From positions 34,592 to 98,591 of the forward strand of contig JAIBBS010000004.1 in assembly GCA_019694555.1 (NCBI GenBank): DNA of 64,000 nucleotides, given 5' to 3'. Below, in pieces: positions 1 through 64,000 of this stretch. Every line of letters begins with the position of its first letter. Position 1 is the stretch's first letter. The translations under genes and the position numbers were made by a program. Origin of the DNA: Nannocystaceae bacterium. Its GTDB lineage: Bacteria > Myxococcota_A > Polyangia > Nannocystales > Nannocystaceae. The notes beneath the pieces are model-generated. The model did no database searches and was not told the DNA's origin. It saw nothing but the letters and a program-made list of their open reading frames with translations.

Positions 1-305
1 ACGCGGTGCTCGGCGCCGGCTGTGCGCCCACGCCCCAAGGTGGCCGTACCGACATCGTCGGCATCCTGTCGCCCAACGGCACCACCGCGGCCGACCTGCT
101 GCGCATCAACATCGCGCAGGGCCAGACCTACGACAACGTCGCGTTCCCCAACGGCCGCACGCTCGAGGACGACGTCACCGACACGCTGCTGACGGTGCTG
201 TGCAACAACGGCGGCGCGCTGGGTGACGGCGTCGACGCCAACGACCTGCCGTTCTCGGACGCGATGCCGTACCTGGCGTCTCCGCATTCCGGCAACCCGC
301 TCTGA
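1..305 (+). CDS. DUF4331 domain protein, C-terminal part (5' end outside window)
   Basis: The open frame enters from the left edge and ends in TGA at 303-305. The visible ~100 residues end with FPNGRTLEDDVTDTLL followed by DGVDANDLPFSDAMPYLASP, which matches my memory of how DUF4331 family proteins end (an 'FPNGRR..DDVVD' block, then 'DGVDANDVPF..FPYLAPPHSG'). DUF4331 proteins are exported proteins of unknown biochemical role, often large and sometimes next to TPR or lipoprotein genes. The start, signal peptide and most of the domain lie outside the window, so only the family call is supported. A convergent gene follows after about 80 bp. Confidence 0.75.
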   Translation, partial: AVLGAGCAPTPQGGRTDIVGILSPNGTTAADLLRINIAQGQTYDNVAFPNGRTLEDDVTDTLLTVLCNNGGALGDGVDANDLPFSDAMPYLASPHSGNPL

Positions 306-387
306 GCCGCGGCTCGGGCGGCCTCGCCCCGGATGTCCCACGGCACGCGCCGGTGGTCCCGCGAAGGGATCACCGGCGCGTTCGTCG

Positions 388-1377
388 TCATGCGACGCCG
401 CGCGCCTTCTGGCTGGCGTAGTACGCGACCTTGCGCGCGCGCATGACGTCCCCCAGCGGACGGTGCTCCGCCAGCGCGTTCCAGGGATCGAAGATGCCCT
501 GCTCGGCCTTGGCCTGCCGCGCCTTCGCGGCCTCGTCGTCGAACGACTGCGGCGCGATGGTCAGGGTCGCGACGTCGATCCACGGCGCCTCGGACTCGGG
601 CCAGTCGACGCTGGCGTCCTCGATCGGCGTGATGGCCTCGTCGACGAAGAACTGCGCCTGCATGCGGTACGACAGCGGACCGCGCTCGAGCCGGCCGCGC
701 AGGTCCGCGGCCCAGTCGTCGCGCGCGTCGGGTCGCGGCTCGCCGCCGGGCGGCAGCAACCGCGCGCGCATGGCATAGGGCCCGCAGCACAGCGGCAGCA
801 CGGTGCTGAAGCGCTCGGTCGCGAAGCCCGTGAACGGCTTGGTGATCACGGCCTTGGCGGCCTTGGCGTGGCGCAGCGCGCCGAAGAAGCCGTAGGTCCG
901 CACCAGGTGTCCCAACACCGCCAGCGGGCCACGATCGAGCGCGAGCACCAGCTCGGCGAACTCGGCCGCCTTCGCGGCCGAGAACTTGTCGTGGTTGATC
1001 ATCGTGAAGTCCTGGCTGGTGGTCTCGCCGCTGCCCAGCGCGTTGGGACCCTTCACGCCGAAGACCTTGAACGAGAAGCCGCGTACGTCGGGGCGCCGAT
1101 CGCTGCTGCGCTCCATCGCGCCGTTGGACAGCCGCACCAGCACCTCGTGGCGCCCCGGGCTCGCGAACAGGCCGTGGCTCGCGTGTGCCGGCAGCCCCGC
1201 GGCGACCTCGAGCTCGCCCGCGAGCGCGAGCACCTGCTTGCGGTGCAGCGCGCGGCCCTCGCCCTGCGCGGCGCTGCGCTTGCGTTGCGCGGCGACCAGG
1301 CCCTGGGCGTAGCGAGCGAACCGCTCGTCCTCGTCGGGCGCGACCTGCTCGCGCCAGTTCGTCGATGGAGCTCTCAT
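388..1377 (-). CDS. catalase-fold haem protein-like (non-canonical catalase)
   Basis: 330 residues from ATG at 1377 (upstream in-frame codons lack family similarity). The blocks EVLVRLSNGAMERSSDRRPD, VRGFSFKVFGV and SQDFTMINHDKF correspond to the catalase-core segment around 'RFSTV..DPRGFAVKFYT..DLVGNN.PVFF', but the loop is rearranged. I cannot find the N-terminal 'VHAKG' His of true catalases. Length is well below the roughly 480 residues of small-subunit catalases. This matches the 'catalase family protein' group, which includes allene-oxide-synthase-like and other haem peroxide/hydroperoxide-handling proteins; the substrate cannot be read from sequence. No signal peptide is seen, so it is probably cytoplasmic. 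It is divergent from the YjbR gene, with 70 bp between starts. Confidence 0.7.
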   Translation of the reverse strand: MRAPSTNWREQVAPDEDERFARYAQGLVAAQRKRSAAQGEGRALHRKQVLALAGELEVAAGLPAHASHGLFASPGRHEVLVRLSNGAMERSSDRRPDVRGFSFKVFGVKGPNALGSGETTSQDFTMINHDKFSAAKAAEFAELVLALDRGPLAVLGHLVRTYGFFGALRHAKAAKAVITKPFTGFATERFSTVLPLCCGPYAMRARLLPPGGEPRPDARDDWAADLRGRLERGPLSYRMQAQFFVDEAITPIEDASVDWPESEAPWIDVATLTIAPQSFDDEAAKARQAKAEQGIFDPWNALAEHRPLGDVMRARKVAYYASQKARGVA

Positions 1378-1447
1378 CGGTCGGCACGATGCCACTTCCG
1401 CGGGCCCGGCGACAGCCCTGCGCGCTTGCGGCAAGCTGGGCGTCGCG

Positions 1448-2089
1448 ATGCCGCCACGCCCCCGCGCCAGCGATGTCCTGTTGCAGCACCTGCGATCCTT
1501 CGGCCTCGCCTACCCCGGCGCGCACCCCAAGAGCCCGTGGCCGGGCCACCTCGATCTCGCGGTCGACGACAAGACCTTCGCGTACCTGAGCTTGCCCGGC
1601 GAGCCGCTGTCGATCTCGTGCAAGCTGCCGCACTCGGGCGCCGCGGCGCTGCTGCTGCCCAACACCGAGCCGACCGCGTACGGCCTGGGTCGCAGCGGCT
1701 GGGTCAGCGCGCGCTTCGACGACGGCGCGCTGCCGCCGGCGTCGATGCTCGAGGCGTGGATCGACGAGAGCTACCGCGCGCAGGCGAAGAAGCGGCGCCT
1801 GGCCGAGCTCGCGGCGCGCGGCAGCACGACGACGGCGGGCGCGAGCACGACGGGCGGGCGCGCCGCGACGACCCAGCGCGCCGCGAAGGCCGAGCCCACC
1901 ACCGAGGCCAAGCGATCCGCGAAGGCCGAGCCCGTCGCGCCGCGCAAGCCCGTCGCGAAGGCCAAGCCCATCGCGAAGGCCAAGCCCATCGCGAAGGCCA
2001 AGCCCGTCGCAAAGGCCAAGCCCGTCGCGCCGCGCAAGCCCGCCGCGAAGACCAAGCCCGCCGCGAAATCCCGCGCGCGCGCCCGCTGA
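1448..2089 (+). CDS. MmcQ/YjbR family protein with histone-H1-like basic tail
   Basis: 213 residues. Residues ~5-115 look like a YjbR/MmcQ (double-wing CyaY-like) domain: aromatic-rich FAYLSLPGEPLSISCKLP, a central GWVSARFDD and a C-terminal helix ending ESYRAQAKKRRLAEL. Residues ~120-213 are an Ala/Lys/Pro tail of repeated AKAKP units closing with a run of RARAR. The tail resembles the C-terminal domain of eukaryotic H1 and bacterial HctB/AlgP-like nucleoid proteins, so DNA or RNA binding is likely. The tail is encoded by an 18-nt tandem repeat. Basic AKP tails on otherwise small globular proteins are known in high-GC bacteria. The function of the YjbR domain itself is unsettled. Confidence 0.75.
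   Translation: MPPRPRASDVLLQHLRSFGLAYPGAHPKSPWPGHLDLAVDDKTFAYLSLPGEPLSISCKLPHSGAAALLLPNTEPTAYGLGRSGWVSARFDDGALPPASMLEAWIDESYRAQAKKRRLAELAARGSTTTAGASTTGGRAATTQRAAKAEPTTEAKRSAKAEPVAPRKPVAKAKPIAKAKPIAKAKPVAKAKPVAPRKPAAKTKPAAKSRARAR
1951..2028 (+). repeat. 18-nt tandem repeat encoding the AKAKP tail
   Basis: About four near-perfect copies of an 18-nt unit (reading cgtcgcgaaggccaagcc) inside the YjbR gene. Copies differ at a few third positions, indicating recent slippage followed by point change. Copy number is likely to vary between strains. Confidence 0.8.
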
Positions 2090-2113
2090 CGCGACCGCCG
2101 GTCCGCACGCGGC

Positions 2114-2605
2114 TCACAGCGAGCCGAGGCTGCCCGAGTCCGCCGGCGCGAACTCGTCGAGCGCGTCGAGCACCGCGCGGGCCTCGTCGCGTCGCGTCAG
2201 CTCGACCAGCAACAGCCGGCGTCCGCCGCCCATGCGTTGCTCGAGCGCGCGGATCTCCGCGCGGGGGATTCGCGTGCCCGCCTGCATCGCACCGACCAGG
2301 CCCATGAGCACGCCGGTGACCCCGCCCAGGCCCACGCCCATCGCGACGGTCATGCCCAGCAGCAGATCGAACGCCCCTGCGATGCCGCCGGCGACGGCCA
2401 TGAAGACGCCGCCAGCCGCCATCGCGATCAGCATGTTGCGACCGAACTCGGTCGCGCCCTCGGGCAGCAGGTTGCCGTCGAGCGGCGCACGATCGTGCAG
2501 CTGCACCACGACCTCGCCGCCGCGGCCGTGCGCGCGCTGGATCGCCGCGGCCGCGCGCTCGGCCGGCGCGGCTTCGTCGAACAGGGCATAGACCACCAGC
2601 GGCAT
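2114..2605 (-). CDS. glycine-rich membrane protein of unknown function
   Basis: 163 residues. The N-terminal ~50 residues form a small alpha/beta domain (MPLVVYALFDE, then a helix with AERAAAAIQRAH and a strand VVVQLHD). Residues ~58-108 are two hydrophobic Gly/Ala/Met-rich stretches (AAGGVFMAVAGGIAGAFDLL and VGLGGVTGVLMGLVGA) that look like a membrane hairpin of glycine-zipper type. The C-terminal part is soluble and charged. The layout resembles general-stress 'GsiB/YflT-like' or DUF1269-style proteins, where a flavour of this N-terminal domain precedes a Gly-rich hairpin, but I cannot assign a family firmly. It is convergent with the YjbR gene and downstream of the ABC-F gene by 89 bp. Confidence 0.7.
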   Translation of the reverse strand: MPLVVYALFDEAAPAERAAAAIQRAHGRGGEVVVQLHDRAPLDGNLLPEGATEFGRNMLIAMAAGGVFMAVAGGIAGAFDLLLGMTVAMGVGLGGVTGVLMGLVGAMQAGTRIPRAEIRALEQRMGGGRRLLLVELTRRDEARAVLDALDEFAPADSGSLGSL

Positions 2606-2694
2606 GCGCGGGCGGCAGCATCGCGCGCCGGGCTCGGTCGCGCAAGTCGGTCACGCGGCGACGCGCGGCCCGGGCGATCCGCCCGCGCGCCCGA

Positions 2695-4317
<1,623 letters not shown>

Positions 4318-4505
4318 CGGCGCCCGCGATGGTGCCAGATCTCGGTGTTCTCCCGGATGGGATCCGGATCGACGACGGGGCCACGGTTCCAGCGCGCGTC
4401 GGATCTCGGTTCGCGCCCGGTCGCGACGCCCCGCGCTGTCCCGACGCGGGCCGTCGCACGCGCGCCACGACCGCGCTGGTCCTGCCGTCGCGTGGCCGGC
4501 CCTGC

Positions 4506-4511
4506 TATGCT
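4506..4511 (+). promoter_or_regulatory. -10-like hexamer TATGCT, near-leaderless start
   Basis: TATGCT ends 12 nt before the GTG at 4524, with no purine-rich Shine-Dalgarno between them. This is one of a series of similar start regions in the window. Confidence 0.5.
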
Positions 4512-4523
4512 GAATCGACCGCC

Positions 4524-4937
4524 GTGCCGCGCTCCGTCGTCTACGCGCACCCGAAGATCACGGTGTGGCACTACCCCACGCCGGGTTTGATCCACCACCT
4601 CGTCCACGAGCCGTGTGCGGGCGAGACCTTTCGTGAGGCGCTCACCGCCGGCACCGATGCGATGATGCTGCGTCGCGCGGATCGATGGCTGTCCGACGAC
4701 CGCGCCAACGGCCCGCTCACCGCGACCGACGAGGACTGGGGCACGAAGGTGTGGTTCCCCCGCACGCTGCTCGCGGGCTGGCGCTACTGGGGCGTGGTGA
4801 TGCCCACGCAGGCGCTGGGGCAGCTCGACGTGATGCACTTCGTCGAGCTGTACCGCGAGCAGGGCATCGTCACGCGCGTGTTCGACGATCCCGACGAGGC
4901 CTTCGCGTGGATCTCGGCGCCGACGCCGGCATCGTGA
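4524..4937 (+). CDS. STAS/SpoIIAA-like small protein
   Basis: 137 residues from GTG 4524; the longer upstream frame has no family-like sequence and would swallow the -10-like hexamer. The pattern is a short strand pair (SVVYAHPKITVWHYP), a helix with FREALTAGTDAMM, then WLSDDRANGPLTATDEDWG and WFPRTLLAGWRYWGVVMP, ending in a helix FVELYREQGIVTRVFDD and EAFAWI. This matches the general shape of STAS-like/SpoIIAA-like proteins described in Bacteroidetes and other bacteria (two-layer fold, 'WLSDxR' block, 'W...W' helix). No catalytic residues are evident; a regulatory or sensing role is a guess. It is convergent with the next gene. Confidence 0.6.
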   Translation: MPRSVVYAHPKITVWHYPTPGLIHHLVHEPCAGETFREALTAGTDAMMLRRADRWLSDDRANGPLTATDEDWGTKVWFPRTLLAGWRYWGVVMPTQALGQLDVMHFVELYREQGIVTRVFDDPDEAFAWISAPTPAS

Positions 4938-4968
4938 GTCGCGAGCGTCCGCGTCCGGAGCGGTGCCG

Positions 4969-5604
4969 TCAGAAGCCGTCGGGAATCCGGCCGTGCAGGA
5001 ACGTCACGGTGTTGGGCGCGCGCAGCCGCGACCACGCTGCGCGCTGCGGTCGCTCCGGGGTGCCGGCGAGCAGCGCTTCGTCGTCGGCCCACGCCGGCGT
5101 CTCACCGGGCAGCAGCGAGTGCAGCCCGCTCTGCCAGTGGCCGATGATGTACGTGTGACCGGCGACGCGGCAGCCCATCACGTCGGCGCACGCGCGCGCG
5201 AAGCGATGGCCCGGCCGCGCACCGAAGGCCTCGCAGGTGCGAAACCACAGCAGGCCCTGCGCGCCCGGCAGCATGCGCGCCGCGACCTGCTCGAGCCGCG
5301 GGCGCAGCGAGCCGTCGCGCAGCAACGTCTGCTCGTCCATGACCTGGTGGCCGACCCGCGGCGCGCCCCACTTGCCGTGCCCCCAGTACTGGATCTCCGC
5401 GATCGGACGCGACGGCTCGAAGCCGGCGAGCCAGTCCAGCGCCTCGTCCCACGAGCCTGCGTCGCGCACGGCGTCGAGTCGCCCGAGCGCGCGGTACAGC
5501 CACGAGCCCGCCCACCACGCGTGCGACAAACCGGGCAGCAACGGACGCCCGCGACAGGTGCGATCGAACACCATCAGCCGCAGGGGTCGCTCGGACGCTG
5601 CCAC
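4969..5604 (-). CDS. uncharacterised protein with His/Cys motifs (possible caspase-fold peptidase)
   Basis: 211 residues from GTG at 5604, which sits 9 nt after a TAGGCT hexamer. Visible blocks: PIAEIQYWGHGKWG (residues ~90-103), LLWFRTCEAFGARPGHRFA (~140-158), CRVAGHTYIIGHWQSGLHS (~165-185). A strand ending in HG followed ~45 residues later by a strand ending in a Cys is the arrangement of caspase-like (clan CD) proteases and of DUF4347/CHAT-like domains. I infer the relationship from that spacing only. No signal peptide. It stands between convergent neighbours and is transcribed alone or ahead of nothing on this strand. Confidence 0.55.
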   Translation of the reverse strand: MAASERPLRLMVFDRTCRGRPLLPGLSHAWWAGSWLYRALGRLDAVRDAGSWDEALDWLAGFEPSRPIAEIQYWGHGKWGAPRVGHQVMDEQTLLRDGSLRPRLEQVAARMLPGAQGLLWFRTCEAFGARPGHRFARACADVMGCRVAGHTYIIGHWQSGLHSLLPGETPAWADDEALLAGTPERPQRAAWSRLRAPNTVTFLHGRIPDGF

Positions 5605-5613
5605 GCCGCGAAG

Positions 5614-5619
5614 AGCCTA
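5614..5619 (-). promoter_or_regulatory. -10-like hexamer TAGGCT
   Basis: On the minus strand TAGGCT lies 9 nt upstream of the GTG at 5604, with no Shine-Dalgarno sequence between them. Confidence 0.45.
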
Positions 5620-5648
5620 GCAGGGCGCACCGCCTCGGGCACGTCCGA

Positions 5649-7439
5649 CTAGGCGTTGCCGCGCACGCACACCACCGCGGCGGGCTTGAAGCGCGGCGTC
5701 GCCTGTCGACGCGCGACGTTCCAGGCCATGCGCCGATCGCCGAAGGTGTCGGCGGCGGTCGCGGTCCAGTACGAGCCCGCCGCGAGCATGCCCGCGTCGG
5801 TCAGCGACGCGAGCTCACCGACCTCGGGCAGGCGCCACGTCTGCAGGCCACCGACCTCGAGCGCGTCGCAGTGCTTCGCGGCGGCGTCGCTCGCCATCGT
5901 GCCCTTGACGTTGCGCGCGACCAACAGGACATCGAGCGCGCGGATCGATCGGGCGCGCAACGCCGCGATCGCGCGCGTGCTCGGCGGACGTGCGGCCTCG
6001 ATCGCCGCGGCCGACGGCGCGCGCGCGCGCACCGGCTTGGCCTCGGGCTCGGGCTCGGGATCCGGCCGGGGCGGCGGCTTGGGCGTCGGCGTCGGCTTGG
6101 GCTTGGGGTCGGGTTCGGGATCCGGCGTGGGCTCGGGCTCCGGATCGGGCTTGGGCTCGGGCGCGGCGGGTTCACGCCGCGTGGGTGCGCCGTCGTCGGC
6201 GACGCGCGGCGGCTCGGCGCGCGCGGGCTCGACCGTGGCGGGCTGCGGCTTGCCGGGTGGTTCGGGCGTCGCGGCGGGCTCGCGTGCCGCGGCGGCGCTG
6301 CGCACCGACTCCGGCGTCGGCTCGCTGCGATCGGCGAGCGAGACCGCGTCGTCGTCCTCGTTCGACGACAACACCACCGCGACCAGGCTCACCACCGCCA
6401 GCGACGCCGCGATCGCGGCGCCGATGAACCGCGCGCGCGAGGGCTTCTCTTCCACCACCGCCGCGACCACGGTCGCGCGCGCCGGTGTGGCCGACGCGGG
6501 CGTCGTCGCGGTGGTGCTCACGCGCGGTGCCGGGGGCAACGCCGCGCCGACCTGCGTAACGTCGTGCTTCTCGTAGCCCGGCGGCGGCACGTCGGGCACG
6601 TCGTCGTCGGGGTAGCCCTCGAACGGGATCGTCGACGCCACCAGCGTGCCGGTGCGCAGCGACGCGACCTGGGTCTTGTCGCCGCCGATGCCCTCGAGCG
6701 ACCGCGCGAGCTCGTCGTCGCTGGGCGCGTCGTCGATCGACACCGGCGGCACGATCTCGATCGGCGCGCTGGGCCGGATCGACGTGACGTCCTCGAGCGC
6801 GTCGTCGTCGAGCTCGAGCGCGCCGGTGTTGGTCTGCGATGCCGGCACGGGCGCCGCGACGTCGTCGGCGCGACCGTCGACGCGCGTGGGTTCGACCGCG
6901 CCCGGCGGCGGGGGCGGAGCGGAGCGCGGTGGAGGTGGCGGTGGTGCAGGCTTGCCCGCGCTCGCGGGCGCGGGCGGCGTGACCGAGATCGTCGCGCGAC
7001 GCGGGCGCTCGGGCGGCGTCGCCGGGGCCGCGGGCGATGCGGCGGCGTCGGGCCGCGGCGGGGCCGGCAGGTGCGCGACCATCCGCCGCAAGCTCTGATC
7101 GATGCGCTCGAGCAGCTCGTCGCTGCGACCGAGCGCGAGCGTCAGGGTCCGCCCGAAGGGGACCCGATGCGCGAGCAACACCTCGCGCACCGCGTCGATG
7201 CGCTCGCGATCGAGACTGCCGCCACGCACGAGCACGTACAGACCGCCGCCGCGGTTGCGCTCGATGGTGCCGGCGAGTGCGCGCGGGTCGAGATCGACCC
7301 CGCCGATCGCTTCGACGCGGTGACCGCGACGCTGCAGCTCGGTGACCACCGGCTGCAGGGTCTCGACCTCGTCGATCGCGCAGCACAGGACGATCGGCGC
7401 TGCCGGTGCGAGTTCCGTGGAACGCGGGCGCTCGGCCAT
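5649..7439 (-). CDS. membrane-anchored protein with C-terminal DUF1566-like domain
   Basis: 596 residues. Residues ~12-112 form an alpha/beta domain (IVLCCAIDEVETLQPVV, GGGLYVLVRGGS) resembling receiver or TIR-like folds. Residues ~113-340 are Pro/Ala/Asp-rich and disordered. One membrane helix follows at ~343-365 (IGAAIAASLAVVSLVAVVL), then a long Pro/Glu/Asp repeat spacer (PEPTPDPEPDPKPKP). The last ~90 residues contain WRLPEVGELASLTDAG, YWTATAA and VVCVRG, the layout of the DUF1566/Lcl-type domain found at the end of exported or surface proteins. Topology is probably N-in, C-out. It is divergent from the esterase gene. Function unknown. Confidence 0.75.
   Translation of the reverse strand: MAERPRSTELAPAAPIVLCCAIDEVETLQPVVTELQRRGHRVEAIGGVDLDPRALAGTIERNRGGGLYVLVRGGSLDRERIDAVREVLLAHRVPFGRTLTLALGRSDELLERIDQSLRRMVAHLPAPPRPDAAASPAAPATPPERPRRATISVTPPAPASAGKPAPPPPPPRSAPPPPPGAVEPTRVDGRADDVAAPVPASQTNTGALELDDDALEDVTSIRPSAPIEIVPPVSIDDAPSDDELARSLEGIGGDKTQVASLRTGTLVASTIPFEGYPDDDVPDVPPPGYEKHDVTQVGAALPPAPRVSTTATTPASATPARATVVAAVVEEKPSRARFIGAAIAASLAVVSLVAVVLSSNEDDDAVSLADRSEPTPESVRSAAAAREPAATPEPPGKPQPATVEPARAEPPRVADDGAPTRREPAAPEPKPDPEPEPTPDPEPDPKPKPTPTPKPPPRPDPEPEPEAKPVRARAPSAAAIEAARPPSTRAIAALRARSIRALDVLLVARNVKGTMASDAAAKHCDALEVGGLQTWRLPEVGELASLTDAGMLAAGSYWTATAADTFGDRRMAWNVARRQATPRFKPAAVVCVRGNA
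6037..6165 (-). repeat. low-complexity Pro-Glu/Asp repeat tract
   Basis: Hexanucleotide-like repetition (variants of gggctcgggctcggg on the plus strand) encodes the alternating Pro-acidic spacer between the membrane helix and the DUF1566-like domain. It is typical of periplasm-spanning spacers and prone to length change. Confidence 0.7.
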
Positions 7440-7450
7440 GGCCAGCCATC

Positions 7451-7456
7451 ATCGTA
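7451..7456 (-). promoter_or_regulatory. -10-like hexamer TACGAT
   Basis: TACGAT on the minus strand ends 11 nt before the ATG at 7439. With the plus-strand TATAGT at 7507-7512 it forms a compact divergent promoter region of about 80 bp. Confidence 0.5.
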
Positions 7457-7506
7457 TCAGCGATGCCGGCGCTTGTTCGCATCGCGGCCGACGACGGCGT
7501 TGCTGA

Positions 7507-7512
7507 TATAGT
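7507..7512 (+). promoter_or_regulatory. -10-like hexamer TATAGT, leaderless start
   Basis: TATAGT ends 6 nt before the GTG at 7519, so transcription initiating ~7 nt downstream would begin at or next to the start codon. No Shine-Dalgarno sequence is possible in that space. Confidence 0.6.
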
Positions 7513-7518
7513 CCGCGC

Positions 7519-8553
7519 GTGCCAGCAGCCGCTGCGCCCTCGGGCACGCGAGCCCACGACCACGGCCGGCCGGTCCGCGGCCGCGCCGGGGCGCCGTGGC
7601 GCGTCGCGCTGCGGCGCTACGCCGGCCGGGTGCTGGTGGACAACCTGTGGCGCACGCTGTCGGCCGCCGGCTCGGCGCTGCCGGCCGCGCGGCCCGATCG
7701 ACACGGCGTCGAGCGCATCCGCGACGTGCGCTACGACGCCTCCGATCACGCCGCGCACGCGCTCGACGTGTACCGCCCGCAGGGCCTCGCCGGCCCGCGC
7801 CCGGTGGTGCTCTACGTCCACGGCGGCGGCTTCCGGGTGCTGTCGAAGGACTCGCACTGGATCATGGGCCTGGCGTTCGCGCGCGCGGGCTACGTCGTGT
7901 TCAACATCGGCTATCGCCTCGCGCCGCGGCACCCCTTCCCCGCCGCGCTGCAGGACGCGGCCGCCGCGCTGGCGTGGGTGCACGAGCACGCCGCGCGCTA
8001 CGGCGGCGACGCGTCGCGACTGGTGCTCGCGGGCGAGTCCGCGGGCGCGAACCTCGTGACCGCGCTCGCGATCGCGTGCTGCCAGCGCCGCGAAGAGCCG
8101 TGGGCCGCGGCGCTGTTCGAGCGCGGGATCACGCCACGCGCGGTGATCCCCGCCTGCGGGCTGTTGCAGGTCACCGATCCGGATCGTTACCAGCGTGGGC
8201 ACGGGGTCTCTTGGTTCATCCACGACCGGCTGCTCGAGGTCACGCACGCGTACGTCGGCCACGACGCGCGGCCCGACGATCCCGCGCTGGCGCTGGCCGA
8301 TCCGCTGTGCGTGCTCGAGGGCGACGCCGTGTTCGAGCGCGCGCTGCCGCCGTTCTTCGCGCCGGTGGGCACGCGCGATCCGCTGATCGAGGACAACCGT
8401 CGCCTGGCGGTCGCGCTCGCGCGGCGCGGCGTGCCCCACCGCGCGCCGGAGTATCCCGGCGAGCCCCACGCATTCCATGCGTTGGTGTTCCGCCGCAACG
8501 CACGACGTTGCTGGCGCGACATCTTCTCCTTCCTCGACCACTGTGCGGTATGA
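7519..8553 (+). CDS. alpha/beta hydrolase, hormone-sensitive-lipase-type esterase
   Basis: 344 residues. Contains the oxyanion-hole motif in VVLYVHGGGFRVLS (~residue 100), the nucleophile elbow LAGESAGANL (Ser ~175), an acid candidate in GTRDPLIEDN and a C-terminal His in EPHAFHAL. HGGG plus GxSxG is the signature of the HSL/bacterial family IV carboxylesterases, so hydrolysis of short or medium acyl esters is expected. The ~75 N-terminal residues are a variable cap. No signal peptide; likely cytoplasmic. GTG start chosen because of the -10-like hexamer just upstream. It lies 25 bp ahead of sdhC, so readthrough into the complex II operon is possible. Confidence 0.9.
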   Translation: MPAAAAPSGTRAHDHGRPVRGRAGAPWRVALRRYAGRVLVDNLWRTLSAAGSALPAARPDRHGVERIRDVRYDASDHAAHALDVYRPQGLAGPRPVVLYVHGGGFRVLSKDSHWIMGLAFARAGYVVFNIGYRLAPRHPFPAALQDAAAALAWVHEHAARYGGDASRLVLAGESAGANLVTALAIACCQRREEPWAAALFERGITPRAVIPACGLLQVTDPDRYQRGHGVSWFIHDRLLEVTHAYVGHDARPDDPALALADPLCVLEGDAVFERALPPFFAPVGTRDPLIEDNRRLAVALARRGVPHRAPEYPGEPHAFHALVFRRNARRCWRDIFSFLDHCAV

Positions 8554-8578
8554 ACGCCCCCGCTTCCCGAGCCCGTCC

Positions 8579-9253
8579 ATGACCACCGACATCCTGCGCA
8601 CGACGATCGCGGCCAAGGTCACGATGGCGCTGTCCGGCGCCGGCCTCGTGCTCTTCGCGCTCGCGCACATGGCCGGCCACCTGCAGGTGTTCGGCGGCCG
8701 CGAGGTCTACAACCACTACGCCGAGACGCTGCAGGGCCTGGGCGCGATCAAGTGGGCCGTGCGCGCGGGCCTGTTGGGCATCCTGCTGGTGCACGTTCGC
8801 GCGGGCGTGCTGCTATCGCAGCGCAACCGTGCCGCGCGTCCGCAGGCCTATGCGCTGCGTCGGCTGCAGCGCACCACCACGCACGGCCGCGCGATGCTGC
8901 TGACCGGCGTCGCGTTCCTCGCCTTCATCCTCTACCACCTCGCCCACTTCACGTTGGGCTGGGTGCACCCGCAGTTCTTCCATGCGGTCGACTCGCTGGG
9001 CCGGCCCGACGTGTACGGCAACTTCGTGCGCTCGTTCCAGCACCCGCTCATCACCATCACGTACCTCGGCGCGAGCCTGGCGGTGGCGATGCACGCGACC
9101 CACGCGACCAGCAGCCTGCTGCGAACCCTGGGCCTGTCGCATGGCCGCTTCCGTCGCGCGTGCGAGGCCGCGGGCCCCGTGGTCGGGGTCGCGCTGCTGG
9201 CCGGCTTCGCGTGCGTGCCGCTGGCGTGCCTGCTGCGCCTGATCCAACCCTGA
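8579..9253 (+). CDS. sdhC: succinate dehydrogenase/fumarate reductase cytochrome b subunit (complex II, copy 1)
   Basis: 224 residues from ATG 8579. About five membrane helices are visible (VTMALSGAGLVLFALAHMAG; AVRAGLLGILLVHVRAGVL; AMLLTGVAFLAFILYHLAHF; PLITITYLGASLAVAMHATH; PVVGVALLAGFACVPLACLL), each with a His near an end, as needed for two haem b groups. A single five-helix anchor is the 'type B' arrangement seen in Bacteroidetes, epsilon-proteobacteria and Bacillus. It anchors SdhA/SdhB to the cytoplasmic membrane and passes electrons to or from quinone. First gene of the C-A-B operon, with sdhA 24 bp downstream. Confidence 0.93.
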   Translation: MTTDILRTTIAAKVTMALSGAGLVLFALAHMAGHLQVFGGREVYNHYAETLQGLGAIKWAVRAGLLGILLVHVRAGVLLSQRNRAARPQAYALRRLQRTTTHGRAMLLTGVAFLAFILYHLAHFTLGWVHPQFFHAVDSLGRPDVYGNFVRSFQHPLITITYLGASLAVAMHATHATSSLLRTLGLSHGRFRRACEAAGPVVGVALLAGFACVPLACLLRLIQP

Positions 9254-9277
9254 GCGAGAAAACCCCGAGCGAGCGCG

Positions 9278-11205
<1,928 letters not shown>

Positions 11206-11206
<1 letters not shown>

Positions 11207-11952
11207 TGCGCGTGCAATTCCGAATCTGGCGGCAGAACGGCCCCGGCGACGCCAACGCGGGATTCAAGGAGTACCCGCTGCAGGCCGACGAGCACATGTC
11301 GCTGCTCGAGGCGCTCGATCTGCTCAACGCCGAGTTGATCCGCAAGGGCGAGACGCCGGTCGCGTTCGAGCACGACTGCCGCGAGGGCATCTGCGGCGCG
11401 TGCTCGCTGGTCGTCAACGGCGTGCCCCACGGCCCGCGCAGCGCCACGACCACGTGCCAGATCCACATGCGCGAGTTCCGTGAGGGCGAGACCATCGTGC
11501 TCGAGCCCTGGCGCGCGCGGCCGTTCCCGGTGATCAAGGACCTGGTCGTCGACCGCTCGGCGTTCGACCGCATCATGTCGGCGGGTGGCTACGTCAGCGT
11601 GCGCGCCGGCGCGGCGCCCGACGCCAACGCGATCCCGATCGGTCAGCCCACGGCCGAGCGCGCGTTCGACTTCGCCGCGTGCATCGGCTGCGGCGCGTGC
11701 GTGGCCGCGTGCCCCAACGCCAGCGCGATGCTGTTCGTGGGCGCCAAGGTCGCCCACCTCGCGATCTTGCCGCAGGGCAAGGTCGAGCGCACCCGCCGGG
11801 TCGGCCGCATGGTCGAGCGCATGGACACCGAGGGCTTCGGTGGCTGCAGCAACCACGGCGAGTGCGAAGCGGTGTGTCCCAAGTCGATCAGCCTCGACGC
11901 GATCGCGCTGCTCAACCGCGAGCTCGTGCGCGCGGCGGTGGTCGAGGACTGA
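11206..11952 (+). CDS. sdhB: succinate dehydrogenase/fumarate reductase iron-sulfur subunit (copy 1)
   Basis: About 248 residues. The GTG at 11206 overlaps the sdhA stop (TAGTG); GTG 11212 is the alternative. The [2Fe-2S] ligands are in [15 protein letters not shown] plus a later Cys. The [4Fe-4S]/[3Fe-4S] ligands are in [15 protein letters not shown] and [15 protein letters not shown]. Electrons pass from FADH2 in SdhA through these centres to SdhC. Last gene of the operon; an 82-bp gap follows to a convergent gene. Confidence 0.95.
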
Positions 11953-12034
11953 AGCGCCCGCGCACCACGCCATGGGCAAGCGCGGCCCGCCCTTGCGCTG
12001 CGTCGGGCCGAGCCCGCCGAATCCCTCGTCTCAC

Positions 12035-12832
12035 TCACACCGACGCGCACGCCAGCGCGAGCGCCTCGGCGACGCCGTGGTGCTCCGCGTCGGCGACGAC
12101 GACCCGGGCCATGGCGCGCAGCTCGGGCACCGCGTTGCCCATGGCCACCGGCCAGCCGACCTCGCGCATGGCCAGCAGGTCGTTGTGGGCGTCGCCGATG
12201 ACCATGACGTCGTCGAGCGCGATGCCGTAGGCGGCCGCGACCAGGCGCACGCCGGTGTGCTTGCCGACCCCGGCGGCGGTCATGTTCACGAACACGGTGT
12301 CGGGCATGACCGGCGAGGTCGAGTGCACCGGCTCGAGCCCCGGGCACGGCTCGGCCAGCACCGCATCGAGCTCGTCGTGGGCGAGCAGCCACTGCGCGCG
12401 CACGACCGGCTGCTGCAGCGCCGCGAACGGCAGCGTCGACATCGGCACGCGCAGCAGCGCGGCGTGGGCACGGCCGCGCGGGGTGTCGCGCTCGCACGCG
12501 TACGCGTCGTCGCCGTAGAGCTCGAGCAGGCGATCGCGGCTGCGCGCGCGCTCGATCAACATCGGCACCGCGCCCGCGGGCAGCGGCACCGAGCGCGAGG
12601 CGCCGTCGGCGAGGCGGATGACGCTCGCGCCGTTTTGGAACACGTGCCAACCGCCCTCGTCGAGCTGCTCGGCCCAGTGCCGCGCGATGCCGAAGCCGGG
12701 GCGACCGGTGCACAGCGCGAGCCGGATGCCCGCCTGGCGCGCGCGCGCGGCCGCGGCCCACACCGGCGGCGCGACCTCACCGGCACGCCCCACGAGCGTG
12801 CCGTCGACGTCGATGCAGACCAGGCGGATCAC
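12035..12832 (-). CDS. HAD superfamily hydrolase, Cof-type phosphatase
   Basis: 265 residues. HAD motif I is VCIDVDGTLVG at the N-terminus, motif II Thr is in LALCTGRPGFG, Lys of motif III is in VGKHTGVRLV, and motif IV is MVIGDAHNDLLAMR. The large C2-type cap between motifs II and III is that of the Cof/YbiV group, which dephosphorylates sugar phosphates or flavin nucleotides. Substrate not predictable. Soluble, cytoplasmic. Convergent with the first sdh operon. Between 11953 and 12034 I see GC-rich sequence with no clear terminator. Confidence 0.9.
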   Translation of the reverse strand: MIRLVCIDVDGTLVGRAGEVAPPVWAAAARARQAGIRLALCTGRPGFGIARHWAEQLDEGGWHVFQNGASVIRLADGASRSVPLPAGAVPMLIERARSRDRLLELYGDDAYACERDTPRGRAHAALLRVPMSTLPFAALQQPVVRAQWLLAHDELDAVLAEPCPGLEPVHSTSPVMPDTVFVNMTAAGVGKHTGVRLVAAAYGIALDDVMVIGDAHNDLLAMREVGWPVAMGNAVPELRAMARVVVADAEHHGVAEALALACASV

Positions 12833-12930
12833 CGGTGGCGGCGATGCTCGCCCACGGCACCGGCCTCGCGCCAGCGCCGACGCGAACTCGCGGCGCGCGG
12901 CAGGTCACGCGCGCGCCGGCGCCGCGGCAA

Positions 12931-13665
12931 TCACTGCCCGCCGCAGGCCATCGCCACGCCGGCGCCGTTGCAGGGATCGGCGGTGGGATCGCCCAGCTGC
13001 TGGCAGTCGACCATGCTCATGCAGGCATAGAACTCCTCGATCGCGGAGCCGCAGGGCCCACCGGCCATCTGCGCGTACATGAGATCCGAGGCGCAGTAGT
13101 ACGCGATCTGCTGCGCGTACTGCATCGCCTCGGGGATGCACTGCACGTAGTGATCGACGAACGCCACGCACGCCGGCGGCACGTCGCCACCGCCGTAGGT
13201 GCCGCCGTAGCTGCCACCGTAGCTGCCGCCGTAGCTGCCGCCATAGCTGCCGCCGTAGCTGCCCATGCCGGTCATGCTCGCGCCGCCGCCGGGGCCACCG
13301 CCGGGGCCACCGCTGGGATCCATCGTCGGGTCGGCGGTCGGATCCGCGGTCGGATCCGCGGTCGGATCGCTGCCGCCATCGGCCGCGGTCGCAGAGCCCG
13401 CGGTGCCACCGTCGGCGCCATCGGTCTCGTCGCCACCGTCGCTGCCGTCGCCGCCGTCGTCCCCGCCCGCCGATGCGCTCGCGGTGCTCGGCCAAAACGG
13501 CGACGTGCCGCTGTTGCCGGTCTCGGCCCCGGTCGTGCACCCGGCCAAAGGCAGCGCCGCCATGGAGAAGAGCAGCGCGAGGTCGATCGATCGCGCGGGT
13601 GCCTGCGCGCGCCAGCTTCCGATCACCGTCCGCTCCAGATCCGTCTCCGCGTCGCGCTTGCCCAC
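12931..13665 (-). CDS. repeat-containing lipoprotein with Cys-rich C-terminal domain
   Basis: 244 residues from GTG 13665. The lipobox is in AALPLAGCTTG (~residue 43) after a basic N-terminus. A Gly/Asp/Ser spacer follows, with tandem DPTA units and then five or six SYGG units. The C-terminal ~90 residues hold 8 or more Cys (CVAFVDHYVQC, YYCASDLMYAQ, EEFYACMSMVDC), with a C-x9-C/C-x6-C rhythm reminiscent of the repeat lipoprotein at 50.3-51.4 kb. Likely anchored in the outer membrane with the Cys domain exposed. No family recognised. Confidence 0.7.
   Translation of the reverse strand: MGKRDAETDLERTVIGSWRAQAPARSIDLALLFSMAALPLAGCTTGAETGNSGTSPFWPSTASASAGGDDGGDGSDGGDETDGADGGTAGSATAADGGSDPTADPTADPTADPTMDPSGGPGGGPGGGASMTGMGSYGGSYGGSYGGSYGGSYGGTYGGGDVPPACVAFVDHYVQCIPEAMQYAQQIAYYCASDLMYAQMAGGPCGSAIEEFYACMSMVDCQQLGDPTADPCNGAGVAMACGGQ
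13196..13262 (-). repeat. 12-nt tandem repeat encoding SYGG units
   Basis: Six near-identical copies of gccgccgtagct (plus-strand reading) within the lipoprotein gene; single-base differences at a few positions. Likely slippage-prone. Confidence 0.85.
13325..13372 (-). repeat. 12-nt tandem repeat encoding DPTA units
   Basis: Four copies of a ggtcggatccgc-like unit (plus strand) encode DPTADPTADPTADPT in the spacer of the same lipoprotein. Confidence 0.8.
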
Positions 13666-13786
13666 GTCTGCCGCCCCCTGGGGCGGTCGCCGGCGCGGCT
13701 GTGCCGCACTCCACCGCCCGGCTACGACGTTGCGCGCGACCGGCCGGAGGTTCCGCGAACCGCCCCGGTGGCCCCGCGACGCGGGA

Positions 13787-14749
13787 TCAACCCGCGGCGT
13801 CCTGGTCGCCCGCGTCCGCGACCAGCCAGCGCGAGCGTTCCGCCGCCGCGCGCAGCGTCGCGTCGGTCAGCTCGACCACGCGCAGGTACGTGTTCGAGTC
13901 GCTCATGCAGCTGGCCGACTCGTAGCTCAGCGCCGCGAGGCCCAGGCCGGTGGCGTCGTCGTGATAGAGCGCGAGCACCGTGGGCACCACGGAATCGAGC
14001 GTCTGCTCGGGATCGCCGCGGCGCCAGCCGGTGACCGGGGTCGACTGCACGACCCGGACGCCGCGCACGCGCGTGACGAAGCGACCGCCGCGGTACAGCG
14101 CCTCGAGCGGGCGCTGGTGCGGATCGGCGTCGAGCTCGGGCAGCGCGGGCGCGCCCGCCAGACGCCAGGGAAACTGCACCGGCACGCGCCGCAGCGGGCG
14201 GAAGCCGGTCGCCAGCCGCTCGTTGATCGCGGCGATGCGGGCCCGCACCGCGGCGCGCTCGCGACGACAGGTGCGCGCGACGCTGGCCTCGTCGACGTCG
14301 CCGAACACCGCCATCTCGTCGAACACCGCGAGCGACTCCAGGCTGCCGCCGTCGCGGTCGCGCAGCTCCACGGTCGTGGGTCCCTCGAAGTCCGCGTTGC
14401 CACCGTCGTCGCGCTGCACCGCGACGAAGTGGTCCCCGCCGATGGCGACCGCGGGAAAGCCCGCCGTGCGCACCTCGATGCTGCAGTCCTGCTCCGATCG
14501 CGCGAGCCACAGCCGCGGCGGGCCTGCGTCCTCGGGCGGCAACACCCCGGGCATCGTCGGGGGCAGCGCGGGCGCCTCGGCGCTGGCCGGCAGCGGCTGC
14601 ACCGGCGCGGCCGGTCGCGCCGCGTCGGGGATCGCGATCATGCCCGCGCGCGCAGGCACCTCGCGCTGCTCCAGCACCAGCTCGCCGGCCACCGGCGCGG
14701 CCGTGCAGCCGAGCCCCCACACCACGATCGCGCTCACTGCCCGCTTCAT
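13787..14749 (-). CDS. exported protein of unknown function
   Basis: 320 residues. The N-terminus MKRAVSAIVVWGLGCTAAPV is a signal sequence, possibly a lipobox at GLGC. A Pro/Ala-rich spacer (~residues 40-75) leads to a globular region with strands such as CSIEVRTAGFPAVAIGGDHF, VAVQRDDG and VELRDRDGGSLESLAVFDE, a Cys-containing helix (SVARTCRRERAAVRARIAAI), and PTVLALYHDDATGLGLAAL near the end. No recognised family. A 42-bp gap separates it from the gene upstream on the same strand, so it may be the last gene of the second sdh operon. Confidence 0.65.
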   Translation of the reverse strand: MKRAVSAIVVWGLGCTAAPVAGELVLEQREVPARAGMIAIPDAARPAAPVQPLPASAEAPALPPTMPGVLPPEDAGPPRLWLARSEQDCSIEVRTAGFPAVAIGGDHFVAVQRDDGGNADFEGPTTVELRDRDGGSLESLAVFDEMAVFGDVDEASVARTCRRERAAVRARIAAINERLATGFRPLRRVPVQFPWRLAGAPALPELDADPHQRPLEALYRGGRFVTRVRGVRVVQSTPVTGWRRGDPEQTLDSVVPTVLALYHDDATGLGLAALSYESASCMSDSNTYLRVVELTDATLRAAAERSRWLVADAGDQDAAG

Positions 14750-14791
14750 CTCGGGCCCCCGACGCGCGAGCGCGCGAGCTCGATTCCCGCG

Positions 14792-15292
14792 CTACTCCAG
14801 CGGGTAGTGGTTGGGCTCGTCGTCGGGCTCGCGCAGCCGATGCAGCGCGATCAGCCGCACGCAGGTGTTGTGGCGCAGCACCGCGTCGTCGTTGCTGTCG
14901 TCGGTCTGCAGCGCGTCGGCCTGCGCGTAGCAGCGCAGCGCCTCCTGCAGGTGACCCCACGCGGCCGGGCCCGCGCCGTAGTCGTGGCGCTCGAGCAGCG
15001 CGACCGCCCGGCGCTCGGCCACGATGCCGGTGTAGTAGGCGCGCTCGTACTCGCTGCTCAGGCCCTCGATGGCCTTGCGCGCCCGCGGCACGCGGTCGCC
15101 CTCGCCGCCAGGGAACTGGTCGGTCAGCGCCAGCACGTAGGTGCGCAGCGCGGGCTGGTTGTGCGCGTCGATCGCGAGCACGTCGAGGCAGATGCTCTCG
15201 GCGAAGAAGGGCTCGTTGAGCAGGCGGTAGCGCTCGGCCTTCTCGAGCGCGCGAGGGATCGATGCCGCGGTGATCGCCTTGAGCCCTGACAT
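14792..15292 (-). CDS. TPR-like cytoplasmic protein downstream of sdhB2
   Basis: 166 residues, helical throughout: AITAASIPRALEKAERYRLL, FFAESICLDVLAIDAHNQPA, RTYVLALTDQF, YERAYYTGIVAERRAVALLE and LQEALRCYAQADALQ. The spacing and small-residue pattern suggest three to four TPR-like helical pairs. No signal peptide. It begins 14 bp after the sdhB2 stop, so it is almost certainly co-transcribed with the second complex II operon. A role in assembly or partner binding is conceivable but not shown. Confidence 0.75.
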   Translation of the reverse strand: MSGLKAITAASIPRALEKAERYRLLNEPFFAESICLDVLAIDAHNQPALRTYVLALTDQFPGGEGDRVPRARKAIEGLSSEYERAYYTGIVAERRAVALLERHDYGAGPAAWGHLQEALRCYAQADALQTDDSNDDAVLRHNTCVRLIALHRLREPDDEPNHYPLE

Positions 15293-15306
15293 TCGCCGGC
15301 CTTTCC

Positions 15307-16053
15307 TCAGGAGCCGCTCAGCACGCGGAACAGCCGCCGTACCGGGTCGTAGAAGCGATCGACCACGCGCTCCTTGAGCGGGATGATCGCGTTGTCGGTG
15401 ATGGTGATGCTCTCGGGACAGACCTTGGTGCAACACTTGGTGATGTTGCAGTAGCCGAGGTTGTAGTCGTCCTTGAGCGCGGGCACGCGGTCCTCGGTGT
15501 CGAGCGGGTGCATCTCGAGCGCGGCGGTGTGCACGAAGAAGCGCGGACCGATGAAGGTCTCGTGCTTCGCGTGGTCACGCAGCACGTGACACACGTTTTG
15601 GCACAGGAAGCACTCGATGCACTTGCGGAACTCCTGCACGCGATCGACGTCGCGCTGATCCATGCGCCAGGTGCCGTCGGGCGCATCCGGCGGCCGCGGC
15701 TTGAACGGCTTGATGGTCTGCTTGACGCGGAAGTTCCACGACACGTCGGTGACGAGGTCCTTGATGATGGGAAACGCCATCATCGGCTCGACCGTGATCG
15801 GCTCGCCCTCGGGCAGATCCGACAGCCGCGTCATGCACATCAGCCGCGGCATGCCGTTGATCTCCGCCGAGCACGAGCCGCACTTGCCGGCCTTGCAGTT
15901 CCATCGCACCGCGAGATCGGGCGCCTGGGTGGCCTGGACCTGGTGGACGACGTCGAGCACGACCATGCCGTCGTCGGCCTCGGTCTCGTAGCTCTTGAAC
16001 TCGCCGCTGTCCTTGTCACCGCGCCAGATGCGGAGGCTGACCTTCTTGCTCAT
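15307..16053 (-). CDS. sdhB: succinate dehydrogenase iron-sulfur subunit (complex II, copy 2)
   Basis: 248 residues from ATG 16053. The [2Fe-2S] ligands lie in CKAGKCGSCSAEINGMPRLMC. The second domain has CIECFLCQNVCHVLRDH and CNITKCCTKVCPESI. The extra Cys, the DTEDRV and PVRRLFRVL ends and the genetic partners resemble the actinobacterial/myxobacterial Sdh1-type enzyme and not copy 1. Part of the operon sdhC2-sdhA2-sdhB2 (18718 to 15307), with 23 bp to sdhA2. It transfers electrons from the flavoprotein to the membrane subunit. Confidence 0.95.
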   Translation of the reverse strand: MSKKVSLRIWRGDKDSGEFKSYETEADDGMVVLDVVHQVQATQAPDLAVRWNCKAGKCGSCSAEINGMPRLMCMTRLSDLPEGEPITVEPMMAFPIIKDLVTDVSWNFRVKQTIKPFKPRPPDAPDGTWRMDQRDVDRVQEFRKCIECFLCQNVCHVLRDHAKHETFIGPRFFVHTAALEMHPLDTEDRVPALKDDYNLGYCNITKCCTKVCPESITITDNAIIPLKERVVDRFYDPVRRLFRVLSGS

Positions 16054-16076
16054 CGTTGGCTCTCCTGGGACAAGGG

Positions 16077-17891
16077 TTACTTGTTGTCCTCGACGATCTG
16101 CGCGAGGTCGTCGCGCAGCGGGATCACGTCGACCCGGCGCAGCTGCATCTCGCCGTCCGGGCCCTTCTTGAGCACGGTGTTGAACTTGGCGTAGGCCGGA
16201 TCCTTGTCCGGGAAGTCGTCGCGGAAGTGGCCGCCGCGGCTCTCCTTGCGCTCGATCGCCGACATCGTGATCGCCTGCGACACGACCATGAGGTTGTCGA
16301 GGTCGAGCGCGGTGTGCCAGCCGGGGTTGTACTCGCGGTGGCTGGCCACGCCCACCGCGGCGGCGCGCTCGCGCAGCTGCTCGAGGCCCTCGAGCGCGTG
16401 GGTCATCTCGGCCTCCGTCCGCACGATGCCGACGTTGTCCTGCATGAGATCCTGCAGCTCGTACTGCACCGTGTAGGGATTGTTCTTCGCGTCGCGCTCG
16501 AACGGCGCGAGCGCCCAGCGGGCGATCTGCTGCACCTCGTCGTCGTGGATCTGCCCCGCGCCGTGCTCCTTGGCGAACTTCGCCGCGTACTCGCCGGCGC
16601 GCTTGCCGAACACGATGAGGTCGGACAGCGAGTTGCCGCCCAGGCGGTTGGCGCCGTGCAGGCCCGCCGCGACCTCGCCGGCGGCGAACAGGCCCGGCAC
16701 CGTGGTCGTCATCTGCGTATCGGGGTCGACGCGCACGCCGCCCATCACGTAGTGCGTGGTCGGGCCCACTTCCATGGGCTCCACGGTGATGTCGATGTCG
16801 GCCAGCGCCTTGAACTGGTGGTACATCGACGGCAGCTTCTTCTTGATGTGCTCCGGCGCGTTGGCGATCTTCTCCTTGATCCACGCGATGTCGAGGAACA
16901 CGCCGCCGTGTGGGCTGCCGCGGCCGGCCTTGACCTCGCGGCGGATGCAGCGCGCGACGTGGTCGCGCGTGAGCAGCTCGGGCGGTCGCCGGGCCGACTT
17001 GTCGCCGGTGACGTAGCGCCAGCCCTCCTCGGGATCGGTCGCGGTCGAGCTGCGGTAGTTGTCGGGGATGTCGTCGAACATGAAGCGACGACCCTCGCTG
17101 TTGCGCAACACCCCACCCTCGCCGCGCACGCCCTCGGTCACGAGGATGCCGCGCACCGACGGCGGCCAGACCATGCCGGTGGGATGGAACTGCACGAATT
17201 CCATGTCCATCAGCTCGGCGCCGGCGTGATAGGCCAGCGACTGTCCGTCGCCGGTGTACTCCCAGCTGTTCGAGGTGATCTTGTACGCGCGGCCGATGCC
17301 GCCGGTCGCGAGCACCACCGCCTTGGCGCGCCACACGTGGAAGCGACCGCGCTCGCGGTCGTAGCCGAAGGCACCGACCACGCGATCGCCGTCCTTGAGC
17401 AGCCGCACCGTGGTGTGCTCCATGTACACCTTCATGCCGCGGTGGATGCCGTGATCCTGCAGCGTGCGGATGAGCTCGAGCCCGGTGCGATCGCCGACGT
17501 GGGCCAGCCGCGGGTAGCGGTGACCGCCGAAGTTGCGCTGCAGGATGCGGCCGTCCTTGGTGCGATCGAAGACCGCGCCCCAGGCCTCGAGCTCGCGCAC
17601 GCGCTCGGGCGCCTCCTTGGCGTGCAGCTCGGCCATGCGCCACGAGTTGAGGTACTGGCCGCCGCGCATGGTGTCGGCGAAGTGGACCTTCCAGCTGTCG
17701 CGATCGTCGACGTTGGCCATGGCCGCAGCCATGCCGCCCTCGGCCATCACGGTGTGGGCCTTGCCCAGCAGCGACTTGCAGACGACGGCGACGTCGACGC
17801 CCGCAGCGGAGGCCTCGATGGCGGCGCGCAATCCGGCGCCGCCGGCTCCGATGACGAGGACGTCGTGCTCGTGGGTGGTGTATTCGGCCAT
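16077..17891 (-). CDS. sdhA: succinate dehydrogenase/fumarate reductase flavoprotein subunit (copy 2)
   Basis: 604 residues from ATG 17891 (MAEYTTHEHDVLVIGAGGAG). FAD Rossmann motif at ~11-16. The covalent-FAD His is in KAHTVMAEGGMAAAM (~45). Substrate-site blocks: EFVQFHPTGMVWP, TEGVRGEGGVLRN, HYVMGGVRVD, AAGLHGANRLGGNSL and ESRGGHFRDDFPDKD. These wordings belong to the SdhA/FrdA class used by proteobacteria and actinobacterial Sdh1, so this copy is only distantly related to copy 1. Active in the cytoplasm, membrane-bound via the anchor subunit encoded upstream. Confidence 0.96.
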   Translation of the reverse strand: MAEYTTHEHDVLVIGAGGAGLRAAIEASAAGVDVAVVCKSLLGKAHTVMAEGGMAAAMANVDDRDSWKVHFADTMRGGQYLNSWRMAELHAKEAPERVRELEAWGAVFDRTKDGRILQRNFGGHRYPRLAHVGDRTGLELIRTLQDHGIHRGMKVYMEHTTVRLLKDGDRVVGAFGYDRERGRFHVWRAKAVVLATGGIGRAYKITSNSWEYTGDGQSLAYHAGAELMDMEFVQFHPTGMVWPPSVRGILVTEGVRGEGGVLRNSEGRRFMFDDIPDNYRSSTATDPEEGWRYVTGDKSARRPPELLTRDHVARCIRREVKAGRGSPHGGVFLDIAWIKEKIANAPEHIKKKLPSMYHQFKALADIDITVEPMEVGPTTHYVMGGVRVDPDTQMTTTVPGLFAAGEVAAGLHGANRLGGNSLSDLIVFGKRAGEYAAKFAKEHGAGQIHDDEVQQIARWALAPFERDAKNNPYTVQYELQDLMQDNVGIVRTEAEMTHALEGLEQLRERAAAVGVASHREYNPGWHTALDLDNLMVVSQAITMSAIERKESRGGHFRDDFPDKDPAYAKFNTVLKKGPDGEMQLRRVDVIPLRDDLAQIVEDNK

Positions 17892-17932
17892 GTCGAAGCT
17901 CGGTACTCGGAGGATCGCGTCGCGTCGGCGAC

Positions 17933-18718
17933 TCAGAAGAGGCGGGCGTCGGTCCACACGCCCATCGCGCACATGCGCACGTAGACGTCGGTGAAGCCGA
18001 CCGAGAAGAGGCTGCACCACGCGAACAGCTGGTGGCGGCGGTTGAGGCCCGAGACGCAGTCGTAGCAGGCGCGACCGACCGCGTCCTTGGGCAGCTGGTC
18101 CTTGCGTCCGCCGACGATGTGGCGCAGCGAGTGACAGCCGAAGGTGTAGCCGCCCAGCAGCACGACGTTGGTGCAGAACACCAGCGTGCCGACGTGGACG
18201 TGGATGCCGTCGGGGAAGCGGAACGCCAGCATCGCGTCGTAGGCCAGCAGCACGATGAACACCAGCGCCGCGTACAGGAAGTAGCGGTGGATGTTCTGGA
18301 TGATGAGCGGGAAGTAGCGCTCGCCGAGGTAGCTCTTGCGCGGCTCACCCACGGCGCAGCTGGGCGGGTCGCCCCAGAACGCCTTGTAGTACGCGCCGCG
18401 GTAGTAGTAGCAGGTGAAGCGGAAGCCGGCCGGGAACGGCAGGATGAGCAGCGCGGGCGAGAACGGGATCATGCCCGGCCACCACGTCGGCGGCGGACCG
18501 AACCACGCGTGCGGCGAGTGGCCGAAGATCTCCGGTGCGTACAGCGGCGAGAGGTACGGACCAAAGGTGTAGTTCGCGTTCTGGAACGCAGCCCACGTCA
18601 CGTAGACGATGAACGTCGACAGCCCCAGGAACGTGAGCAGCGGGGTGACCCACCACTTGTCCTTGCGCTCGGTGACGAGGAACAGGCGGACCTTGCGGGG
18701 GCGGGCGGCTTCGGCCAT
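17933..18718 (-). CDS. succinate dehydrogenase membrane subunit, Sdh1-type (copy 2)
   Basis: 261 residues. Membrane helices: WWVTPLLTFLGLSTFIVYVT, a segment around MIPFSPALLILPFPAGF, YFLYAALVFIVLLAYDAML and VGTLVFCTNVVLLGGYTFG. The block CYYYRGAYYKAFWGDPPSCA, then GEPRKSYLGERYFPL and IIQNIHRYFLYAA, is what I recall from the membrane subunit of mycobacterial-type Sdh1. Histidines around HRYF, GCHSLRHIVGG and RRHQLFAWC are haem or quinone-site candidates. ATG 18718 chosen at the conserved basic N-terminus. First gene of the second complex II operon. Confidence 0.88.
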   Translation of the reverse strand: MAEAARPRKVRLFLVTERKDKWWVTPLLTFLGLSTFIVYVTWAAFQNANYTFGPYLSPLYAPEIFGHSPHAWFGPPPTWWPGMIPFSPALLILPFPAGFRFTCYYYRGAYYKAFWGDPPSCAVGEPRKSYLGERYFPLIIQNIHRYFLYAALVFIVLLAYDAMLAFRFPDGIHVHVGTLVFCTNVVLLGGYTFGCHSLRHIVGGRKDQLPKDAVGRACYDCVSGLNRRHQLFAWCSLFSVGFTDVYVRMCAMGVWTDARLF

Positions 18719-18795
18719 CTTCGCGTGCGAGCTCCGGGAGACGGGGGCCCCGCGCGCACCAGCGTGACGCCGGCGCGAGGGAGCCGGGGCGGACG

Positions 18796-21585
18796 TTACC
18801 CGCGCTCGTGCCAGGCGTCCAGACGCGCGTGGATCTCCGCCATGATGGGCGCGGCCGCGTCCCCGGATTCCTGCAGCGCGGCGCGGGCCTGCTCGAGCAG
18901 TCGGCGCGCCCGGATCGGGTCGTCGGCCACGATCGCGTCGGCCAGGACCACGCGCCGCTCGGCGAGCTGCTGCGGGGACGAGGCGGTGGCCGAGGCGATC
19001 GCCAGCGCGCGCTCGAGCGAGGCCGCCGCGGCGACGCGATCGCCCTGGGCCAGCTGGGCGCGGCCCAGCGCGTACAGGGTCGCGCCGACGTCGACGTGAT
19101 CGGGGCCCAGCGCGCGCTCTTCGATCGCGAGCGCGCGCTGGTTGAGCGACACGGCGCGATCGTGGTCGCCGCGCAGGCGTGCGACCGCGCCCAGGCCGCT
19201 GAGCGCCGCGGCCAGCTCGGGATGCTCGGAGCCGTAGACCGCCTCGTCGATGCGCAGCGACTCGGTGTACGCCGCGGTCGCGGCGTCGAAGTCGCCCTGC
19301 TCGAGCAGCACGTTGCCGAGGTTGCCCAGCACGCCCGAAATCAGCGGATGATCGGGGCCCAGGTGCGCGCGTTGGATCGCGAGCACGCGCTCGAGCAGCG
19401 CGCGCGACTGCGGCAGCGCGGCGGCCTCGAACTCGAGCCGTGCGAGCGTGTCGAGCGCGGGCGCCAGCTCGAGCGCGTCGGGACCGTAGCTGGCCTCGAG
19501 CAGCGCGACCGCGCGGGTGAGTGACGCGCGCGCGAGCGCCTGCTGGCCCAAGGTGGCGTAGACGCGGCCCTCGCTCGAGAGCATGCCGCCGACCTCGGGA
19601 TGCTCGGGGCCCAGCTGCGCGATGAAGATCGCCTCCGCGCGGCGGTAGTGCTCGAGCGCTTCGCCCTCGCGGCCCAGCGACGAGAGCACGTTGCCGGTGT
19701 TGACCACCAGCGTGCTCATGCGCAGATCGTCTTGCAGCCCCAGTCGCCGCGCCGCGATCTCGCCCAGCTGCGCCCACACCAGCCCGGCGTCGGCCTCCGA
19801 GAGATCGAGCCCGACCACGTCGACGAGCCGCCCGGCGATCTCGACCACGAGTTCGTCGGCGCCGGCGGTCGCGGCCCCGTCGAAGGCCTGCTCGAGCCGC
19901 TCGCGCGCCTGCGGGTAGCGGCCGCGCCGCGCGTCGACGTTGGCCGCGATCAGCTGCGCGTGGGCCACCAGCGGCGCGAACCCCAGCGCCTGGGCCTGCG
20001 TCACCAGCGGTTCGACGCGCTCGGCCGCGAGCGCGAGCGCGCCGGCGCCGGCCTGGGCCTCGACCTCGAACAAGGCCTCGCGCAGCGCCGCGCGCTCGGC
20101 CTCGATCGCGGGCTCGGGTGCCGCGTCGCGCCGCGCCAGCGCAGCGGGATCGCGACACGCCGACAAAGGTGGCAGACCGATCGCCGATCGCACCGCGCGT
20201 TCGAGCAGCGCGGCGTCGGGTCGCTGCAGCCGCTCGGTCAGGGCCCGCAGCGCCGCGCGGCGCTCGTCGAGGCACGCGATCATCCGCGGCGGCGCGGGCT
20301 CGGCCGGCGCCTCGACGGCGGCGACGCACGCCTCGTGTCGCGTGCGTCGCCAGGCGTCGGCATAGTCGTCGAGCCAGCCGCGCGTGCGCACGGCGACGTC
20401 GTCGGCGCGCGGCAGCCCCGAGTCGCGCAGCTGCACCGCGACGTCGTCGGCGATCGCGGGTCCCCACACCGCCGAGATCGCCGCCGCATCGTCGTCGCAG
20501 GCCCGCAGTGCCGCGCGGTGGCGCCACGCGCCCACGCCCACCGCCGCGACCACGCCCAGCGCGACCACGCCGGCGACCACGCCCAGCCAGCGCCGCCGCC
20601 ACGGATCGTGGGCCAGCGCCTCGAGCAGCGCGGCCATGTCGGGCCACCGTGCCGCGGGATCGGGCGCCAGGCCGCGCACGAGGATCGCACGCAGCCGCGG
20701 CAGGATCGGCCGCTTCATCGCCGCCTCGTCGAGCCGCCCGGCGAACTTCGCGGCCACGTGATCGCGCGCCGCGAACGGCCGCGCGCCCGCGAGCGCCTCC
20801 CACAGCGCGACGCAGAACGCATACTGGTCCGAGCGCGCGTCGACGGCGTTGCCGGCGTGCTGCTCCGGGGCCATGTACGCCGGCGTGCCCACGACGATGC
20901 CGTCGGCGGTGCGCACGTCGTCGATGTCGTCGACGCCCGGCGGTCCCAGCTCGCCCGGCGGCAGCGTGGTCGGACGGCGCGCGCGCTCGCCCAGCGGCAG
21001 CGCCAGGCCGAAGTCCATCACGCGCACGCGGCCCGGCAGCGACGCGACGCTGTCGTCGCCGCGCTGCACGAGCACGTTGGCGGGCTTGAAGTCGCGGTGC
21101 ACCACGCCGGCGCGGTGCGCCGCCATCAGCCCGCGACCGGCCCCGGTGAACACCGCCACGACCTCGGGCCACGCGCGCACGAGCGCGAGCAACCACGCCG
21201 CCAGCGTGGTGCCCTCGACGTACTCCATCGCGATGAACGGCTGGCCCTCGTGCAGCTCGACGTCGTACACCGCCACGATGTTGGGATCGGACAGCTGCGC
21301 CATCGCCTGGGCCTCGCGCACGATGCGGGCGCCGGCCTCGGCACCGCGGACCTTGAGCAGCTTGAGCGCGACCTCGCGGCGCAGCCGGGGATCGTAGGCC
21401 CGCACCACCTGGCCCATCGCACCGGCGCCGAGCGACTCGACCACGACGTAGCGGCCCACACGTGCGCCGGCGCCGGGCGCCTCGGCCGAGGGCGGCAGCT
21501 GCACCGCCGTGCGCAGCTGGTCGTCGGACGCGGCCGCGGACGGCGTCGGTGTCGGCGGCTCGCGCTCGTCGCGACGCTCGGTCAC
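18796..21585 (-). CDS. Ser/Thr protein kinase with membrane helix and TPR tail
   Basis: 929 residues from GTG 21585. The kinase domain (~40-310) has glycine loop VESLGAGAMGQVVRAYD, Lys in EVALKLLK, catalytic loop VVHRDFKPANVLV, DFG in VMDFGLALP, activation end GTPAYMAPEQHAG. A single membrane helix lies near 330-352 (WLGVVAGVVALGVVAAVGVG). The C-terminal ~550 residues are helical, including at least five TPR/Kinesin-light-chain-type repeats (LGPDHPLISGVLGNLGNVLL; EHPELAAALSGLGAVARL). This is a common Hanks-type kinase layout in myxobacteria; the tail presumably binds a partner or signal outside the cytoplasm. Probably monocistronic, with a leaderless start. Confidence 0.95.
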   Translation of the reverse strand: MTERRDEREPPTPTPSAAASDDQLRTAVQLPPSAEAPGAGARVGRYVVVESLGAGAMGQVVRAYDPRLRREVALKLLKVRGAEAGARIVREAQAMAQLSDPNIVAVYDVELHEGQPFIAMEYVEGTTLAAWLLALVRAWPEVVAVFTGAGRGLMAAHRAGVVHRDFKPANVLVQRGDDSVASLPGRVRVMDFGLALPLGERARRPTTLPPGELGPPGVDDIDDVRTADGIVVGTPAYMAPEQHAGNAVDARSDQYAFCVALWEALAGARPFAARDHVAAKFAGRLDEAAMKRPILPRLRAILVRGLAPDPAARWPDMAALLEALAHDPWRRRWLGVVAGVVALGVVAAVGVGAWRHRAALRACDDDAAAISAVWGPAIADDVAVQLRDSGLPRADDVAVRTRGWLDDYADAWRRTRHEACVAAVEAPAEPAPPRMIACLDERRAALRALTERLQRPDAALLERAVRSAIGLPPLSACRDPAALARRDAAPEPAIEAERAALREALFEVEAQAGAGALALAAERVEPLVTQAQALGFAPLVAHAQLIAANVDARRGRYPQARERLEQAFDGAATAGADELVVEIAGRLVDVVGLDLSEADAGLVWAQLGEIAARRLGLQDDLRMSTLVVNTGNVLSSLGREGEALEHYRRAEAIFIAQLGPEHPEVGGMLSSEGRVYATLGQQALARASLTRAVALLEASYGPDALELAPALDTLARLEFEAAALPQSRALLERVLAIQRAHLGPDHPLISGVLGNLGNVLLEQGDFDAATAAYTESLRIDEAVYGSEHPELAAALSGLGAVARLRGDHDRAVSLNQRALAIEERALGPDHVDVGATLYALGRAQLAQGDRVAAAASLERALAIASATASSPQQLAERRVVLADAIVADDPIRARRLLEQARAALQESGDAAAPIMAEIHARLDAWHERG

Positions 21586-21591
21586 CCCGGC

Positions 21592-21597
21592 AGTATC
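21592..21597 (-). promoter_or_regulatory. -10-like hexamer GATACT, leaderless start
   Basis: On the minus strand GATACT (extended as TGCGATACT) ends 6 nt before the GTG at 21585; there is no Shine-Dalgarno sequence. Confidence 0.55.
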
Positions 21598-21706
21598 GCA
21601 TCGTCGGCGCGGCGGTGACGAACCGTGCTGGTGCGGTGGCGCGGCGTCGTGATGGCGCGCCAGCGCGAGGTCGCGGGAGCGAGGCTCGGCCTCGCCGGCG
21701 TCGCGA

Positions 21707-23158
21707 TCACTCGAGCAGCAGGAACTGCTCGACGATGCCGTCGGGCCGGCGCACCAGCACGGCCTTGATCACGCGCGCGGCGAGCACCAGGCGCACGCTG
21801 GTGACCTCGAGCCCGCCGCGTTCGCGCGGGCGATCGGCCTCGACGCGCAGCACCGTTCCGAGCGCCCGCAGCCGCGGCGCGGCGGCCCGCACCCGCGCGT
21901 CGTCGTAGTACCCGGCGAGCTCGGGTGCGAGCGCACGGCGATCGAGCGCGCCGCGCTGCAGCTGCTCGAACAGCGCGCCGGCGACCTCGGTCGCGGGCGG
22001 ACCGGCGACGGTCGGCACGGCATCGGGCGGCGCGATCACCAGCGCGAGCAGCTCCTGGTGGAGCTCGGACGCGGCCGGCGTCTCGGTGTTGCTCAGCAGC
22101 ACCACCGCGGTGCGCGTGCGCGGCACGATCGCATTGAACGCGACGAAGCCCGACACCGCGCCCGAGTGCGACCACACGACCTCGCCGGCTTGGTGTCGCA
22201 CGCCCAGGCCGCAGCCGTAGTCGGTGCTGCGACCGTCCCGCAGCGTGCGCGGCGTGGTCAGGCGATCGGTGTCGGCGCCCAGCAGCGATCGATCCGCGAG
22301 CGCGAGATCCCAGCGCAGCAGCTCGGTCGCGGTGGTGTAGATGCCGCCGGCGGCGTGGATCCACCCCGCGGCCTCGCGCGGCACCGGCTCGGGCTCGCCC
22401 AGCGCGAAGCGGCCGTGGCCCGCAGCGAGGCCCGCGGTGCCCGGCGCCGGATCGAGCGACGCGCCGGTCATGCCCACGCGGCCAAAGACGTGCTCGCGCA
22501 GCCACGCGCCCAGCGGCACGCCGGTCACGCGCTCGATCACGCGGCCCAGCAGGATGTAGCCGGTGTTGCTGTACGACCAGCGCGAGCGCGGCTCGAACTG
22601 CAGCGGCGCGCCGGCGTAGCGCTGCAGCAGCGCGTCGGGATCGATCGCCGCGCGCATGCGCGAGTCGAGGAAGTCCAGCGGGTAGTAGTCGGGATAGCCC
22701 GACAGGTGGGCGCCGAGATCGTCGAGCGTGATCTCGTCGGCGCGCGTGAGCTCGGGGTAGTACTTCGCGACCGGGTCGGCCAGCGAGAGCCGCCCCTGTT
22801 GCTGCAGCAGCACCGCAGCGGCGCACACGAACTGCTTGGTGATCGATCCGATCGCGAACGCGGTCTGCGGCGTGACCGGGGCGCCGCCGCGGACCGCGGT
22901 GCCGTGGCTGCGCACGAGCACGACCTCGCCGTCGCGCATCACGCCCAGCTGCGCACCGACCAGGCCGCGCGCGGTGGCCTGGGCGTCGAACCACGTCGCG
23001 ACGGCGTCGGCATCGAAGCGCGACGGCAGGCTCGGTCGCGCGGCCTCGACCGGCGCGACCGGGGTCGTGGTGCGCGGCCGTGGGCCGCAGGCGCCCGCGG
23101 CCAGCAGCGCGAGCGCCAGGGGCCACACGATCGTCGCGGCGCGGCGAGGACGGAGCAT
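21707..23158 (-). CDS. serine hydrolase, beta-lactamase class C/esterase family, lipoprotein
   Basis: 483 residues from ATG 23158 (MLRPRRAATIVWPLALALLA then the lipobox AAGACGPR); ATG 23179 is an alternative. Class C-type motifs: SxxK in AIGSITKQFV (~residue 110), YxN in RWSYSNTGYILLGRVIE, and the KTG-equivalent HSG in VVWSHSGAVSGFVAF. The C-terminal ~120 residues form a separate beta-rich domain (VEADRPRERGGLEVTSVRLV, VLVRRPDGIVEQFLL), as in Pab87-like or D-aminopeptidase-like members. It likely cleaves or esterifies a peptide or ester in the periplasm. Beta-lactam hydrolysis is only one possibility. Confidence 0.88.
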   Translation of the reverse strand: MLRPRRAATIVWPLALALLAAGACGPRPRTTTPVAPVEAARPSLPSRFDADAVATWFDAQATARGLVGAQLGVMRDGEVVLVRSHGTAVRGGAPVTPQTAFAIGSITKQFVCAAAVLLQQQGRLSLADPVAKYYPELTRADEITLDDLGAHLSGYPDYYPLDFLDSRMRAAIDPDALLQRYAGAPLQFEPRSRWSYSNTGYILLGRVIERVTGVPLGAWLREHVFGRVGMTGASLDPAPGTAGLAAGHGRFALGEPEPVPREAAGWIHAAGGIYTTATELLRWDLALADRSLLGADTDRLTTPRTLRDGRSTDYGCGLGVRHQAGEVVWSHSGAVSGFVAFNAIVPRTRTAVVLLSNTETPAASELHQELLALVIAPPDAVPTVAGPPATEVAGALFEQLQRGALDRRALAPELAGYYDDARVRAAAPRLRALGTVLRVEADRPRERGGLEVTSVRLVLAARVIKAVLVRRPDGIVEQFLLLE

Positions 23159-23304
23159 GGTTGCGTCGACGGTCGGCATGCGTGGTGTCCGGACTCCCGC
23201 GGTGCGCTCGGGCTGCCTCGCTTGCGTGCGAACGCAGGCTTTGCGGCGGCCGGGGGCCACGGAGAGGTTAGCTTGCCTGTGCGAGCCCGAGCGGTTCACC
23301 CCCC

Positions 23305-23311
23305 AAGGAGG
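23305..23311 (+). promoter_or_regulatory. strong Shine-Dalgarno site AAGGAGG
   Basis: AAGGAGG lies 6 nt before ATG 23318 and fixes that start against the longer open frame. It contrasts with the leaderless-style starts seen elsewhere in the window. Confidence 0.85.
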
Positions 23312-23317
23312 CAAGTC

Positions 23318-24004
23318 ATGGCGGTCGCAGTCTCGGAGATCATGAACCACGAGGTCTTCAGCGTGCGCGCGGGTGACCAGGCGACCAAGGTGATGCAGCA
23401 CCTGATGGCGCTGGGCATCACCGGCGCCCCGGTGCTCGAGGCCGACGGTCGCCCGGTGGGGTTCGTGTCGCTGCGCGATCTCGTCGGCGCCCCCGAGAGC
23501 GCGCACGTGCTGTCGCGGATGTCGGCACCGGTCGAGAGCGTGGTCGAGCACGCGAGCATCCGCGAGGTCGCCGAGCGCATGTCGGAGACCGCGCGGCAGC
23601 ACCTGGTGGTGGTCGACGCGCACGGCCACGCGGTCGGCGTGGTCTCGACGCTCGACGTGATCCGCGGGCTCATCGGCCGTCCGGCGCCGCACCCCGAGGC
23701 GTTCCCGCACTTCGATCCGCGCACGGGCGTGTCGTGGTCCAACGACGCGCAGCTGAGCTTCGCCGCGGTCGAGTCGGCGCCCGCGGGTCCGGGGCTGTTC
23801 GTGCTGATCGACGCGCAGCCCGGCCACGCCAACCGCATCGTGTGGTCCGAGGGCACCGACAACCTGCACGTGCGCCTGCGCGACTTGTTGGCGACGCCGG
23901 CCTCGGCGCCGCCGCACCTGGTGGACGCAGCGGTGTCGGGGCGATTGTGGTTCCGCTGGGCGTCGACGGCGGCGCGCGGCGTGTTGCCCAAGGGCACGCC
24001 GTGA
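23318..24004 (+). CDS. CBS-pair protein
   Basis: 228 residues. Two CBS motifs: residues ~1-60 (VSEIMNHEVFSVRAGDQATK, then VLEADGRPVGFVSLRDLVG) and ~70-130 (EHASIREVAERMSETARQH, then VVVDAHGHAVGVVSTLDVI). CBS pairs bind adenosyl ligands such as AMP, ATP or SAM and regulate partners. The C-terminal ~90 residues hold a small beta domain (FVLIDAQPGHANRIVWSEG, LHVRLRDLLA). The stop overlaps the start of the M50/CBS gene (GTGA), which argues that this protein regulates, or works with, that protease. Confidence 0.88.
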   Translation: MAVAVSEIMNHEVFSVRAGDQATKVMQHLMALGITGAPVLEADGRPVGFVSLRDLVGAPESAHVLSRMSAPVESVVEHASIREVAERMSETARQHLVVVDAHGHAVGVVSTLDVIRGLIGRPAPHPEAFPHFDPRTGVSWSNDAQLSFAAVESAPAGPGLFVLIDAQPGHANRIVWSEGTDNLHVRLRDLLATPASAPPHLVDAAVSGRLWFRWASTAARGVLPKGTP

Positions 24005-25158
24005 GCGAGCCGCAGCAGCCCTCGCGCGGCCGCATCGGCTGGGCGTGGACGGTCGGCCACCCCTTCGGCGTGCGCGTGCGCGTGCACGCCACGTTCCTGC
24101 TGTTGGTGGCGTGGATCGTGGCGAGCGCAGCGCTGGGCGGCGAGTCGATCGCGGCCACGATCGCGGCGCTGGTGATGGTCGCGACCTTGTTCACGATCGT
24201 GGTGCTGCACGAGCTCGGCCACGCGCTCGCGGCCCGGCGCTACGGCATCGTGACCCGCGACATCACGCTGTTGCCGATCGGCGGCGTCGCGTCGATGGAG
24301 CGGCTGCCCGAGGATCCGCGGCAGGAGCTGGTGGTGGCGTTCGCAGGCCCCGCGGTCAACGTGGTGCTGGCGCTGGTGTTCGGCGCGCTGGCGCTGGCGC
24401 TGGGCCTGCCGCTGTCGGCCGGTCCGCTGGCCCCCGGCGCAGCGCCGCTGGGCCAGGGCATGGTCGTGCAGCTGTTCTGGGTGAACGTGTCGCTGGCGGT
24501 GTTCAACCTGCTGCCGGCGTTCCCGATGGACGGCGGCCGGGTGCTGCGCGCGCTGCTGAGCCTACGGCTGGGCCGCGCGCGCGCGACCGAGATCGCCGCG
24601 CGGCTGGGTCAGGCGATGGCGATGGCGCTGGGCTTCGTGGGCCTGTTCGCCTCGCCGGTGCTGGTATTCGTCGCGCTGTTCGTGTGGGCCGGCGCGCAGG
24701 GCGAGAACGAAGCCGTGCACGTGCGCGAGCTGCTGCGCGGGCTGCGGGTCCGCGACGTGATGGTCGAGTCGGTCGCGAGCGTGCGCACCGACGCGACCGC
24801 GGGCGAGATCGCCGGCGCGATCGTCCACGGGCTGCAGGATCACTTCCCCGTGGTCGACGGCCAGGGCGCGCTGGTCGGCACGCTGGGGATCGTCGAGCTG
24901 GTCACCGCCATCGCGACGCGCGGCCCCGAGGTGCCCGTCGCGGAGATCATGAAGCCCGCACGCACCGCCACACCCGCCGACGCGCTCGACGAGACGTTGC
25001 AGCGCATGCAGAGCGAGGATGCGCGGGCGATCGTGGTGGTCGATCGCGGGAGCGTACGCGGGTTGCTGACGCTCGAGCACCTCGGGGAGTTCGTGGCGCT
25101 CGAGGAGGCGATGCGGCAGCGATTGCAGCAGCGGCGCGCGCTGGCGCGGGCGGCGTGA
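24001..25158 (+). CDS. site-2-protease-like M50 metalloprotease with CBS domains
   Basis: 385 residues from GTG 24001, which overlaps the previous stop. Membrane helices surround the zinc site HELGH in VVLHELGHALAARRYG (~residues 68-83). The second zinc ligand/DG motif is FNLLPAFPMDGGRVLRALL (~165-183). Two C-terminal CBS motifs lie at ~235-300 and ~310-370 (RVRDVMVESVASVRTDA; VAEIMKPARTATPADA). This is the Rip3/SpoIVFB-like M50B layout. Such proteases cut membrane proteins, often anti-sigma factors or pro-sigma factors, in response to a signal or nucleotide bound by the CBS pair. Substrate unknown; two ECF sigma/regulator pairs lie elsewhere in this window. Confidence 0.92.
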   Translation: MSEPQQPSRGRIGWAWTVGHPFGVRVRVHATFLLLVAWIVASAALGGESIAATIAALVMVATLFTIVVLHELGHALAARRYGIVTRDITLLPIGGVASMERLPEDPRQELVVAFAGPAVNVVLALVFGALALALGLPLSAGPLAPGAAPLGQGMVVQLFWVNVSLAVFNLLPAFPMDGGRVLRALLSLRLGRARATEIAARLGQAMAMALGFVGLFASPVLVFVALFVWAGAQGENEAVHVRELLRGLRVRDVMVESVASVRTDATAGEIAGAIVHGLQDHFPVVDGQGALVGTLGIVELVTAIATRGPEVPVAEIMKPARTATPADALDETLQRMQSEDARAIVVVDRGSVRGLLTLEHLGEFVALEEAMRQRLQQRRALARAA

Positions 25159-25284
25159 CGCGGGGGTGAAGCGCTCGCGGTGCGCCGGTGCGCGGCGCGA
25201 CGGAGGCGAATGGCCGCGCGGGGTGACGCGATCGACGGATCGCTTTGCTTTGCGTCGCTCGCAGCGCACGCTGCCTCCGCGACG

Positions 25285-25950
25285 ATGGTGGCGCCGACGG
25301 ACGTATCTCCCCCTTCGCTGATGATCGCGATGCCGTGCAGAGCGGAAATTCGCGCAGCGGTATTCCCGGCGCTGCTGCAATGCATCATTTCGGCGACGTC
25401 GTACTGGCACCGACGATTCGGCGACGCGATGGTCACGACGCAGATCCTGCCGCGGACGCACGTGGTGACCGCCCGCAACCTGATCGCGGCGGAAGCCCGC
25501 GCCGGCGGCATCGACTGGGTCCTGTGGCTCGACGACGACATGGCACCGCCGGCGGACCTGCTCGAGCGCCTGCACGGCACTGCTCGACCGTTCGTGGGCG
25601 CGGTCGCCTATCGCCGCGAGCCGCCGTTTCAGCCCTGCGTGGCGCGCATCGTGGAAAACCGCGCGGAGCCGTTCGATCCCGAACCGGGACCGGACGGCCC
25701 GGTCGTCCCCGCCGATCTCACTGGTTTCGCGTGCGTGCTGACGCATCGCAGCGTGCTCGACGCGGTCTGGCAACGCACCGATGGGCGTCCCTTCGCCCTC
25801 GTGGGCGACGTCGGGGAAGACTTCCATTTCTGCCTGCAGGCGCGCAAGGCAGGAATTCAGCTGCACATCCTGTCGGACTGCGTCGTCGGTCACGCCGGCG
25901 ACCTGATCGTGGGTCGCGAGCATCGGCTCGCGGCGCTCGCGGCCGAGTGA
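25285..25950 (+). CDS. GT-A-fold glycosyltransferase-like protein
   Basis: 221 residues from ATG 25285 (start uncertain; the frame opens at 25180). Blocks VSPPSLMIAMPCR, VVTARNLIAAEARAGGIDWV, the DxD-like LWLDDDMAPPADLLERL, VGAVAYRREPPFQP, TGFACVLTHRSVLD and FALVGDVGEDFHFCLQARKA follow the family 2 glycosyltransferase pattern of nucleotide-sugar binding, DxD metal site and ED acceptor motif. Proteins of this short, single-domain type are often found in phages and cell-surface clusters. The 125 bp upstream lack a gene. It is 133 bp ahead of the fibre-like genes in the same direction, so it may modify their products or the glycan they bind. Confidence 0.75.
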   Translation: MVAPTDVSPPSLMIAMPCRAEIRAAVFPALLQCIISATSYWHRRFGDAMVTTQILPRTHVVTARNLIAAEARAGGIDWVLWLDDDMAPPADLLERLHGTARPFVGAVAYRREPPFQPCVARIVENRAEPFDPEPGPDGPVVPADLTGFACVLTHRSVLDAVWQRTDGRPFALVGDVGEDFHFCLQARKAGIQLHILSDCVVGHAGDLIVGREHRLAALAAE

Positions 25951-26083
25951 GCCGGCCGCAGCGCGAGCCTCCACGCACCCATCGACCCGTGTCTGCGCCG
26001 CCGCGTTCTCGAGCTGCGGCCGGATCTGATCTGAGTCAGCACCCTCAGCACCCCGCAACCCCCGCAACCGCAAGGAGCACCCC

Positions 26084-26488
26084 GTGCCCGGAATCGTCAC
26101 ACCTCTGTGGAACAAGAAGTCGTTCAACTTCAACAATCTGACCGCAGGCACGTCGGAGACGGACGTCGCGGTCAAGACCGTCGCATGCGAGCGGTATCGC
26201 GAGGGCTTGCTGATCGTGCGCGCGCATACCCGCGACATCGTGAACGCGTCGTCGAAGATCGAGATCGTCGCATACACCACTGCGCCCACCGCCGAGGACC
26301 CTTCGGTCGACTTCGTATTCACCACCGCCAGCGGAACCGCGACGGTCGCGAACGGCTCGACCTCGGTCGTGGCAAGCGTGGCGCTCGCGAACTTCGGCGC
26401 GTTCCTGCGGATCCTGGTCGTCGGCACGCGCGTGACCAGCGGCAACTGCAGCGCGGACCTCTCCGCCGATCTCGTGCTCAAGGAGTGA
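26084..26488 (+). CDS. small beta-module protein A (member of local four-gene family)
   Basis: 134 residues from GTG 26084, with AAGGAGC eleven bases upstream. The predicted structure is nearly all strands. It aligns over its whole length with the N-terminal ~130 residues of the gene at 27545: WNKKSFNFNNLTAGTSETDV matches RKRAFDFSSLTAGQSATEV, and IVAYTTAPTAEDPSVDFVF matches VVAAYDAAPSEDDPAQTFV. No signal peptide or Cys pattern. I recognise no named family. Position in an operon with beta-helix and glycine-repeat proteins suggests a structural part of a fibre or particle (inference). Confidence 0.75.
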   Translation: MPGIVTPLWNKKSFNFNNLTAGTSETDVAVKTVACERYREGLLIVRAHTRDIVNASSKIEIVAYTTAPTAEDPSVDFVFTTASGTATVANGSTSVVASVALANFGAFLRILVVGTRVTSGNCSADLSADLVLKE

Positions 26489-26493
26489 CACCC

Positions 26494-26913
26494 GTGGTGA
26501 GCGACTCGACGGTTCCGCCGCTGTGGCAGCTGCCGCCCGTCCTCGCTGCGTTCGACAACCTCCGCGGCTTCCGGTCACGAACCATCGTGCTCGCGCGGGC
26601 GATCCCCAGCGAGCCCGCGCGCGCGATCGCCATTGCGGCCAGGGTGCACGGCGCGGCGATCGGCATCGGCGCGACGCTGGTGCTGCGCGTGTGGCCGGCT
26701 GCACCGACTGACGAGGATCCCGCGCAGGACTTCCTCGGACCGGCGCCGCTCGCACAGCTCGCACTCGAGGCCGTCGCGGCGCCGGGACTCGCGCGCACGG
26801 TGCTCTTGCCCCCGCTGCCGCCGGCGCTGCAGCTGCAGCTCACCGCACAGCAGCCCGCCCTCGGTGTCGCCTGCCGCGCAACCATCAGCGCGGTGGTCAC
26901 CGCCATCGCTTGA
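26494..26913 (+). CDS. small beta-module protein B
   Basis: About 139 residues from GTG 26494 (GTG 26497 also possible), five bases after the previous stop; AAGGAG overlaps that stop region and serves as ribosome site. Strand-rich, with RTIVLARAIPSEPARAIAIA, TLVLRVWPAAPTDEDPAQDF and RATISAVVTAIA. The PTDEDPAQDFLGP block is the same motif found in the other three members (P-[ST]-x-D-D/E-P-A-x-x-F). Divergent from A and D but in the same position and size. No signal peptide. Function unknown. Confidence 0.7.
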   Translation: MVSDSTVPPLWQLPPVLAAFDNLRGFRSRTIVLARAIPSEPARAIAIAARVHGAAIGIGATLVLRVWPAAPTDEDPAQDFLGPAPLAQLALEAVAAPGLARTVLLPPLPPALQLQLTAQQPALGVACRATISAVVTAIA

Positions 26914-26972
26914 ATCGGTGGTTGCACGGGTATCGCGCCGACCGCCAGGACCTCGGGCAAGCGCCCGACGAC

Positions 26973-27548
26973 ATGACGAAAGCGAGAGCCATGATTGCCG
27001 ACCACCCATGCGAAGTTCCGCTCGCGCTCGCAAGCCCGGCACGCCAGGGCGAGCACTGGGCGGTGTTCGAGCTGCTGCCGAAGACGACGTTTTCCTTCGC
27101 CGCCCTGCTGCCCGGCGGCCGCCTGAGCTACGAGCTGGGGCTGCCCGTTCCACTCGTCCGGTGGCCCGAGTGCATGCTGGTCGTTCGCATGCACGGTGGC
27201 ACCCTCGCGGGCACGGGCGCACGCGCGACGCTGGTCTGCGAGCTCGCGACACGGTGTCAGGACGAGCCGGCCACGGCCTTCGTGTGGCCGCTGCCGCTGG
27301 CGTCCGCGGTGGTCGACGCGAATACGGCTGCGGGCTCCGCACTCATGACACGACTGCGCAGCGACGTGGGCACGCTGGCGCGATCATGGATCCACCTCGA
27401 CCAAGCCAGCGTCCCGACGACCGCAACGGTGACGCTCTCGGCGAGTCTGCTCGCGCGAGCGCCCGCGGACGCTCACCCGGAAGACCGCGCATGCCCATGC
27501 ACCCGCGAGGGCGAAGCGGCTGCGCCCCCCGCAGGAGGCTGGCGATGA
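26973..27548 (+). CDS. small beta-module protein C
   Basis: About 191 residues. Start not certain: ATG 26973 or 26991; the frame itself opens at a TTG overlapping the previous stop. The core is FELLPKTTFSFAALLPGGRL, then CMLVVRMHGGTLAGTGARAT and ELATRCQDEPATAFVWPLPL, and finally TATVTLSASLLARAP, again the four-part pattern of the family (F-x-F-x-x-L near the start, a VVR strand, a D-E-P-A-x-x-F block, a final strand). The C-terminal 25 residues are polar. Stop and next start overlap as ATGA. Unknown function. Confidence 0.65.
   Translation: MTKARAMIADHPCEVPLALASPARQGEHWAVFELLPKTTFSFAALLPGGRLSYELGLPVPLVRWPECMLVVRMHGGTLAGTGARATLVCELATRCQDEPATAFVWPLPLASAVVDANTAAGSALMTRLRSDVGTLARSWIHLDQASVPTTATVTLSASLLARAPADAHPEDRACPCTREGEAAAPPAGGWR
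27533..27538 (+). promoter_or_regulatory. Shine-Dalgarno AGGAGG for module D
   Basis: AGGAGG six bases before ATG 27545, lying inside the end of the preceding gene. It supports translational coupling within the operon. Confidence 0.8.
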
Positions 27549-28654
27549 GCCGCACGCTGTTGCGCAAACGCGCGTTCGACTTCTCGTCGCTCACGGCAGG
27601 ACAGAGCGCCACCGAGGTGCCCATCGCGTGTTGCGACATCTCGTGCTTCGGCGACGTGGTGATGGTGGTGCGGCTGCACAGCAATGCGATCACCGGCACC
27701 TCTGCGATCGTCGTGGCGGCGTACGACGCCGCGCCGAGTGAAGACGATCCTGCGCAGACCTTCGTGTCCCCCAGCGCCGCCGCGCAGGTGAGCATCGACG
27801 CCTCGTCGGCCGCGGGTGCGCTGCTGGTCGCCGGCCTCGACGCGGGCTTCGGGGACGCGCTGCAGATCCACGTCACCGGCACGCGACAAGGCAGCGACAC
27901 GGTCCGCGCCGAGATCTCGATCGAGCTGGTGGGTCGCCCCGGCGTCGCCGCGCCGCGGCGCAGCCTCGCCGACACGCTCGTGGTGGGAAACACGACGCAG
28001 GGCACCGATGTCGTCGTCACCAGCGGCGACGAGGTCCGCGGTGACGACGGCTCGGCCGCCGGAGCGCTGTCACTGCGCGGCGGCGACGGCACTGCGGCGA
28101 GCAACGGCGGTGCGGTCGCAGTGCGCGGCGGCAGCTCGGCCGCGGGTGCCGGCGGTGGCATCTCGCTGACGACCGGCACCGGTGCCACCGACGACGGCGA
28201 CCTCGACCTGTTGACCCCCAGCAGCGGGGGCGCGGTGCGGCTGCGCACGCAGTCGACGTTTGTCGGGACCACGCTCGACGCGCTGACCTACGCGGCAACG
28301 CTGACCGTCGCGCTGGGCGGCGGCACGCAGGACATCGCGCTGGCGAGCCTGGCCACCGATGGCCACAACCTCAAGCTCGACGTCGCCGTCACCGCCCACG
28401 AAGTCGGCGTGGCGGCGAGCTTGAAGAGCGGGCTCATCGCGCAGACGTTCTACCGCGCAACCGGCACGGTGCTCTCGCTGACGGCGCACGTCACCAACCA
28501 GCAGGGCGTGGGCGGCGTGGGAACCGATCTGTCGTTCGCGTTGGTGGCATCGGGCAGCACGATCAACCTACGGATCGTCAACGCCGGCGCTTCGAATCGC
28601 ACGGTCTACGTCACGGTGCGATGGTTGCGACAAGAAGGCGGGTTCGCGTCGTGA
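27545..28654 (+). CDS. beta-module D fused to glycine-repeat and tail-fibre-like C-terminus
   Basis: 369 residues. Residues 1-130 are the family beta-module (RKRAFDFSSLTAGQSATEV; VVMVVRLHSNAITGTSAIVV; APSEDDPAQTFVSP). Residues ~145-225 carry short glycine-rich beta repeats (GALSLRGGDGTAASNGGAVA, VRGGSSAAGAGGGISLTTG), the kind seen in phage tail fibres and other trimeric fibres. The C-terminal ~140 residues form a beta domain (TLTVALGGGTQDIALASLAT; VLSLTAHVTNQQGVGGVGTD; INLRIVNAGASNRTVYVTVR). No signal peptide. This is the strongest sign that the operon encodes a fibre or adhesin-like structure. Overlaps both neighbours by 4 bp. Confidence 0.75.
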   Translation: MSRTLLRKRAFDFSSLTAGQSATEVPIACCDISCFGDVVMVVRLHSNAITGTSAIVVAAYDAAPSEDDPAQTFVSPSAAAQVSIDASSAAGALLVAGLDAGFGDALQIHVTGTRQGSDTVRAEISIELVGRPGVAAPRRSLADTLVVGNTTQGTDVVVTSGDEVRGDDGSAAGALSLRGGDGTAASNGGAVAVRGGSSAAGAGGGISLTTGTGATDDGDLDLLTPSSGGAVRLRTQSTFVGTTLDALTYAATLTVALGGGTQDIALASLATDGHNLKLDVAVTAHEVGVAASLKSGLIAQTFYRATGTVLSLTAHVTNQQGVGGVGTDLSFALVASGSTINLRIVNAGASNRTVYVTVRWLRQEGGFAS

Positions 28655-29841
28655 GCGGCGGCGTGCGTTGGGAGCCGATGGACGCGGAGCAGCGGCGCGC
28701 GGCCATCGTCGCGTTGCTGCAGGACGACCACGATCGCCACTGGGCGCGGCAGTCGGCCTCGCCGGCGGCGCAGCTCGGCTTCGCCGCCAGCACCGTGGCG
28801 CCGGTCGCCTTCGCCCACGGGCAATCCGGCTGCCAGGCCTACGCCGCGACGGCCAAGACGCGCCGCAGTCCCCGTTTTGTGTTCCTGCGCGAGATCGGCG
28901 GACCGTCGTGCCTCGCGGCGTATCTGCAATCACCGCTGCTGCTGTCGCAGCTGCCCCGCAACGTCACGATCGTCATCGACCAGCCGTGTCCCGTGCGAGA
29001 GCCGCTGATCCTGCCCAGCGGTGTGACGCTGCGCGGCTGCTCGCTGTACGGCAACTCGCGGCTCGAGCTCGATGTACCGGGGGCTGCGTTCGCGATCGAG
29101 ACCCGACTGGCGTCGCGCGGTGTGGTGCTGGAGGACCTCGAGATCACACGGCTGGGTGGGTCGAGCCGCTGCGTTCTGCTGCGCGGCAGCGGCCACCGCG
29201 TCCGCCACGTCCGGTTCTCCGGGGTGTGGGACTGGGCGATCCAGGGCGCGTTCGCGTCGTCGATTCTGATCGATCATGCGCAGGTGATCGGCAACTCGGG
29301 CGGGGTCCGGGCCGTGGGCGGAACGCATTGGCACATCCGCAACTGCCATATCCGAGACGCGCCCTACTGGGCCATCGACCTGGTCGGCAGCGACGCAGCC
29401 GTCGTCGAGGCAGGTCGGTTCGAGAGCAACGGCAAACCTGGGCTGCCGCTGCACGCCCGCGGCGCAGTGCAGACCGATGCCCGCGCGACGCTGGTGGCCG
29501 GGAACTACTTCGAACAAAACGGCTGGCTCAGCCCGGTCCCGGGGACCGCGGTGCGCCTGGCAGCCGCGGCCCGCGGGGCGCGGATCCTCTACAACATGAT
29601 GGCGGCGGATGTGATGGTCTTCGACCAGGAGGCGGTGGTCGGGGCGCAGGTCGCGTCGCCGCCGCCGTATCCGTACAACGTGAACGCCTCGGGCTGGGTG
29701 CCGCTGCAGGGCTTCGTCGACTCGATCACGATCGGACGGCACTCGTTCGCGTTCAACGTCGACGACGACTGGGGCGGCAACTTCTACGCCGCCCGCGGGC
29801 TCGCCACGTCGTCGATCGCGACCGTGACGACGCTGCCCTGA
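28651..29841 (+). CDS. right-handed beta-helix protein 1 (pectate-lyase/tailspike-like)
   Basis: 396 residues from GTG 28651, overlapping the previous stop (GTGA). The N-terminal ~95 residues include a helix AEQRRAAIVALLQDDHDRHW. Then RRSPRFVFLREIGGPSCLAA, VTIVIDQPCPVREPLIL and GVTLRGCSLYGNSRLEL open a parallel beta-helix with repeated rungs (VVLEDLEITRLGGSSRCVLL; HIRNCHIRDAPYWAIDLVG; TLVAGNYFEQNGW; ARILYNMMA). The last ~70 residues are a different domain. Right-handed helices of this sort occur in polysaccharide lyases and phage tailspikes. No catalytic triad can be asserted. No signal peptide. Confidence 0.8.
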   Translation: MSGGVRWEPMDAEQRRAAIVALLQDDHDRHWARQSASPAAQLGFAASTVAPVAFAHGQSGCQAYAATAKTRRSPRFVFLREIGGPSCLAAYLQSPLLLSQLPRNVTIVIDQPCPVREPLILPSGVTLRGCSLYGNSRLELDVPGAAFAIETRLASRGVVLEDLEITRLGGSSRCVLLRGSGHRVRHVRFSGVWDWAIQGAFASSILIDHAQVIGNSGGVRAVGGTHWHIRNCHIRDAPYWAIDLVGSDAAVVEAGRFESNGKPGLPLHARGAVQTDARATLVAGNYFEQNGWLSPVPGTAVRLAAAARGARILYNMMAADVMVFDQEAVVGAQVASPPPYPYNVNASGWVPLQGFVDSITIGRHSFAFNVDDDWGGNFYAARGLATSSIATVTTLP

Positions 29842-29866
29842 GCGCCTCGAGTGACCGCAGCAGAAC

Positions 29867-29871
29867 GGAGG
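29867..29871 (+). promoter_or_regulatory. Shine-Dalgarno GGAGG for beta-helix 2
   Basis: GGAGG five bases before ATG 29877 in the 35-bp gap between the two beta-helix genes; it decides that start. Confidence 0.8.
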
Positions 29872-29876
29872 AAACG

Positions 29877-31277
29877 ATGCGCACGCGGACAACCACCAGC
29901 GACAGCGACAGCGATGGCGGGCGCGCGGACCAGCGCGGGGGCGACGACCCGCGCGGGCTCGAGGACCGGCGCGGCCTCGAGGCCAGGGCCTTCGAGAGCC
30001 CCGAGCTCCTCGCGGCCGCGGCGGGGCGCGAGGCGATGGCGTGGCGGCGCGCCGCAGCGCGGGGCGACTGGGGGGGGAGCGACTGCGGATGCCCATCGGC
30101 GCAACGCGGCGCCGCGGCCGATGCCTTCACCGATGCCCGCGGGCCTGCACCCGCCCCGGACGCCTCGCCGGCCGTCCCTCCCGGGTTGGCGCCCTCGCCG
30201 GAGCCCGACGCGGCGCCGCTGGGACCCCTTGCGCCGACCTGCGTGCCGTATCCACTGGGCAAGACACGCACGAACGACAACTTCATCTTCCTGCGCGAGA
30301 TCCTGCGCCAAGACGGCAGCGCACCGGCGGATCCGGTGCAGGCCGGCACGTGCCTCGCGACGTGGCTGGCAAACACCGCCGCTGGGATGCCGCCTCCCGA
30401 CGGCGCACCGTTTTCGACGTTGGTGATCGATCAACGCGTCGAGCTGACGCAGCCGATCGTGATCCCGCCGCGCATGACGATCCGAGGCGTGGGTCCGCGC
30501 GGCGCTGCGGTGCTCTCGTTCGGCGGGCTGGTCGCCAATACCGCGGCGATCACGTTCATGCCGGCCGCGCCCGGCGACCCCGATGCCGGCATCGAGCCGG
30601 CCCCGTCCTACTCGACGCTCAGCGATCTGACGATCGAGTACGCGTCGCCTCCCGGCGACGCCGCGATCATCGGCTTGTCCGCCGACGTGTTGGGCACCAT
30701 CGTGTACCTGCAGCGGCTCACCCTACGCAACTGGGACATCGCCTTCGCAACGGTGGGCTACTTCCCGTTGGTGCAGGAGTGCACCTTCGAGAACAACGTC
30801 ATCGGCGTCGACGTCCGCACCAACGGCAACGCGCTGCGCATCGAGGGCTGCGCCTTCACGGGAAACTCCGGCAACGCGGTGAACCTCAACTCGCCGGGCA
30901 CGGGGATCGTGTCACCGTCCGTCGACGCCAACAGCGTCCTCGTCACGCGCTGCACGTTCTCCGGTAACGGACTGGGCGTGTACGTCGACCGGCATCAGGG
31001 CGCGCGCATCATCGGCAACGCGTTCGTCGGCAATACGGGTGGTGGGATCTACGTGACCAGCAATGCCCGTGAGGCGAGGATCGTGGGGAACTTCTTCGAT
31101 GGAGGGGATCGGTTTGCGTTCGAGGATGGGGATATGATTGCGCGGGTGAGCACGCATCATCATCAGTGGGGGTTTAACACGGCAGTCGGACTTCCAGGGC
31201 AACAAGACCCGGATCCCGAGTCGTTAGGAGTAGAGCTGATTTGGAGCGCCGTGATCGTCGACATTGAGGAAATGTAG
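29877..31277 (+). CDS. right-handed beta-helix protein 2
   Basis: 466 residues. The N-terminal ~120 residues are charged and Pro/Ala-rich (DSDSDGGRADQRGGDDPRG; PAPAPDASPAVPPGLAPSP), probably disordered. From ~130 the block NDNFIFLREILRQDG, LVIDQRVELTQPIVIPP and MTIRGVGPRGAAVLSFGG repeats the entry motif of beta-helix 1. Rungs follow: LQRLTLRNWDIAFATVG, VQECTFENNVIGVDVRTN, LRIEGCAFTGNSGNAVNLNS, VLVTRCTFSGNGLGVYVD, ARIIGNAFVGNTGGGIYV and ARIVGNFFDGG. The final ~65 codons use many more A/T third positions than the rest, suggesting a recombined 3' end. No signal peptide. Confidence 0.82.
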   Translation: MRTRTTTSDSDSDGGRADQRGGDDPRGLEDRRGLEARAFESPELLAAAAGREAMAWRRAAARGDWGGSDCGCPSAQRGAAADAFTDARGPAPAPDASPAVPPGLAPSPEPDAAPLGPLAPTCVPYPLGKTRTNDNFIFLREILRQDGSAPADPVQAGTCLATWLANTAAGMPPPDGAPFSTLVIDQRVELTQPIVIPPRMTIRGVGPRGAAVLSFGGLVANTAAITFMPAAPGDPDAGIEPAPSYSTLSDLTIEYASPPGDAAIIGLSADVLGTIVYLQRLTLRNWDIAFATVGYFPLVQECTFENNVIGVDVRTNGNALRIEGCAFTGNSGNAVNLNSPGTGIVSPSVDANSVLVTRCTFSGNGLGVYVDRHQGARIIGNAFVGNTGGGIYVTSNAREARIVGNFFDGGDRFAFEDGDMIARVSTHHHQWGFNTAVGLPGQQDPDPESLGVELIWSAVIVDIEEM

Positions 31278-31360
31278 TAGCCGCCTCAAGCGCCGCCAAA
31301 CCCAAGTTCGCTCTGACGGTGCGCAAGCTTGGCCGCAGGCGTCGTCGCCGTCTACTCCTT

Positions 31361-32032
31361 CTACTCCCATGAAAGGGAGTACGGCGCAGCGCCTCCGAGT
31401 GCAACAAGGTCATCTGGGAGAGGCCGCCATTCCACCATCTCGAATGGCTCCTGCTCAACTGAAACGCAGGCCCCCTCGTACCACGCATAGTAAAGCTGGA
31501 CCAACTGCGTATTGGCGGACTCGAAGTACGTCAACCCCGTCTCTTCCACGTGGACTACGCGCCGCGTCCAGCGCGTCGCCTCTTCGACGCCACCACCCGC
31601 CACATTGAAGACCTCACCCGAACAGTCCGGCGCCAGGAAGTAGCCAATCTCCGCGAGCTCCGTACGATGCGCTGCGCAGTCCGCCGCAAGTCCGGTGCCC
31701 AAGGCGTAGCGGAGGTCGACGTAGCGGTCGCCGAGCCAGTACACCCGCACGCACGGTGGGCCGACCGTGCCTTGGGTCCCCGGCTCCGTGATCACGCAGG
31801 GCAGGCCACCGCCGCATGTCGGCTCGACCACGGCGTCGATCGCCGTTCCCATCGCGTCCCGCAGCACCCAACGCGGCGCCACCACCATGCCACCGCGCTC
31901 CACTTCTCCGCCCGCGAGCTGGCGCCCCGCGCGTGGTGCATCGCCAGCAGCGCGCGTCTCCTCGCGGGTCGCCGCGACGTCGCAGGCAAGCAGGCAAGCA
32001 AGCACCGTGATGAGTCTCGTGTGTCCGCTCAT
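31361..32032 (-). CDS. lipoprotein, paralogue of its upstream neighbour
   Basis: 223 residues from ATG 32032. Signal/lipobox LITVLACLLACDVAAT. The mature part aligns with the protein encoded at 32037-32852: WVLRDAMGTAIDAVVEPTCG versus WVLYDADGVAVDAVVAPFCV, then PPCVRVYWLGDRYVDLRYAL versus PQCVRVIWHEGAFVDLPYGT, and both end PYSLSWE/PYSLRWE. Four to six Cys are conserved. Codon use is less GC-biased than in neighbours. It begins 4 bp after its paralogue's stop. Surface or periplasmic lipoprotein of unknown role; convergent with the beta-helix operon across 83 bp in which I see no clear terminator. Confidence 0.75.
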   Translation of the reverse strand: MSGHTRLITVLACLLACDVAATREETRAAGDAPRAGRQLAGGEVERGGMVVAPRWVLRDAMGTAIDAVVEPTCGGGLPCVITEPGTQGTVGPPCVRVYWLGDRYVDLRYALGTGLAADCAAHRTELAEIGYFLAPDCSGEVFNVAGGGVEEATRWTRRVVHVEETGLTYFESANTQLVQLYYAWYEGACVSVEQEPFEMVEWRPLPDDLVALGGAAPYSLSWE

Positions 32033-32036
32033 GTCC

Positions 32037-32852
32037 TCACTCCCACGGTTCCCAGCGCAGCGAGTACGGAGGATTCGGCAGCAGCTCCACCGCCCAGTCG
32101 GGCACCGGTAGCCACGGCCTGCCGCCGCCCAGCAAGTAGTTCTCCACGCAGTCGCTGCCCAGCCAGCTGTATGCCGGGTACAGCCCCATCGGTGGCTGGT
32201 CGGCGCTCTCGTATTCGAACCGGCCGTCCGCGAACGCCTTGATTTTGCGCTCCCAGCGGTACGTGGCGCCGATGCCCTCCCCTCCGGGAAAGTACGCAGG
32301 CGGTGCGCACGTCGCCGTCGCGAACGCACCCGGCGGATGCTCGGCATCCCACAGCGGACCTCTTCGGCAGTCGTCGAGCAAGCCGCTCGAGGTCCCGTAC
32401 GGCAGATCCACGAACGCGCCTTCGTGCCAGATCACCCGCACGCATTGCGGCAGCACGTCGCCCCGGCTCCCAGGCTCGGGGATGTTGCACTGCGCCACGT
32501 CCACGCAGAATGGTGCGACCACGGCGTCCACCGCCACGCCGTCCGCGTCGTACAGCACCCACCGCGACGGCGCCGGCGGCGTCCCCGGGTCACCGGTCGT
32601 GCCGCTCTCGCTGCTGCCGCTGCTGCCGCCGCCACCGTGATGCGTCGTCTCGCTGGTGACCGCCGATCCACTGCTCGCGTCCGCGCTGCCGGACGTGGTG
32701 CTCGGCGATCCACTGCTCGCGGCGCCGCTGGTGCTCGTGCCCCCTGTGCTGCCGCTCGCGGCGACCGAGCCGCCGTGCTGGCACGACCCGCACACGAGCA
32801 ACGTGACCACGCCGAGCGCGATGCCGGCGTTCCCCCTGCCCTTGCTCGCCAT
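32037..32852 (-). CDS. lipoprotein with Ser/Gly/Thr spacer, paralogue of 31361-32032
   Basis: About 271 residues from ATG 32852 (ATG 32864 is also possible). Signal GIALGVVTLLVCGSCQHGGS with the lipidated Cys after CGS. An ~85-residue Ser/Gly/Thr spacer (TSGAASSGSPSTTSGSADAS) precedes the conserved domain beginning RWVLYDADGVAVDAVVAP. Later blocks: CVRVIWHEGAFVDLPYGTSS, YRWERKIKAFADGRFEYES, VPDWAVELLPNPPYSLRWEP. The spacer is absent in the shorter paralogue, so spacer and domain evolve separately. No family recognised. Confidence 0.78.
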   Translation of the reverse strand: MASKGRGNAGIALGVVTLLVCGSCQHGGSVAASGSTGGTSTSGAASSGSPSTTSGSADASSGSAVTSETTHHGGGGSSGSSESGTTGDPGTPPAPSRWVLYDADGVAVDAVVAPFCVDVAQCNIPEPGSRGDVLPQCVRVIWHEGAFVDLPYGTSSGLLDDCRRGPLWDAEHPPGAFATATCAPPAYFPGGEGIGATYRWERKIKAFADGRFEYESADQPPMGLYPAYSWLGSDCVENYLLGGGRPWLPVPDWAVELLPNPPYSLRWEPWE

Positions 32853-33117
32853 CGTCCCTGCCATGGTCGCGTCCGCGCCCTTCCGTGTCCGCTTTCGTCG
32901 CACCCGCATGTCCGTGCGTGTGACGGCCCGCAGCGGCGAGCGACTGCAGCATACTGCGCTGCATGCGGATGTCGAGCGCACGACCTGCAACACCGCGGGC
33001 ACGCGCTCCGACGGCCCGCTTCGGAACGCCGTCCCCGTCATGCTCGCATCGCGATCACCACGGTCACGCAATTTTCTGCTTGCGCGCGCGCGTTCTTTTT
33101 TGTTTGGTCGTGTTGCC

Positions 33118-34275
33118 ATGCCAGGACCGCGTCGGCAACACGCTGAACTCCCCCTGCCCGGCGCGTCGACGGCCGCCGCGACGGACGAACCGCTGGAAGC
33201 CGCGACGACGGCGCCCACCGAGCGCAACCCTGCCGCCGCATCGGATGGCATCTCCGCCAAGGCGCGCCGCAGGCCGCGAGTGCCCACCGGGCCCAAGCTC
33301 GCGCGTCGCCCCGGTGGGGAATCGATTCCTGCGCCCGGCCTCGGACGCGTGCCACCCACGCCGCGCGTCGCCCCCTCGCCGCGCCCGGTAGGCCCCGGCC
33401 CGCGCGGCGCGGGTCCGTCCGCACCATCCGCACCGCCCGCTCCGAGAACCCCAGCCTCTCGCGTCGCCGGGATGCGTGTCCTGTTGCTCGGGCCCGATCC
33501 CATGTTCGCCAGACGCTGGCGCGGAGTCTTTCGCGCGCGCGAGGTCCATGCATTCGAATGTCGCGACCTCGGCGAGCTCGCCAAGCACCTGCGGCGCGCC
33601 GGCAAGGACGTCGATGCCATCGTCTTCGACCTCGCCTTTCGCGGTGGCGAGCCCTGCGATCTCGTGCGCGCCGTGGCCTCGTGCAGTGCTCCGTGTGGCC
33701 TCGTCCTCGCTGCCGCCGCCCCTTGCGACCTGCTCTGCGACGCCGCCGCACGCCTCCGCACCGACGCCGTCGTCGCGCAGCCCGCCACCGAGGCACAGAT
33801 GGTCGCCGCCCTCGCCAAGGCGCGCGACGCTGCTCACGCCCGACGCACTCCCGAGAATCCCGACGGCGCGCTGCTCGACGGCGCCCTCGCGCTGGACCCC
33901 GGCGAGCCCGAGCCCGACCTCGCCGACGCGATCCTCGATCGCTGCTTCGAGGTGCTGCGCGCCGCGGGCCTGCGACATCCGCACCACCTCGAAGCCCTGC
34001 GCATGCGCGCCCTGGGCATGACCGACGCGGGCCTGGCAGAGTCCCGCGGCGTCAGCGAGGGCAGGATCCGCGCGCGCGTCGGCGCCGCGATGCGAAGCAT
34101 CGGCGCCGACGACGGCTATGCGCTGCTCGCAATCCTCGCACGCACCCTCGCCGGTCACCTGCACAGCTCCGCACGCGAACGTGGCGTGCCCGCCCACGCC
34201 CTGCTCGACGAAGCCTGGCGGCCGCTCGCCGACCAGCTCAACGTGAGCGCCAGTGCGCTCGCGACGACGGCGTAG
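33118..34275 (+). CDS. receiver-like/HTH regulator with proline-rich N-terminus
   Basis: 385 residues if started at ATG 33118; ATG 33472 would give just the folded part. Residues ~1-118 are Pro/Ala/Arg-rich and disordered. Residues ~119-235 resemble a receiver domain (MRVLLLGPDPMFARRW, central Asp in VDAIVFDLAFRGG, GLVLAAAAPCDLL, VVAQPATEAQMVAAL), although the acidic pair and Lys of true receivers are not all clear. The C-terminal ~100 residues have a sigma-70-region-4/LuxR-like helix-turn-helix (HLEALRMRALGMTDAGLAES, VSEGRIRARVGAAMRSIG). Likely an atypical response regulator. An AT-rich stretch just upstream (33090-33110) may hold its promoter. Confidence 0.65.
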   Translation: MPGPRRQHAELPLPGASTAAATDEPLEAATTAPTERNPAAASDGISAKARRRPRVPTGPKLARRPGGESIPAPGLGRVPPTPRVAPSPRPVGPGPRGAGPSAPSAPPAPRTPASRVAGMRVLLLGPDPMFARRWRGVFRAREVHAFECRDLGELAKHLRRAGKDVDAIVFDLAFRGGEPCDLVRAVASCSAPCGLVLAAAAPCDLLCDAAARLRTDAVVAQPATEAQMVAALAKARDAAHARRTPENPDGALLDGALALDPGEPEPDLADAILDRCFEVLRAAGLRHPHHLEALRMRALGMTDAGLAESRGVSEGRIRARVGAAMRSIGADDGYALLAILARTLAGHLHSSARERGVPAHALLDEAWRPLADQLNVSASALATTA

Positions 34276-34426
34276 CCGCCGGTTCGCGTTGGTGATCGAT
34301 CACCGCATCGAGCCGGCGGCGCGCCGCCGAGCGTCGTTCGACGCTCGCGTGCGAGCCCGAGCGCTCTGCCTCGTCGACCGACACCGGAGTCGCGATGAAG
34401 CTCGACCCAGCGCGCACCGGGTCGGC

Positions 34427-34789
34427 TCACCGTCCGTCGAACGGCACTGCGTGCCTATCCTGCGCCGTACTCGTACCGGGGTCGAGTCGATCGAGCCAAT
34501 ACCCAGCCTTGCGCTTGTCGTGCGCAACCGCGATCACGCGCAGCTCGGTCGCGAGCTCCACAAACGGGACGGAGTACGGAAACCCACGGAAACCCTTCCA
34601 CACACGCTCGGCGAACGGCCACTGTCGCGCGCACGTCCTGGATCTCGGCGTAGGCGTGTGGTTGCATGGCGATCCGCGTCACGACGTCGTCGATCGCGAC
34701 CAACAGGCGAACGCCCAGACCAGCAGCCGATCAGCAGCCCGTCCCTCGTACCACGGGACGGCCGATTCCAGCTCGTCTTCCGCCTTTGA
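34427..34789 (-). pseudogene. decayed ParE/RelE-type toxin (two frameshifts, N-terminus missing)
   Basis: Reading the minus strand across three frames recovers one toxin-like sequence. The first frame gives KAEDELESAVPWYEGRAADR; the second LLVAIDDVVTRIAMQPHAYA followed by EIQDVRATVAVRRA; the third RVWKGFRGFPYSVPFVELAT followed by ELRVIAVAHDKRKAGYWLDR. Their order and wording match ParE/RelE plasmid-stabilisation toxins (..WYE...F...ID..L..I...P..F....VRR...RFPYSV.Y......I.VLAVAH..R.PGYW). Single-base shifts are needed near 34705-34720 and near 34605-34620. The N-terminus is cut off at the stop codon of the gene at 34790. No antitoxin gene is visible. The opposite-strand open frames here are chance. 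Confidence 0.72.
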
Positions 34790-35893
34790 TCAGAGCAGCC
34801 GTTCGCGCTTCAGGATCGCGACCAGCCGCTTCGTGTACTCGACCGAGTCGGCGGCCGAGAGGTGCGACCATTCCGGGCACTCGAAGTCCGCCAGCTCGGG
34901 GTAGTCGGCCCAGTAAATACCCGGGGCACCCGTCTCCTCGAGCAGGCGATCCCAGAACTTCGCGCGCGGGTTGTATTTCTCTTCGAGCTCGAGCACGCCG
35001 CCGCTGCTGGGATGCCGCACGAAGATCACCCGGCCACCGCGCGCCGTGATCGCCTCGACGTTCGCCTTCGCCTGCACGAGGATCGCATCCCAAGCGTCGG
35101 CGAACATCTTCGCCCACTGCTCGTCGGTGAAGACGTCGGGCTTCGCCGGAGGCGTGAACAGCGGGATCCAGATCTGCTGGATCTCCCGCATGTACACCTC
35201 GTCCGTGCGCGCCCACTCGGCCATCCGCACCCGGCGATCGAGATCGATCGTCGCGAGGTTGGGCGGCAGCCGCGGGGGCACTCGTGCGTTCGCACGATTC
35301 TTCAGCTCGATGCGCCCGATCAGCGCCGGCAGCCGCAGGTCCTGCTCGTGGATGAACGCCAGGTGCTCCTGAAGCCACAGCGAGATCGGCAGCTCCCACG
35401 CGTCCGCAGGCGACCAGTTCTCGTACTTCGTGATGAACTTCTTCGGCGTCTCGATCGGCGGGCCCGCCGGCGCGGCGAGCAGTCCTGGCACCACCCCCAC
35501 GATCGTCGTGCCCGCGTAGGTCGGATCCTCGGCGAGATGTGTGAAGATCGGCATCGGCGACGAGCCCACGGTCGCGAGCTGCAGCGGTCGCGCGCCGCCG
35601 GTGGCCTGCTGCAACACGTCGAGATCGATGTCGAACAGCGTGCGAGATGCCCCGACCAGCACGATCTGTTCGCGCGTCGCGCCCGACGCCTTCGCGCGCA
35701 ACGGCACCCACAGGCCCGGCGTGTTGTCGTAGTCGGGCTCGTAGCCGCGCCCGCGCACGTGCAGCTCCCAGCCGATCAGCGCCGCGATCGCAAGGATCGC
35801 CGCCGTCGCGGCCATGCCCAACCACCCGCGCTCGGGAATCGCACGATGGATCTCGTGCTCGCGCGCGTCAGAACTGGAAATAGATGAAGGCAT
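34790..35893 (-). CDS. SGNH-like acyltransferase partner (AlgJ/AlgX-type) of MBOAT protein
   Basis: 367 residues. An N-terminal membrane helix (~23-43, WLGMAATAAILAIAALIGWE) anchors a periplasmic domain. SGNH-type signals: IVLVGASRTLFDIDLDVLQQ with the candidate Ser in GAS (~83), and near the C-terminus CPEWSHLSAADSVEYTKRLV with the Asp/His-like block (~340-358). It overlaps the end of the MBOAT gene by 26 bp, so the two are co-translated. MBOAT/SGNH pairs move acetyl or other acyl groups across the membrane onto extracellular polysaccharides such as alginate. The polymer here is unknown. Confidence 0.78.
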   Translation of the reverse strand: MPSSISSSDAREHEIHRAIPERGWLGMAATAAILAIAALIGWELHVRGRGYEPDYDNTPGLWVPLRAKASGATREQIVLVGASRTLFDIDLDVLQQATGGARPLQLATVGSSPMPIFTHLAEDPTYAGTTIVGVVPGLLAAPAGPPIETPKKFITKYENWSPADAWELPISLWLQEHLAFIHEQDLRLPALIGRIELKNRANARVPPRLPPNLATIDLDRRVRMAEWARTDEVYMREIQQIWIPLFTPPAKPDVFTDEQWAKMFADAWDAILVQAKANVEAITARGGRVIFVRHPSSGGVLELEEKYNPRAKFWDRLLEETGAPGIYWADYPELADFECPEWSHLSAADSVEYTKRLVAILKRERLL

Positions 35894-37277
35894 CGCCCCC
35901 TCCCTGCATCAGCACGATGGCGATCAGCATCACCGTCCACACCGCGATCACCGTGCCGCCGCGCATGCGCGCCATCACCGCTTCGATGCTGCGATTGCGC
36001 ATCACGACGTGCATTCCGATCAGGCCGCCCATCACCACCACGACCTTGACGATCGACAATGTGGGTAGGATCGGCGGGGCTGGGATCGCGCCGAGCATCG
36101 ACGCCGTGACCATCGCGGCGCCCGGCAGGTCGCGCGCGCGGAAGAACACCCACGCGATGCACACCAGCGCGAACGTCAGCACGCCCAGCAGCACACGTAC
36201 CCCCGCGTGACGCGCCCACGGCTTCTGTCCGAAGGCGCGCCCGAGCCGGCGCTCGATCACCAGATAGAGCCCGTGCAGCGTGCCCCACACCACGAAATTC
36301 CACGACGCGCCGTGCCACAGCCCCCCGAGCACCATCGTGGCCATCAAGGCGAATGCCATGCGCCGGCGATTGCCGCCCAGCGGGATGTACAGATAGTCGC
36401 GCAGCCAGGTCGACAGCGAGATGTGCCAACGGCGCCAGAAGTCGCGCAGGCCGACCGCCGCGTAGGGGAAGCGGAAGTTGTCGACGAGGTGGAAGCCGAA
36501 GCACAGCGACGCCCCGATCGCGCAGATCGAGTAGCCCGCGAAGTCGCAGAAGATCTGTCCCGCGAACGCGATGGTGCCGAGCCAGGAGTCGAGCTGCGAC
36601 GTGGGCCCCATCGCACCGAACACCGCATCGGCGGTGTCGGCGAGCATGCCGTCGGCCAGCACCATCTTCTCGAACAGCCCCAACGTCATGAGGAACAGGC
36701 CCCACCCGAGCGCGCGCGCTTCGACGAAGCGCTCGCGCTCGAGCTGGTAGAGGAAGTCGGCCGCGCGCACGATCGGACCCGCGACCAGCTGCGGGAAGAA
36801 GCTGACGAACACCGCGAAATCGAGGAACGACTTCACCGGCTTCAGGTCGCGCCGATAGACGTCGATGGTGTAGCTCAGCGTCTGGAACGTGTAGAACGAG
36901 ATGCCCACCGGCAGCACGATGTCGGGCGCGGCCGGGTGCCAATCGACGCCCAGCTTGCCCGCGAGTGCCACGAAGTTGTCGAGCAGGAACGTGCCGTACT
37001 TGAAGAAGCCGAGCAGCCCGAGGTTGCCGACCAGGCTGACCATCAAGAACAGCCGACGCGCGCGGCCAGGTTCCGCCGCTGCCATGCGGCGCGCGGCCCA
37101 GAAGTCGATCACCGACGAGAACAGCAACAGCAGCACGAACGGCGGGTTCCAGGCGCCGTAGAACACGTAGCTCGCGACCAGCAGCAGCACCTTCTTGGCC
37201 GGCCAGCTCGGCAAGAAGCGATACAGCCCCAGCACGACGACGAAGAAGACGACGAAGACGAGCGAGTTGAAGACCAT
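35868..37277 (-). CDS. MBOAT family O-acyltransferase
   Basis: 469 residues with about ten membrane helices, from MVFNSLVFVVFFVVVLGLYR. Family blocks: VLPVGISFYTFQTLSYTIDV, FPQLVAGPIVRAADFL, GLRDFWRRWHISLSTWLRDY, LYIPLGGNRRRMAFAL and MVLGGLWHGASWNFVVWG, where the His of WHGASW is the usual catalytic residue. This is the AlgI/DltB-like type that transfers acyl groups to periplasmic acceptors. Its ATG overlaps the stop of the 51-residue gene upstream, and its end overlaps the SGNH partner gene, giving a three-gene operon. Confidence 0.95.
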   Translation of the reverse strand: MVFNSLVFVVFFVVVLGLYRFLPSWPAKKVLLLVASYVFYGAWNPPFVLLLLFSSVIDFWAARRMAAAEPGRARRLFLMVSLVGNLGLLGFFKYGTFLLDNFVALAGKLGVDWHPAAPDIVLPVGISFYTFQTLSYTIDVYRRDLKPVKSFLDFAVFVSFFPQLVAGPIVRAADFLYQLERERFVEARALGWGLFLMTLGLFEKMVLADGMLADTADAVFGAMGPTSQLDSWLGTIAFAGQIFCDFAGYSICAIGASLCFGFHLVDNFRFPYAAVGLRDFWRRWHISLSTWLRDYLYIPLGGNRRRMAFALMATMVLGGLWHGASWNFVVWGTLHGLYLVIERRLGRAFGQKPWARHAGVRVLLGVLTFALVCIAWVFFRARDLPGAAMVTASMLGAIPAPPILPTLSIVKVVVVMGGLIGMHVVMRNRSIEAVMARMRGGTVIAVWTVMLIAIVLMQGGGDAFIYFQF

Positions 37278-37432
37278 CAGACGCTCGCGTTGGACTCTGC
37301 GGCCGGCACCGGGATCCCGGCCGACTTCGGCGGCAGCGTGACCTCGCGCGTGCCGTCGTCTGCGAGCGCCAGCCGCAGACCGTCGTCGAGGACGTCGATC
37401 GTCTCGGTGCGGGGCGGTGCAGTGACGGTCAT
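37277..37432 (-). CDS. 51-residue protein translationally coupled to MBOAT gene
   Basis: From ATG 37432: a short acidic peptide (TETIDVLDDGLRLALADDGT, then EVTLPPKSAGIPVPAAESNA) with a beta-hairpin-like middle and no membrane helix. Its TGA shares a base with the MBOAT ATG, a coupling that is hard to get by chance. Small proteins of similar position accompany MBOAT genes in other bacteria, but I cannot match this one to a named family. Confidence 0.6.
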   Translation of the reverse strand: MTVTAPPRTETIDVLDDGLRLALADDGTREVTLPPKSAGIPVPAAESNASV

Positions 37433-37631
37433 GGCGGGTCTTCGACGTGCGCGGTGCTGTCGTGCGCTCGGTGGCGAGCACGACGATCGCATGCCTGCCA
37501 CCCGCGTCGCCACCTGGAGCGTTCGAAGTCGATCGGCAAGGCGATGGGGTGCGGTGGTCGTGTCCCGCCGGCGGTCACCGACGCGCTCGCCCGCGGCGAC
37601 GCGCAGGCCGCCGCAGCCCCGCGCGCCGCCG

Positions 37632-37964
37632 TCAGCGGATCATGACCCCGCATTCGAACGCGTGACCCGGGCCGATGCGGTGACACAAGAACCGATCGCG
37701 ACGCTCACAGCCCTGTGCCACGAACGCGATCGTCTCGATCCCACCGTGCGCCCGTCGGGCCTCGCGGAGCTGTGCGCGCAGCGCCCCACGATCGATCGGC
37801 TCGTCCCCCATCGTGGTCTCGTGCCGCAGCTGCACACGGTGCGGCGCGCAGTGGAAGCTCCGCGCGGCCTCGCGCCGCATCGGCGCGACCGCGGTACACC
37901 CCAGCGCCGACGCAGCCAAGAACGTGCAGGCCCCCCACCGCAGCGCCCGGCACCGCGTCCGCAC
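37632..37964 (-). CDS. small Cys-containing lipoprotein
   Basis: 110 residues from GTG 37964. Signal WGACTFLAASALGCTAVAP with a lipobox at ALGC. The mature part has RSFHCAPHRVQLRHE, then IAFVAQGCERRDRFLCHRIG and a final ECGVMIR. The pattern 'F.C....' then 'V.GCG....Y.C' is one I know from small exported proteins in myxobacterial genomes. The frame is open much further upstream, but the lipobox and a TACGAT hexamer 5 nt before GTG 37964 fix the start. It is divergent from the lipoprotein gene at 38035. The 199 bp between its stop and 37433 hold nothing I can identify. Confidence 0.65.
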   Translation of the reverse strand: MRTRCRALRWGACTFLAASALGCTAVAPMRREAARSFHCAPHRVQLRHETTMGDEPIDRGALRAQLREARRAHGGIETIAFVAQGCERRDRFLCHRIGPGHAFECGVMIR

Positions 37965-37969
37965 GCCCC

Positions 37970-37975
37970 ATCGTA
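37970..37975 (-). promoter_or_regulatory. -10-like hexamer TACGAT, leaderless start
   Basis: TACGAT on the minus strand ends 5 nt before GTG 37964. Confidence 0.5.
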
Positions 37976-38034
37976 CCGCAGTGATCGCACACCCGGGGCG
38001 CAATCCGACCGCACCGGCGCGACACGTAGACGCC

Positions 38035-39147
38035 GTGCCGCCGCGCCCCCAGCCCCTGCTCGCGATCGCCGTCGCGCTCGCCTGCGCCCAGGCGCAGCCG
38101 CAAGACCCGACCGCGTGGGGCAGCGCAGGTGTCGAAGCCAGCCACGGCGCAGCGACCAGCGACGGCGACAGCAGCGACGACGACGGCACCACCGCCACCA
38201 CCACCGCCGCCGCCCACGACAGCGGTGACGGCTCCGACGGCAGCAGCAGCGATACCGGCCCGTCGCCGCCGTTTTCGTGCACGAAGGCCGCCGCGAGCTC
38301 GCCGATCCTCGACGCCGAGGTGATCTTCGATCCCGCGGCGCCACATCCGGGCGACACGCTGAGCGTCATCGTCCGCGCGCGCAACGGCCTGTCCAACGCC
38401 GACGCGCCCGCGATGTCGCTGTCGGTCGAGCACGCCGGCGGCACCTTGTTGCTCGAGCCGACCATGCGCGCCGGCGGCGATGCGCTCTACTACTACGCGA
38501 TCCCCGAGCTCGCGCCTGGTGATGTCTGCGTGCTCGGCCTGGTCGACGGCGCCCCCGAGGTCGCCGCCGCGATCGCGGTGAGCCCACGCCCGCCGGGGCC
38601 GCCCGTCGGTGCCGGCGCGTTCAAGGTGATCGAAAACCACCAGTGGAGGTGCGACGAGCAGCCCGACTTCGGCAACGAGCTGCACCTGTGGGTGCGCGAC
38701 AGCAACGGCGTCGGGATCCCCGGCGCGACCCTGCGCGTCGCGCCAGCCGACAGCACCGATCTCGCCACCGTCTACAACGGCAGCGACGGCATTCCCAGCA
38801 CCCTCGTCACCGACGACGCCGGCTACGTGAAGGACTTCGACTTCTGGCCCATCAGCGCGCACGGCCTGCTCGTGCTCGAGATCGCGGTCGACGGCGCGGC
38901 CTCCGACATCGCGACCGAGATCACCACCGGCTGGTGGGAGAGCGACGAGAGCGGCTGCCGCTACTGCGACGCCGCCTCGCCGATCAACGTGTGGGGCCAC
39001 TGGTCGCACAGCATCGTCTTCCAGCGCGATCCCGGCGCGACCACGCTGTGCCGCGTCCCCGTCGATCACGCGGGCCAGGCCGCCTGCGGCCCGCCCGGAC
39101 ACGTGCTGCACGATCCCGACCACGTCGCGTGCTGGGCGATCGAGTGA
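38035..39147 (+). CDS. lipoprotein or exported protein with Ser/Asp/Thr spacer
   Basis: 370 residues from GTG 38035; GTG 37980 is an alternative. Signal PLLAIAVALACAQAQPQ. A Ser/Asp/Thr/Ala spacer (GDSSDDDGTTATTTAAAHDS) spans ~35-72. The folded part begins SCTKAAASSPILDAEVIFDP and includes LSVIVRARNGLSNADAP, YYYAIPELAPGDVCVLGLV, NELHLWVRDSNGVGIPGATL, WWESDESGCRYCD and a final DHVACWAIE. The NELHLWVRDSNGVGIPGATL stretch resembles Ig-like or carboxypeptidase-regulatory-like domains. Function unknown. Its 3' end resembles a fragment near 39.96-40.02 kb. Confidence 0.75.
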   Translation: MPPRPQPLLAIAVALACAQAQPQDPTAWGSAGVEASHGAATSDGDSSDDDGTTATTTAAAHDSGDGSDGSSSDTGPSPPFSCTKAAASSPILDAEVIFDPAAPHPGDTLSVIVRARNGLSNADAPAMSLSVEHAGGTLLLEPTMRAGGDALYYYAIPELAPGDVCVLGLVDGAPEVAAAIAVSPRPPGPPVGAGAFKVIENHQWRCDEQPDFGNELHLWVRDSNGVGIPGATLRVAPADSTDLATVYNGSDGIPSTLVTDDAGYVKDFDFWPISAHGLLVLEIAVDGAASDIATEITTGWWESDESGCRYCDAASPINVWGHWSHSIVFQRDPGATTLCRVPVDHAGQAACGPPGHVLHDPDHVACWAIE

Positions 39148-39183
39148 GCGTCCGGATCGCTTGCGCGTCAATCCAACAGGCCC

Positions 39184-39207
39184 GCCGGGCGCGGCGACCC
39201 GCCCGGC
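39184..39207. terminator. GC-rich hairpin between convergent genes
   Basis: gccgggcg, an 8-base loop, then cgcccggc form a perfect 8-bp stem in the 70-bp gap between the stops at 39147 (+) and 39218 (-). No U-tract follows, so it could be a bidirectional terminator or only an RNA-stabilising hairpin. Confidence 0.4.
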
Positions 39208-39217
39208 CCGGCGCGGC

Positions 39218-39874
39218 TCACTCGCTGCGGTAGTGCAACCCGGAGACCTGTTGGGCGCGGAGGTTCACGCCGAGCACGATCGTCGCCTTCGCGTACCTCA
39301 CGCGGAACGCCTGGGGATCGTCGGCGATCGGAGTGACCTCTGCGTGGGGCCCGAGCGTCCGCAGCTCGGTGCGCAGCCGCTCGACGGCAGCGTCGTCGAT
39401 GTCGGCGTGAACGAGCGCGCGCAGACCCGCGCGGTCGTCGGCCTCGACCGCCGTCAGGATCGCGGCGACCGCCTCGCGAGTGCGATCGGCGAACGCGAGC
39501 GTCCATGCGCCCGTGATCTCGAAGCCGTCGAGTTGGTCGCCGCGGGAGGTCGCGACGAGGTACACCTCGCCCCGCGGGTGCTCGAGCGTGTAGTGGACCG
39601 AATGGACGCCGTGGCTCACCGCGAGAGCGGTGCGCGTCCGGTCCTGTTCGGGCCCGAGCCTCGCGTAGGTGGCCGCCAGGTCGTGGAGCTTGGCCTCGTC
39701 GACCTCCGCCGCGAGCTCGGCGCCTGCGATCGTGAGAAACTTCGGGTAGTCGTCGGTTGCCAGCGCGTCGAGGAGCACGCCGACATCGGCCTGCAGCTCG
39801 CGGTTGCACGCGCCCACCAGCGGCGCGACGAGCAGGAATCCGAGCACGGCTTGCAGCGCAGGGCGGTGGGTCAC
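39218..39874 (-). CDS. lipoprotein with NTF2/DUF3887-like fold
   Basis: 218 residues from GTG 39874. Signal LGFLLVAPLVGACNRELQAD with lipobox VGAC. Two apparent repeats of a helix-plus-sheet unit: LLDALATDDYPKFLTIAGAE then VHYTLEHPRGEVYLVATSRG, and AVEADDRAGLRALVHADIDD then FRVRYAKATIVLGVNLRAQQ. This is similar to DUF3887/NTF2-like 'turnover' domains found in surface lipoproteins. No active site seen. Monocistronic. Confidence 0.7.
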   Translation of the reverse strand: MTHRPALQAVLGFLLVAPLVGACNRELQADVGVLLDALATDDYPKFLTIAGAELAAEVDEAKLHDLAATYARLGPEQDRTRTALAVSHGVHSVHYTLEHPRGEVYLVATSRGDQLDGFEITGAWTLAFADRTREAVAAILTAVEADDRAGLRALVHADIDDAAVERLRTELRTLGPHAEVTPIADDPQAFRVRYAKATIVLGVNLRAQQVSGLHYRSE

Positions 39875-39921
39875 GGTGGTTAAGGCGGCCGGGGGCGGCG
39901 TTTGATCCCGCGGCGGGCGGA

Positions 39922-39943
39922 CCCGGCGGCGAAATCCGCCGGG
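39922..39943. other. perfect 8-bp inverted repeat
   Basis: cccggcgg, loop cgaaat, ccgccggg. It lies in the 257-bp gap between the end of the endopeptidase gene (40132) and the lipoprotein start (39874), both on the minus strand. It could end the endopeptidase transcript or fold in the lipoprotein leader. Confidence 0.4.
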
Positions 39944-39954
39944 ACGAGCGCGGA

Positions 39955-40015
39955 CTGTGCCCCTCGCGGTCGATCCCGCCGGTGAGGCCGCCTGCGGCCC
40001 GGCCGGGCACGGGCT
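39955..40015 (+). repeat. degenerate copy of the 3' end of the 38035 lipoprotein gene
   Basis: The plus strand reads VDPAGEAACGPAGHGL, close to VDHAGQAACGPPGHVL near the end of the lipoprotein at 39061-39108. The DNA match runs roughly 60 bp at about three quarters identity by eye. No full gene surrounds it. Confidence 0.4.
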
Positions 40016-40131
40016 CGCGCCGGGCCGGGGCCGCCGGCAGGTCGCGTTCGCGAGCCACGGCGACGGCGTGGACTCCGTCCGCTTCCGCCGCGCTCCGCGA
40101 CGAGAGCCCGTCGGCGCCCGCGGTCGGCCTC

Positions 40132-41238
40132 TCAGTCGCGGTCGACCGAGCTCGTGCGGCAGCGCAGGTTGCCGGGCTCGCACACGAAGCGCACGTGCAT
40201 GTGATCGCGATGCCCGTGCTCGTGCCGGATCAGCGTGTGGATCGTGGGGTCGCGGTTGACCGCGCTGAAGATCAGCGCGACCTGCTCGGGCGGCAGCGAC
40301 TTGCGGGCCTCGCGGGCCAGCAGCTTCTGGATCTTCGAGCTGATGAAGATCTGCTGCACCTCGCCGGTGTCGAGCAGCGCCTGCACGAACGCCCACGTGC
40401 GCGGCACGTCGAGGTTCTTGGGCGTGGCCGTGCGCCAGAAGCGTTCGTCCTTGCCGATCGGGCCGCGCATCACGTAGCCGATGTCGACGTCGCGACCGCT
40501 GCGGTGGGACACGTGCGGCTCGATGCGGCCGCCGCTGCGACGCGACAGCTCGCCGATGCGCAGCGCCGGTGCCTGCGGATCGGCGGCGCCGTACGCCCGC
40601 ATCGCATCGAGCAGCGCGCGCACGGTCGTGCGCGAGCCATAGGCCCGCGGCCTGTGATCGCGCAGCTGCCAGTGCGGCCCCTCGGGCAGCGGGATGCCAC
40701 GCAACAGGTGACCCTTGTTGGGTGCGCCGACCGACTGCGTGGGCTTGCGCCGATCGGTGACGTGCACGACCAGCGCCGTGCCGGCTTCGATCCACTCGGG
40801 CTCGCCCAGCGTCGGGTTGAGCTCGCGCAGCTCCTCGGGCCACATGCCCCAGTTGCTCGCGACTTCGTCGAGCCGCGTGCGCTGCTGCACGGTCCAGTGC
40901 ACCACGTCGAGCTCGTCGGGCAGCGACGGACCCATCGGCGGCAGCGCCTCGAGCCCCAGCGCTTCCTCGGGCGGCGGCAGCTCGGCGTGCTCGGTCGCGC
41001 CGGCCGGCAGCTCGGGCGGCGGCAGCGGTCCGACCGCGGCGAACACCGGCGCGGCGTCGATCGTCGGCGCGGCCACGGGCGTCGCCGCGGACGCGGTCGC
41101 CAACGACAGCGTCGCGACACCCGGCAGCGCCGTCGCGAGCGCGATGCCCTCGGTCGGCGGCGCCACGGGCTCGAGCCGCGCACCACCGATCGCGACCAGG
41201 GCGAGCGCAGCGACGGGCACGATCGATCGCAGTCGCAT
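40132..41238 (-). CDS. MepA-like murein endopeptidase (peptidase M74) with LysM-like segment
   Basis: 368 residues from ATG 41238 (signal-type N-terminus RSIVPVAALALVAIGGARLE). A Pro/Ala spacer precedes a LysM-like unit (VHWTVQQRTRLDEVASNWGM, LRELNPTLG, IEAGTALVVHV). The catalytic half has zinc-binding blocks HVSHRSGRDVDIGYV and RHEHGHRDHMHVRF, the characteristic HxxxxxxxD and HxH motifs of MepA. MepA enzymes cut D,D-crosslinks of peptidoglycan in the periplasm. The fusion to a LysM-like module would target it to the wall. A TATCGT hexamer lies 11 nt upstream of the start. Confidence 0.88.
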   Translation of the reverse strand: MRLRSIVPVAALALVAIGGARLEPVAPPTEGIALATALPGVATLSLATASAATPVAAPTIDAAPVFAAVGPLPPPELPAGATEHAELPPPEEALGLEALPPMGPSLPDELDVVHWTVQQRTRLDEVASNWGMWPEELRELNPTLGEPEWIEAGTALVVHVTDRRKPTQSVGAPNKGHLLRGIPLPEGPHWQLRDHRPRAYGSRTTVRALLDAMRAYGAADPQAPALRIGELSRRSGGRIEPHVSHRSGRDVDIGYVMRGPIGKDERFWRTATPKNLDVPRTWAFVQALLDTGEVQQIFISSKIQKLLAREARKSLPPEQVALIFSAVNRDPTIHTLIRHEHGHRDHMHVRFVCEPGNLRCRTSSVDRD

Positions 41239-41249
41239 CAGCGTCGGGC

Positions 41250-41255
41250 ACGATA
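41250..41255 (-). promoter_or_regulatory. -10-like hexamer TATCGT
   Basis: TATCGT on the minus strand, 11 nt before ATG 41238, no Shine-Dalgarno sequence between. Confidence 0.45.
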
Positions 41256-41474
41256 GCCAAGGCGTGTGGGGCACGAAAGCCCCAGCGGCGTTTTTCTGCC
41301 CCCGCAGGGCGTGCAGCGTGTCCGCGTTGGGGCGGTTTGCGGGGGCCGGCCCACGCGGATTTCAGCGCCGCGCGGCCGATGGGATCGAAGCGCGCCCCCG
41401 AGGATCCGCGGGGGCGATCATTGCCCACACCGCCATACGCGGTCGACGCCGCGCGCGAGACCACGTGGCTGCGG

Positions 41475-42620
41475 TCAGGGTCCGCGGGTCGCGGCCGCGC
41501 GCAGGTGCGAGCGCACGCGCGTGCGCATCGTGACCGCCTGCGGCGCGCCCGAGATCGAGACCTGCGCGCGCGTGACCGAGTCGACCACCGCGCTCGCGTC
41601 GCTGGGCATCGCGCCGTCGCGCAGCGTGATGGTGGCCTGCGCGGTGCCGCTGCGCGCGTCGACGTCCATGCTCGTCGACGCATCGAGCTTGGCGGTCGTA
41701 CCGGCGGCCTTCGTGTCGGCCAGCAGCGCGACGTGGCTCGACGTGACCGCCAGCGTCGCGACACCGTCTGCGAGCTCGCGCAGCTCGTGCTCGGCGGTCT
41801 GCTGCAGCGTGACCTCGCCCTGCTGCTGGGTCTGGATCGCGCGCCACTTCGCGCCCACGCCCACGGCCGCTTGCGGGAGCACCGGCAGCAGCACCTGCAG
41901 TGCCGCGACCAGACCGCCGCGCTCGGGCTCGAGCGCGTTGCCGCCGGGGCCCGGCCCCGCGGGCCCGCGCAGCGCCAGCGTGGCGATGCTGCCGTCGGGT
42001 CGCAGCGTCAGCGTGCCCGCGGTCTCTCGCAGGTTGCGGGCCGTGGCCTCGAGCGCACCGCGAACGCGCGCGCTGGCCTCGCCCTCGGGCAACGCCACGT
42101 CGTCGACCGTGAGCGCGAGCGTGATCGCATCGGGCGCGACCGCGGTCACCTCGGTCGACAGCGTCACCGTCAGCGGTGGCACCGCGGTCGGCGGCAGCGT
42201 GCGCGTGCCCAGTCGCATCGCGACCTCGAGCCCCAGCGACAGCGTGTACGCGCGCCGCTGTCCCTTCGTCGCCGCGATGGTGAGCACGCGACGCGGCTCG
42301 GCGCCGGCGTCTTGCAGCGTCACGCCCTCGGGCTTGGCCGCCTCGCGCTCGCGCACCGCGAAGGCTTCGTCGGGCGCGATCGGCTTGGGCGTCACCGGCG
42401 TCGCATCGGGCTCGGTCGGCGCGGCGGGCTCCGTGGGCGCAGGCGGTGTCGGTGCGCTGGGCTGCGCGGGCGCGGTGGGCGTCGGCGCGACCGGGGCCGG
42501 GGTCGGCGTCGCAGCCGACGCGGGCGCGTTGCGACCATACGGCGATCCCGCCTCGCACGCCGGCGGTGCCAGCAGGCCCAGCACGGCGACGAGCGCGAGC
42601 GACCTCGATTGCGGCGACAT
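41475..42620 (-). CDS. DUF6263-like lipoprotein
   Basis: 381 residues (ATG 42620, preceded by another in-frame ATG at 42623). Signal SLALVAVLGLLAPPACEAGS with a possible lipobox PPAC. A Pro/Thr/Ala spacer (~28-78) is followed by an all-beta region: VLTIAATKGQRRAYTLSLGL, EVAMRLGTRTLPPTAVPPLT, AITLALTVDDVALPEG, GTLTLRPDGSIATLALRGPA and WRAIQTQQQGEVTLQQTAE. This wording matches DUF6263 proteins, exported proteins of unknown function. ATG overlaps the upstream protease gene's TGA, so both are in one operon. Confidence 0.75.
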   Translation of the reverse strand: MSPQSRSLALVAVLGLLAPPACEAGSPYGRNAPASAATPTPAPVAPTPTAPAQPSAPTPPAPTEPAAPTEPDATPVTPKPIAPDEAFAVREREAAKPEGVTLQDAGAEPRRVLTIAATKGQRRAYTLSLGLEVAMRLGTRTLPPTAVPPLTVTLSTEVTAVAPDAITLALTVDDVALPEGEASARVRGALEATARNLRETAGTLTLRPDGSIATLALRGPAGPGPGGNALEPERGGLVAALQVLLPVLPQAAVGVGAKWRAIQTQQQGEVTLQQTAEHELRELADGVATLAVTSSHVALLADTKAAGTTAKLDASTSMDVDARSGTAQATITLRDGAMPSDASAVVDSVTRAQVSISGAPQAVTMRTRVRSHLRAAATRGP

Positions 42621-44065
42621 CACGCGCGCGACGCTATCACGTCGCGTCGCGCTCGCCGGCGACGCGCGAGCAGCAGCAGCAGCGCCAGCGCGGGCACGGC
42701 CCCAGCTCGCCCGCGGCCCCAGCGGCAGCCGCAGCCCAGCTCGCCGCCGTCGAGGCCATAGTCGGGCGGCAGCGCCTGCGGCCCCGCGTGCGGCGTGCCG
42801 CCGCCGGCCCCATCGTCACCGCCGCCACCGTCGCCACCGCCACCGGCCTCGCCACCGCCGTCGTCGTCGAGCGGCGGCCGCTCGTCGACGCCGATGTCGA
42901 TGGGCTCGGACTGCGCGACGTTGCCGGCGTAGTCGGTCGCGATCGCCGTCAGGGTGTACACGCCGGGCTCGAGGTTGATCGCGTACTGGTACGGCGCGTT
43001 CGCGTCGGGCTGCAGCTCGTTGCCATCGAGCGCGAGCGCGACCTGCTGCACGCCGCTGCCGTCGCCGTCGTCCGCGGTGATGTCGACGGTGACCTTCGCG
43101 CGACCGCTCGCGGGATCCGAGTCGAGCTGCGCGCCGTGCTGCGGCGAGGTGATCGAGACCTGCGGCGGCGCATCGTCGCCCTCGCTGGCGTAGGGCGCAC
43201 CGCAGCTCGCCGACCAGCTCGACAGCGTGCCGGGGTCGCACGACGGCCAGCTGCCGCTGCCGCTGCCCGGCGCCATCGGGAAGCCGGTGCACTCCGGTCC
43301 GGGATTCCAGGTGCCGTCGGCGTCGTGGCACGGCGTGAGGTCGACGCCGGTGGTGTCTTCGAACCACTGCATGCCGGTGTGCATCATCGAGTACCACCCG
43401 CCGCCACCGCAGCCATCGCCGTACGAGGTGATGCCGAACGCGCGCCACGAGCCGTCGTCGAGCTGGATGAAGATCGGACCGCCGCTGTCGCCCTGGCAGG
43501 TGTCGACACCGTCGCCACCGACGAAGGCCTCGTCGTTCTCGATGTACTTGAACGTGGTCTTGGCCTCGTACTTCACGCCGAAGTTGCCGTCGTCGGTGTT
43601 GCCGAAGCCGACCAGCCAGACCTCCTGGCCCTCGACCAGCAGCTCGGTCTCGCAACCCATCAGCGGCGGCGTGATCGGGATGTCGGTGACGGCCTCGGAC
43701 AGCTTGCACACCGCCCAGTCGTTGCCGCCGCCAGGGCCACCGCCGGGATAGACCTGGCAGAACTCGGGGTAGACCGTGCGGCCCTGCGCGTCGATCGAGT
43801 TGCCGAAGAACACCTCCGAGATCTCGCCGCAGTGCGCGGCATAGATGACGACCTCGGGGTGCACCAGCGTGCCGGTGCAGCCGCCCAGCGACACCGTCGT
43901 GGGCCACGCGCACTCGCCCGAGGGACCGCCGCCGTAGATGTGTTGTGGCGCGCGCTCGGGTGCGAGTGCGTCGGCACGCGCCAGCGTCGGAGTCAGCAGG
44001 GCCGCGATCACGACGAGCGAGCCGGCACACGGCGAGAGCCACGAGGACGACGCACGACAGCGCAT
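42620..44065 (-). CDS. trypsin-like serine protease with Ig-like domain and GCGC/MYXO-CTERM-type sorting tail
   Basis: 481 residues. Signal SLVVIAALLTPTLARADA. Chymotrypsin-fold domain (~45-270): GGCTGTLVHPEVVIYAAHC (catalytic His), NDWAVCKLSEAV (Asp region), DTCQGDSGGPIFIQ (catalytic Ser). Ig-like segment ~305-400 (PPQVSITSPQHGAQLDSDPA; YQYAINLEPGVYTLTAIATD). A Gly/Asp-rich linker leads to a C-terminal LGCGC, hydrophobic AGAVPALALLLLLA and a basic RRRRARR end, the layout of the myxobacterial sorting signal cleaved by a myxosortase-like CAAX protease. So the product is probably displayed on the outer membrane. Confidence 0.88.
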   Translation of the reverse strand: MRCRASSSWLSPCAGSLVVIAALLTPTLARADALAPERAPQHIYGGGPSGECAWPTTVSLGGCTGTLVHPEVVIYAAHCGEISEVFFGNSIDAQGRTVYPEFCQVYPGGGPGGGNDWAVCKLSEAVTDIPITPPLMGCETELLVEGQEVWLVGFGNTDDGNFGVKYEAKTTFKYIENDEAFVGGDGVDTCQGDSGGPIFIQLDDGSWRAFGITSYGDGCGGGGWYSMMHTGMQWFEDTTGVDLTPCHDADGTWNPGPECTGFPMAPGSGSGSWPSCDPGTLSSWSASCGAPYASEGDDAPPQVSITSPQHGAQLDSDPASGRAKVTVDITADDGDGSGVQQVALALDGNELQPDANAPYQYAINLEPGVYTLTAIATDYAGNVAQSEPIDIGVDERPPLDDDGGGEAGGGGDGGGGDDGAGGGTPHAGPQALPPDYGLDGGELGCGCRWGRGRAGAVPALALLLLLARRRRARRDVIASRA

Positions 44066-44310
44066 GCCGCCATCATGGTGATCCGTGGCGCAGCCACGCA
44101 AGCCGTCGCAGCCGCGCGAAGCGGGCGCGCGCGATCGCTTCGCAGTTCGTGCAGCGTCGCGAGCAAGTGCTCGATCCGCGGCGGGCGAGTTGCCCAGCGC
44201 ACCGCGCGAGCTTGGGCAACTCGCACAACCGCGCGCGCAGCCACGACCGGCCGCGCGGCGGGCCGCGGGGCCGCGCGGCGGAGATCGCCCCGCGGACGCG
44301 ACCGTGGCGG

Positions 44311-44943
44311 CTACTTGGTGCCGAACAGACGATCGCCGGCGTCGCCGAGGCCCGGCACGATGTAGCCGTGATCGTCGAGCCGCTCGTCGACCGCCGGCGT
44401 GTAGATCGCGACGTCGGGGTGCGCGGCCGACAGCGTGCGGATGCCCTCGGGCGCCGCCAGCAGGCACACGAACTTGATGTGCTTCGCGCCGGTCTGCTTG
44501 ATGCGCGTCACCGCGGCGACGATGGAGTTTCCGGTCGCGAGCATCGGATCGACCAAGATGACCTGGCGCGTGTCCATCTGCGCCGGCACCTTGAAGTAGT
44601 ACTCGATGGGCTGCAGCGTCTTGGGGTCGCGGTACAGCCCGATGTGGCCCACGCGCGCGGCCGGCAACACCTTCAAGATGCCGTCGAGCATGCCGGTGCC
44701 GGCGCGCAGCACCGACACGACGACCACCTTCTTGCCCGCGACCATCGGCGCACGCGTGCGCGCCAGCGGCGTCTCGATCTCGACCATCTCGGTGGGCAGG
44801 TCACGCGTGACCTCGTAGCCCATGAGCATCGCGATCTCCTCGAGCAGCGCGCGGAACTTCGAGGTGCTGGTCTCCTTGTCCCGCATCAGCGTGAGCTTGT
44901 GCAGGATCAGCGGGTGCTCGACGATGTGCAGGTTGGGCGTCAT
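44311..44943 (-). CDS. upp: uracil phosphoribosyltransferase
   Basis: 210 residues from ATG 44943, the usual length for Upp. PRPP-binding block [18 protein letters not shown] at ~125-142, uracil loop near the C-terminus ([19 protein letters not shown]), N-terminal [20 protein letters not shown]. It salvages uracil to UMP with PRPP in the cytoplasm. It follows the methyltransferase gene by 14 bp and could share its transcript, though it also has upstream spacing for its own promoter. The 245 bp between 44066 and 44310 contain nothing I can identify. Confidence 0.96.
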
Positions 44944-44957
44944 GGCGCGTGCGAGGG

Positions 44958-46544
44958 CTAGCACAGGATCGCGTGTCGCGTCAGCAACGCGAGCGTGCGC
45001 GTGAGCGCCTCGGCCAGCACCGCGCGCTCACGCACGGGCGCATCGCCTGCGGGTGCGTCCGCTCCCGGTTCGACCGTGATGCGACCGGCGCGCACCAGCC
45101 CGAGCATGTGCTCGAGCAGGCCCTCGTGATCGCGGGTGCCGTCGCACGCCGCGACCAGCTCGACCGCGAAGCCGTCGAGGTCGACCCGCTGGTGCCGCAG
45201 GTTCGCGGCGTAGCCGTGGGCGCGGGCCTGCCAGCGCGCGGCCGCGGCGGCGCGCGGCCGCGCCGGCACCGTGCTGCGTGCGCCCGAGGGCTCGCAGCGC
45301 ACGTCGAGGCTCGCGCCGGCGACGATGCACTCGAGCAGGTCGGCCGCGAGCGCCGAGGCCCGCGTGTGCGCGGGCTCGTCGACGATGCCGGCCTCCGCCA
45401 GCAGCGACAACGCGCGCGCGTGCAGCTCCTCGAACGCGAGCTCGGCCGGCCACAGCTGCCGCAGCAGCGTCAGAGCGGCCTTGGTGCACGGCCGCGCAGA
45501 GCCGACCTCGTGACCGGCCGCATCGGTGAACGCGTGCGCGACCCCGGGCGAGAGGTCGACCGGCCGCGACTCGCCCGCCGGCGCGAAGCCGAAGCGCAGC
45601 GACATCAGCCGCTCGGGCGAGAGGGCCCGCCGCGGCTGCTGCTCGCGGTGACACAACAGCGACGCACGGAACTGCCGGTTGCGCACGAAGTCGAGGTACT
45701 GCTCCATGTGCACGAGATCGGGCGCGACGCGATCGAGCGTGGCGCGGATCTCCGGCGCGAGCTCGCGCGGCAGCATCGTGTGCAGATCGCTCTCGCACAG
45801 GTAACGCAGGCCGTGGCGATCGATGCGATCGACGAACTCGTGGAAGTACACCGGCGCGTTGCAGTCCTCGAGGTGTTCGTGGAACAGGTAGTCGTCGCCG
45901 GTGCGGGCCAGCAGCGCCAGCTCCTTGCGCAGCAGCAGCGCGTAGGGCCCGGCCTCGTGCTGCGAGGCATCGGCGAGGAAGTCGACCAGCGCGCGGGCCT
46001 GCGCGACCTTGCTGCGGGGCTCGGCGAGCGTGCGGGTGTGCCAGCGCATCATGTCGCGCACGAGCTCGCGCATGTGCCAGCCGGGATAGGTGTTGTAGCT
46101 GACGTAGGCGATGCCGTGCGGCCGCAGCCGCTCGCGACACACCCGCAGGATCGCCTCCTGCACCGGCGGCGGGACCCACGAGTACACGCCGTGACACAGC
46201 ACGTAGTCGAACTCGCCGAAGCCGTCGTCGACGTCGAGGATGCTGGCGTGGTGCAGCGCCAGGTTGCGCACGCCGGCCGCGGCCGCGAAGGCGCGCGCCT
46301 GTTCGATCTGCGTCAGCGACAGATCGACGCCGACGAACTGCGCCTGCGGCAGCGCCTCGGCCATGGGCACGAGGTTGCCGCCGCCGGCACAGCCCAGCTC
46401 GAGCACCCGCGCGCCCGCGGGCGCCGCGGGGGCGAGCCCGAACAGCGTCGCGAGCGTGGCCAGCCGATCCGGGTGCGTGCGCGGATAGGGATAGCTGGTG
46501 TACGGCAGCGCGTCGTAGGCAGTGGGCGCGGACGCGTCGGTCAT
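44958..46544 (-). CDS. SAM-dependent methyltransferase with regulatory domain (MethyTransf_Reg type)
   Basis: 528 residues. Class I methyltransferase domain at ~35-200: motif [20 protein letters not shown], motif II-like [17 protein letters not shown], motif IV-like [14 protein letters not shown]. It is followed by the MethyTransf_Reg (PF10119-like) block ([40 protein letters not shown]) at ~230-300 and a helical C-terminus ending [14 protein letters not shown]. This family methylates unknown targets; it is often near surface or secretion genes. Here it starts 10 bp after the VgrG stop, so it is co-transcribed with vgrG. Soluble, no signal peptide. Confidence 0.85.
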
Positions 46545-46554
46545 GATCGCGGGC

Positions 46555-48996
46555 TCAGTTGATCTTGACCACGCCGCCCGAGACCACGCACTCGCCGGTG
46601 CCGACCAGCTTGCTCGCGGGCGAGCTGAGCTCGAGCGCGGTGCCGCCGGTGACCTTGGTGGTGGCGCCGCCGATCTTCACGTCGGCGGTGAACTCTCCGC
46701 CGCCGCCGGCGGTCGAGGTCACCGAGACCTTGGCGCCGCTGGCCGCGACGTCGCCGTCGCACAGCACCTTGCCGCCGCCGCTGCCCTGGGTGAGCGCGTT
46801 GCCGTCGAGCAGCACCTTGGCGCCGCCGTTGGACTGCACCAGCGCGTTGCCGTCGAGCAGCACCTGGCTGCCGCCGCTGGACTTCGCCAGCGCGTTGCCG
46901 TCGAGGAAGATCTTGCTGCCGGCCGCGGACTTCATCAGCGCGTTGGCGTCGAGCACGATGGTCGCGTGGCCGCCGGCGGTGATGCTGATCTTGCCCGGCT
47001 CGAGCGTGATCGAGCTGCCGGGGCACTCGAGCGTGATCTTGTTGGGCGCGCTGACGTAGGCGGTGTCGCTGGCGGTCATCTTGAGGTGACCGGTGACCGC
47101 GGTCGAGCTGCCCTTGAAGCCGCCCTGCGCGGGTTGGCCCTTGACCGTGATGAACTGGCTGCCGTCGACCGTGATCTTCTGGTCGCCACCGACCGTGATG
47201 GTCTGGTTCTTGGTCACCGCGTAGCTCTGGTCCGCGCCCACGCCCAGCGAGTGGTTGTTCTCGACCTTCTCGTTGAGATCCTTCTGCGCGTGCACGATGA
47301 TCTGCTCTTCGCCCGCGAGGTCCTCGAACGTGAGCTCGTTGTAGCCCTGCTTGTCGGGCGAGCTCTGGGTCTTGATCGTGGTCTTGGTCTTGGCGTCCGG
47401 CAGCGGAAACGGCGTGCTGGTGAAGGCGTTGTAGACGCAGCCGGTGACCAGCGGCCGGTCGGGGTTGCCCTCGAGGAACTCGACCACGACCTCCATGCCG
47501 ATGCGCGGGATGAACATCGCGCCCCAGCCCGGCCCGGCCCAGCTCTGCGCGACGCGAACCCAGCAGGTCGCGCTGTCGTCGGTGGCGCCCAGGCGATCCC
47601 ACGGGAACTTGATCTTGATGCGACCGAACGCGTCGACGTGGATCTCCTCGTTGGGTGGGCCGGTCACGATCGCGGTGGTCGGTCCGGGCACGCGCGGGCG
47701 CCGGGTCACCAGCGCCGGACGGAACGCGCGCTCGACCGGGATGCACTCGAAGCTGTTCTCGTAGCGCTCGCCGCCGCCGCCGCCCTGCAGCCGGTCGGTG
47801 TCGGAGCAATCGCCGGTGTGGATCACGCGCGTGACCAGGTACGTGCGCTCGAGGTCCGGCCGGGTGTGGTTGTGCAGCTCGAAGCGCACGCCCGCGGCGA
47901 AGCCGGTGACGTTGGCGCGGCCGTGGCCGCGCTCGGACTGCCGCGCGAACAGCTCGAGCCGACGCTGCACCAGCGGCGCGAGCTCGTCGACCGCAGAACC
48001 GTCGAAGCCGTCGTCGCCGTCGGCGTCGACGACCTTGCGGCGATCGCCGTGCAGGTACAGCTCGCGCACGCGGCCACGCGGGGGTGCCGGCGCATCTTCG
48101 GGCGGCGCGGTGGCATCGAGCGGCTGCACCGGCCAGGTCGGCTCACCCGCGACCTTCCAGTTGTAGTGCCACGCGACCACGCGGTTGATCTGCTCGGGCA
48201 GGCTCCACTCGAGGAACCGCAGCGACTCGCGGTCGGCGGTCTCGGGCCGGTCGGCGATGATCGGCACCGACGGATCGCCCAGCACCTGCACGTCGGGGTA
48301 GCCGTCGTTGTTGTCGTGCAGCACCAGCGATTCCTTCTTGGCCTCGGTGTCGTGGACGAAGGCGTAGGCGATGCCCTCCTCCTCGAGCAGGCGCGAGACG
48401 AAGTCGAAGTCGCTCTCGTTGTACTGCACGCAGTAGTCGCGCTTGGGGTAGATGCTGGCGTCGGCCAGCTGGTGCAGCGCCGCATCGTAGACGCGGCCGT
48501 AGGGCTCGAACCCCGGTGCCAGCACCTGCTCGAGGATCTCGAGCACGGTGCAGTGCTGGAAGATGCGGGTGTTGACCTGCTGCGACAGCAGCCGGAACGC
48601 CGGCGCGACGTGCACGCGCACCAGCAGCTTGTCGGCGGTGATGCCGACGTAGTCGACGCGGTGGATCACGCCGTAGATCGTGCGCAGCAGCTCGCCGCGC
48701 TCGATCTCCAGCTCGAGGTCGGCGCCGAGCAGCTCGTCGGTCGCGGCGGTGGCGTCGGCGGTGAGCAGGTCGAGCACGAGCTCGTAGCACTGCGACAGGC
48801 CCTCGCCGAGGTGGAAGCGACGCACCTCCCAGCCGGGATCGGGACCGCCGATCACGTGCACGCGGTAGTGCACGATCTCGAGCCGTCGCTCGAGTGCGCC
48901 GACGATGCGCTCTGCGATGTCCAGGCCGGTCTGTGCCAGCTGGGCGCCCGTCTGCGCGATCTGCATGCCGGTTCGAATCGTGTCGTCGATGCCCAT
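46555..48996 (-). CDS. vgrG: type VI secretion spike protein VgrG with C-terminal repeat needle
   Basis: 813 residues from ATG 48996. The gp27-like head is at ~40-400 (EVRRFHLGEGLSQCYELVLD; EILEQVLAPGFEPYGRV; ESDFDFVSRLLEEEGIAYAF). The gp5-like OB fold is at ~430-500 (WVRVAQSWAGPGWGAMFIPR; VVVEFLEGNPDRPLVTGCVY). A repeat shaft follows (ENNHSLGVGADQSYAVTKNQ; ITVGGDQKITVDGSQFITVK). The tip has five LLDGNAL-type repeats of ~12-13 residues (KIFLDGNALAKSSGGSQVLL). VgrG forms the puncturing tip of the T6SS. No Hcp, PAAR or sheath gene is in the window, so it is an orphan vgrG. ATG 48996 chosen at the helical N-terminus. Confidence 0.93.
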   Translation of the reverse strand: MGIDDTIRTGMQIAQTGAQLAQTGLDIAERIVGALERRLEIVHYRVHVIGGPDPGWEVRRFHLGEGLSQCYELVLDLLTADATAATDELLGADLELEIERGELLRTIYGVIHRVDYVGITADKLLVRVHVAPAFRLLSQQVNTRIFQHCTVLEILEQVLAPGFEPYGRVYDAALHQLADASIYPKRDYCVQYNESDFDFVSRLLEEEGIAYAFVHDTEAKKESLVLHDNNDGYPDVQVLGDPSVPIIADRPETADRESLRFLEWSLPEQINRVVAWHYNWKVAGEPTWPVQPLDATAPPEDAPAPPRGRVRELYLHGDRRKVVDADGDDGFDGSAVDELAPLVQRRLELFARQSERGHGRANVTGFAAGVRFELHNHTRPDLERTYLVTRVIHTGDCSDTDRLQGGGGGERYENSFECIPVERAFRPALVTRRPRVPGPTTAIVTGPPNEEIHVDAFGRIKIKFPWDRLGATDDSATCWVRVAQSWAGPGWGAMFIPRIGMEVVVEFLEGNPDRPLVTGCVYNAFTSTPFPLPDAKTKTTIKTQSSPDKQGYNELTFEDLAGEEQIIVHAQKDLNEKVENNHSLGVGADQSYAVTKNQTITVGGDQKITVDGSQFITVKGQPAQGGFKGSSTAVTGHLKMTASDTAYVSAPNKITLECPGSSITLEPGKISITAGGHATIVLDANALMKSAAGSKIFLDGNALAKSSGGSQVLLDGNALVQSNGGAKVLLDGNALTQGSGGGKVLCDGDVAASGAKVSVTSTAGGGGEFTADVKIGGATTKVTGGTALELSSPASKLVGTGECVVSGGVVKIN
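46780..46950 (-). repeat. DGNAL-encoding tandem repeats at the VgrG tip
   Basis: Imperfect 39-nt copies built around ttgccgtcgagcagcacctt (plus strand) encode the repeated V/I-L-L-D-G-N-A-L units. Conservation at third positions suggests recent expansion. Confidence 0.75.
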
Positions 48997-49039
48997 GCCG
49001 CCTCGGGGGCCGAAACTGTCGCACGGGCCGGCGCGGCCG

Positions 49040-50302
49040 TCACCGCCTCGGGCCGGCGCCGCGCGCCGGTGCACGGGCGGCTGCCGCGGCGGCGCTGCGC
49101 GAACGTGGGCCGCGACGCGGCGCGGGCAGATCGAACCAGATCGCAGCGTCGATGCCGACCGACAGCTCGAACCCGCCGAGGGCGAACAGCGGCGCGGAGA
49201 GCTGCGCCAGCCACACGCGCACGGCGCGACCCGACGCGAGCGCCGAGCCGGCCAGCTCGGCGCCCAGGCCCAGGCGCAGCCGCAGCGGTCGATCGGGCAC
49301 GCGCCACGCGTAGCCGATCACGCCGCGCAGCGCCGCGCCGTAGAGCACGGTCCATCCCGCGCCGCGGCGACTGCCGAGATCGAGACCGCGACCGTGGCCG
49401 CGCACGCGCCACGGCTCGAGCGTCGGTGCCAGCAACACGCCGCCCTCGAGTTGACCGCGACGTCCGATCCAGCCCGCGTGCACGTCGATGCGCGTGCGCA
49501 CCAAGCGATAGGCCAGCGCGCTGTCGCCGACCAGGCGCACGGCCGCACCGAAGGCGACCCCGACCGGCGCGCGCGCGTCGATTCCGACGCGACCCCCGAA
49601 GCCGGGCCGACCGCGACGGCCCACCGGCGCGACCCCGAGCAACAGCGAGGCATCCGCGGCGGGACCCAGCTGCCACACGCGCGGCTCGTGCAGCGGCGGC
49701 GTCGGCTCGTCGCGCGGCGGCGGCGTGACCGTCACGCGCGGCGGCGGCACCGGGTCGTGGGGCCGCCGCGTGATCACGACCGCCGCGGGCGGCGGGCCCT
49801 GCCGCGGCACCTGGGGCGTGGGCATCGCCACGTCGGTGCGATCGGGCGGCACGTCCTCGTCGGTGACGGCCGCGAGCAGGTTCGCGACCTCGACCGCGAG
49901 CACGCGCGCACGCGCACCGGCGGCGGCACCCACGACGACCTGCCGCACGTAGGCGCGACCGTCGGAGGTGATGAGCGTGATGGCGATGGGGCTGTCGCCG
50001 ACCGCCTCGCCGAGCACCTCCACGTAGACGTGCGGGGTGCCGGCGAAGCGGGTGAACGCGGCGCTGCCGTAGGTTTGCAGCTCGGCGTCGGGCCAGCGCG
50101 CATGCAGCTCGCGCTCGAGCTCGCCGACCGCGACCGCGGTCGTGCGCAAGATGACGCGCGCCGTCGCAGCCTCGGTCACCGCGGCGGCGGGCTCGGCCGC
50201 CACCGCCGGGTTCGCGAGCGCGGCCAGGGGCACCGCGCCCGCGAGCACCGCGAGCACCGTCGTCGTCCTCGCTGCGCGCGACACCGACGCGGAGGATCGC
50301 AC
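49040..50302 (-). CDS. exported protein with beta-rich, possibly outer-membrane C-terminal domain
   Basis: 420 residues. Signal TVLAVLAGAVPLAALANPAV ending AVAA. N-terminal domain ~40-150 (ARVILRTTAVAVGELERELH; VYVEVLGEAVGDSPIAITLI; AYVRQVVVGAA). A Pro-rich linker follows (PPRVTVTPPPRDEPTPPLH). From ~210, alternating hydrophobic strands such as AADASLLLGVAPVGRRGRPG, RVGIDARAPVGVAFGAAVRL, RTRIDVHAGWIGRRGQLEGG and LFALGGFELSVGIDAAIWFD look like a small outer-membrane barrel. Family not recognised. It lies 6 bp after the C-x6-C lipoprotein and 43 bp before vgrG on the same strand. Confidence 0.65.
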   Translation of the reverse strand: MRSSASVSRAARTTTVLAVLAGAVPLAALANPAVAAEPAAAVTEAATARVILRTTAVAVGELERELHARWPDAELQTYGSAAFTRFAGTPHVYVEVLGEAVGDSPIAITLITSDGRAYVRQVVVGAAAGARARVLAVEVANLLAAVTDEDVPPDRTDVAMPTPQVPRQGPPPAAVVITRRPHDPVPPPRVTVTPPPRDEPTPPLHEPRVWQLGPAADASLLLGVAPVGRRGRPGFGGRVGIDARAPVGVAFGAAVRLVGDSALAYRLVRTRIDVHAGWIGRRGQLEGGVLLAPTLEPWRVRGHGRGLDLGSRRGAGWTVLYGAALRGVIGYAWRVPDRPLRLRLGLGAELAGSALASGRAVRVWLAQLSAPLFALGGFELSVGIDAAIWFDLPAPRRGPRSRSAAAAAARAPARGAGPRR

Positions 50303-50308
50303 GCGCGA

Positions 50309-51409
50309 CTACGGCTGGCCACCGCCCATGCCGCAGGTCGGGTCACCGGGGCAGTAGCACTCGATGAGCGCCGCATCGCACTGGTCCGGATCGTTGCCGC
50401 CGTCGAGGCACGCGAAGTACGCGTCGGCGCAGGGATCGGGCTGCGGCTGGTAGCACTGCTGCAGCTGCGCGTCGCAGGTCTCGGGATCGTTGCCGGCGTC
50501 GATGCAACCGATGTACGCGTCGTAGCAGGGGTCCTCGGGCTGGGGATAGCACGCCCACCACTGCTCCTCGCACTCGGTCGGGTCGGTGCCGGAGTCGAGG
50601 CAGACCAGGTACGCGTCGTAGCACGGGTCGGGCTCGGGCTGGGGATAGCACGCCCACAGCTCGGCCTCGCACTGCGCCGGATCGGTGCCGGCATCGAGGC
50701 AGACCAGGTACGCGTCGTAGCACGGATCGGGCTCGGGCTCGGGCCAGCACCAGTTCCAGACGTCGTCGCACTCGGGCGCCATCGGTCCGAACTCGGCGGT
50801 GCAGGCGTCGTACTCCTGCTGGCACGGATCGGGCGGGTAGCACATCTCCCAGATCGCGTCGCACTGCGTCGGATCCTCGGCCGTCTGCACGCAGTCGTCG
50901 TACGCCGCCTGGCACGGATCGGGCGGGTAGCACATCTCCCAGATCGCATCGCACTGCGTCGGATCCTCCGCGGTCTGCAGACAGTCGTCGTACGCCGCCT
51001 GGCACGGATCGGGCTCGGGCTGCGGCCAACACATCTGCAGCACCGCCTCGCACTCGAGCGGATCGCCCGCGACCTGCAGGCACGCATCGTAGGCCTCGAT
51101 GCAGGGATCGACCGGCGGCGGACAGTCGCCGCCGGGATCGTCGCAACCGCAGCCACCGTCGTCGTGACCACCGCCGTCGTCGCCGGGGCCGCCGTCGTCC
51201 ATGCCGCCGCCGTCGTCGCCGGGCACGTTGCCGCTGTTGCCGTCGTCGTTGCCGTCGTCCTCACCACCGGCATCGCCCATGCCGTCGTCGTCGGCGTCGC
51301 CGCCATCGTCCGCGCCCGGGAACTTGGGATCGCAGCCGAGCAGCGCTGCTGCCGCCACGACCAGGGACGCACGCACGCTCGCCGCACGGATCCAATACCG
51401 CTTCGTCAT
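50309..51409 (-). CDS. lipoprotein of eight C-x6-C-x9-C-x6-C repeats
   Basis: 366 residues from ATG 51409 (MTKRYWIRAASVRASLVVAA, lipobox ALLGC). An Asp/Gly spacer of ~65 residues follows. Then eight ~33-residue units occur, each opening DPC: for instance DPCQAAYDDCLQTAEDPTQC then DAIWEMCYPP. The four Cys of a unit are spaced 6, 9 (10 in one unit) and 6 residues apart, as expected for two antiparallel helices held by two disulfides. Tyr at DPCxxAY and Trp/Tyr after the last Cys are conserved. Surface-anchored, disulfide-stapled helical rod is my inference. No family recognised. Confidence 0.8.
   Translation of the reverse strand: MTKRYWIRAASVRASLVVAAAALLGCDPKFPGADDGGDADDDGMGDAGGEDDGNDDGNSGNVPGDDGGGMDDGGPGDDGGGHDDGGCGCDDPGGDCPPPVDPCIEAYDACLQVAGDPLECEAVLQMCWPQPEPDPCQAAYDDCLQTAEDPTQCDAIWEMCYPPDPCQAAYDDCVQTAEDPTQCDAIWEMCYPPDPCQQEYDACTAEFGPMAPECDDVWNWCWPEPEPDPCYDAYLVCLDAGTDPAQCEAELWACYPQPEPDPCYDAYLVCLDSGTDPTECEEQWWACYPQPEDPCYDAYIGCIDAGNDPETCDAQLQQCYQPQPDPCADAYFACLDGGNDPDQCDAALIECYCPGDPTCGMGGGQP
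50822..51012 (-). repeat. two near-identical ~96-bp repeat units inside the Cys-repeat lipoprotein
   Basis: Units ending near 50919 and 51012 encode almost the same sequence (DPCQAAYDDCxQTAEDPTQC then DAIWEMCYPP) with only a handful of base differences, so the array expanded recently by unequal recombination. A similar near-identical pair (DPCYDAYLVCLD) lies at about 50590-50740. Confidence 0.85.
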
Positions 51410-51525
51410 CACCACACCTCGATGTCCGCGTGATCCCGACTGCGGCGGCGACCCATTCGCCGCGCGCGTCGTCATCGTCGCTCGTAGGGTCTTGCCGTGA
51501 TCCGTGTCGAGCTAACGCTCGCTTT

Positions 51526-52458
51526 TCACGGGCAGCCCATCGGCTCGAAGCAGCACGGATCGAACGGGTCGAACATCGGACAGCACTGCGGGTCTGGCAT
51601 CAGGCAGCAGCTGCTCGCAGGCTCGAAGCAGCACGGATCGTCGGGCACGTGCGGCTCGCAGCACGGCGCGCCCTGCTCGGCCAGGGCGCAGCAGGTGCTC
51701 TGCGGCGCCTGGCAGCAGACGCCGGTGGGGTCGACGCAGCAGGCGCTCCTCGGCGCGACGCAGCAGGGATCGCCGGGCGCGAGGCAGCACGGGCTCATGG
51801 GATCGAGGCAGCACGGGCCCATGGGATCGAGGCAGCACGCACCCATGGGATCGAGGCAACACGGCGCCTCGGGCTCGAGGCAACACGGATCGCCGCAGCA
51901 CGGGTCGCCGCAGCACGGATCGCCGCAGCACGGATCGCCGCAACACGGATCGCCGCCCTTGCAGCACGGCACCACACCGGGCGGGCAGCAGCTGGGATCG
52001 AAGGGGTTGAAGCAGCACTGCGTGCCGCCGTCGTCGTCGCAGCACCACGGATGGCCGGGCCCGGCGAGGCAACACGCCGGATCCCCGGGCGCGAGGCAGC
52101 ACAGCGTGCCGTCGGGGTCGCTGCAGCACCACGGATCGACGCCGGGCGTGCAGCACCACGGGTTGCCCGGCGTGGCGCAGCAACCGGGATCGCCCGGCTG
52201 CGCACAGCACAGCGGATCATCGACGCAGCCACCGCTGTCACCGGGCAGATCGAAACGGCAGCCCTCGACGCAACCGCTCGAGCTCGAGCCGGTGCCGCTG
52301 CCGAACGTCGTGGTGCCGGCGTCGTGACCTGCGCTGGTCATCGTCGGCGCGCCGGCGTCGTCGATCACGTACAGATCCTCGACGCCGCACCCCGCGGGCG
52401 CGCCGAGCAGGGCGAGCGCGAGGCAGCGGCTCAGGGCGCGGCGGGCACGTCCAACCAT
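51526..52458 (-). CDS. lipoprotein with about 28 tandem Cys-Cys pairs
   Basis: 310 residues from ATG 52458 (MVGRARRALSRCLALALLGA, lipobox PAGC). After a ~40-residue Ser/Thr/Gly spacer, the rest is a chain of CC doublets every 5-10 residues, typically DPxxCC: CCAQPGDPGCCATPGNPWCC; CCGDPCCGDPCCGDPCCGDP; CCLDPMGACCLDPMGPCCLD. I count about 28 CC pairs, 56 or more Cys. Pro, Gly and Asp fill the spacers and there is almost no hydrophobic core. Either a vicinal-disulfide/crosslinked surface fibre or a dense thiol metal sink is possible. The start overlaps the end of the sigma-linked regulator gene by 28 bp. Confidence 0.8.
   Translation of the reverse strand: MVGRARRALSRCLALALLGAPAGCGVEDLYVIDDAGAPTMTSAGHDAGTTTFGSGTGSSSSGCVEGCRFDLPGDSGGCVDDPLCCAQPGDPGCCATPGNPWCCTPGVDPWCCSDPDGTLCCLAPGDPACCLAGPGHPWCCDDDGGTQCCFNPFDPSCCPPGVVPCCKGGDPCCGDPCCGDPCCGDPCCGDPCCLEPEAPCCLDPMGACCLDPMGPCCLDPMSPCCLAPGDPCCVAPRSACCVDPTGVCCQAPQSTCCALAEQGAPCCEPHVPDDPCCFEPASSCCLMPDPQCCPMFDPFDPCCFEPMGCP
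51888..51957 (-). repeat. 15-nt tandem repeat encoding GDPCC
   Basis: Five copies of ggatcgccgcagcac (plus strand), nearly perfect, in the middle of the CC-repeat gene. Downstream there is a 24-27 nt repeat encoding CCLDPMG units. Confidence 0.85.
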
Positions 52459-53468
52459 CGTTCGGCATGTCGACGGTACGCGCCCGCGGGGAAGCGGTCG
52501 ACGTACTGCTGCCAACACGCGGGCTTGGCCTCCGCGGCCGCGGTCCGGCACAGCCCGGCGTGGGCGTCGTCGGCGAAGCGACCGCTGGGGAAGCTCGCGA
52601 GGTAGGCGGTGTACAGCTCGCGCTGACCCGTGGCACCGAGCGCGCGCGCCAGCGTGAAGCGCTCGCCGTAGGCCAGCTCGACCAGCGGATGGCGACGACC
52701 TCGCGCGATGATCTCGGCGTACAGCGCGTCGGCACGCGAACGATCGCCGGCTGCGAGCGCGGCCTGGGCCTCGCGATCGAGCCGCTCGAGTCGCGACTCG
52801 GTGGGAACCTTGCTCGCGCGCGGACGTGGGATCGCGGTGGTGGGGGCGAGCTCGGGCAGCACCGCGGCGGGCGTCGGCACCGGCGCCGGCGCGACGCGGG
52901 TCACCGGTCGCGGGGCCGGCGTCGCGGGCTGCAGCCGCGTGGGCGCGGGCTCGACCTCACGCCACGTGCTGTCCTGGGCGCGGCCCGCCAGCGCCTGCGA
53001 TTGCTCGCGTTCGGCCTCGCGCTGCGACGCACGCCAGCGCTCGAACAGCCCCAGCGACAGCACCACCGCGGCCGCGGCCGCGACCATGCACACCGCGAAC
53101 ACGCCCACGCGCACGCTCGAGGGCCGTGCCCGCACGCGCCACGGCGGCACGCCAGCGGCCTCGCGTGCGGCGACGTCGTCCTGCGCTTCGGCGCGCATCG
53201 CTGCGACGCACGCAGCCACGAGATCGACCTCGACCTCGACGCGCGCGGCCGGCTCGACCCGCGCCGTGCTCGACGGGCTGCGCGGCAACCGACGCGCGCG
53301 CTCGACCGCGTCCGCGCCGATGGCCTGAGGATCGATGCGGTGCGCCCGCGCGACGATGGCGGCGAAGCCCGGCGCGACCGCAGCGTCGACGTCGGCACTG
53401 GCCTCGCGATCGGCGGCGTCGACGATGGTGTCGAGCTCGCGATCGTCGTGGCGCTCGCGCGTCGTCAC
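52431..53468 (-). CDS. membrane regulator of ECF sigma factor with TPR-like C-terminus (putative anti-sigma)
   Basis: 345 residues from GTG 53468, overlapping the sigma stop (GTGA). Residues 1-125 are cytoplasmic and charged (DRELDTIVDAADREASADVD). One membrane helix lies near ~127-150 (VGVFAVCMVAAAAAVVLSLG). A Pro-rich stretch follows, then a helical domain from ~255 (ESRLERLDREAQAALAAGDR; LYAEIIARGRRHPLVELAYG; LYTAYLASFPSGRFADDAHA) like the YbgF/TolB-associated TPR motifs. In myxobacteria such proteins follow ECF genes and act as anti-sigma factors or sensors. No zinc-type HxxxCxxC motif is visible. Confidence 0.72.
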   Translation of the reverse strand: MTTRERHDDRELDTIVDAADREASADVDAAVAPGFAAIVARAHRIDPQAIGADAVERARRLPRSPSSTARVEPAARVEVEVDLVAACVAAMRAEAQDDVAAREAAGVPPWRVRARPSSVRVGVFAVCMVAAAAAVVLSLGLFERWRASQREAEREQSQALAGRAQDSTWREVEPAPTRLQPATPAPRPVTRVAPAPVPTPAAVLPELAPTTAIPRPRASKVPTESRLERLDREAQAALAAGDRSRADALYAEIIARGRRHPLVELAYGERFTLARALGATGQRELYTAYLASFPSGRFADDAHAGLCRTAAAEAKPACWQQYVDRFPAGAYRRHAERWLDVPAAP

Positions 53469-54124
53469 ACCGGCCTCCCGTCCGCGCCACCGATCCAGCC
53501 GCGCCGCCCGAGCTCCTCGCGGATGCGGTTGCGCGCGCGGTTGACCCGCACGGCGAGGTTCTCTGCGGTGATGCCCAACGTCGCCGCGGCCTCGGCGGTC
53601 GACAGGCCCTGGACCTCGCGCAGCACGAAGGCCTCGCGCCAGCGCTCGGGCAGCTGCTCGAGCACCGCGCCCAGCGCCCGCGATCGCTCGCGCCGCAGGT
53701 GCGCGCTGTCGGGATCGGCGCTGCCGCCGGAGACCAAGCGCATCGCGTGCTCGAGCCGCTCGTGCGCGCGCACGGAGTTGCGTTGCTTCCGCCAGTGCTT
53801 GCGCACGACGTTGAGCGCGATGCCGTACAGCCACCCGGTCAGCGGCCGCGCGGGATCGAAGCGCGTGTGACAGGCCATCGCCTGCGCGAAGGTCTCCTGC
53901 GCGAGCTCCTCGGCCAATGCGGCATCGCCGGCGAGGTATCGCAGCTGTCGGAACACGCCCATGTAGTGCTTCTCGTAGATCGACGACCAGGCCGCGATGT
54001 CGCCCTTGGCGGCGCGCGCGAGCACCTCGGCCGAGAGCGTGACGACAGGCTCGGGCGCCGACGCGCCGGGGTCGGCGGTCGTGGGCGCAGCGAGCGGACG
54101 CAGGTGCGGCGGTCGGGTGCTCAT
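53465..54124 (-). CDS. ECF-type RNA polymerase sigma factor
   Basis: 219 residues from ATG 54124. Region 2: WSSIYEKHYMGVFRQLRYLA, then LAEELAQETFAQAMACHTRF and DPARPLTGWLYGIALNVVRK. Region 4: LPERWREAFVLREVQGLSTA and EAAATLGITAENLAVRVNRA with the helix-turn-helix. About 50 N-terminal residues precede region 2, longer than usual. First gene of the array reaching vgrG; its stop overlaps the next start. The product likely directs its own operon, but no recognisable ECF -35/-10 pair could be assigned by eye. Confidence 0.93.
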   Translation of the reverse strand: MSTRPPHLRPLAAPTTADPGASAPEPVVTLSAEVLARAAKGDIAAWSSIYEKHYMGVFRQLRYLAGDAALAEELAQETFAQAMACHTRFDPARPLTGWLYGIALNVVRKHWRKQRNSVRAHERLEHAMRLVSGGSADPDSAHLRRERSRALGAVLEQLPERWREAFVLREVQGLSTAEAAATLGITAENLAVRVNRARNRIREELGRRGWIGGADGRPV

Positions 54125-54292
54125 GGGCGCGAAGGGTGTATGGGCGCCGGTCGATCCATCCTTTCCCCCGGCCGCCCGACCATGACACCTGCCCGGCGAT
54201 TGCGCCTGCGGCCGCGCTGGCGGCCGCTCGGGGCCCTGTTGGCGCGATCCCGCCCCGGGCGAGGCGGGCGCGGACGGCCGCCGCCGGGCTGG

Positions 54293-54298
54293 TACGCT
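54293..54298 (+). promoter_or_regulatory. -10-like hexamer TACGCT, leaderless start
   Basis: TACGCT ends 7 nt before ATG 54306, no Shine-Dalgarno sequence. Confidence 0.5.
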
Positions 54299-54305
54299 GG
54301 CGAAC

Positions 54306-55715
54306 ATGCGCCTTGCCGTCCTCGCCGGATTCGCCGCCGTCGCTGCCGCCTGCTACGACCCCGCGCCGCCGGGGGCCGCCCAGACCGAGGGCAGCAGCGG
54401 CGGCAGCGACAGCGGCAGCGACAGCGTCGGCACGACCGCCACCACCAGCGCATCGGCGTCGGCGACCGACGACAGCGCGACCACGCTCGACACCACCGCG
54501 AGCGCCAGCGACACCCAGGCCGACAGCAGCAGCAGCGGCGGCGTGATCGAGCCGCTGCCGTGCGTCGAGTCGGTGCTCGATCCCGCGGTCGGCAGCGACC
54601 TCGCGCACGCCATGACGCAGTCGGCCGGTGACGACGACGCCGCCAGCTGTGGCGGCAGCGGCAGCCCCGACGTCGCGTACGAGTGGCGCGTGCCCTACGA
54701 CGGGTTCTTCGTGCTCGACACCCAGGGCTCCGACTTCGACACCGTGCTGTACCTGCGCGACGGCGCCTGCGACGGCCCCGAGCTGGCGTGCAACGACAAC
54801 GGCGAGGGCGTGGGCTACTCGTCGATCACCGGGCCGTTCTCCGCCGACCAGCGCGTGGTCGTGGTGCTCGACGGCACCGCCGGTGAAAGCGGCACCGCGC
54901 AGCTCAACATCAACCCGGTCGAGTGCCCCAGCGCCGACGTCAGCGGCCAGTCGCTGCCGCAGGGCTTCTCCAACGTCGCGGGCAGCAACGAGCACGGTGG
55001 CAGCTGCGGTGGCGACGGCGTACCCGAGCGCGCGTTCCGTTGGACCGCACCGGCCGACGGGCTGTGGTCGTTCCGCGCCACCTCGAGCGACTTCGTGCCG
55101 TCGCTGTACCTCGAGACCGGACCGGTGTGCGGCGGACCGCTGCTGGGCTGCAACGCCGATGCCGGCATCGAGCGCGGCGAGGTCGTGCGCAACCTCGTCG
55201 CCGGCGAGTACGTGACGGTGTGGGTCGACAGCGTCGGCGGCAGCGGCGATTTCGATCTCGACATCGTGTCGCTGCCGACCACGTGCCCGCTGCAGGGCTA
55301 CGACGGGCAGAACCCGTACACCGACGTCATCGACGACGGCCAGTACGTCGATCACATGACCACCAGCTGCGGCGCCGACGGCTACCTCGAGGGCCCCGCG
55401 GTGATCACCAACCCCGACGTCACGCTGGCGTGGACCTCGCCCGGCATGGTCGGGGCCAACAGCGGCTGCGACATCGTGCTCACCTCGGGCTTCCCCGCCG
55501 CGCTGGCGCTGCAGCAGGGCCACTGCGACGGTCCCGAGGAGCAGTGCGCGAACTCGGTGTTCGACGCCGGCACGATGAGCTACGGCACCACAGTGAGCGT
55601 GGGCCACATCCCGCCGACCGACTTCACCATCGTGATCTCGCCGATCGGCCCGTCGTTCGCGGGCTGGGTCAGCTCGGACTTCTCGCTCGAGATCCAGTGC
55701 TGGGCCATCGCCTGA
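54306..55715 (+). CDS. lipoprotein with repeated pre-peptidase-like beta domains
   Basis: 469 residues. Signal RLAVLAGFAAVAAACYDPAP, lipidated at AAC. A Ser/Thr/Asp spacer extends to ~residue 78. Three beta-sandwich units follow, each with a phrase like 'F.......SDFDTVLYLR..C....LACNDN': VLDTQGSDFDTVLYLRDGAC; FRATSSDFVPSLYLETGPVC; and a diverged third unit starting ~CPLQGYDGQNPYTDVIDDG. This resembles bacterial pre-peptidase C-terminal (PPC)-type domains that assist exported enzymes. There is no enzyme domain. It ends 3 bp from the stop of a convergent gene. Confidence 0.78.
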   Translation: MRLAVLAGFAAVAAACYDPAPPGAAQTEGSSGGSDSGSDSVGTTATTSASASATDDSATTLDTTASASDTQADSSSSGGVIEPLPCVESVLDPAVGSDLAHAMTQSAGDDDAASCGGSGSPDVAYEWRVPYDGFFVLDTQGSDFDTVLYLRDGACDGPELACNDNGEGVGYSSITGPFSADQRVVVVLDGTAGESGTAQLNINPVECPSADVSGQSLPQGFSNVAGSNEHGGSCGGDGVPERAFRWTAPADGLWSFRATSSDFVPSLYLETGPVCGGPLLGCNADAGIERGEVVRNLVAGEYVTVWVDSVGGSGDFDLDIVSLPTTCPLQGYDGQNPYTDVIDDGQYVDHMTTSCGADGYLEGPAVITNPDVTLAWTSPGMVGANSGCDIVLTSGFPAALALQQGHCDGPEEQCANSVFDAGTMSYGTTVSVGHIPPTDFTIVISPIGPSFAGWVSSDFSLEIQCWAIA

Positions 55716-55718
55716 CGC

Positions 55719-56642
55719 TCACGCGCCGCAGGCGAGATCCTCGTACGCACCGCAGGGGCAGGTCTCGGCCGGGTACCACCGGCCCGAGGTGTGATCGCAC
55801 CACTGGCACTGCCCCGCGCCGGGCACATGGCACGTCGAGCACTCCATGCAGAACCACGTGCCGAAGTTGGTCGCGCCGTCGGCCGCCGACTGGCCGCAGT
55901 ACGGCGTCCAGCATCCGTCGGGGTTGAGCCCATCGATGTCGCACTGGTTGGCCACGCCCTCGGGGATCTCGCAGCCGTTGGACCAGTCGTCGTCGCAGTT
56001 GGCCCACGGCGCCTCGCAGGCCTGCTCGCACACGCCGGCGTTGCAGCTGGCGGTGGCGTGATCGCCCGCCTCGCACGGCGTGTCGCAGGTGCCACAGTGC
56101 TCGCTCGAGTCGAGCGTGATCTCGCAGCCATCGACCCAGTCGCCGTTGCAGTTGCCCCACCCGCCGTCGCAGATCAGGCCCATGCACAGGCCGTCCTGAC
56201 AGGTGCCGCCGCTGGCATGCGGCGCCTCGCAGGGGCTGGGCTCGCCGACGCAGTTGCCGGCGCCGTCGCAGATGTCGGGGCCGGTGCAGGGATCCTCGTC
56301 GTCGCAGGGATCGCCGGCGAAGGCCGGCTCGAACGAGCACATGCCGCCCTCGCACGTGCCGGACTGGAAGCACGCGCCCGGCGGCAGCTCGCAGTCGCCG
56401 TCGTCGACGCAGGTGCCCAGATCGGGCGGCATCGCGGGGCCGTCGTCGCCGGCCGCCGTGCTCGCGTCGTCACCGACCGACACCGCGGTGGTCGGACCCG
56501 GATCGTCGTCCGCGCCGCTCGAGTGGTTGTTGCCCGTGAGGCTCTCCTCGTACGCGCCGTGGCTCGCCTCCGAGCCGTCGCCGCCCTGGGCGCAGGCAGC
56601 GGTAGCCAGCGCGAGCGCGAGCATTGCGGCAGGGCGCAGCAT
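55719..56642 (-). CDS. Cys-rich lipoprotein with disulfide-type repeat modules
   Basis: 307 residues from ATG 56642. Signal LRPAAMLALALATAACAQGG. Acidic spacer to ~60. The Cys-rich region has many CDDxDPC-type units (CVDDGDCELPPGACFQSGTC; DPCDDEDPCTGPDICDGAGN; CEITLDSSEHCGTCDTPCEA; CDDDWSNGCEI). This is the style of Cys-rich 'myxococcal' surface lipoproteins (Myxo_DUF-like 'DCxxD.C...G' motifs). The C-terminal part (MECSTCHVPGAGQCQWCDHT; CPCGAYEDLACGA) resembles a small metal-binding or zinc-ribbon-like region. Function unknown. Confidence 0.78.
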   Translation of the reverse strand: MLRPAAMLALALATAACAQGGDGSEASHGAYEESLTGNNHSSGADDDPGPTTAVSVGDDASTAAGDDGPAMPPDLGTCVDDGDCELPPGACFQSGTCEGGMCSFEPAFAGDPCDDEDPCTGPDICDGAGNCVGEPSPCEAPHASGGTCQDGLCMGLICDGGWGNCNGDWVDGCEITLDSSEHCGTCDTPCEAGDHATASCNAGVCEQACEAPWANCDDDWSNGCEIPEGVANQCDIDGLNPDGCWTPYCGQSAADGATNFGTWFCMECSTCHVPGAGQCQWCDHTSGRWYPAETCPCGAYEDLACGA

Positions 56643-56651
56643 CGACCGACC

Positions 56652-56657
56652 ATCATA
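56652..56657 (-). promoter_or_regulatory. -10-like hexamer TATGAT
   Basis: TATGAT on the minus strand ends 9 nt before ATG 56642. Confidence 0.55.
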
Positions 56658-56686
56658 GCCGAGAAGCCGTGCTCGGGGCGCGGACA

Positions 56687-57099
56687 GTGGGAGGCCGACC
56701 GGTCGAGACGGGTCGTAAGCCGGGTTCTGTCCCCGCGTCGATTGCTCTTCGCGGGTGGCGATCATTCCTCTTGGCGGCGCTACCCGAGGCGGGGCGGGCC
56801 GCCCCTGGCGAGCCCTCGAACGTCTCGCGACGCTCGCACCCGCCTGCCCCTGCTCGGCCTTGCTCCGGATGGGGTTTACCATGCGGTCTTCGTCGCCGAA
56901 GACCCGGTGTGCTCTTACCACACCGTTTCACCCTTACCCGCGCGGACGCGGGCGGTCTGTTCTCTGTGGCACTTTCCTTCGGGTCACCCCGACTGGCCTG
57001 CGCCAGCACCCTGCCCTGTGGAGCCCGGACTTTCCTCGACGTGGCCGCTCGCGCGTCACGCCGCGATCGCCTTGTCCCGCTCGGCCGGTCGACCTCCCG
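56687..57099 (-). ncRNA. rnpB: RNase P RNA (class A)
   Basis: The minus strand carries the bacterial RNase P RNA conserved elements: the 5' GAGGAAAGTCCGGGCTCC block with CAGGG, and the 3' AACCCGGCTTACGACCC block (seen on the plus strand as gggtcgtaagccgggtt). The GGTAAACCCC and GGTGAAACGG-type elements are also present. The two ends pair as a P1 helix (GGGAGGTCGACCGG with CCGGTCGGCCTCCC, one G-U). Length is about 410 nt, normal for class A. The overlapping open frames are artefacts. Ends are approximate by a few bases. It processes tRNA precursors with RnpA, which is not in the window. Confidence 0.95.
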
Positions 57100-57104
57100 C
57101 GCGC

Positions 57105-57110
57105 ACTAAA
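57105..57110 (-). promoter_or_regulatory. -10 element TTTAGT of rnpB
   Basis: TTTAGT on the minus strand, 5 nt before the first P1 base at about 57099, consistent with initiation there. It calibrates the -10-to-start distance for the leaderless-style gene starts elsewhere. Confidence 0.6.
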
Positions 57111-57138
57111 GCACGGCGCGGCGACGCCGCGCAAGCCG

Positions 57139-58605
57139 TCACTGCGCGGCGAGCTTGGCGACCCAGATGTCGCCGTTGTTGTTCTCCATCTGTCGGATCT
57201 CGCCGGTGACCGCGATGTCGTCGTTGCCGTCGACCGCGACCGCGAGCGCCAGGTCTTCGTCACCGCCGGGGCCCGCGAACGACTGCGTCCACACGACGTT
57301 GCCGCCATCGTCCCACTTGCGGACCCAGATGTCGGTGTCGGTGCCGGTCAGGCCCTTGAAGCCGCAGACGATGAACGCGTTCTGCGAGTCGGTCGCGAGG
57401 CCCAGGCCGCGGTCGTTGAGGATCGCCGGACCGCCGAACTTCTTCTGCCAGATGAGCACGCCGTCCTCGTTGGCGAAGCGGCCCAGCCACACGTCCTCGT
57501 TGATCGCCGTCAGCGGCGTGAGCCCGGCGACGCCGACGCTGCCGTCGGGCGCGACCGCGACGTCGAAGCCCTGATCGGCGCCCATGTTGGGGCTGTCCCA
57601 GACCACCGTCCACGCCTCGGTGCCATCGGGTGCGTACTTGCGCAGCCACACGTCGCGCGCGAACTCGACGTCCGAGACGTAGCCGCCGACGAAGGCATTG
57701 CCGTCGGCGTCGACGTCGACGCCCATGGCGCGATCCTCGAGCGTGGCCGGACCCGCGACGACGTCGGTGAACAGCTCGTCGCCATCGGGCGAGTACTTGC
57801 CGACCCAGATGTTGCTGTCGTTCATGTCGACGCGCACCGAGCCCACCGCCCAGACGTTGCCGTCGGCGTCGACCGCCACGTCCTCGGCGATGTCGTTCTG
57901 GCTGTCGGGCCCGTCGACCGTCACGCTCCACAGCTCGGTGCCGGCGGGGTCGAGCTTGGTCACGTAGATGTCCGACGACGTCTGGCCCACGCCGATGTCA
58001 CCGCCGACGATGATGTTGTCGGACGCGTCGACGTCGACACCGAAGCCGCGATCGTCGAGGCCCATGCTGGGGTCGAGCACCATGGTCCACAGCTCGGTGC
58101 CCGCGGGATCGTACTTGCGCACCCAGATGTCCGGGTCACCGAGCGCGTCGACGATGTAGCCGACCACGATGATGTTGTTCATCGAGTCGACCGCCACGCC
58201 CTGCCCGGCCTCCTCGACCTCGGCCATGCCGCCGATGATGTCGCTCCACTGCGTGGTGTCGATGATGGAGGTGCAATCGGCGTCGCAGGCGTCGCCGCCC
58301 ATGAGATTGCCGTCGTCGCACTGCTCGGGCTCCTCGATCACACCGTTGCCACACTCTGGGTTGGGCGTGGTCGTCATGACCATGGTGGTCATGCTGGTCT
58401 CGTCCATCGTCGCGTTGGTGGTCGTGGTCGTGGTGTCGGCGTCGGTCGTGGTGCCGGTGGTGGTCGTGTCGGCACCGGTGGTGCTCGACTCACCACCGCC
58501 CTCGCCACCACCGCCACCCTTGCAGCCGGCCACCGCGACGGTCATCGCGGCGACGGCACATGCGGCCCACACGGAGGTGCTGCGGAGCGAAGACGGCAAG
58601 GACAT
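57139..58605 (-). CDS. lipoprotein with DUF4215 motif and SBBP-type beta-propeller
   Basis: 488 residues from ATG 58605. Signal AACAVAAMTVAVAGCKGGGG with lipobox VAGC. A Thr-rich spacer (~30-75) is followed by the DUF4215 motif CGNGVIEEPEQCDDGN and GGDACDADC. Then about nine repeats of a blade-like unit occur: WVRKYDPAGTELWTMVLD, GFGVDVDASDNIIVGGDIG, VTKLDPAGTELWSVTVDG, EDVAVDADGNVWAVGS. These are SBBP (seven-bladed beta-propeller-like) repeats of cell-surface proteins. Starts 7 nt after a TACCAT hexamer and is divergent from pfkA by 35 bp. Confidence 0.85.
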   Translation of the reverse strand: MSLPSSLRSTSVWAACAVAAMTVAVAGCKGGGGGEGGGESSTTGADTTTTGTTTDADTTTTTTNATMDETSMTTMVMTTTPNPECGNGVIEEPEQCDDGNLMGGDACDADCTSIIDTTQWSDIIGGMAEVEEAGQGVAVDSMNNIIVVGYIVDALGDPDIWVRKYDPAGTELWTMVLDPSMGLDDRGFGVDVDASDNIIVGGDIGVGQTSSDIYVTKLDPAGTELWSVTVDGPDSQNDIAEDVAVDADGNVWAVGSVRVDMNDSNIWVGKYSPDGDELFTDVVAGPATLEDRAMGVDVDADGNAFVGGYVSDVEFARDVWLRKYAPDGTEAWTVVWDSPNMGADQGFDVAVAPDGSVGVAGLTPLTAINEDVWLGRFANEDGVLIWQKKFGGPAILNDRGLGLATDSQNAFIVCGFKGLTGTDTDIWVRKWDDGGNVVWTQSFAGPGGDEDLALAVAVDGNDDIAVTGEIRQMENNNGDIWVAKLAAQ

Positions 58606-58612
58606 GGCTCGC

Positions 58613-58618
58613 ATGGTA
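58613..58618 (-). promoter_or_regulatory. -10-like hexamer TACCAT
   Basis: TACCAT on the minus strand ends 7 nt before ATG 58605. Part of a compact 35-bp divergent promoter with pfkA. Confidence 0.5.
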
Positions 58619-58628
58619 CACCGCATGG

Positions 58629-58634
58629 TATCAG
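58629..58634 (+). promoter_or_regulatory. -10-like hexamer TATCAG for pfkA
   Basis: TATCAG ends 6 nt before ATG 58641. Weaker than TAnnnT because the last base is G. Confidence 0.4.
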
Positions 58635-58640
58635 GGCGAC

Positions 58641-59759
58641 ATGGATGCGACCCACGATCGCCGAGCCATCGGCGTGTTGACCTCCGGCGGCGACGCCCCT
58701 GGCATGAACGCCGCGATCCGGGCCATCACCAAGGTCGCCGCCAGCCGCGGCGTCGACGTCGTCGGCGTGCTCGGCGGCTACACCGGCCTGCGCGAGGGCG
58801 CGCTGCGTCCGCTCACGCACCGCGTGCGCGAGGGCGACGGCGAGCGCGTGGTGCCCGACGCGGAGATCGACGCGCTCGCGTCGCTGGGCGGCACCGTGCT
58901 GGGCTCCGCCCGCGAGCTGCGATTCCACACCCGTGAGGGCCGCGCGCCCGCGATCGCGCGACTTTCTGCCGACGGCCCGCTGCGCGGGCTGATCGTGATC
59001 GGCGGCAACGGCTCGCTCGCCGGCGCGCACGCGCTGGCCGGCGAGTGCGAGGTCCCCATCGTCGGCATCCCGGCGTCGATCGACAACGACGTCGGCTGCA
59101 GCGCCAGCGCCATCGGCGTCGACACTGCGCTCAACACCATCGTCGCGGCCTGCGACAAGATCTGCGACACCGCGCGCGCACACCGACGCGCGTTCGTGGT
59201 CGAGGTCATGGGCCGCGACTGCGGCTACCTCGCCATGGCCGGCGCGATCGCAGCCGGCGCCGACGCGGTGCTGTTCCGCGAGCAGGGCCGCGACGAGGAG
59301 AGCATCGTCGCGTCGGTCGAGCACGCGATCCGCCGCGGCTTCTCGCAGGCGCGGGCCAAGCAGCGCGTGCTCATCCTCAAGGCCGAGGGCGTGAGCATCC
59401 CGTGCACCAAGCTCGTGCGCATGGTCGAGGAGCGGCTGGGCAACGACCTGCCCGGCGTCGACGTGCGCGCGACCGTGCTCGGTCACCTCGTGCGTGGCGG
59501 CAACCCCTCGTTCCAGGACCGCATGATCGCGGGCCGGCTCGGGCTCGCCGCGGTCGCGACCGTGCTCGCCGGCACCACCGACGTGATGCTCGGCTGGCAG
59601 GGACCCAAGGGCGGCGAGGCCACCGACGACCCCGCGGTCTCGCGCTACCCGCTGTCGCTGGTGCTGTCCGAGAGCGCGGCCATCGTCGACGGCAGCAGCG
59701 CGGTGACCCGGCGGCGGGTCCAGCTGATGGAACAGGTCGAGGGCGTGCTGGGGCTGTAG
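58641..59759 (+). CDS. pfkA: 6-phosphofructokinase (PfkA family)
   Basis: 372 residues from ATG 58641. N-terminal IGVLTSGGDAPGMNAAIRA, the nucleotide region LIVIGGNGSLAGAHAL, the catalytic IPASIDNDVGCSASAIGVDT, MGRDCGYLAMAGAIAAGAD, and LGHLVRGGNPSFQDRM. The usual GGDGS of ATP enzymes reads GGNGS here, i.e. the Mg2+-coordinating Asp is Asn. The PASIDND block is intact. It phosphorylates fructose-6-phosphate in glycolysis; whether the donor is ATP or PPi is not clear from sequence. Probably monocistronic. Confidence 0.93.
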   Translation: MDATHDRRAIGVLTSGGDAPGMNAAIRAITKVAASRGVDVVGVLGGYTGLREGALRPLTHRVREGDGERVVPDAEIDALASLGGTVLGSARELRFHTREGRAPAIARLSADGPLRGLIVIGGNGSLAGAHALAGECEVPIVGIPASIDNDVGCSASAIGVDTALNTIVAACDKICDTARAHRRAFVVEVMGRDCGYLAMAGAIAAGADAVLFREQGRDEESIVASVEHAIRRGFSQARAKQRVLILKAEGVSIPCTKLVRMVEERLGNDLPGVDVRATVLGHLVRGGNPSFQDRMIAGRLGLAAVATVLAGTTDVMLGWQGPKGGEATDDPAVSRYPLSLVLSESAAIVDGSSAVTRRRVQLMEQVEGVLGL

Positions 59760-59823
59760 GCCCGCTTTCGGCCGCCCGCGCGCGGGCGCCAGGGGTGATG
59801 TCACCGGCCGGGCGCCCCGCTCG

Positions 59824-59829
59824 TATGCT
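59824..59829 (+). promoter_or_regulatory. -10-like hexamer TATGCT
   Basis: TATGCT ends 9 nt before GTG 59839. Same hexamer as at 4506. Confidence 0.5.
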
Positions 59830-59838
59830 GGGCCCGAG

Positions 59839-60414
59839 GTGTTCTCGAGCTGGCCCAGCACCCAGGCGAAGCTGGCGCGACGCGCCGCCGGCGGTGACGT
59901 CGCGGCGTTCCGCACGCTGTACCGCGCGCTGCACCCCGCGGTGCACGCCTACGTCGGTCGCCGGGTCGCGGCCGCCGCCGAGGCCGAGGACCTGGTCGCG
60001 CGGGTGTTCCAGCGCATGGTCGAGCACCTGCCGCGCTTCGATCCCACGCGCGCGAGCGTGCGCGGCTGGGTGCTGAGCATCGCGCGCAACGCCGTCATCG
60101 ATCACTTCCGCACCCACCGCGAGCACGCGCCGTTCGAGGACGACGACCACGTCGCCGCACCGCTGCCGCTGCCGCGCGACGACATCGACGAGCGCACCGC
60201 GGCGGTGCGCGCGATGATCGAGACCCTGCCCGCGACGACGCGCGAGATGCTGAGCCTGCACTTCACCGACGAGCTGGGCTACCGCGAGATCGCGGCCGTC
60301 GTCGGCACCACCGAGGCCGCGGTGAAGCAGCGCATGGCGCGGGCGCTGCGGGAGCTGCGGACGCGCCTGCGCGAGGGCGACGAAGCGAAGGGAGCGGAGC
60401 GCTATGCCACGTGA
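59839..60414 (+). CDS. ECF-type RNA polymerase sigma factor
   Basis: 191 residues. Region 2: AAFRTLYRALHPAVHAYVGR, then AEAEDLVARVFQRMVEHLPR and GWVLSIARNAVIDHFRTHRE. Region 4: LPATTREMLSLHFTDELGYR and EIAAVVGTTEAAVKQRMARA, the helix-turn-helix. Typical ECF length. It overlaps the next gene by 11 bp, so both are made together. Likely autoregulated. Confidence 0.95.
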   Translation: MFSSWPSTQAKLARRAAGGDVAAFRTLYRALHPAVHAYVGRRVAAAAEAEDLVARVFQRMVEHLPRFDPTRASVRGWVLSIARNAVIDHFRTHREHAPFEDDDHVAAPLPLPRDDIDERTAAVRAMIETLPATTREMLSLHFTDELGYREIAAVVGTTEAAVKQRMARALRELRTRLREGDEAKGAERYAT

Positions 60415-61156
60415 TCGCCACGACGCGCTGTTGCGTGCCGCGCTCGAGCGCACGCCGTTGCCGATCGACGCCGCCCGCCGCGATGCGCTCGAGCAGACCC
60501 TGGCCGACTCGGTCGCCGCGCGCGGCGATCGCCGCGTGGCGCCGCCGCGCCGTTGGACCCGCTGGCTCCTGGGCGGCGGGCTCGCGCTGGCCGTGACCGC
60601 CGGCGCGTGCGTGCTGCCGTCGGACTACGACGCCGCGGTCGGGCACCGCCTCGCGATCATCCTCGAGGGCGACGACGTCGAGGTCGATCCCCACGCACTG
60701 GTCGACTTCATCACCGAGCAGCACCATCCCGACGAGCTGCGCATGGCGGTGGCGAAGCAGCGGCTCGCCGACGCGCAGGGGCACGCGCAGACCCTCACGC
60801 GCATCGAGCTCGACGCGGTCGGCGACGACCTCGAGCCGCAGCAGCTGTGGAACGAGCTGGTCGCCGCGTTCCCCGAGCTCGAGGGCGCGCGGCTCGAGGA
60901 CCAGGAGCTGCGCGGCCGCATCCACGGCACGCTGGGTGGACGGCTGTCGCACGACTGGCTCGACATCACGCTCGACCGCCACGGCGTGGAGTCGGCCAAG
61001 GTGCAGATCATCGAGCAGCTGCGGGCCGAGGGCCTGAGCCAGGCGGTGGTCGACAGCGCGCAGATCGAGATCCTCGATCACGACGACGGCCAGGGCCGCG
61101 TCCGCCGCGAGGTCCGCGTGCAGCTCGAAGACGAGCAGCACGTGACCGGCCCCTGA
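60404..61156 (+). CDS. membrane regulator partner of ECF sigma factor
   Basis: 250 residues from ATG 60404. N-terminal cytoplasmic part (residues 1-45, RHDALLRAALERTPLPIDAA), membrane helix ~48-66 (WLLGGGLALAVTAGACVLP), and an extracytoplasmic domain with VDPHALVDFITEQHHPDELR and IIEQLRAEGLSQAVVDSAQI. The layout sigma-then-single-helix protein with overlapping genes is what anti-sigma factors show, but no ZAS motif is present. No family recognised. Confidence 0.72.
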   Translation: MPRDRHDALLRAALERTPLPIDAARRDALEQTLADSVAARGDRRVAPPRRWTRWLLGGGLALAVTAGACVLPSDYDAAVGHRLAIILEGDDVEVDPHALVDFITEQHHPDELRMAVAKQRLADAQGHAQTLTRIELDAVGDDLEPQQLWNELVAAFPELEGARLEDQELRGRIHGTLGGRLSHDWLDITLDRHGVESAKVQIIEQLRAEGLSQAVVDSAQIEILDHDDGQGRVRREVRVQLEDEQHVTGP

Positions 61157-61173
61157 GCGTCGCTCGACGCGCG

Positions 61174-64000
61174 GTGCTTCTCGCTGCGCACGCGGCGTGC
61201 GAGCATGGTCGGACGGGCTCGGACACACCACACGACCCCGACGACACGCTGGCCGACGCGGCGCGGCGGACCCTGGCCGCGGGCGCGCGCGACGACGCCG
61301 ACGCCGGCGCGCGGCTGGCCGCGGCGCTGGTGCAGCGCATGATGGGCGCGGCCGAGCCGGCGCGGATCGGCCGCTACCACGTCGGCGCGCTGCTGGGCCG
61401 CGGCGGTGCCGGTGCGGTCCACCGCGCGTGGGATCCCGAGCTCGATCGCGAGGTCGCGATCAAGCGCGTGCACCTGCGCGGCAACGCCCAGGAGGTGCAC
61501 GCGAGCGAGGTGCGACTGCTGCGGGAGGCCCGTGCGCTGGCGCAGATCGACCACCGCGCGGTCGTGCGCGTGCTCGACGTCGGCAGCCACGACGGACCGC
61601 GCGGGCGCGAGGTCTACGTGGTGATGGAGCTGCTGCCGGGCATCAACCTCGCGCAGTGGTCGCGCACGCGCCCGCGTTGGCCCGCAGTGGTCGACGCGAT
61701 GGCCCAGGCCGCGTCGGGCCTCGCGGCCGCACACGCGCGCGGCCTGGTCCACCGCGACTTCAAGCCCGGCAACGCCATCATCGACCCGCACGGCCGCGTC
61801 ACGGTGATCGACTTCGGGCTCGCGATCGGCCAGGGCACCGCGGTCGGCTCCGAGCCCGGCGACGCCACCCCCGCGGACGATGGCGCGACCGCGACCGGCG
61901 TGGTGATGGGCACGCCGCCGTACATGGCACCCGAGCAGCACGAGGCCGGCGCGATCGATCACCGCTGCGACCAGTTCGCGCTGGCGGTGACGCTGTGCGA
62001 GCTGCTGTTCGACCGCCGCCCGTTCCCGCAGCGCGAGCTGGTGCGGCTGGTCGCGGCCAAGCGCGCCGGTCGCTTCGAGCTGCCGCGCGCCGGCGGCGTG
62101 CCGGCGCGACTGCTGGCGATCCTCGCGCGCGGCCTGCAGCCCGACCCGGCGCAGCGCTTCGCCGACATGGCCCAGCTGGCCGCGGCCCTGCGCGCGAGCC
62201 TGCCCCGCCGCGGCCGCGCGCGCGCGATCACACTCGCCGCGGCCGCGGTGGCTGCGAGCGCGATCGCGACCGGCATGCTCGCGCGATCGCAGGCACCGGC
62301 GTGTGCCGAGCGGGTCGCGGCGTTGCAGGGGTTCGAGCCCGACGACGCGGCCGCGATCGAGCGCGCGTTCGCGGCCACGGGCCTGGACTACGCCCAGGGT
62401 GCGGCGCCGCGGACGATCGCCGCGCTCGAGGATCAGTCGCGCCGCATCGTCGACGTCGCGCGCGAGCTGTGCGACGGCGGCCGCATCGACCCCGACGCGC
62501 ACGCGTGCCTGCAGACGCGGCGGGCCGAGCTCGTCGCGCTGCGCGACGCGTTGATCGCGGCCGACGCCGAGCTCGCGGCGCGGGCGGTCGGTGCGACCGC
62601 GGCGCTGGGCGACCCCCGCGGCTGCGATCGCGTGGCTGGCCCGCGGCACGACGACGCCACGCTGCAGGCGCTGGCGGCGATCGAGGCGCTCGAACGGCTC
62701 GGCCGCGAGACCGCGGCGCTCGAACGCACGGTCGCGCTGCTGCAGCAGCCGGCGGTCGTGCACGATCCCGTGCTGCACGCGCGCGTGCTCGCGGTGCAAG
62801 GACGACTGCAGCTGCAATCCGGTGACCCGCGCAGCGGCGAGGCCGCGACCGAGCAGGCCGCGCTGGCGGCCGCGGCCGCCGGTGACGACGAGGTCGCGGC
62901 GCGGGCGTGGTTCACGCTCGCGCACCACCGCGCGCGCCAGGGCGACGTCGAGGCCGCCGAGCTCGCGCTGCGCAACGGCCACGCCGCGATGTCGGCGTGG
63001 CGCGGGACCGGCGATCGCAGCAGCGAGTCCACCGTGTCCGACGCCGCCACCATCGCGCTCGCACGCCTCGACGGCACCGCCCGCACCGCGATCGCGCTCG
63101 CACGCGGCGAGTGGGCCGCGGCCCTGGAGGCGGCGCTGCAGCTGCGCGCGGACACCCTCGTGCTGTACGACGAAGGCGACGTGCACGTCATCGAGGCCGA
63201 CAACACCGTCGCGGTGGTGCTGCGCCGCGCGGGCCGGCCCGACGACTCCATCGAGGTGCTGCAGCAGGCCATCGCGGCCCTGCGCGCGACCGCCGGCGAC
63301 GATCATCCCGACCTCGCGATCCTGCACGGCAACCTCGGCGCGGCGTTGCTCGAGCGCGGCCGCGGCGAGCAGGCGCTGGCGGCCGATCTCGCGGCGCTCG
63401 CGGTGCTCGATGCCAACGGCGAACGCAGCTCGCTGCGCCGCGCGGCGATCGAGGCCCACACCGCCGGCGCGCTGCATCGGCTCGCACGCGACGAAGCCGC
63501 CGTGACCCACGGGCGCGCGGCGCTGGAGATGCTCGCGGCGCTGGGACAGCTCGACGGCAACACCGCCACGGTCGCGCGCAACAACCTCGCGATGGCGTTG
63601 TCGAAGACCGGCGAGCGCGACGGCGCGATCGAACAGCTGCGCGCGGCGTTGGCGACCCACCTGCGGCTCGACCCGCGCGGTCGCTCGGTGCCGCTGGCCC
63701 ACGGCAACCTCGCGCGCGAGCTCGCCGCCGCGGGCCGCCACGAGGAGGCCCGCGAGCAGGGCCAGACCGCGGTCGCGCGCGCGCGGGAGATCTTCGGCGC
63801 GCGCAGCCTCGAGTCCGCCACCGCCCAGGTCGCGCTGGGCGACGTGTTGCACGAGACCGGTGATGCGACCGCCGCGATCACGGCGTACGCCGCCGCGCTG
63901 GCGCTGCGCGAGGAGCTGGGCGCACCGCTGCACCAGCGCGCGCGCGTGCAGCTGGAGCTCGCGCGCGCACGCGTCGACGCCGGCGCCGCGCCCGGGGTCG
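61174..64000 (+). CDS. Ser/Thr protein kinase with TPR tail, cut by window end
   Basis: The frame is open from about 61080 to the end of the window. GTG 61174 is a guess at the start; ATG 61339 is another. The kinase domain runs from IGRYHVGALLGRGGAGAVHR through VAIKRVHL, HRDFKPGNAIIDPHGRVTVI (with DFG following) and GTPPYMAPEQHEAGAID. A membrane helix follows at roughly 62,221-62,285 (AITLAAAAVAASAIATGML). The rest is helical TPR-like repeats (HPDLAILHGNLGAALLERGR; TVARNNLAMALSKTGERDGA). Same layout as the kinase at 18.8-21.6 kb. The stop is beyond 64000. It follows the sigma/regulator pair by 17 bp and may be in their operon. Confidence 0.9.
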   Translation, partial: MLLAAHAACEHGRTGSDTPHDPDDTLADAARRTLAAGARDDADAGARLAAALVQRMMGAAEPARIGRYHVGALLGRGGAGAVHRAWDPELDREVAIKRVHLRGNAQEVHASEVRLLREARALAQIDHRAVVRVLDVGSHDGPRGREVYVVMELLPGINLAQWSRTRPRWPAVVDAMAQAASGLAAAHARGLVHRDFKPGNAIIDPHGRVTVIDFGLAIGQGTAVGSEPGDATPADDGATATGVVMGTPPYMAPEQHEAGAIDHRCDQFALAVTLCELLFDRRPFPQRELVRLVAAKRAGRFELPRAGGVPARLLAILARGLQPDPAQRFADMAQLAAALRASLPRRGRARAITLAAAAVAASAIATGMLARSQAPACAERVAALQGFEPDDAAAIERAFAATGLDYAQGAAPRTIAALEDQSRRIVDVARELCDGGRIDPDAHACLQTRRAELVALRDALIAADAELAARAVGATAALGDPRGCDRVAGPRHDDATLQALAAIEALERLGRETAALERTVALLQQPAVVHDPVLHARVLAVQGRLQLQSGDPRSGEAATEQAALAAAAAGDDEVAARAWFTLAHHRARQGDVEAAELALRNGHAAMSAWRGTGDRSSESTVSDAATIALARLDGTARTAIALARGEWAAALEAALQLRADTLVLYDEGDVHVIEADNTVAVVLRRAGRPDDSIEVLQQAIAALRATAGDDHPDLAILHGNLGAALLERGRGEQALAADLAALAVLDANGERSSLRRAAIEAHTAGALHRLARDEAAVTHGRAALEMLAALGQLDGNTATVARNNLAMALSKTGERDGAIEQLRAALATHLRLDPRGRSVPLAHGNLARELAAAGRHEEAREQGQTAVARAREIFGARSLESATAQVALGDVLHETGDATAAITAYAAALALREELGAPLHQRARVQLELARARVDAGAAPGV

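Follow-up and report, generated by a model that had tools for sequence, protein, structure and literature searches.

Four consecutive genes, O1 to O4 (26084-28654), in the 64,000-nucleotide stretch of Nannocystaceae DNA analysed here (the window) each encode, judged by profile comparison, a version of one new protein module, about 134 residues long, and they are followed by two genes for beta-helix proteins, O5 and O6. Gene order at related loci indicates that the recurring unit is one or more modules with an exchangeable passenger, the passengers being very different from one another and mostly not fibre-like. It is quite conceivable, if somewhat short of an even chance, that O1-O4 form a base which displays the O4 fibre and tethers O5 and O6, in which case the fibre or particle would probably act on extracellular carbohydrate. 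The features are as follows.

25321-25950, + strand: glycosyltransferase-like neighbour, judged outside the conserved unit (weak PF20691/PHROG matches)
26084-26488, + strand: O1, single predicted jelly-roll module protein, 134 aa (AAGGAG site, AlphaFold (AF2) fold, homologues)
26494-26913, + strand: O2, single-module protein of divergent sequence, 139 aa (profile without window sequences, E 2.4e-19)
26991-27548, + strand: O3, module protein with C-terminal CPC tail, 185 aa (profile E 2.5e-14)
27545-28654, + strand: O4 (whole), module base, connector and Gly-rich shaft/tip
27545-27955, + strand: O4 base, predicted jelly-roll module (profile E 2.7e-28)
27956-28051, + strand: O4 connector (PRRSLADTLVVGNTTQGTDVVVTSGDE), of phage-fibre type (likeness to loci L067 and L135)
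28052-28654, + strand: O4 shaft (Gly-rich) with variable tip, 200 aa (tip comparison with homologues)
28651-29841, + strand: O5, beta-helix passenger, 396 aa (PF13229, 29.0 bits)
29877-31277, + strand: O6, beta-helix passenger, 466 aa, N-terminal SDCGCPSAQ (PF13229, 42.7 bits)

The initial annotation described six same-strand genes spanning 26084 to 31277, joined by 4-bp overlaps or Shine-Dalgarno sites, and the coordinates bear this out, with overlaps at O3/O4 (ATGA) and O4/O5 (GTGA) and Shine-Dalgarno-type sites 5' of O1 and O2 (AAGGAG), O4 (AGGAGG) and O6 (GGAGG). All six reading frames are open, and hydrophobicity supports its statement that the cluster proteins carry no signal peptide. 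Translation of O3 probably starts at the ATG at 26991 (185 aa) rather than at the overlapping TTG at 26910, from which the ORF is also open; database protein P0017 has the same 185-aa form, and the homologue P0019 retains the CPC and GGWR ends. The glycosyltransferase-like gene placed ahead of the cluster is indeed present, but it is left out of the conserved unit because of the 133 bp gap, its weak matches to PF20691 and to PHROG glycosyltransferases, and the fact that, of the family's 29 genomes, only that of the window yielded it. Co-occurrence of all six genes across genomes, proposed as the mark of a single system, fails, since O6 too was found in no family genome other than the window's own (1/29). 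A conserved regulator beside the modules was also considered and rejected: the regulators encoded upstream of the modules at L032 and L065 are homologous to each other (E about 1e-22), and the regulator-like ORF of the window (33472-34275) is not detectably related to them (E 0.28).

The claim that four genes have one beta module in common is upheld far beyond chance, as a profile built from 16 modules, none of them from the window, matches O1, O2, O3 and O4 with E values of 6.2e-29, 2.4e-19, 2.5e-14 and 2.7e-28, the next-best window ORF reaching E 4.2. The motif P-[ST]-x-[DE]-[DE]-P-[AS]-x-x-F attributed to all four is exact in O1, O2 and O4, while O3 reads RCQDEPATAF. O1 has 11 database homologues at 62-88% identity (the window protein itself excluded), and its AF2 model is an eight-stranded jelly-roll (pLDDT 88.9, pTM 0.82), so that a jelly-roll fold is predicted for the module in O1-O4; this tells little of function because jelly-rolls are common. 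The module also stands as undescribed in Pfam (above cut-off), in PDB sequences and in phage, plasmid and viral contigs. Pfam gave nothing for O1, O2 and O4, a sub-threshold SepZ match for O3, and sub-threshold matches to DUF2242 and DUF7077 for one relative; PDB sequences gave no match to the module at E 1, and PHROG none for the module base. Searches of INPHARED (50,697 phage records) and PLSDB gave no relative for O1, and INPHARED gave none for O4. No module relatives were found in scans of IMG/VR (query A3) or GTDB contigs (queries A3 and A5), which required exact short patterns and perhaps excluded the window's kin, so that copies escape them; the genome search does recover module relatives. 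A word search of the open-access literature turned up no paper recognised as describing a system of this kind.

The family is rare, being present in 13 of 377 phylum genomes and in 9 of 29 family genomes, and the window's genome (G000) has five module loci. Altogether 53 modules in 36 loci were examined; a single module occurs at 26 of the 36 and four at most, with two or three together at eight other loci, a count that leaves out L097, whose one module is split, and includes L024, which has a gene between. Uncounted are weak module-like matches in G000 (contigs C193, C278, C322 and C223, the first of which, L011, lacks a profile match), and the matches G362:C177 and G303:C647 lie outside the fetched loci.

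Ena endospore appendage pilins have a jelly-roll fold and no signal peptide, and the modules may resemble them in both respects, their fold being predicted and the lack of a signal peptide judged from hydrophobicity. A weak Foldseek match to this Bacillus subunit (E 5.6e-4, TM 0.42), together with Cys-rich passengers, would agree with a spore- or fruiting-body-like surface or developmental coat that is cross-linked through Cys motifs and set free when sister cells lyse. This is very unlikely, as many other jelly-rolls match the module equally well or better and it has no conserved cysteines (20 modules hold between 0 and 3 each); unlike the pilins, the modules also sit beside enzyme-like genes.

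The fusion of one module copy to a glycine-rich shaft is confirmed in O4, which, as far as its sequence can tell, is built like a fibre, with a conserved base, an exchangeable tip and a phage-type connector. Across its 169 residues the base is 57-62% identical to that of five homologues (P0023-P0027), none of which matches the tip at full length, whereas the tip is 89.5% identical in P0022; a conserved N-terminal base with a variable C-terminal tip is the arrangement of phage tail fibres. The connector is 65% identical over 26 aa to part of an ORF on the phage contig L067, a similar stretch occurs twice in one ORF of L135 within a collagen-like, tail-fibre-like cluster, and the connector region of P0026 matches the tail-fibre family phrog_7121 (E 5.9e-6). 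AF2 of whole O4 gave a confident fold for the base module, and the shaft and tip were not confident. The last two genes were correctly read as beta-helices, both exceeding the PF13229 Beta_helix cut-off of 25.9 bits and thus sharing the right-handed beta-helix of tailspikes and polysaccharide lyases; O5 and O6 are 31% identical across an 87-column stretch (E 7e-7), and O6 carries CGC at residue 70, with neither CGC nor CxCGG in O5. Tail-spike PHROG matches reach only E 0.011 and 0.021, and a PDB sequence search gave no match for O6.

These resemblances to phage tail fibres and tailspikes could also be explained by a prophage-derived cassette in which the modules are phage adaptors or chaperones, O4 is a fibre and O5 and O6 are spikes, the remainder of the phage having been lost and the genes now decaying or being used by a resident phage. 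The connector of O4 speaks for it, as does genome G278, where a cassette of three modules sits within a prophage tail cluster (phrog_6 baseplate wedge, E 8.9e-34), running on the opposite strand, with a tail gene on one side and tail-fibre genes on the other; similar cassettes occur at three more places in G278 with other downstream genes. Third-position GC of O1-O6 (0.81-0.89) is also below the window mean of 0.907 (sd 0.038, 36 genes). We regard this origin as unlikely, while giving it a real chance. Phage structural genes accompany only the G278 cassette: in the window, a scan of eight correctly framed ORFs flanking the cluster showed no phage hallmark, in agreement with the initial annotation, no tail, head or lysis gene was found there, and the only PHROG 'tail' matches fall on one beta-lactamase-fold protein (21710-23113; PF00144, 226 bits). 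The absence of module relatives from the phage records and the IMG/VR scan, the intact frames and the five module loci of the genome argue in the same direction, and the O4 base, unlike known tail fibres, is a module without a PHROG match. INPHARED returned nothing for the O4 connector, the L067 stretch, P0023 or the glycosyltransferase, which argues against a widespread phage origin. Charybdis elements, small marine mobile elements, differ from the module as far as their description goes, since their conserved N-terminal part is given as a triple-helix bundle and not a jelly-roll (PMC12324425).

The fibre reading holds for the design of O4, but at other loci the proteins encoded after the modules are mostly of different kinds. 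At 25 of 32 module loci the modules are followed, on the same strand and with a start within 450 nt, by a coding-like ORF of at least 300 residues; for the other genes at these loci the figure is 113 of 293. Module copies within one genome are related, so that such statistics overstate independence; gaps of at most 20 nt are not much commoner after modules (9/32) than after other genes (52/293). Recognised passengers include trypsin-like, metallopeptidase, beta-lactamase-fold, amidase, phospholipase D and beta-helix proteins. Eight of 27 scanned passengers reach a Pfam cut-off (beta-lactamase+BTRD1, Amidase_2+PG_binding_1, Trypsin_2, Peptidase_M10, PLDc_2 and three Beta_helix) and 19 do not, 13 of them lacking any match, so that by curated score only a minority are hydrolase-like or beta-helical. 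Hydrophobic N-termini are found in 2 of 35 passengers against 50 of 311 in the comparison. Gene calls came from a crude GC3 script and start codons are uncertain, and an over-long start may hide a signal sequence; in L101 a membrane-like stretch lies further in. A CGC or CxCGG motif occurs in 12/35 passengers (missing in 23) against 7/311. At L100, from another family, a module accompanies a beta-helix passenger with CACGG, much like O6. A physical link was seen twice within one ORF: module and fibre in O4, and module, CGC linker and alpha/beta-hydrolase-like region in L010 (PETase match below cut-off). This larger module-passenger pattern had escaped the first reading of the window.

The same arrangement would suit partner proteins, be they export chaperones, folding partners or inhibitors, whose task is to hold a hydrolase inactive or soluble until release, with no larger assembly. 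Module genes do precede the passenger, singly at most loci, and among the passengers are proteases and an enzyme of the cell-wall type that could harm the producer. We nevertheless find this rather improbable: that a single family serves enzymes of unrelated fold speaks against inhibition at the active site, and the fusions in L010 and O4 and the loci with up to four modules also count against it.

Passengers mostly without signal-like N-termini could alternatively be delivered as effectors by an extracellular contractile injection system (eCIS) or a type VI secretion system, the modules then serving as adaptors that load them. A CACGG motif is attributed to eCIS_core (DUF4157) proteins, and the passengers, like the cargo of eCIS, are polymorphic; TssC/VipB was found in the window's genome, and in G011 a partial module shares contig C30 with two VipB matches, about 36 kb and more apart. 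Yet the contractile sheath PF04984 has no match at E 1e-5 in G000 (94.55% complete) or in G001, the sheath result covering these two, with G002 and G003 outside the genomes listed. The sheath occurs in 163/377 phylum genomes, in 7 of 13 with modules (six without) against 156 of 364 others. eCIS_core (PF13699) occurs in 15 of 29 family genomes and in none of G000-G003, and no CxC lies near or before it in those seven of 12 loci whose orientation was read correctly (0/7). VipB is present in 23/29 family genomes and 8/9 with modules, and is absent from the three-module genome G016. An eCIS link was therefore rejected for the window, and the effector explanation as a whole is highly unlikely. None of the export machines tested tracks with the modules.

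In the favoured reading, a base displaying the O4 fibre, the jelly-roll subunits O1-O4 would assemble through module-module and module-passenger binding; the fibre would project from this base with its tip binding a target surface, while O5 and O6, tethered to it, would bind or cut polysaccharide. The motif CGC/CxCGG may serve as a docking or cross-linking element, and the assembly may leave the cell by lysis or another Sec-independent route. A broader and more speculative proposal, to which we give a modest chance at best, is a secretion-independent display of Myxococcota in which jelly-roll subunits descended from phage fibres polymerise and, via CGC/CxCGG, hold exchangeable hydrolases docked to them. 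One scaffold would then carry proteases, lipases, cell-wall enzymes or beta-helix depolymerases, and the window would hold an elaborate copy that combines four types of subunit and two depolymerases with a targeting fibre whose tip can be swapped. If the scaffold reading is right, the module profile would give access to several dozen proteins, among them recognisable hydrolases that lack an obvious export signal, and these bacteria would possess a modular scaffold that joins phage-style targeting to exchangeable enzymes without needing any of the known injection machines.

The initial annotation described a one-directional run of six genes, four of them sharing a module, and both parts are borne out: the genes (O1 to O6) lie on one strand between 26084 and 31277, the most likely start of O3 being the ATG at 26991, and profile searching places O1, O2, O3 and the N-terminus of O4 in a single protein family. 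A profile of 16 modules from other loci, window sequences excluded, matched O1 (E 6.2e-29), O2 (E 2.4e-19), O3 (E 2.5e-14) and O4 (E 2.7e-28) versus E 4.2 for the best non-module segment of the window, a test that is not fully independent because the 16 rows were recruited in rounds seeded from the window. The module is predicted by AlphaFold to form a jelly-roll, and its most conserved positions (O1 numbering) are F16, R46, H48, P73, F77 and S127. Single-sequence searching found matches in 8 of 59 genomes (one being that of the window), while the profile detected the module in 9 of 29 family genomes and in 13 of 377 phylum genomes spread over four families. In the window's genome the profile gave ten matches at five loci:

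Module matches per locus in the window's genome
Window: four
Contig C39: two
Contig C98: two
Contig C91: one
Contig C126: one

Neighbourhoods were compared across 36 loci (the window and 35 further fetched loci), which carry 53 modules in total; 26 of these loci have a single module. The genes directly 3' of the modules, termed passengers, are strikingly dissimilar to one another. Because DNA this GC-rich contains many long ORFs, a control was run on downstream ORFs, leaving out the window, L010 (in which module and following sequence share one ORF) and loci ending too soon; a same-strand coding-like ORF of at least 300 residues starting within 450 nt follows 25/32 module loci versus 113/293 other genes, and very short gaps (up to 20 nt) show no clear excess (9/32 versus 52/293). 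A Pfam scan of 27 of the 35 evaluable passengers (all except L027, L028, L088-L091, L097 and L101) gave matches above the curated cut-off for eight, among them O5 and O6, which had been called beta-helix proteins and are so confirmed:

Passengers above the curated Pfam cut-off
L009: beta-lactamase with BTRD1
L026: Amidase_2 with PG_binding_1
L060: Trypsin_2
L063: Peptidase_M10
L086: PLDc_2
O5, O6 and L100: Beta_helix

Two more (L025, L062) fall slightly under the trypsin cut-off, four (L010, L059, L066, L094) have other sub-threshold matches and 13 of the 27 have none; by eye, HExxH motifs occur in both L024 passengers, L059 and L061. Modules and partners are physically tied by two fusions, namely L010, in which module, CGC linker and alpha/beta-hydrolase-like region (PETase match below cut-off) are joined, and O4, in which the module is joined to a fibre. 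At L026 (2-8176), 3' of the module and amidase gene, a very long ORF (2724 aa, truncated where the contig stops) has stretches resembling, by eye, carboxypeptidase-regulatory domains.

A strongly hydrophobic N-terminus is found in 2/35 passengers versus 50/311 other genes of the same loci; the two (L028, L066) both follow incomplete modules, and in L101 a membrane-like stretch lies deeper in the sequence, so the start assigned to it may be wrong. CGC or CxCGG occurs within the first 300 residues of 12/35 passengers versus 7/311 others (Fisher 5e-9), and CxC in 15/35 versus 32/311 (5e-6), P values that come out too low because genes from the same genome may be homologous; a previous count of CGC on a smaller set gave 9/17 versus 5/217. 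CGC/CxCGG was not found in this region of the other 23 passengers, O5 included. The motif is nevertheless seen repeatedly next to catalytic domains that are unrelated to each other, and passengers from two families carry it:

Cysteine motifs of passengers from two families
One family: L093, GPCKCGGSC; L100, KRCACGGAC
Other family: L027, PDCGCGGDC; O6, SDCGCPSAQ

Besides O4 itself, six homologues of this protein were found. Over its first 169 residues, identity is 57-62% for five of them and 79% for P0022, and P0022 is also 89.5% identical over the 200-residue tip; in the others the tip aligns only partially, mainly over the Gly-rich shaft. The O4 connector, SLADTLVVGNTTQGTDVVVTSGDE, is 65% identical over 26 residues (E 9e-7, relative to candidate stretches) to an ORF of the IMG/VR contig L067; this contig carries a gene for a major head protein as well (phrog_371, E 7e-19). 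A connector-like stretch occurs twice within one 1234-residue ORF of locus L135 (genome G104), separated by one gene from a collagen-like gene matching tail-fibre families (phrog_5073, E 1.2e-13); neither connector-bearing ORF has a PHROG match itself. Within P0026, the connector region matches the tail-fibre family phrog_7121 (E 5.9e-6), P0022-P0025 and P0027 match none, and INPHARED phage records gave no match to O1, O4, P0023 or the connector. A prophage tail cluster of G278 contains a three-module cassette, which is flanked by a tail gene and tail-fibre genes and runs on the opposite strand, and the same kind of cassette, which looks mobile, occurs at three further places of this genome with other downstream genes (L088, L089, L090 and L091 are four similar cassettes, each followed by a different gene). 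Given the connector matches in L067 and L135, the P0026 match and the G278 cassette, at least the connector and shaft of O4 are likely of phage ancestry. The L135 cluster (C66, 2125-10361, on a 190-kb contig), with long structural-looking ORFs, one collagen-like, and the O4-type connector, may be a large phage or prophage.

The set is not part of a phage in the window: the flanking genes that could be named are a Ser/Thr kinase, a beta-lactamase-fold protein, an M50 peptidase with CBS domain and an MBOAT acyltransferase, in agreement with the earlier claim that no phage head, portal, integrase or lysis gene is nearby. An extracellular contractile injection system is unsupported in the window's genome (94.55% complete), where neither a PF04984 sheath nor an eCIS_core was matched. 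This genome does have a T6SS gene; the sheath gene VipB occurs in 23/29 family genomes and is missing from G016, a three-module genome. On G011:C30, a partial module at 26635 and two VipB matches (62611-68323) lie about 36 kb or more apart. Co-occurrence of all six genes across genomes, the check proposed initially, fails, since among the 29 family genomes O6 was found in the window's own alone. Shared longest-contig values, 6596 for P0002 and P0024 (O1 and O4 homologues) and 3255 for P0019 and P0022 (O3 and O4 homologues), hint at a conserved neighbourhood of these homologues.

Other neighbours of the modules
25321-25950: glycosyltransferase-like gene upstream of O1, possibly acquired; detected in one of the 29 family genomes, the window's own; resembles phage glycosyltransferases and TAGT weakly
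31361-32347 and 32037-32930, minus strand: adjacent pair that seem related by eye (RWVL and Cys pattern in both); neither protein has a PHROG match, the first no Pfam match
33472-34275: regulator-like ORF with no detectable relation to the regulators at L032 and L065
L032:1106-1909 and L065:9733-10641: homologous regulators directly upstream of a module gene in two genomes, each with a variable receiver-like part followed by an HTH of LuxR or sigma-region-4 type

In conclusion, both the module family and the association of modules with varied passengers, several of which are hydrolases that seem not to be exported, appear genuine; no description of either was found in the open-access literature searched. 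From the homology, gene order, domain matches, fusions and motif counts observed here, together with the predicted module fold, we infer a particle with docked passengers as a plausible reading: module proteins would assemble into a base from which O4 would extend as a fibre whose binding tip is exchangeable, the base would hold the O5 and O6 beta-helix proteins, or various hydrolases in other loci, probably by means of the Cys motif, and the whole assembly would be released or displayed without use of the Sec route.
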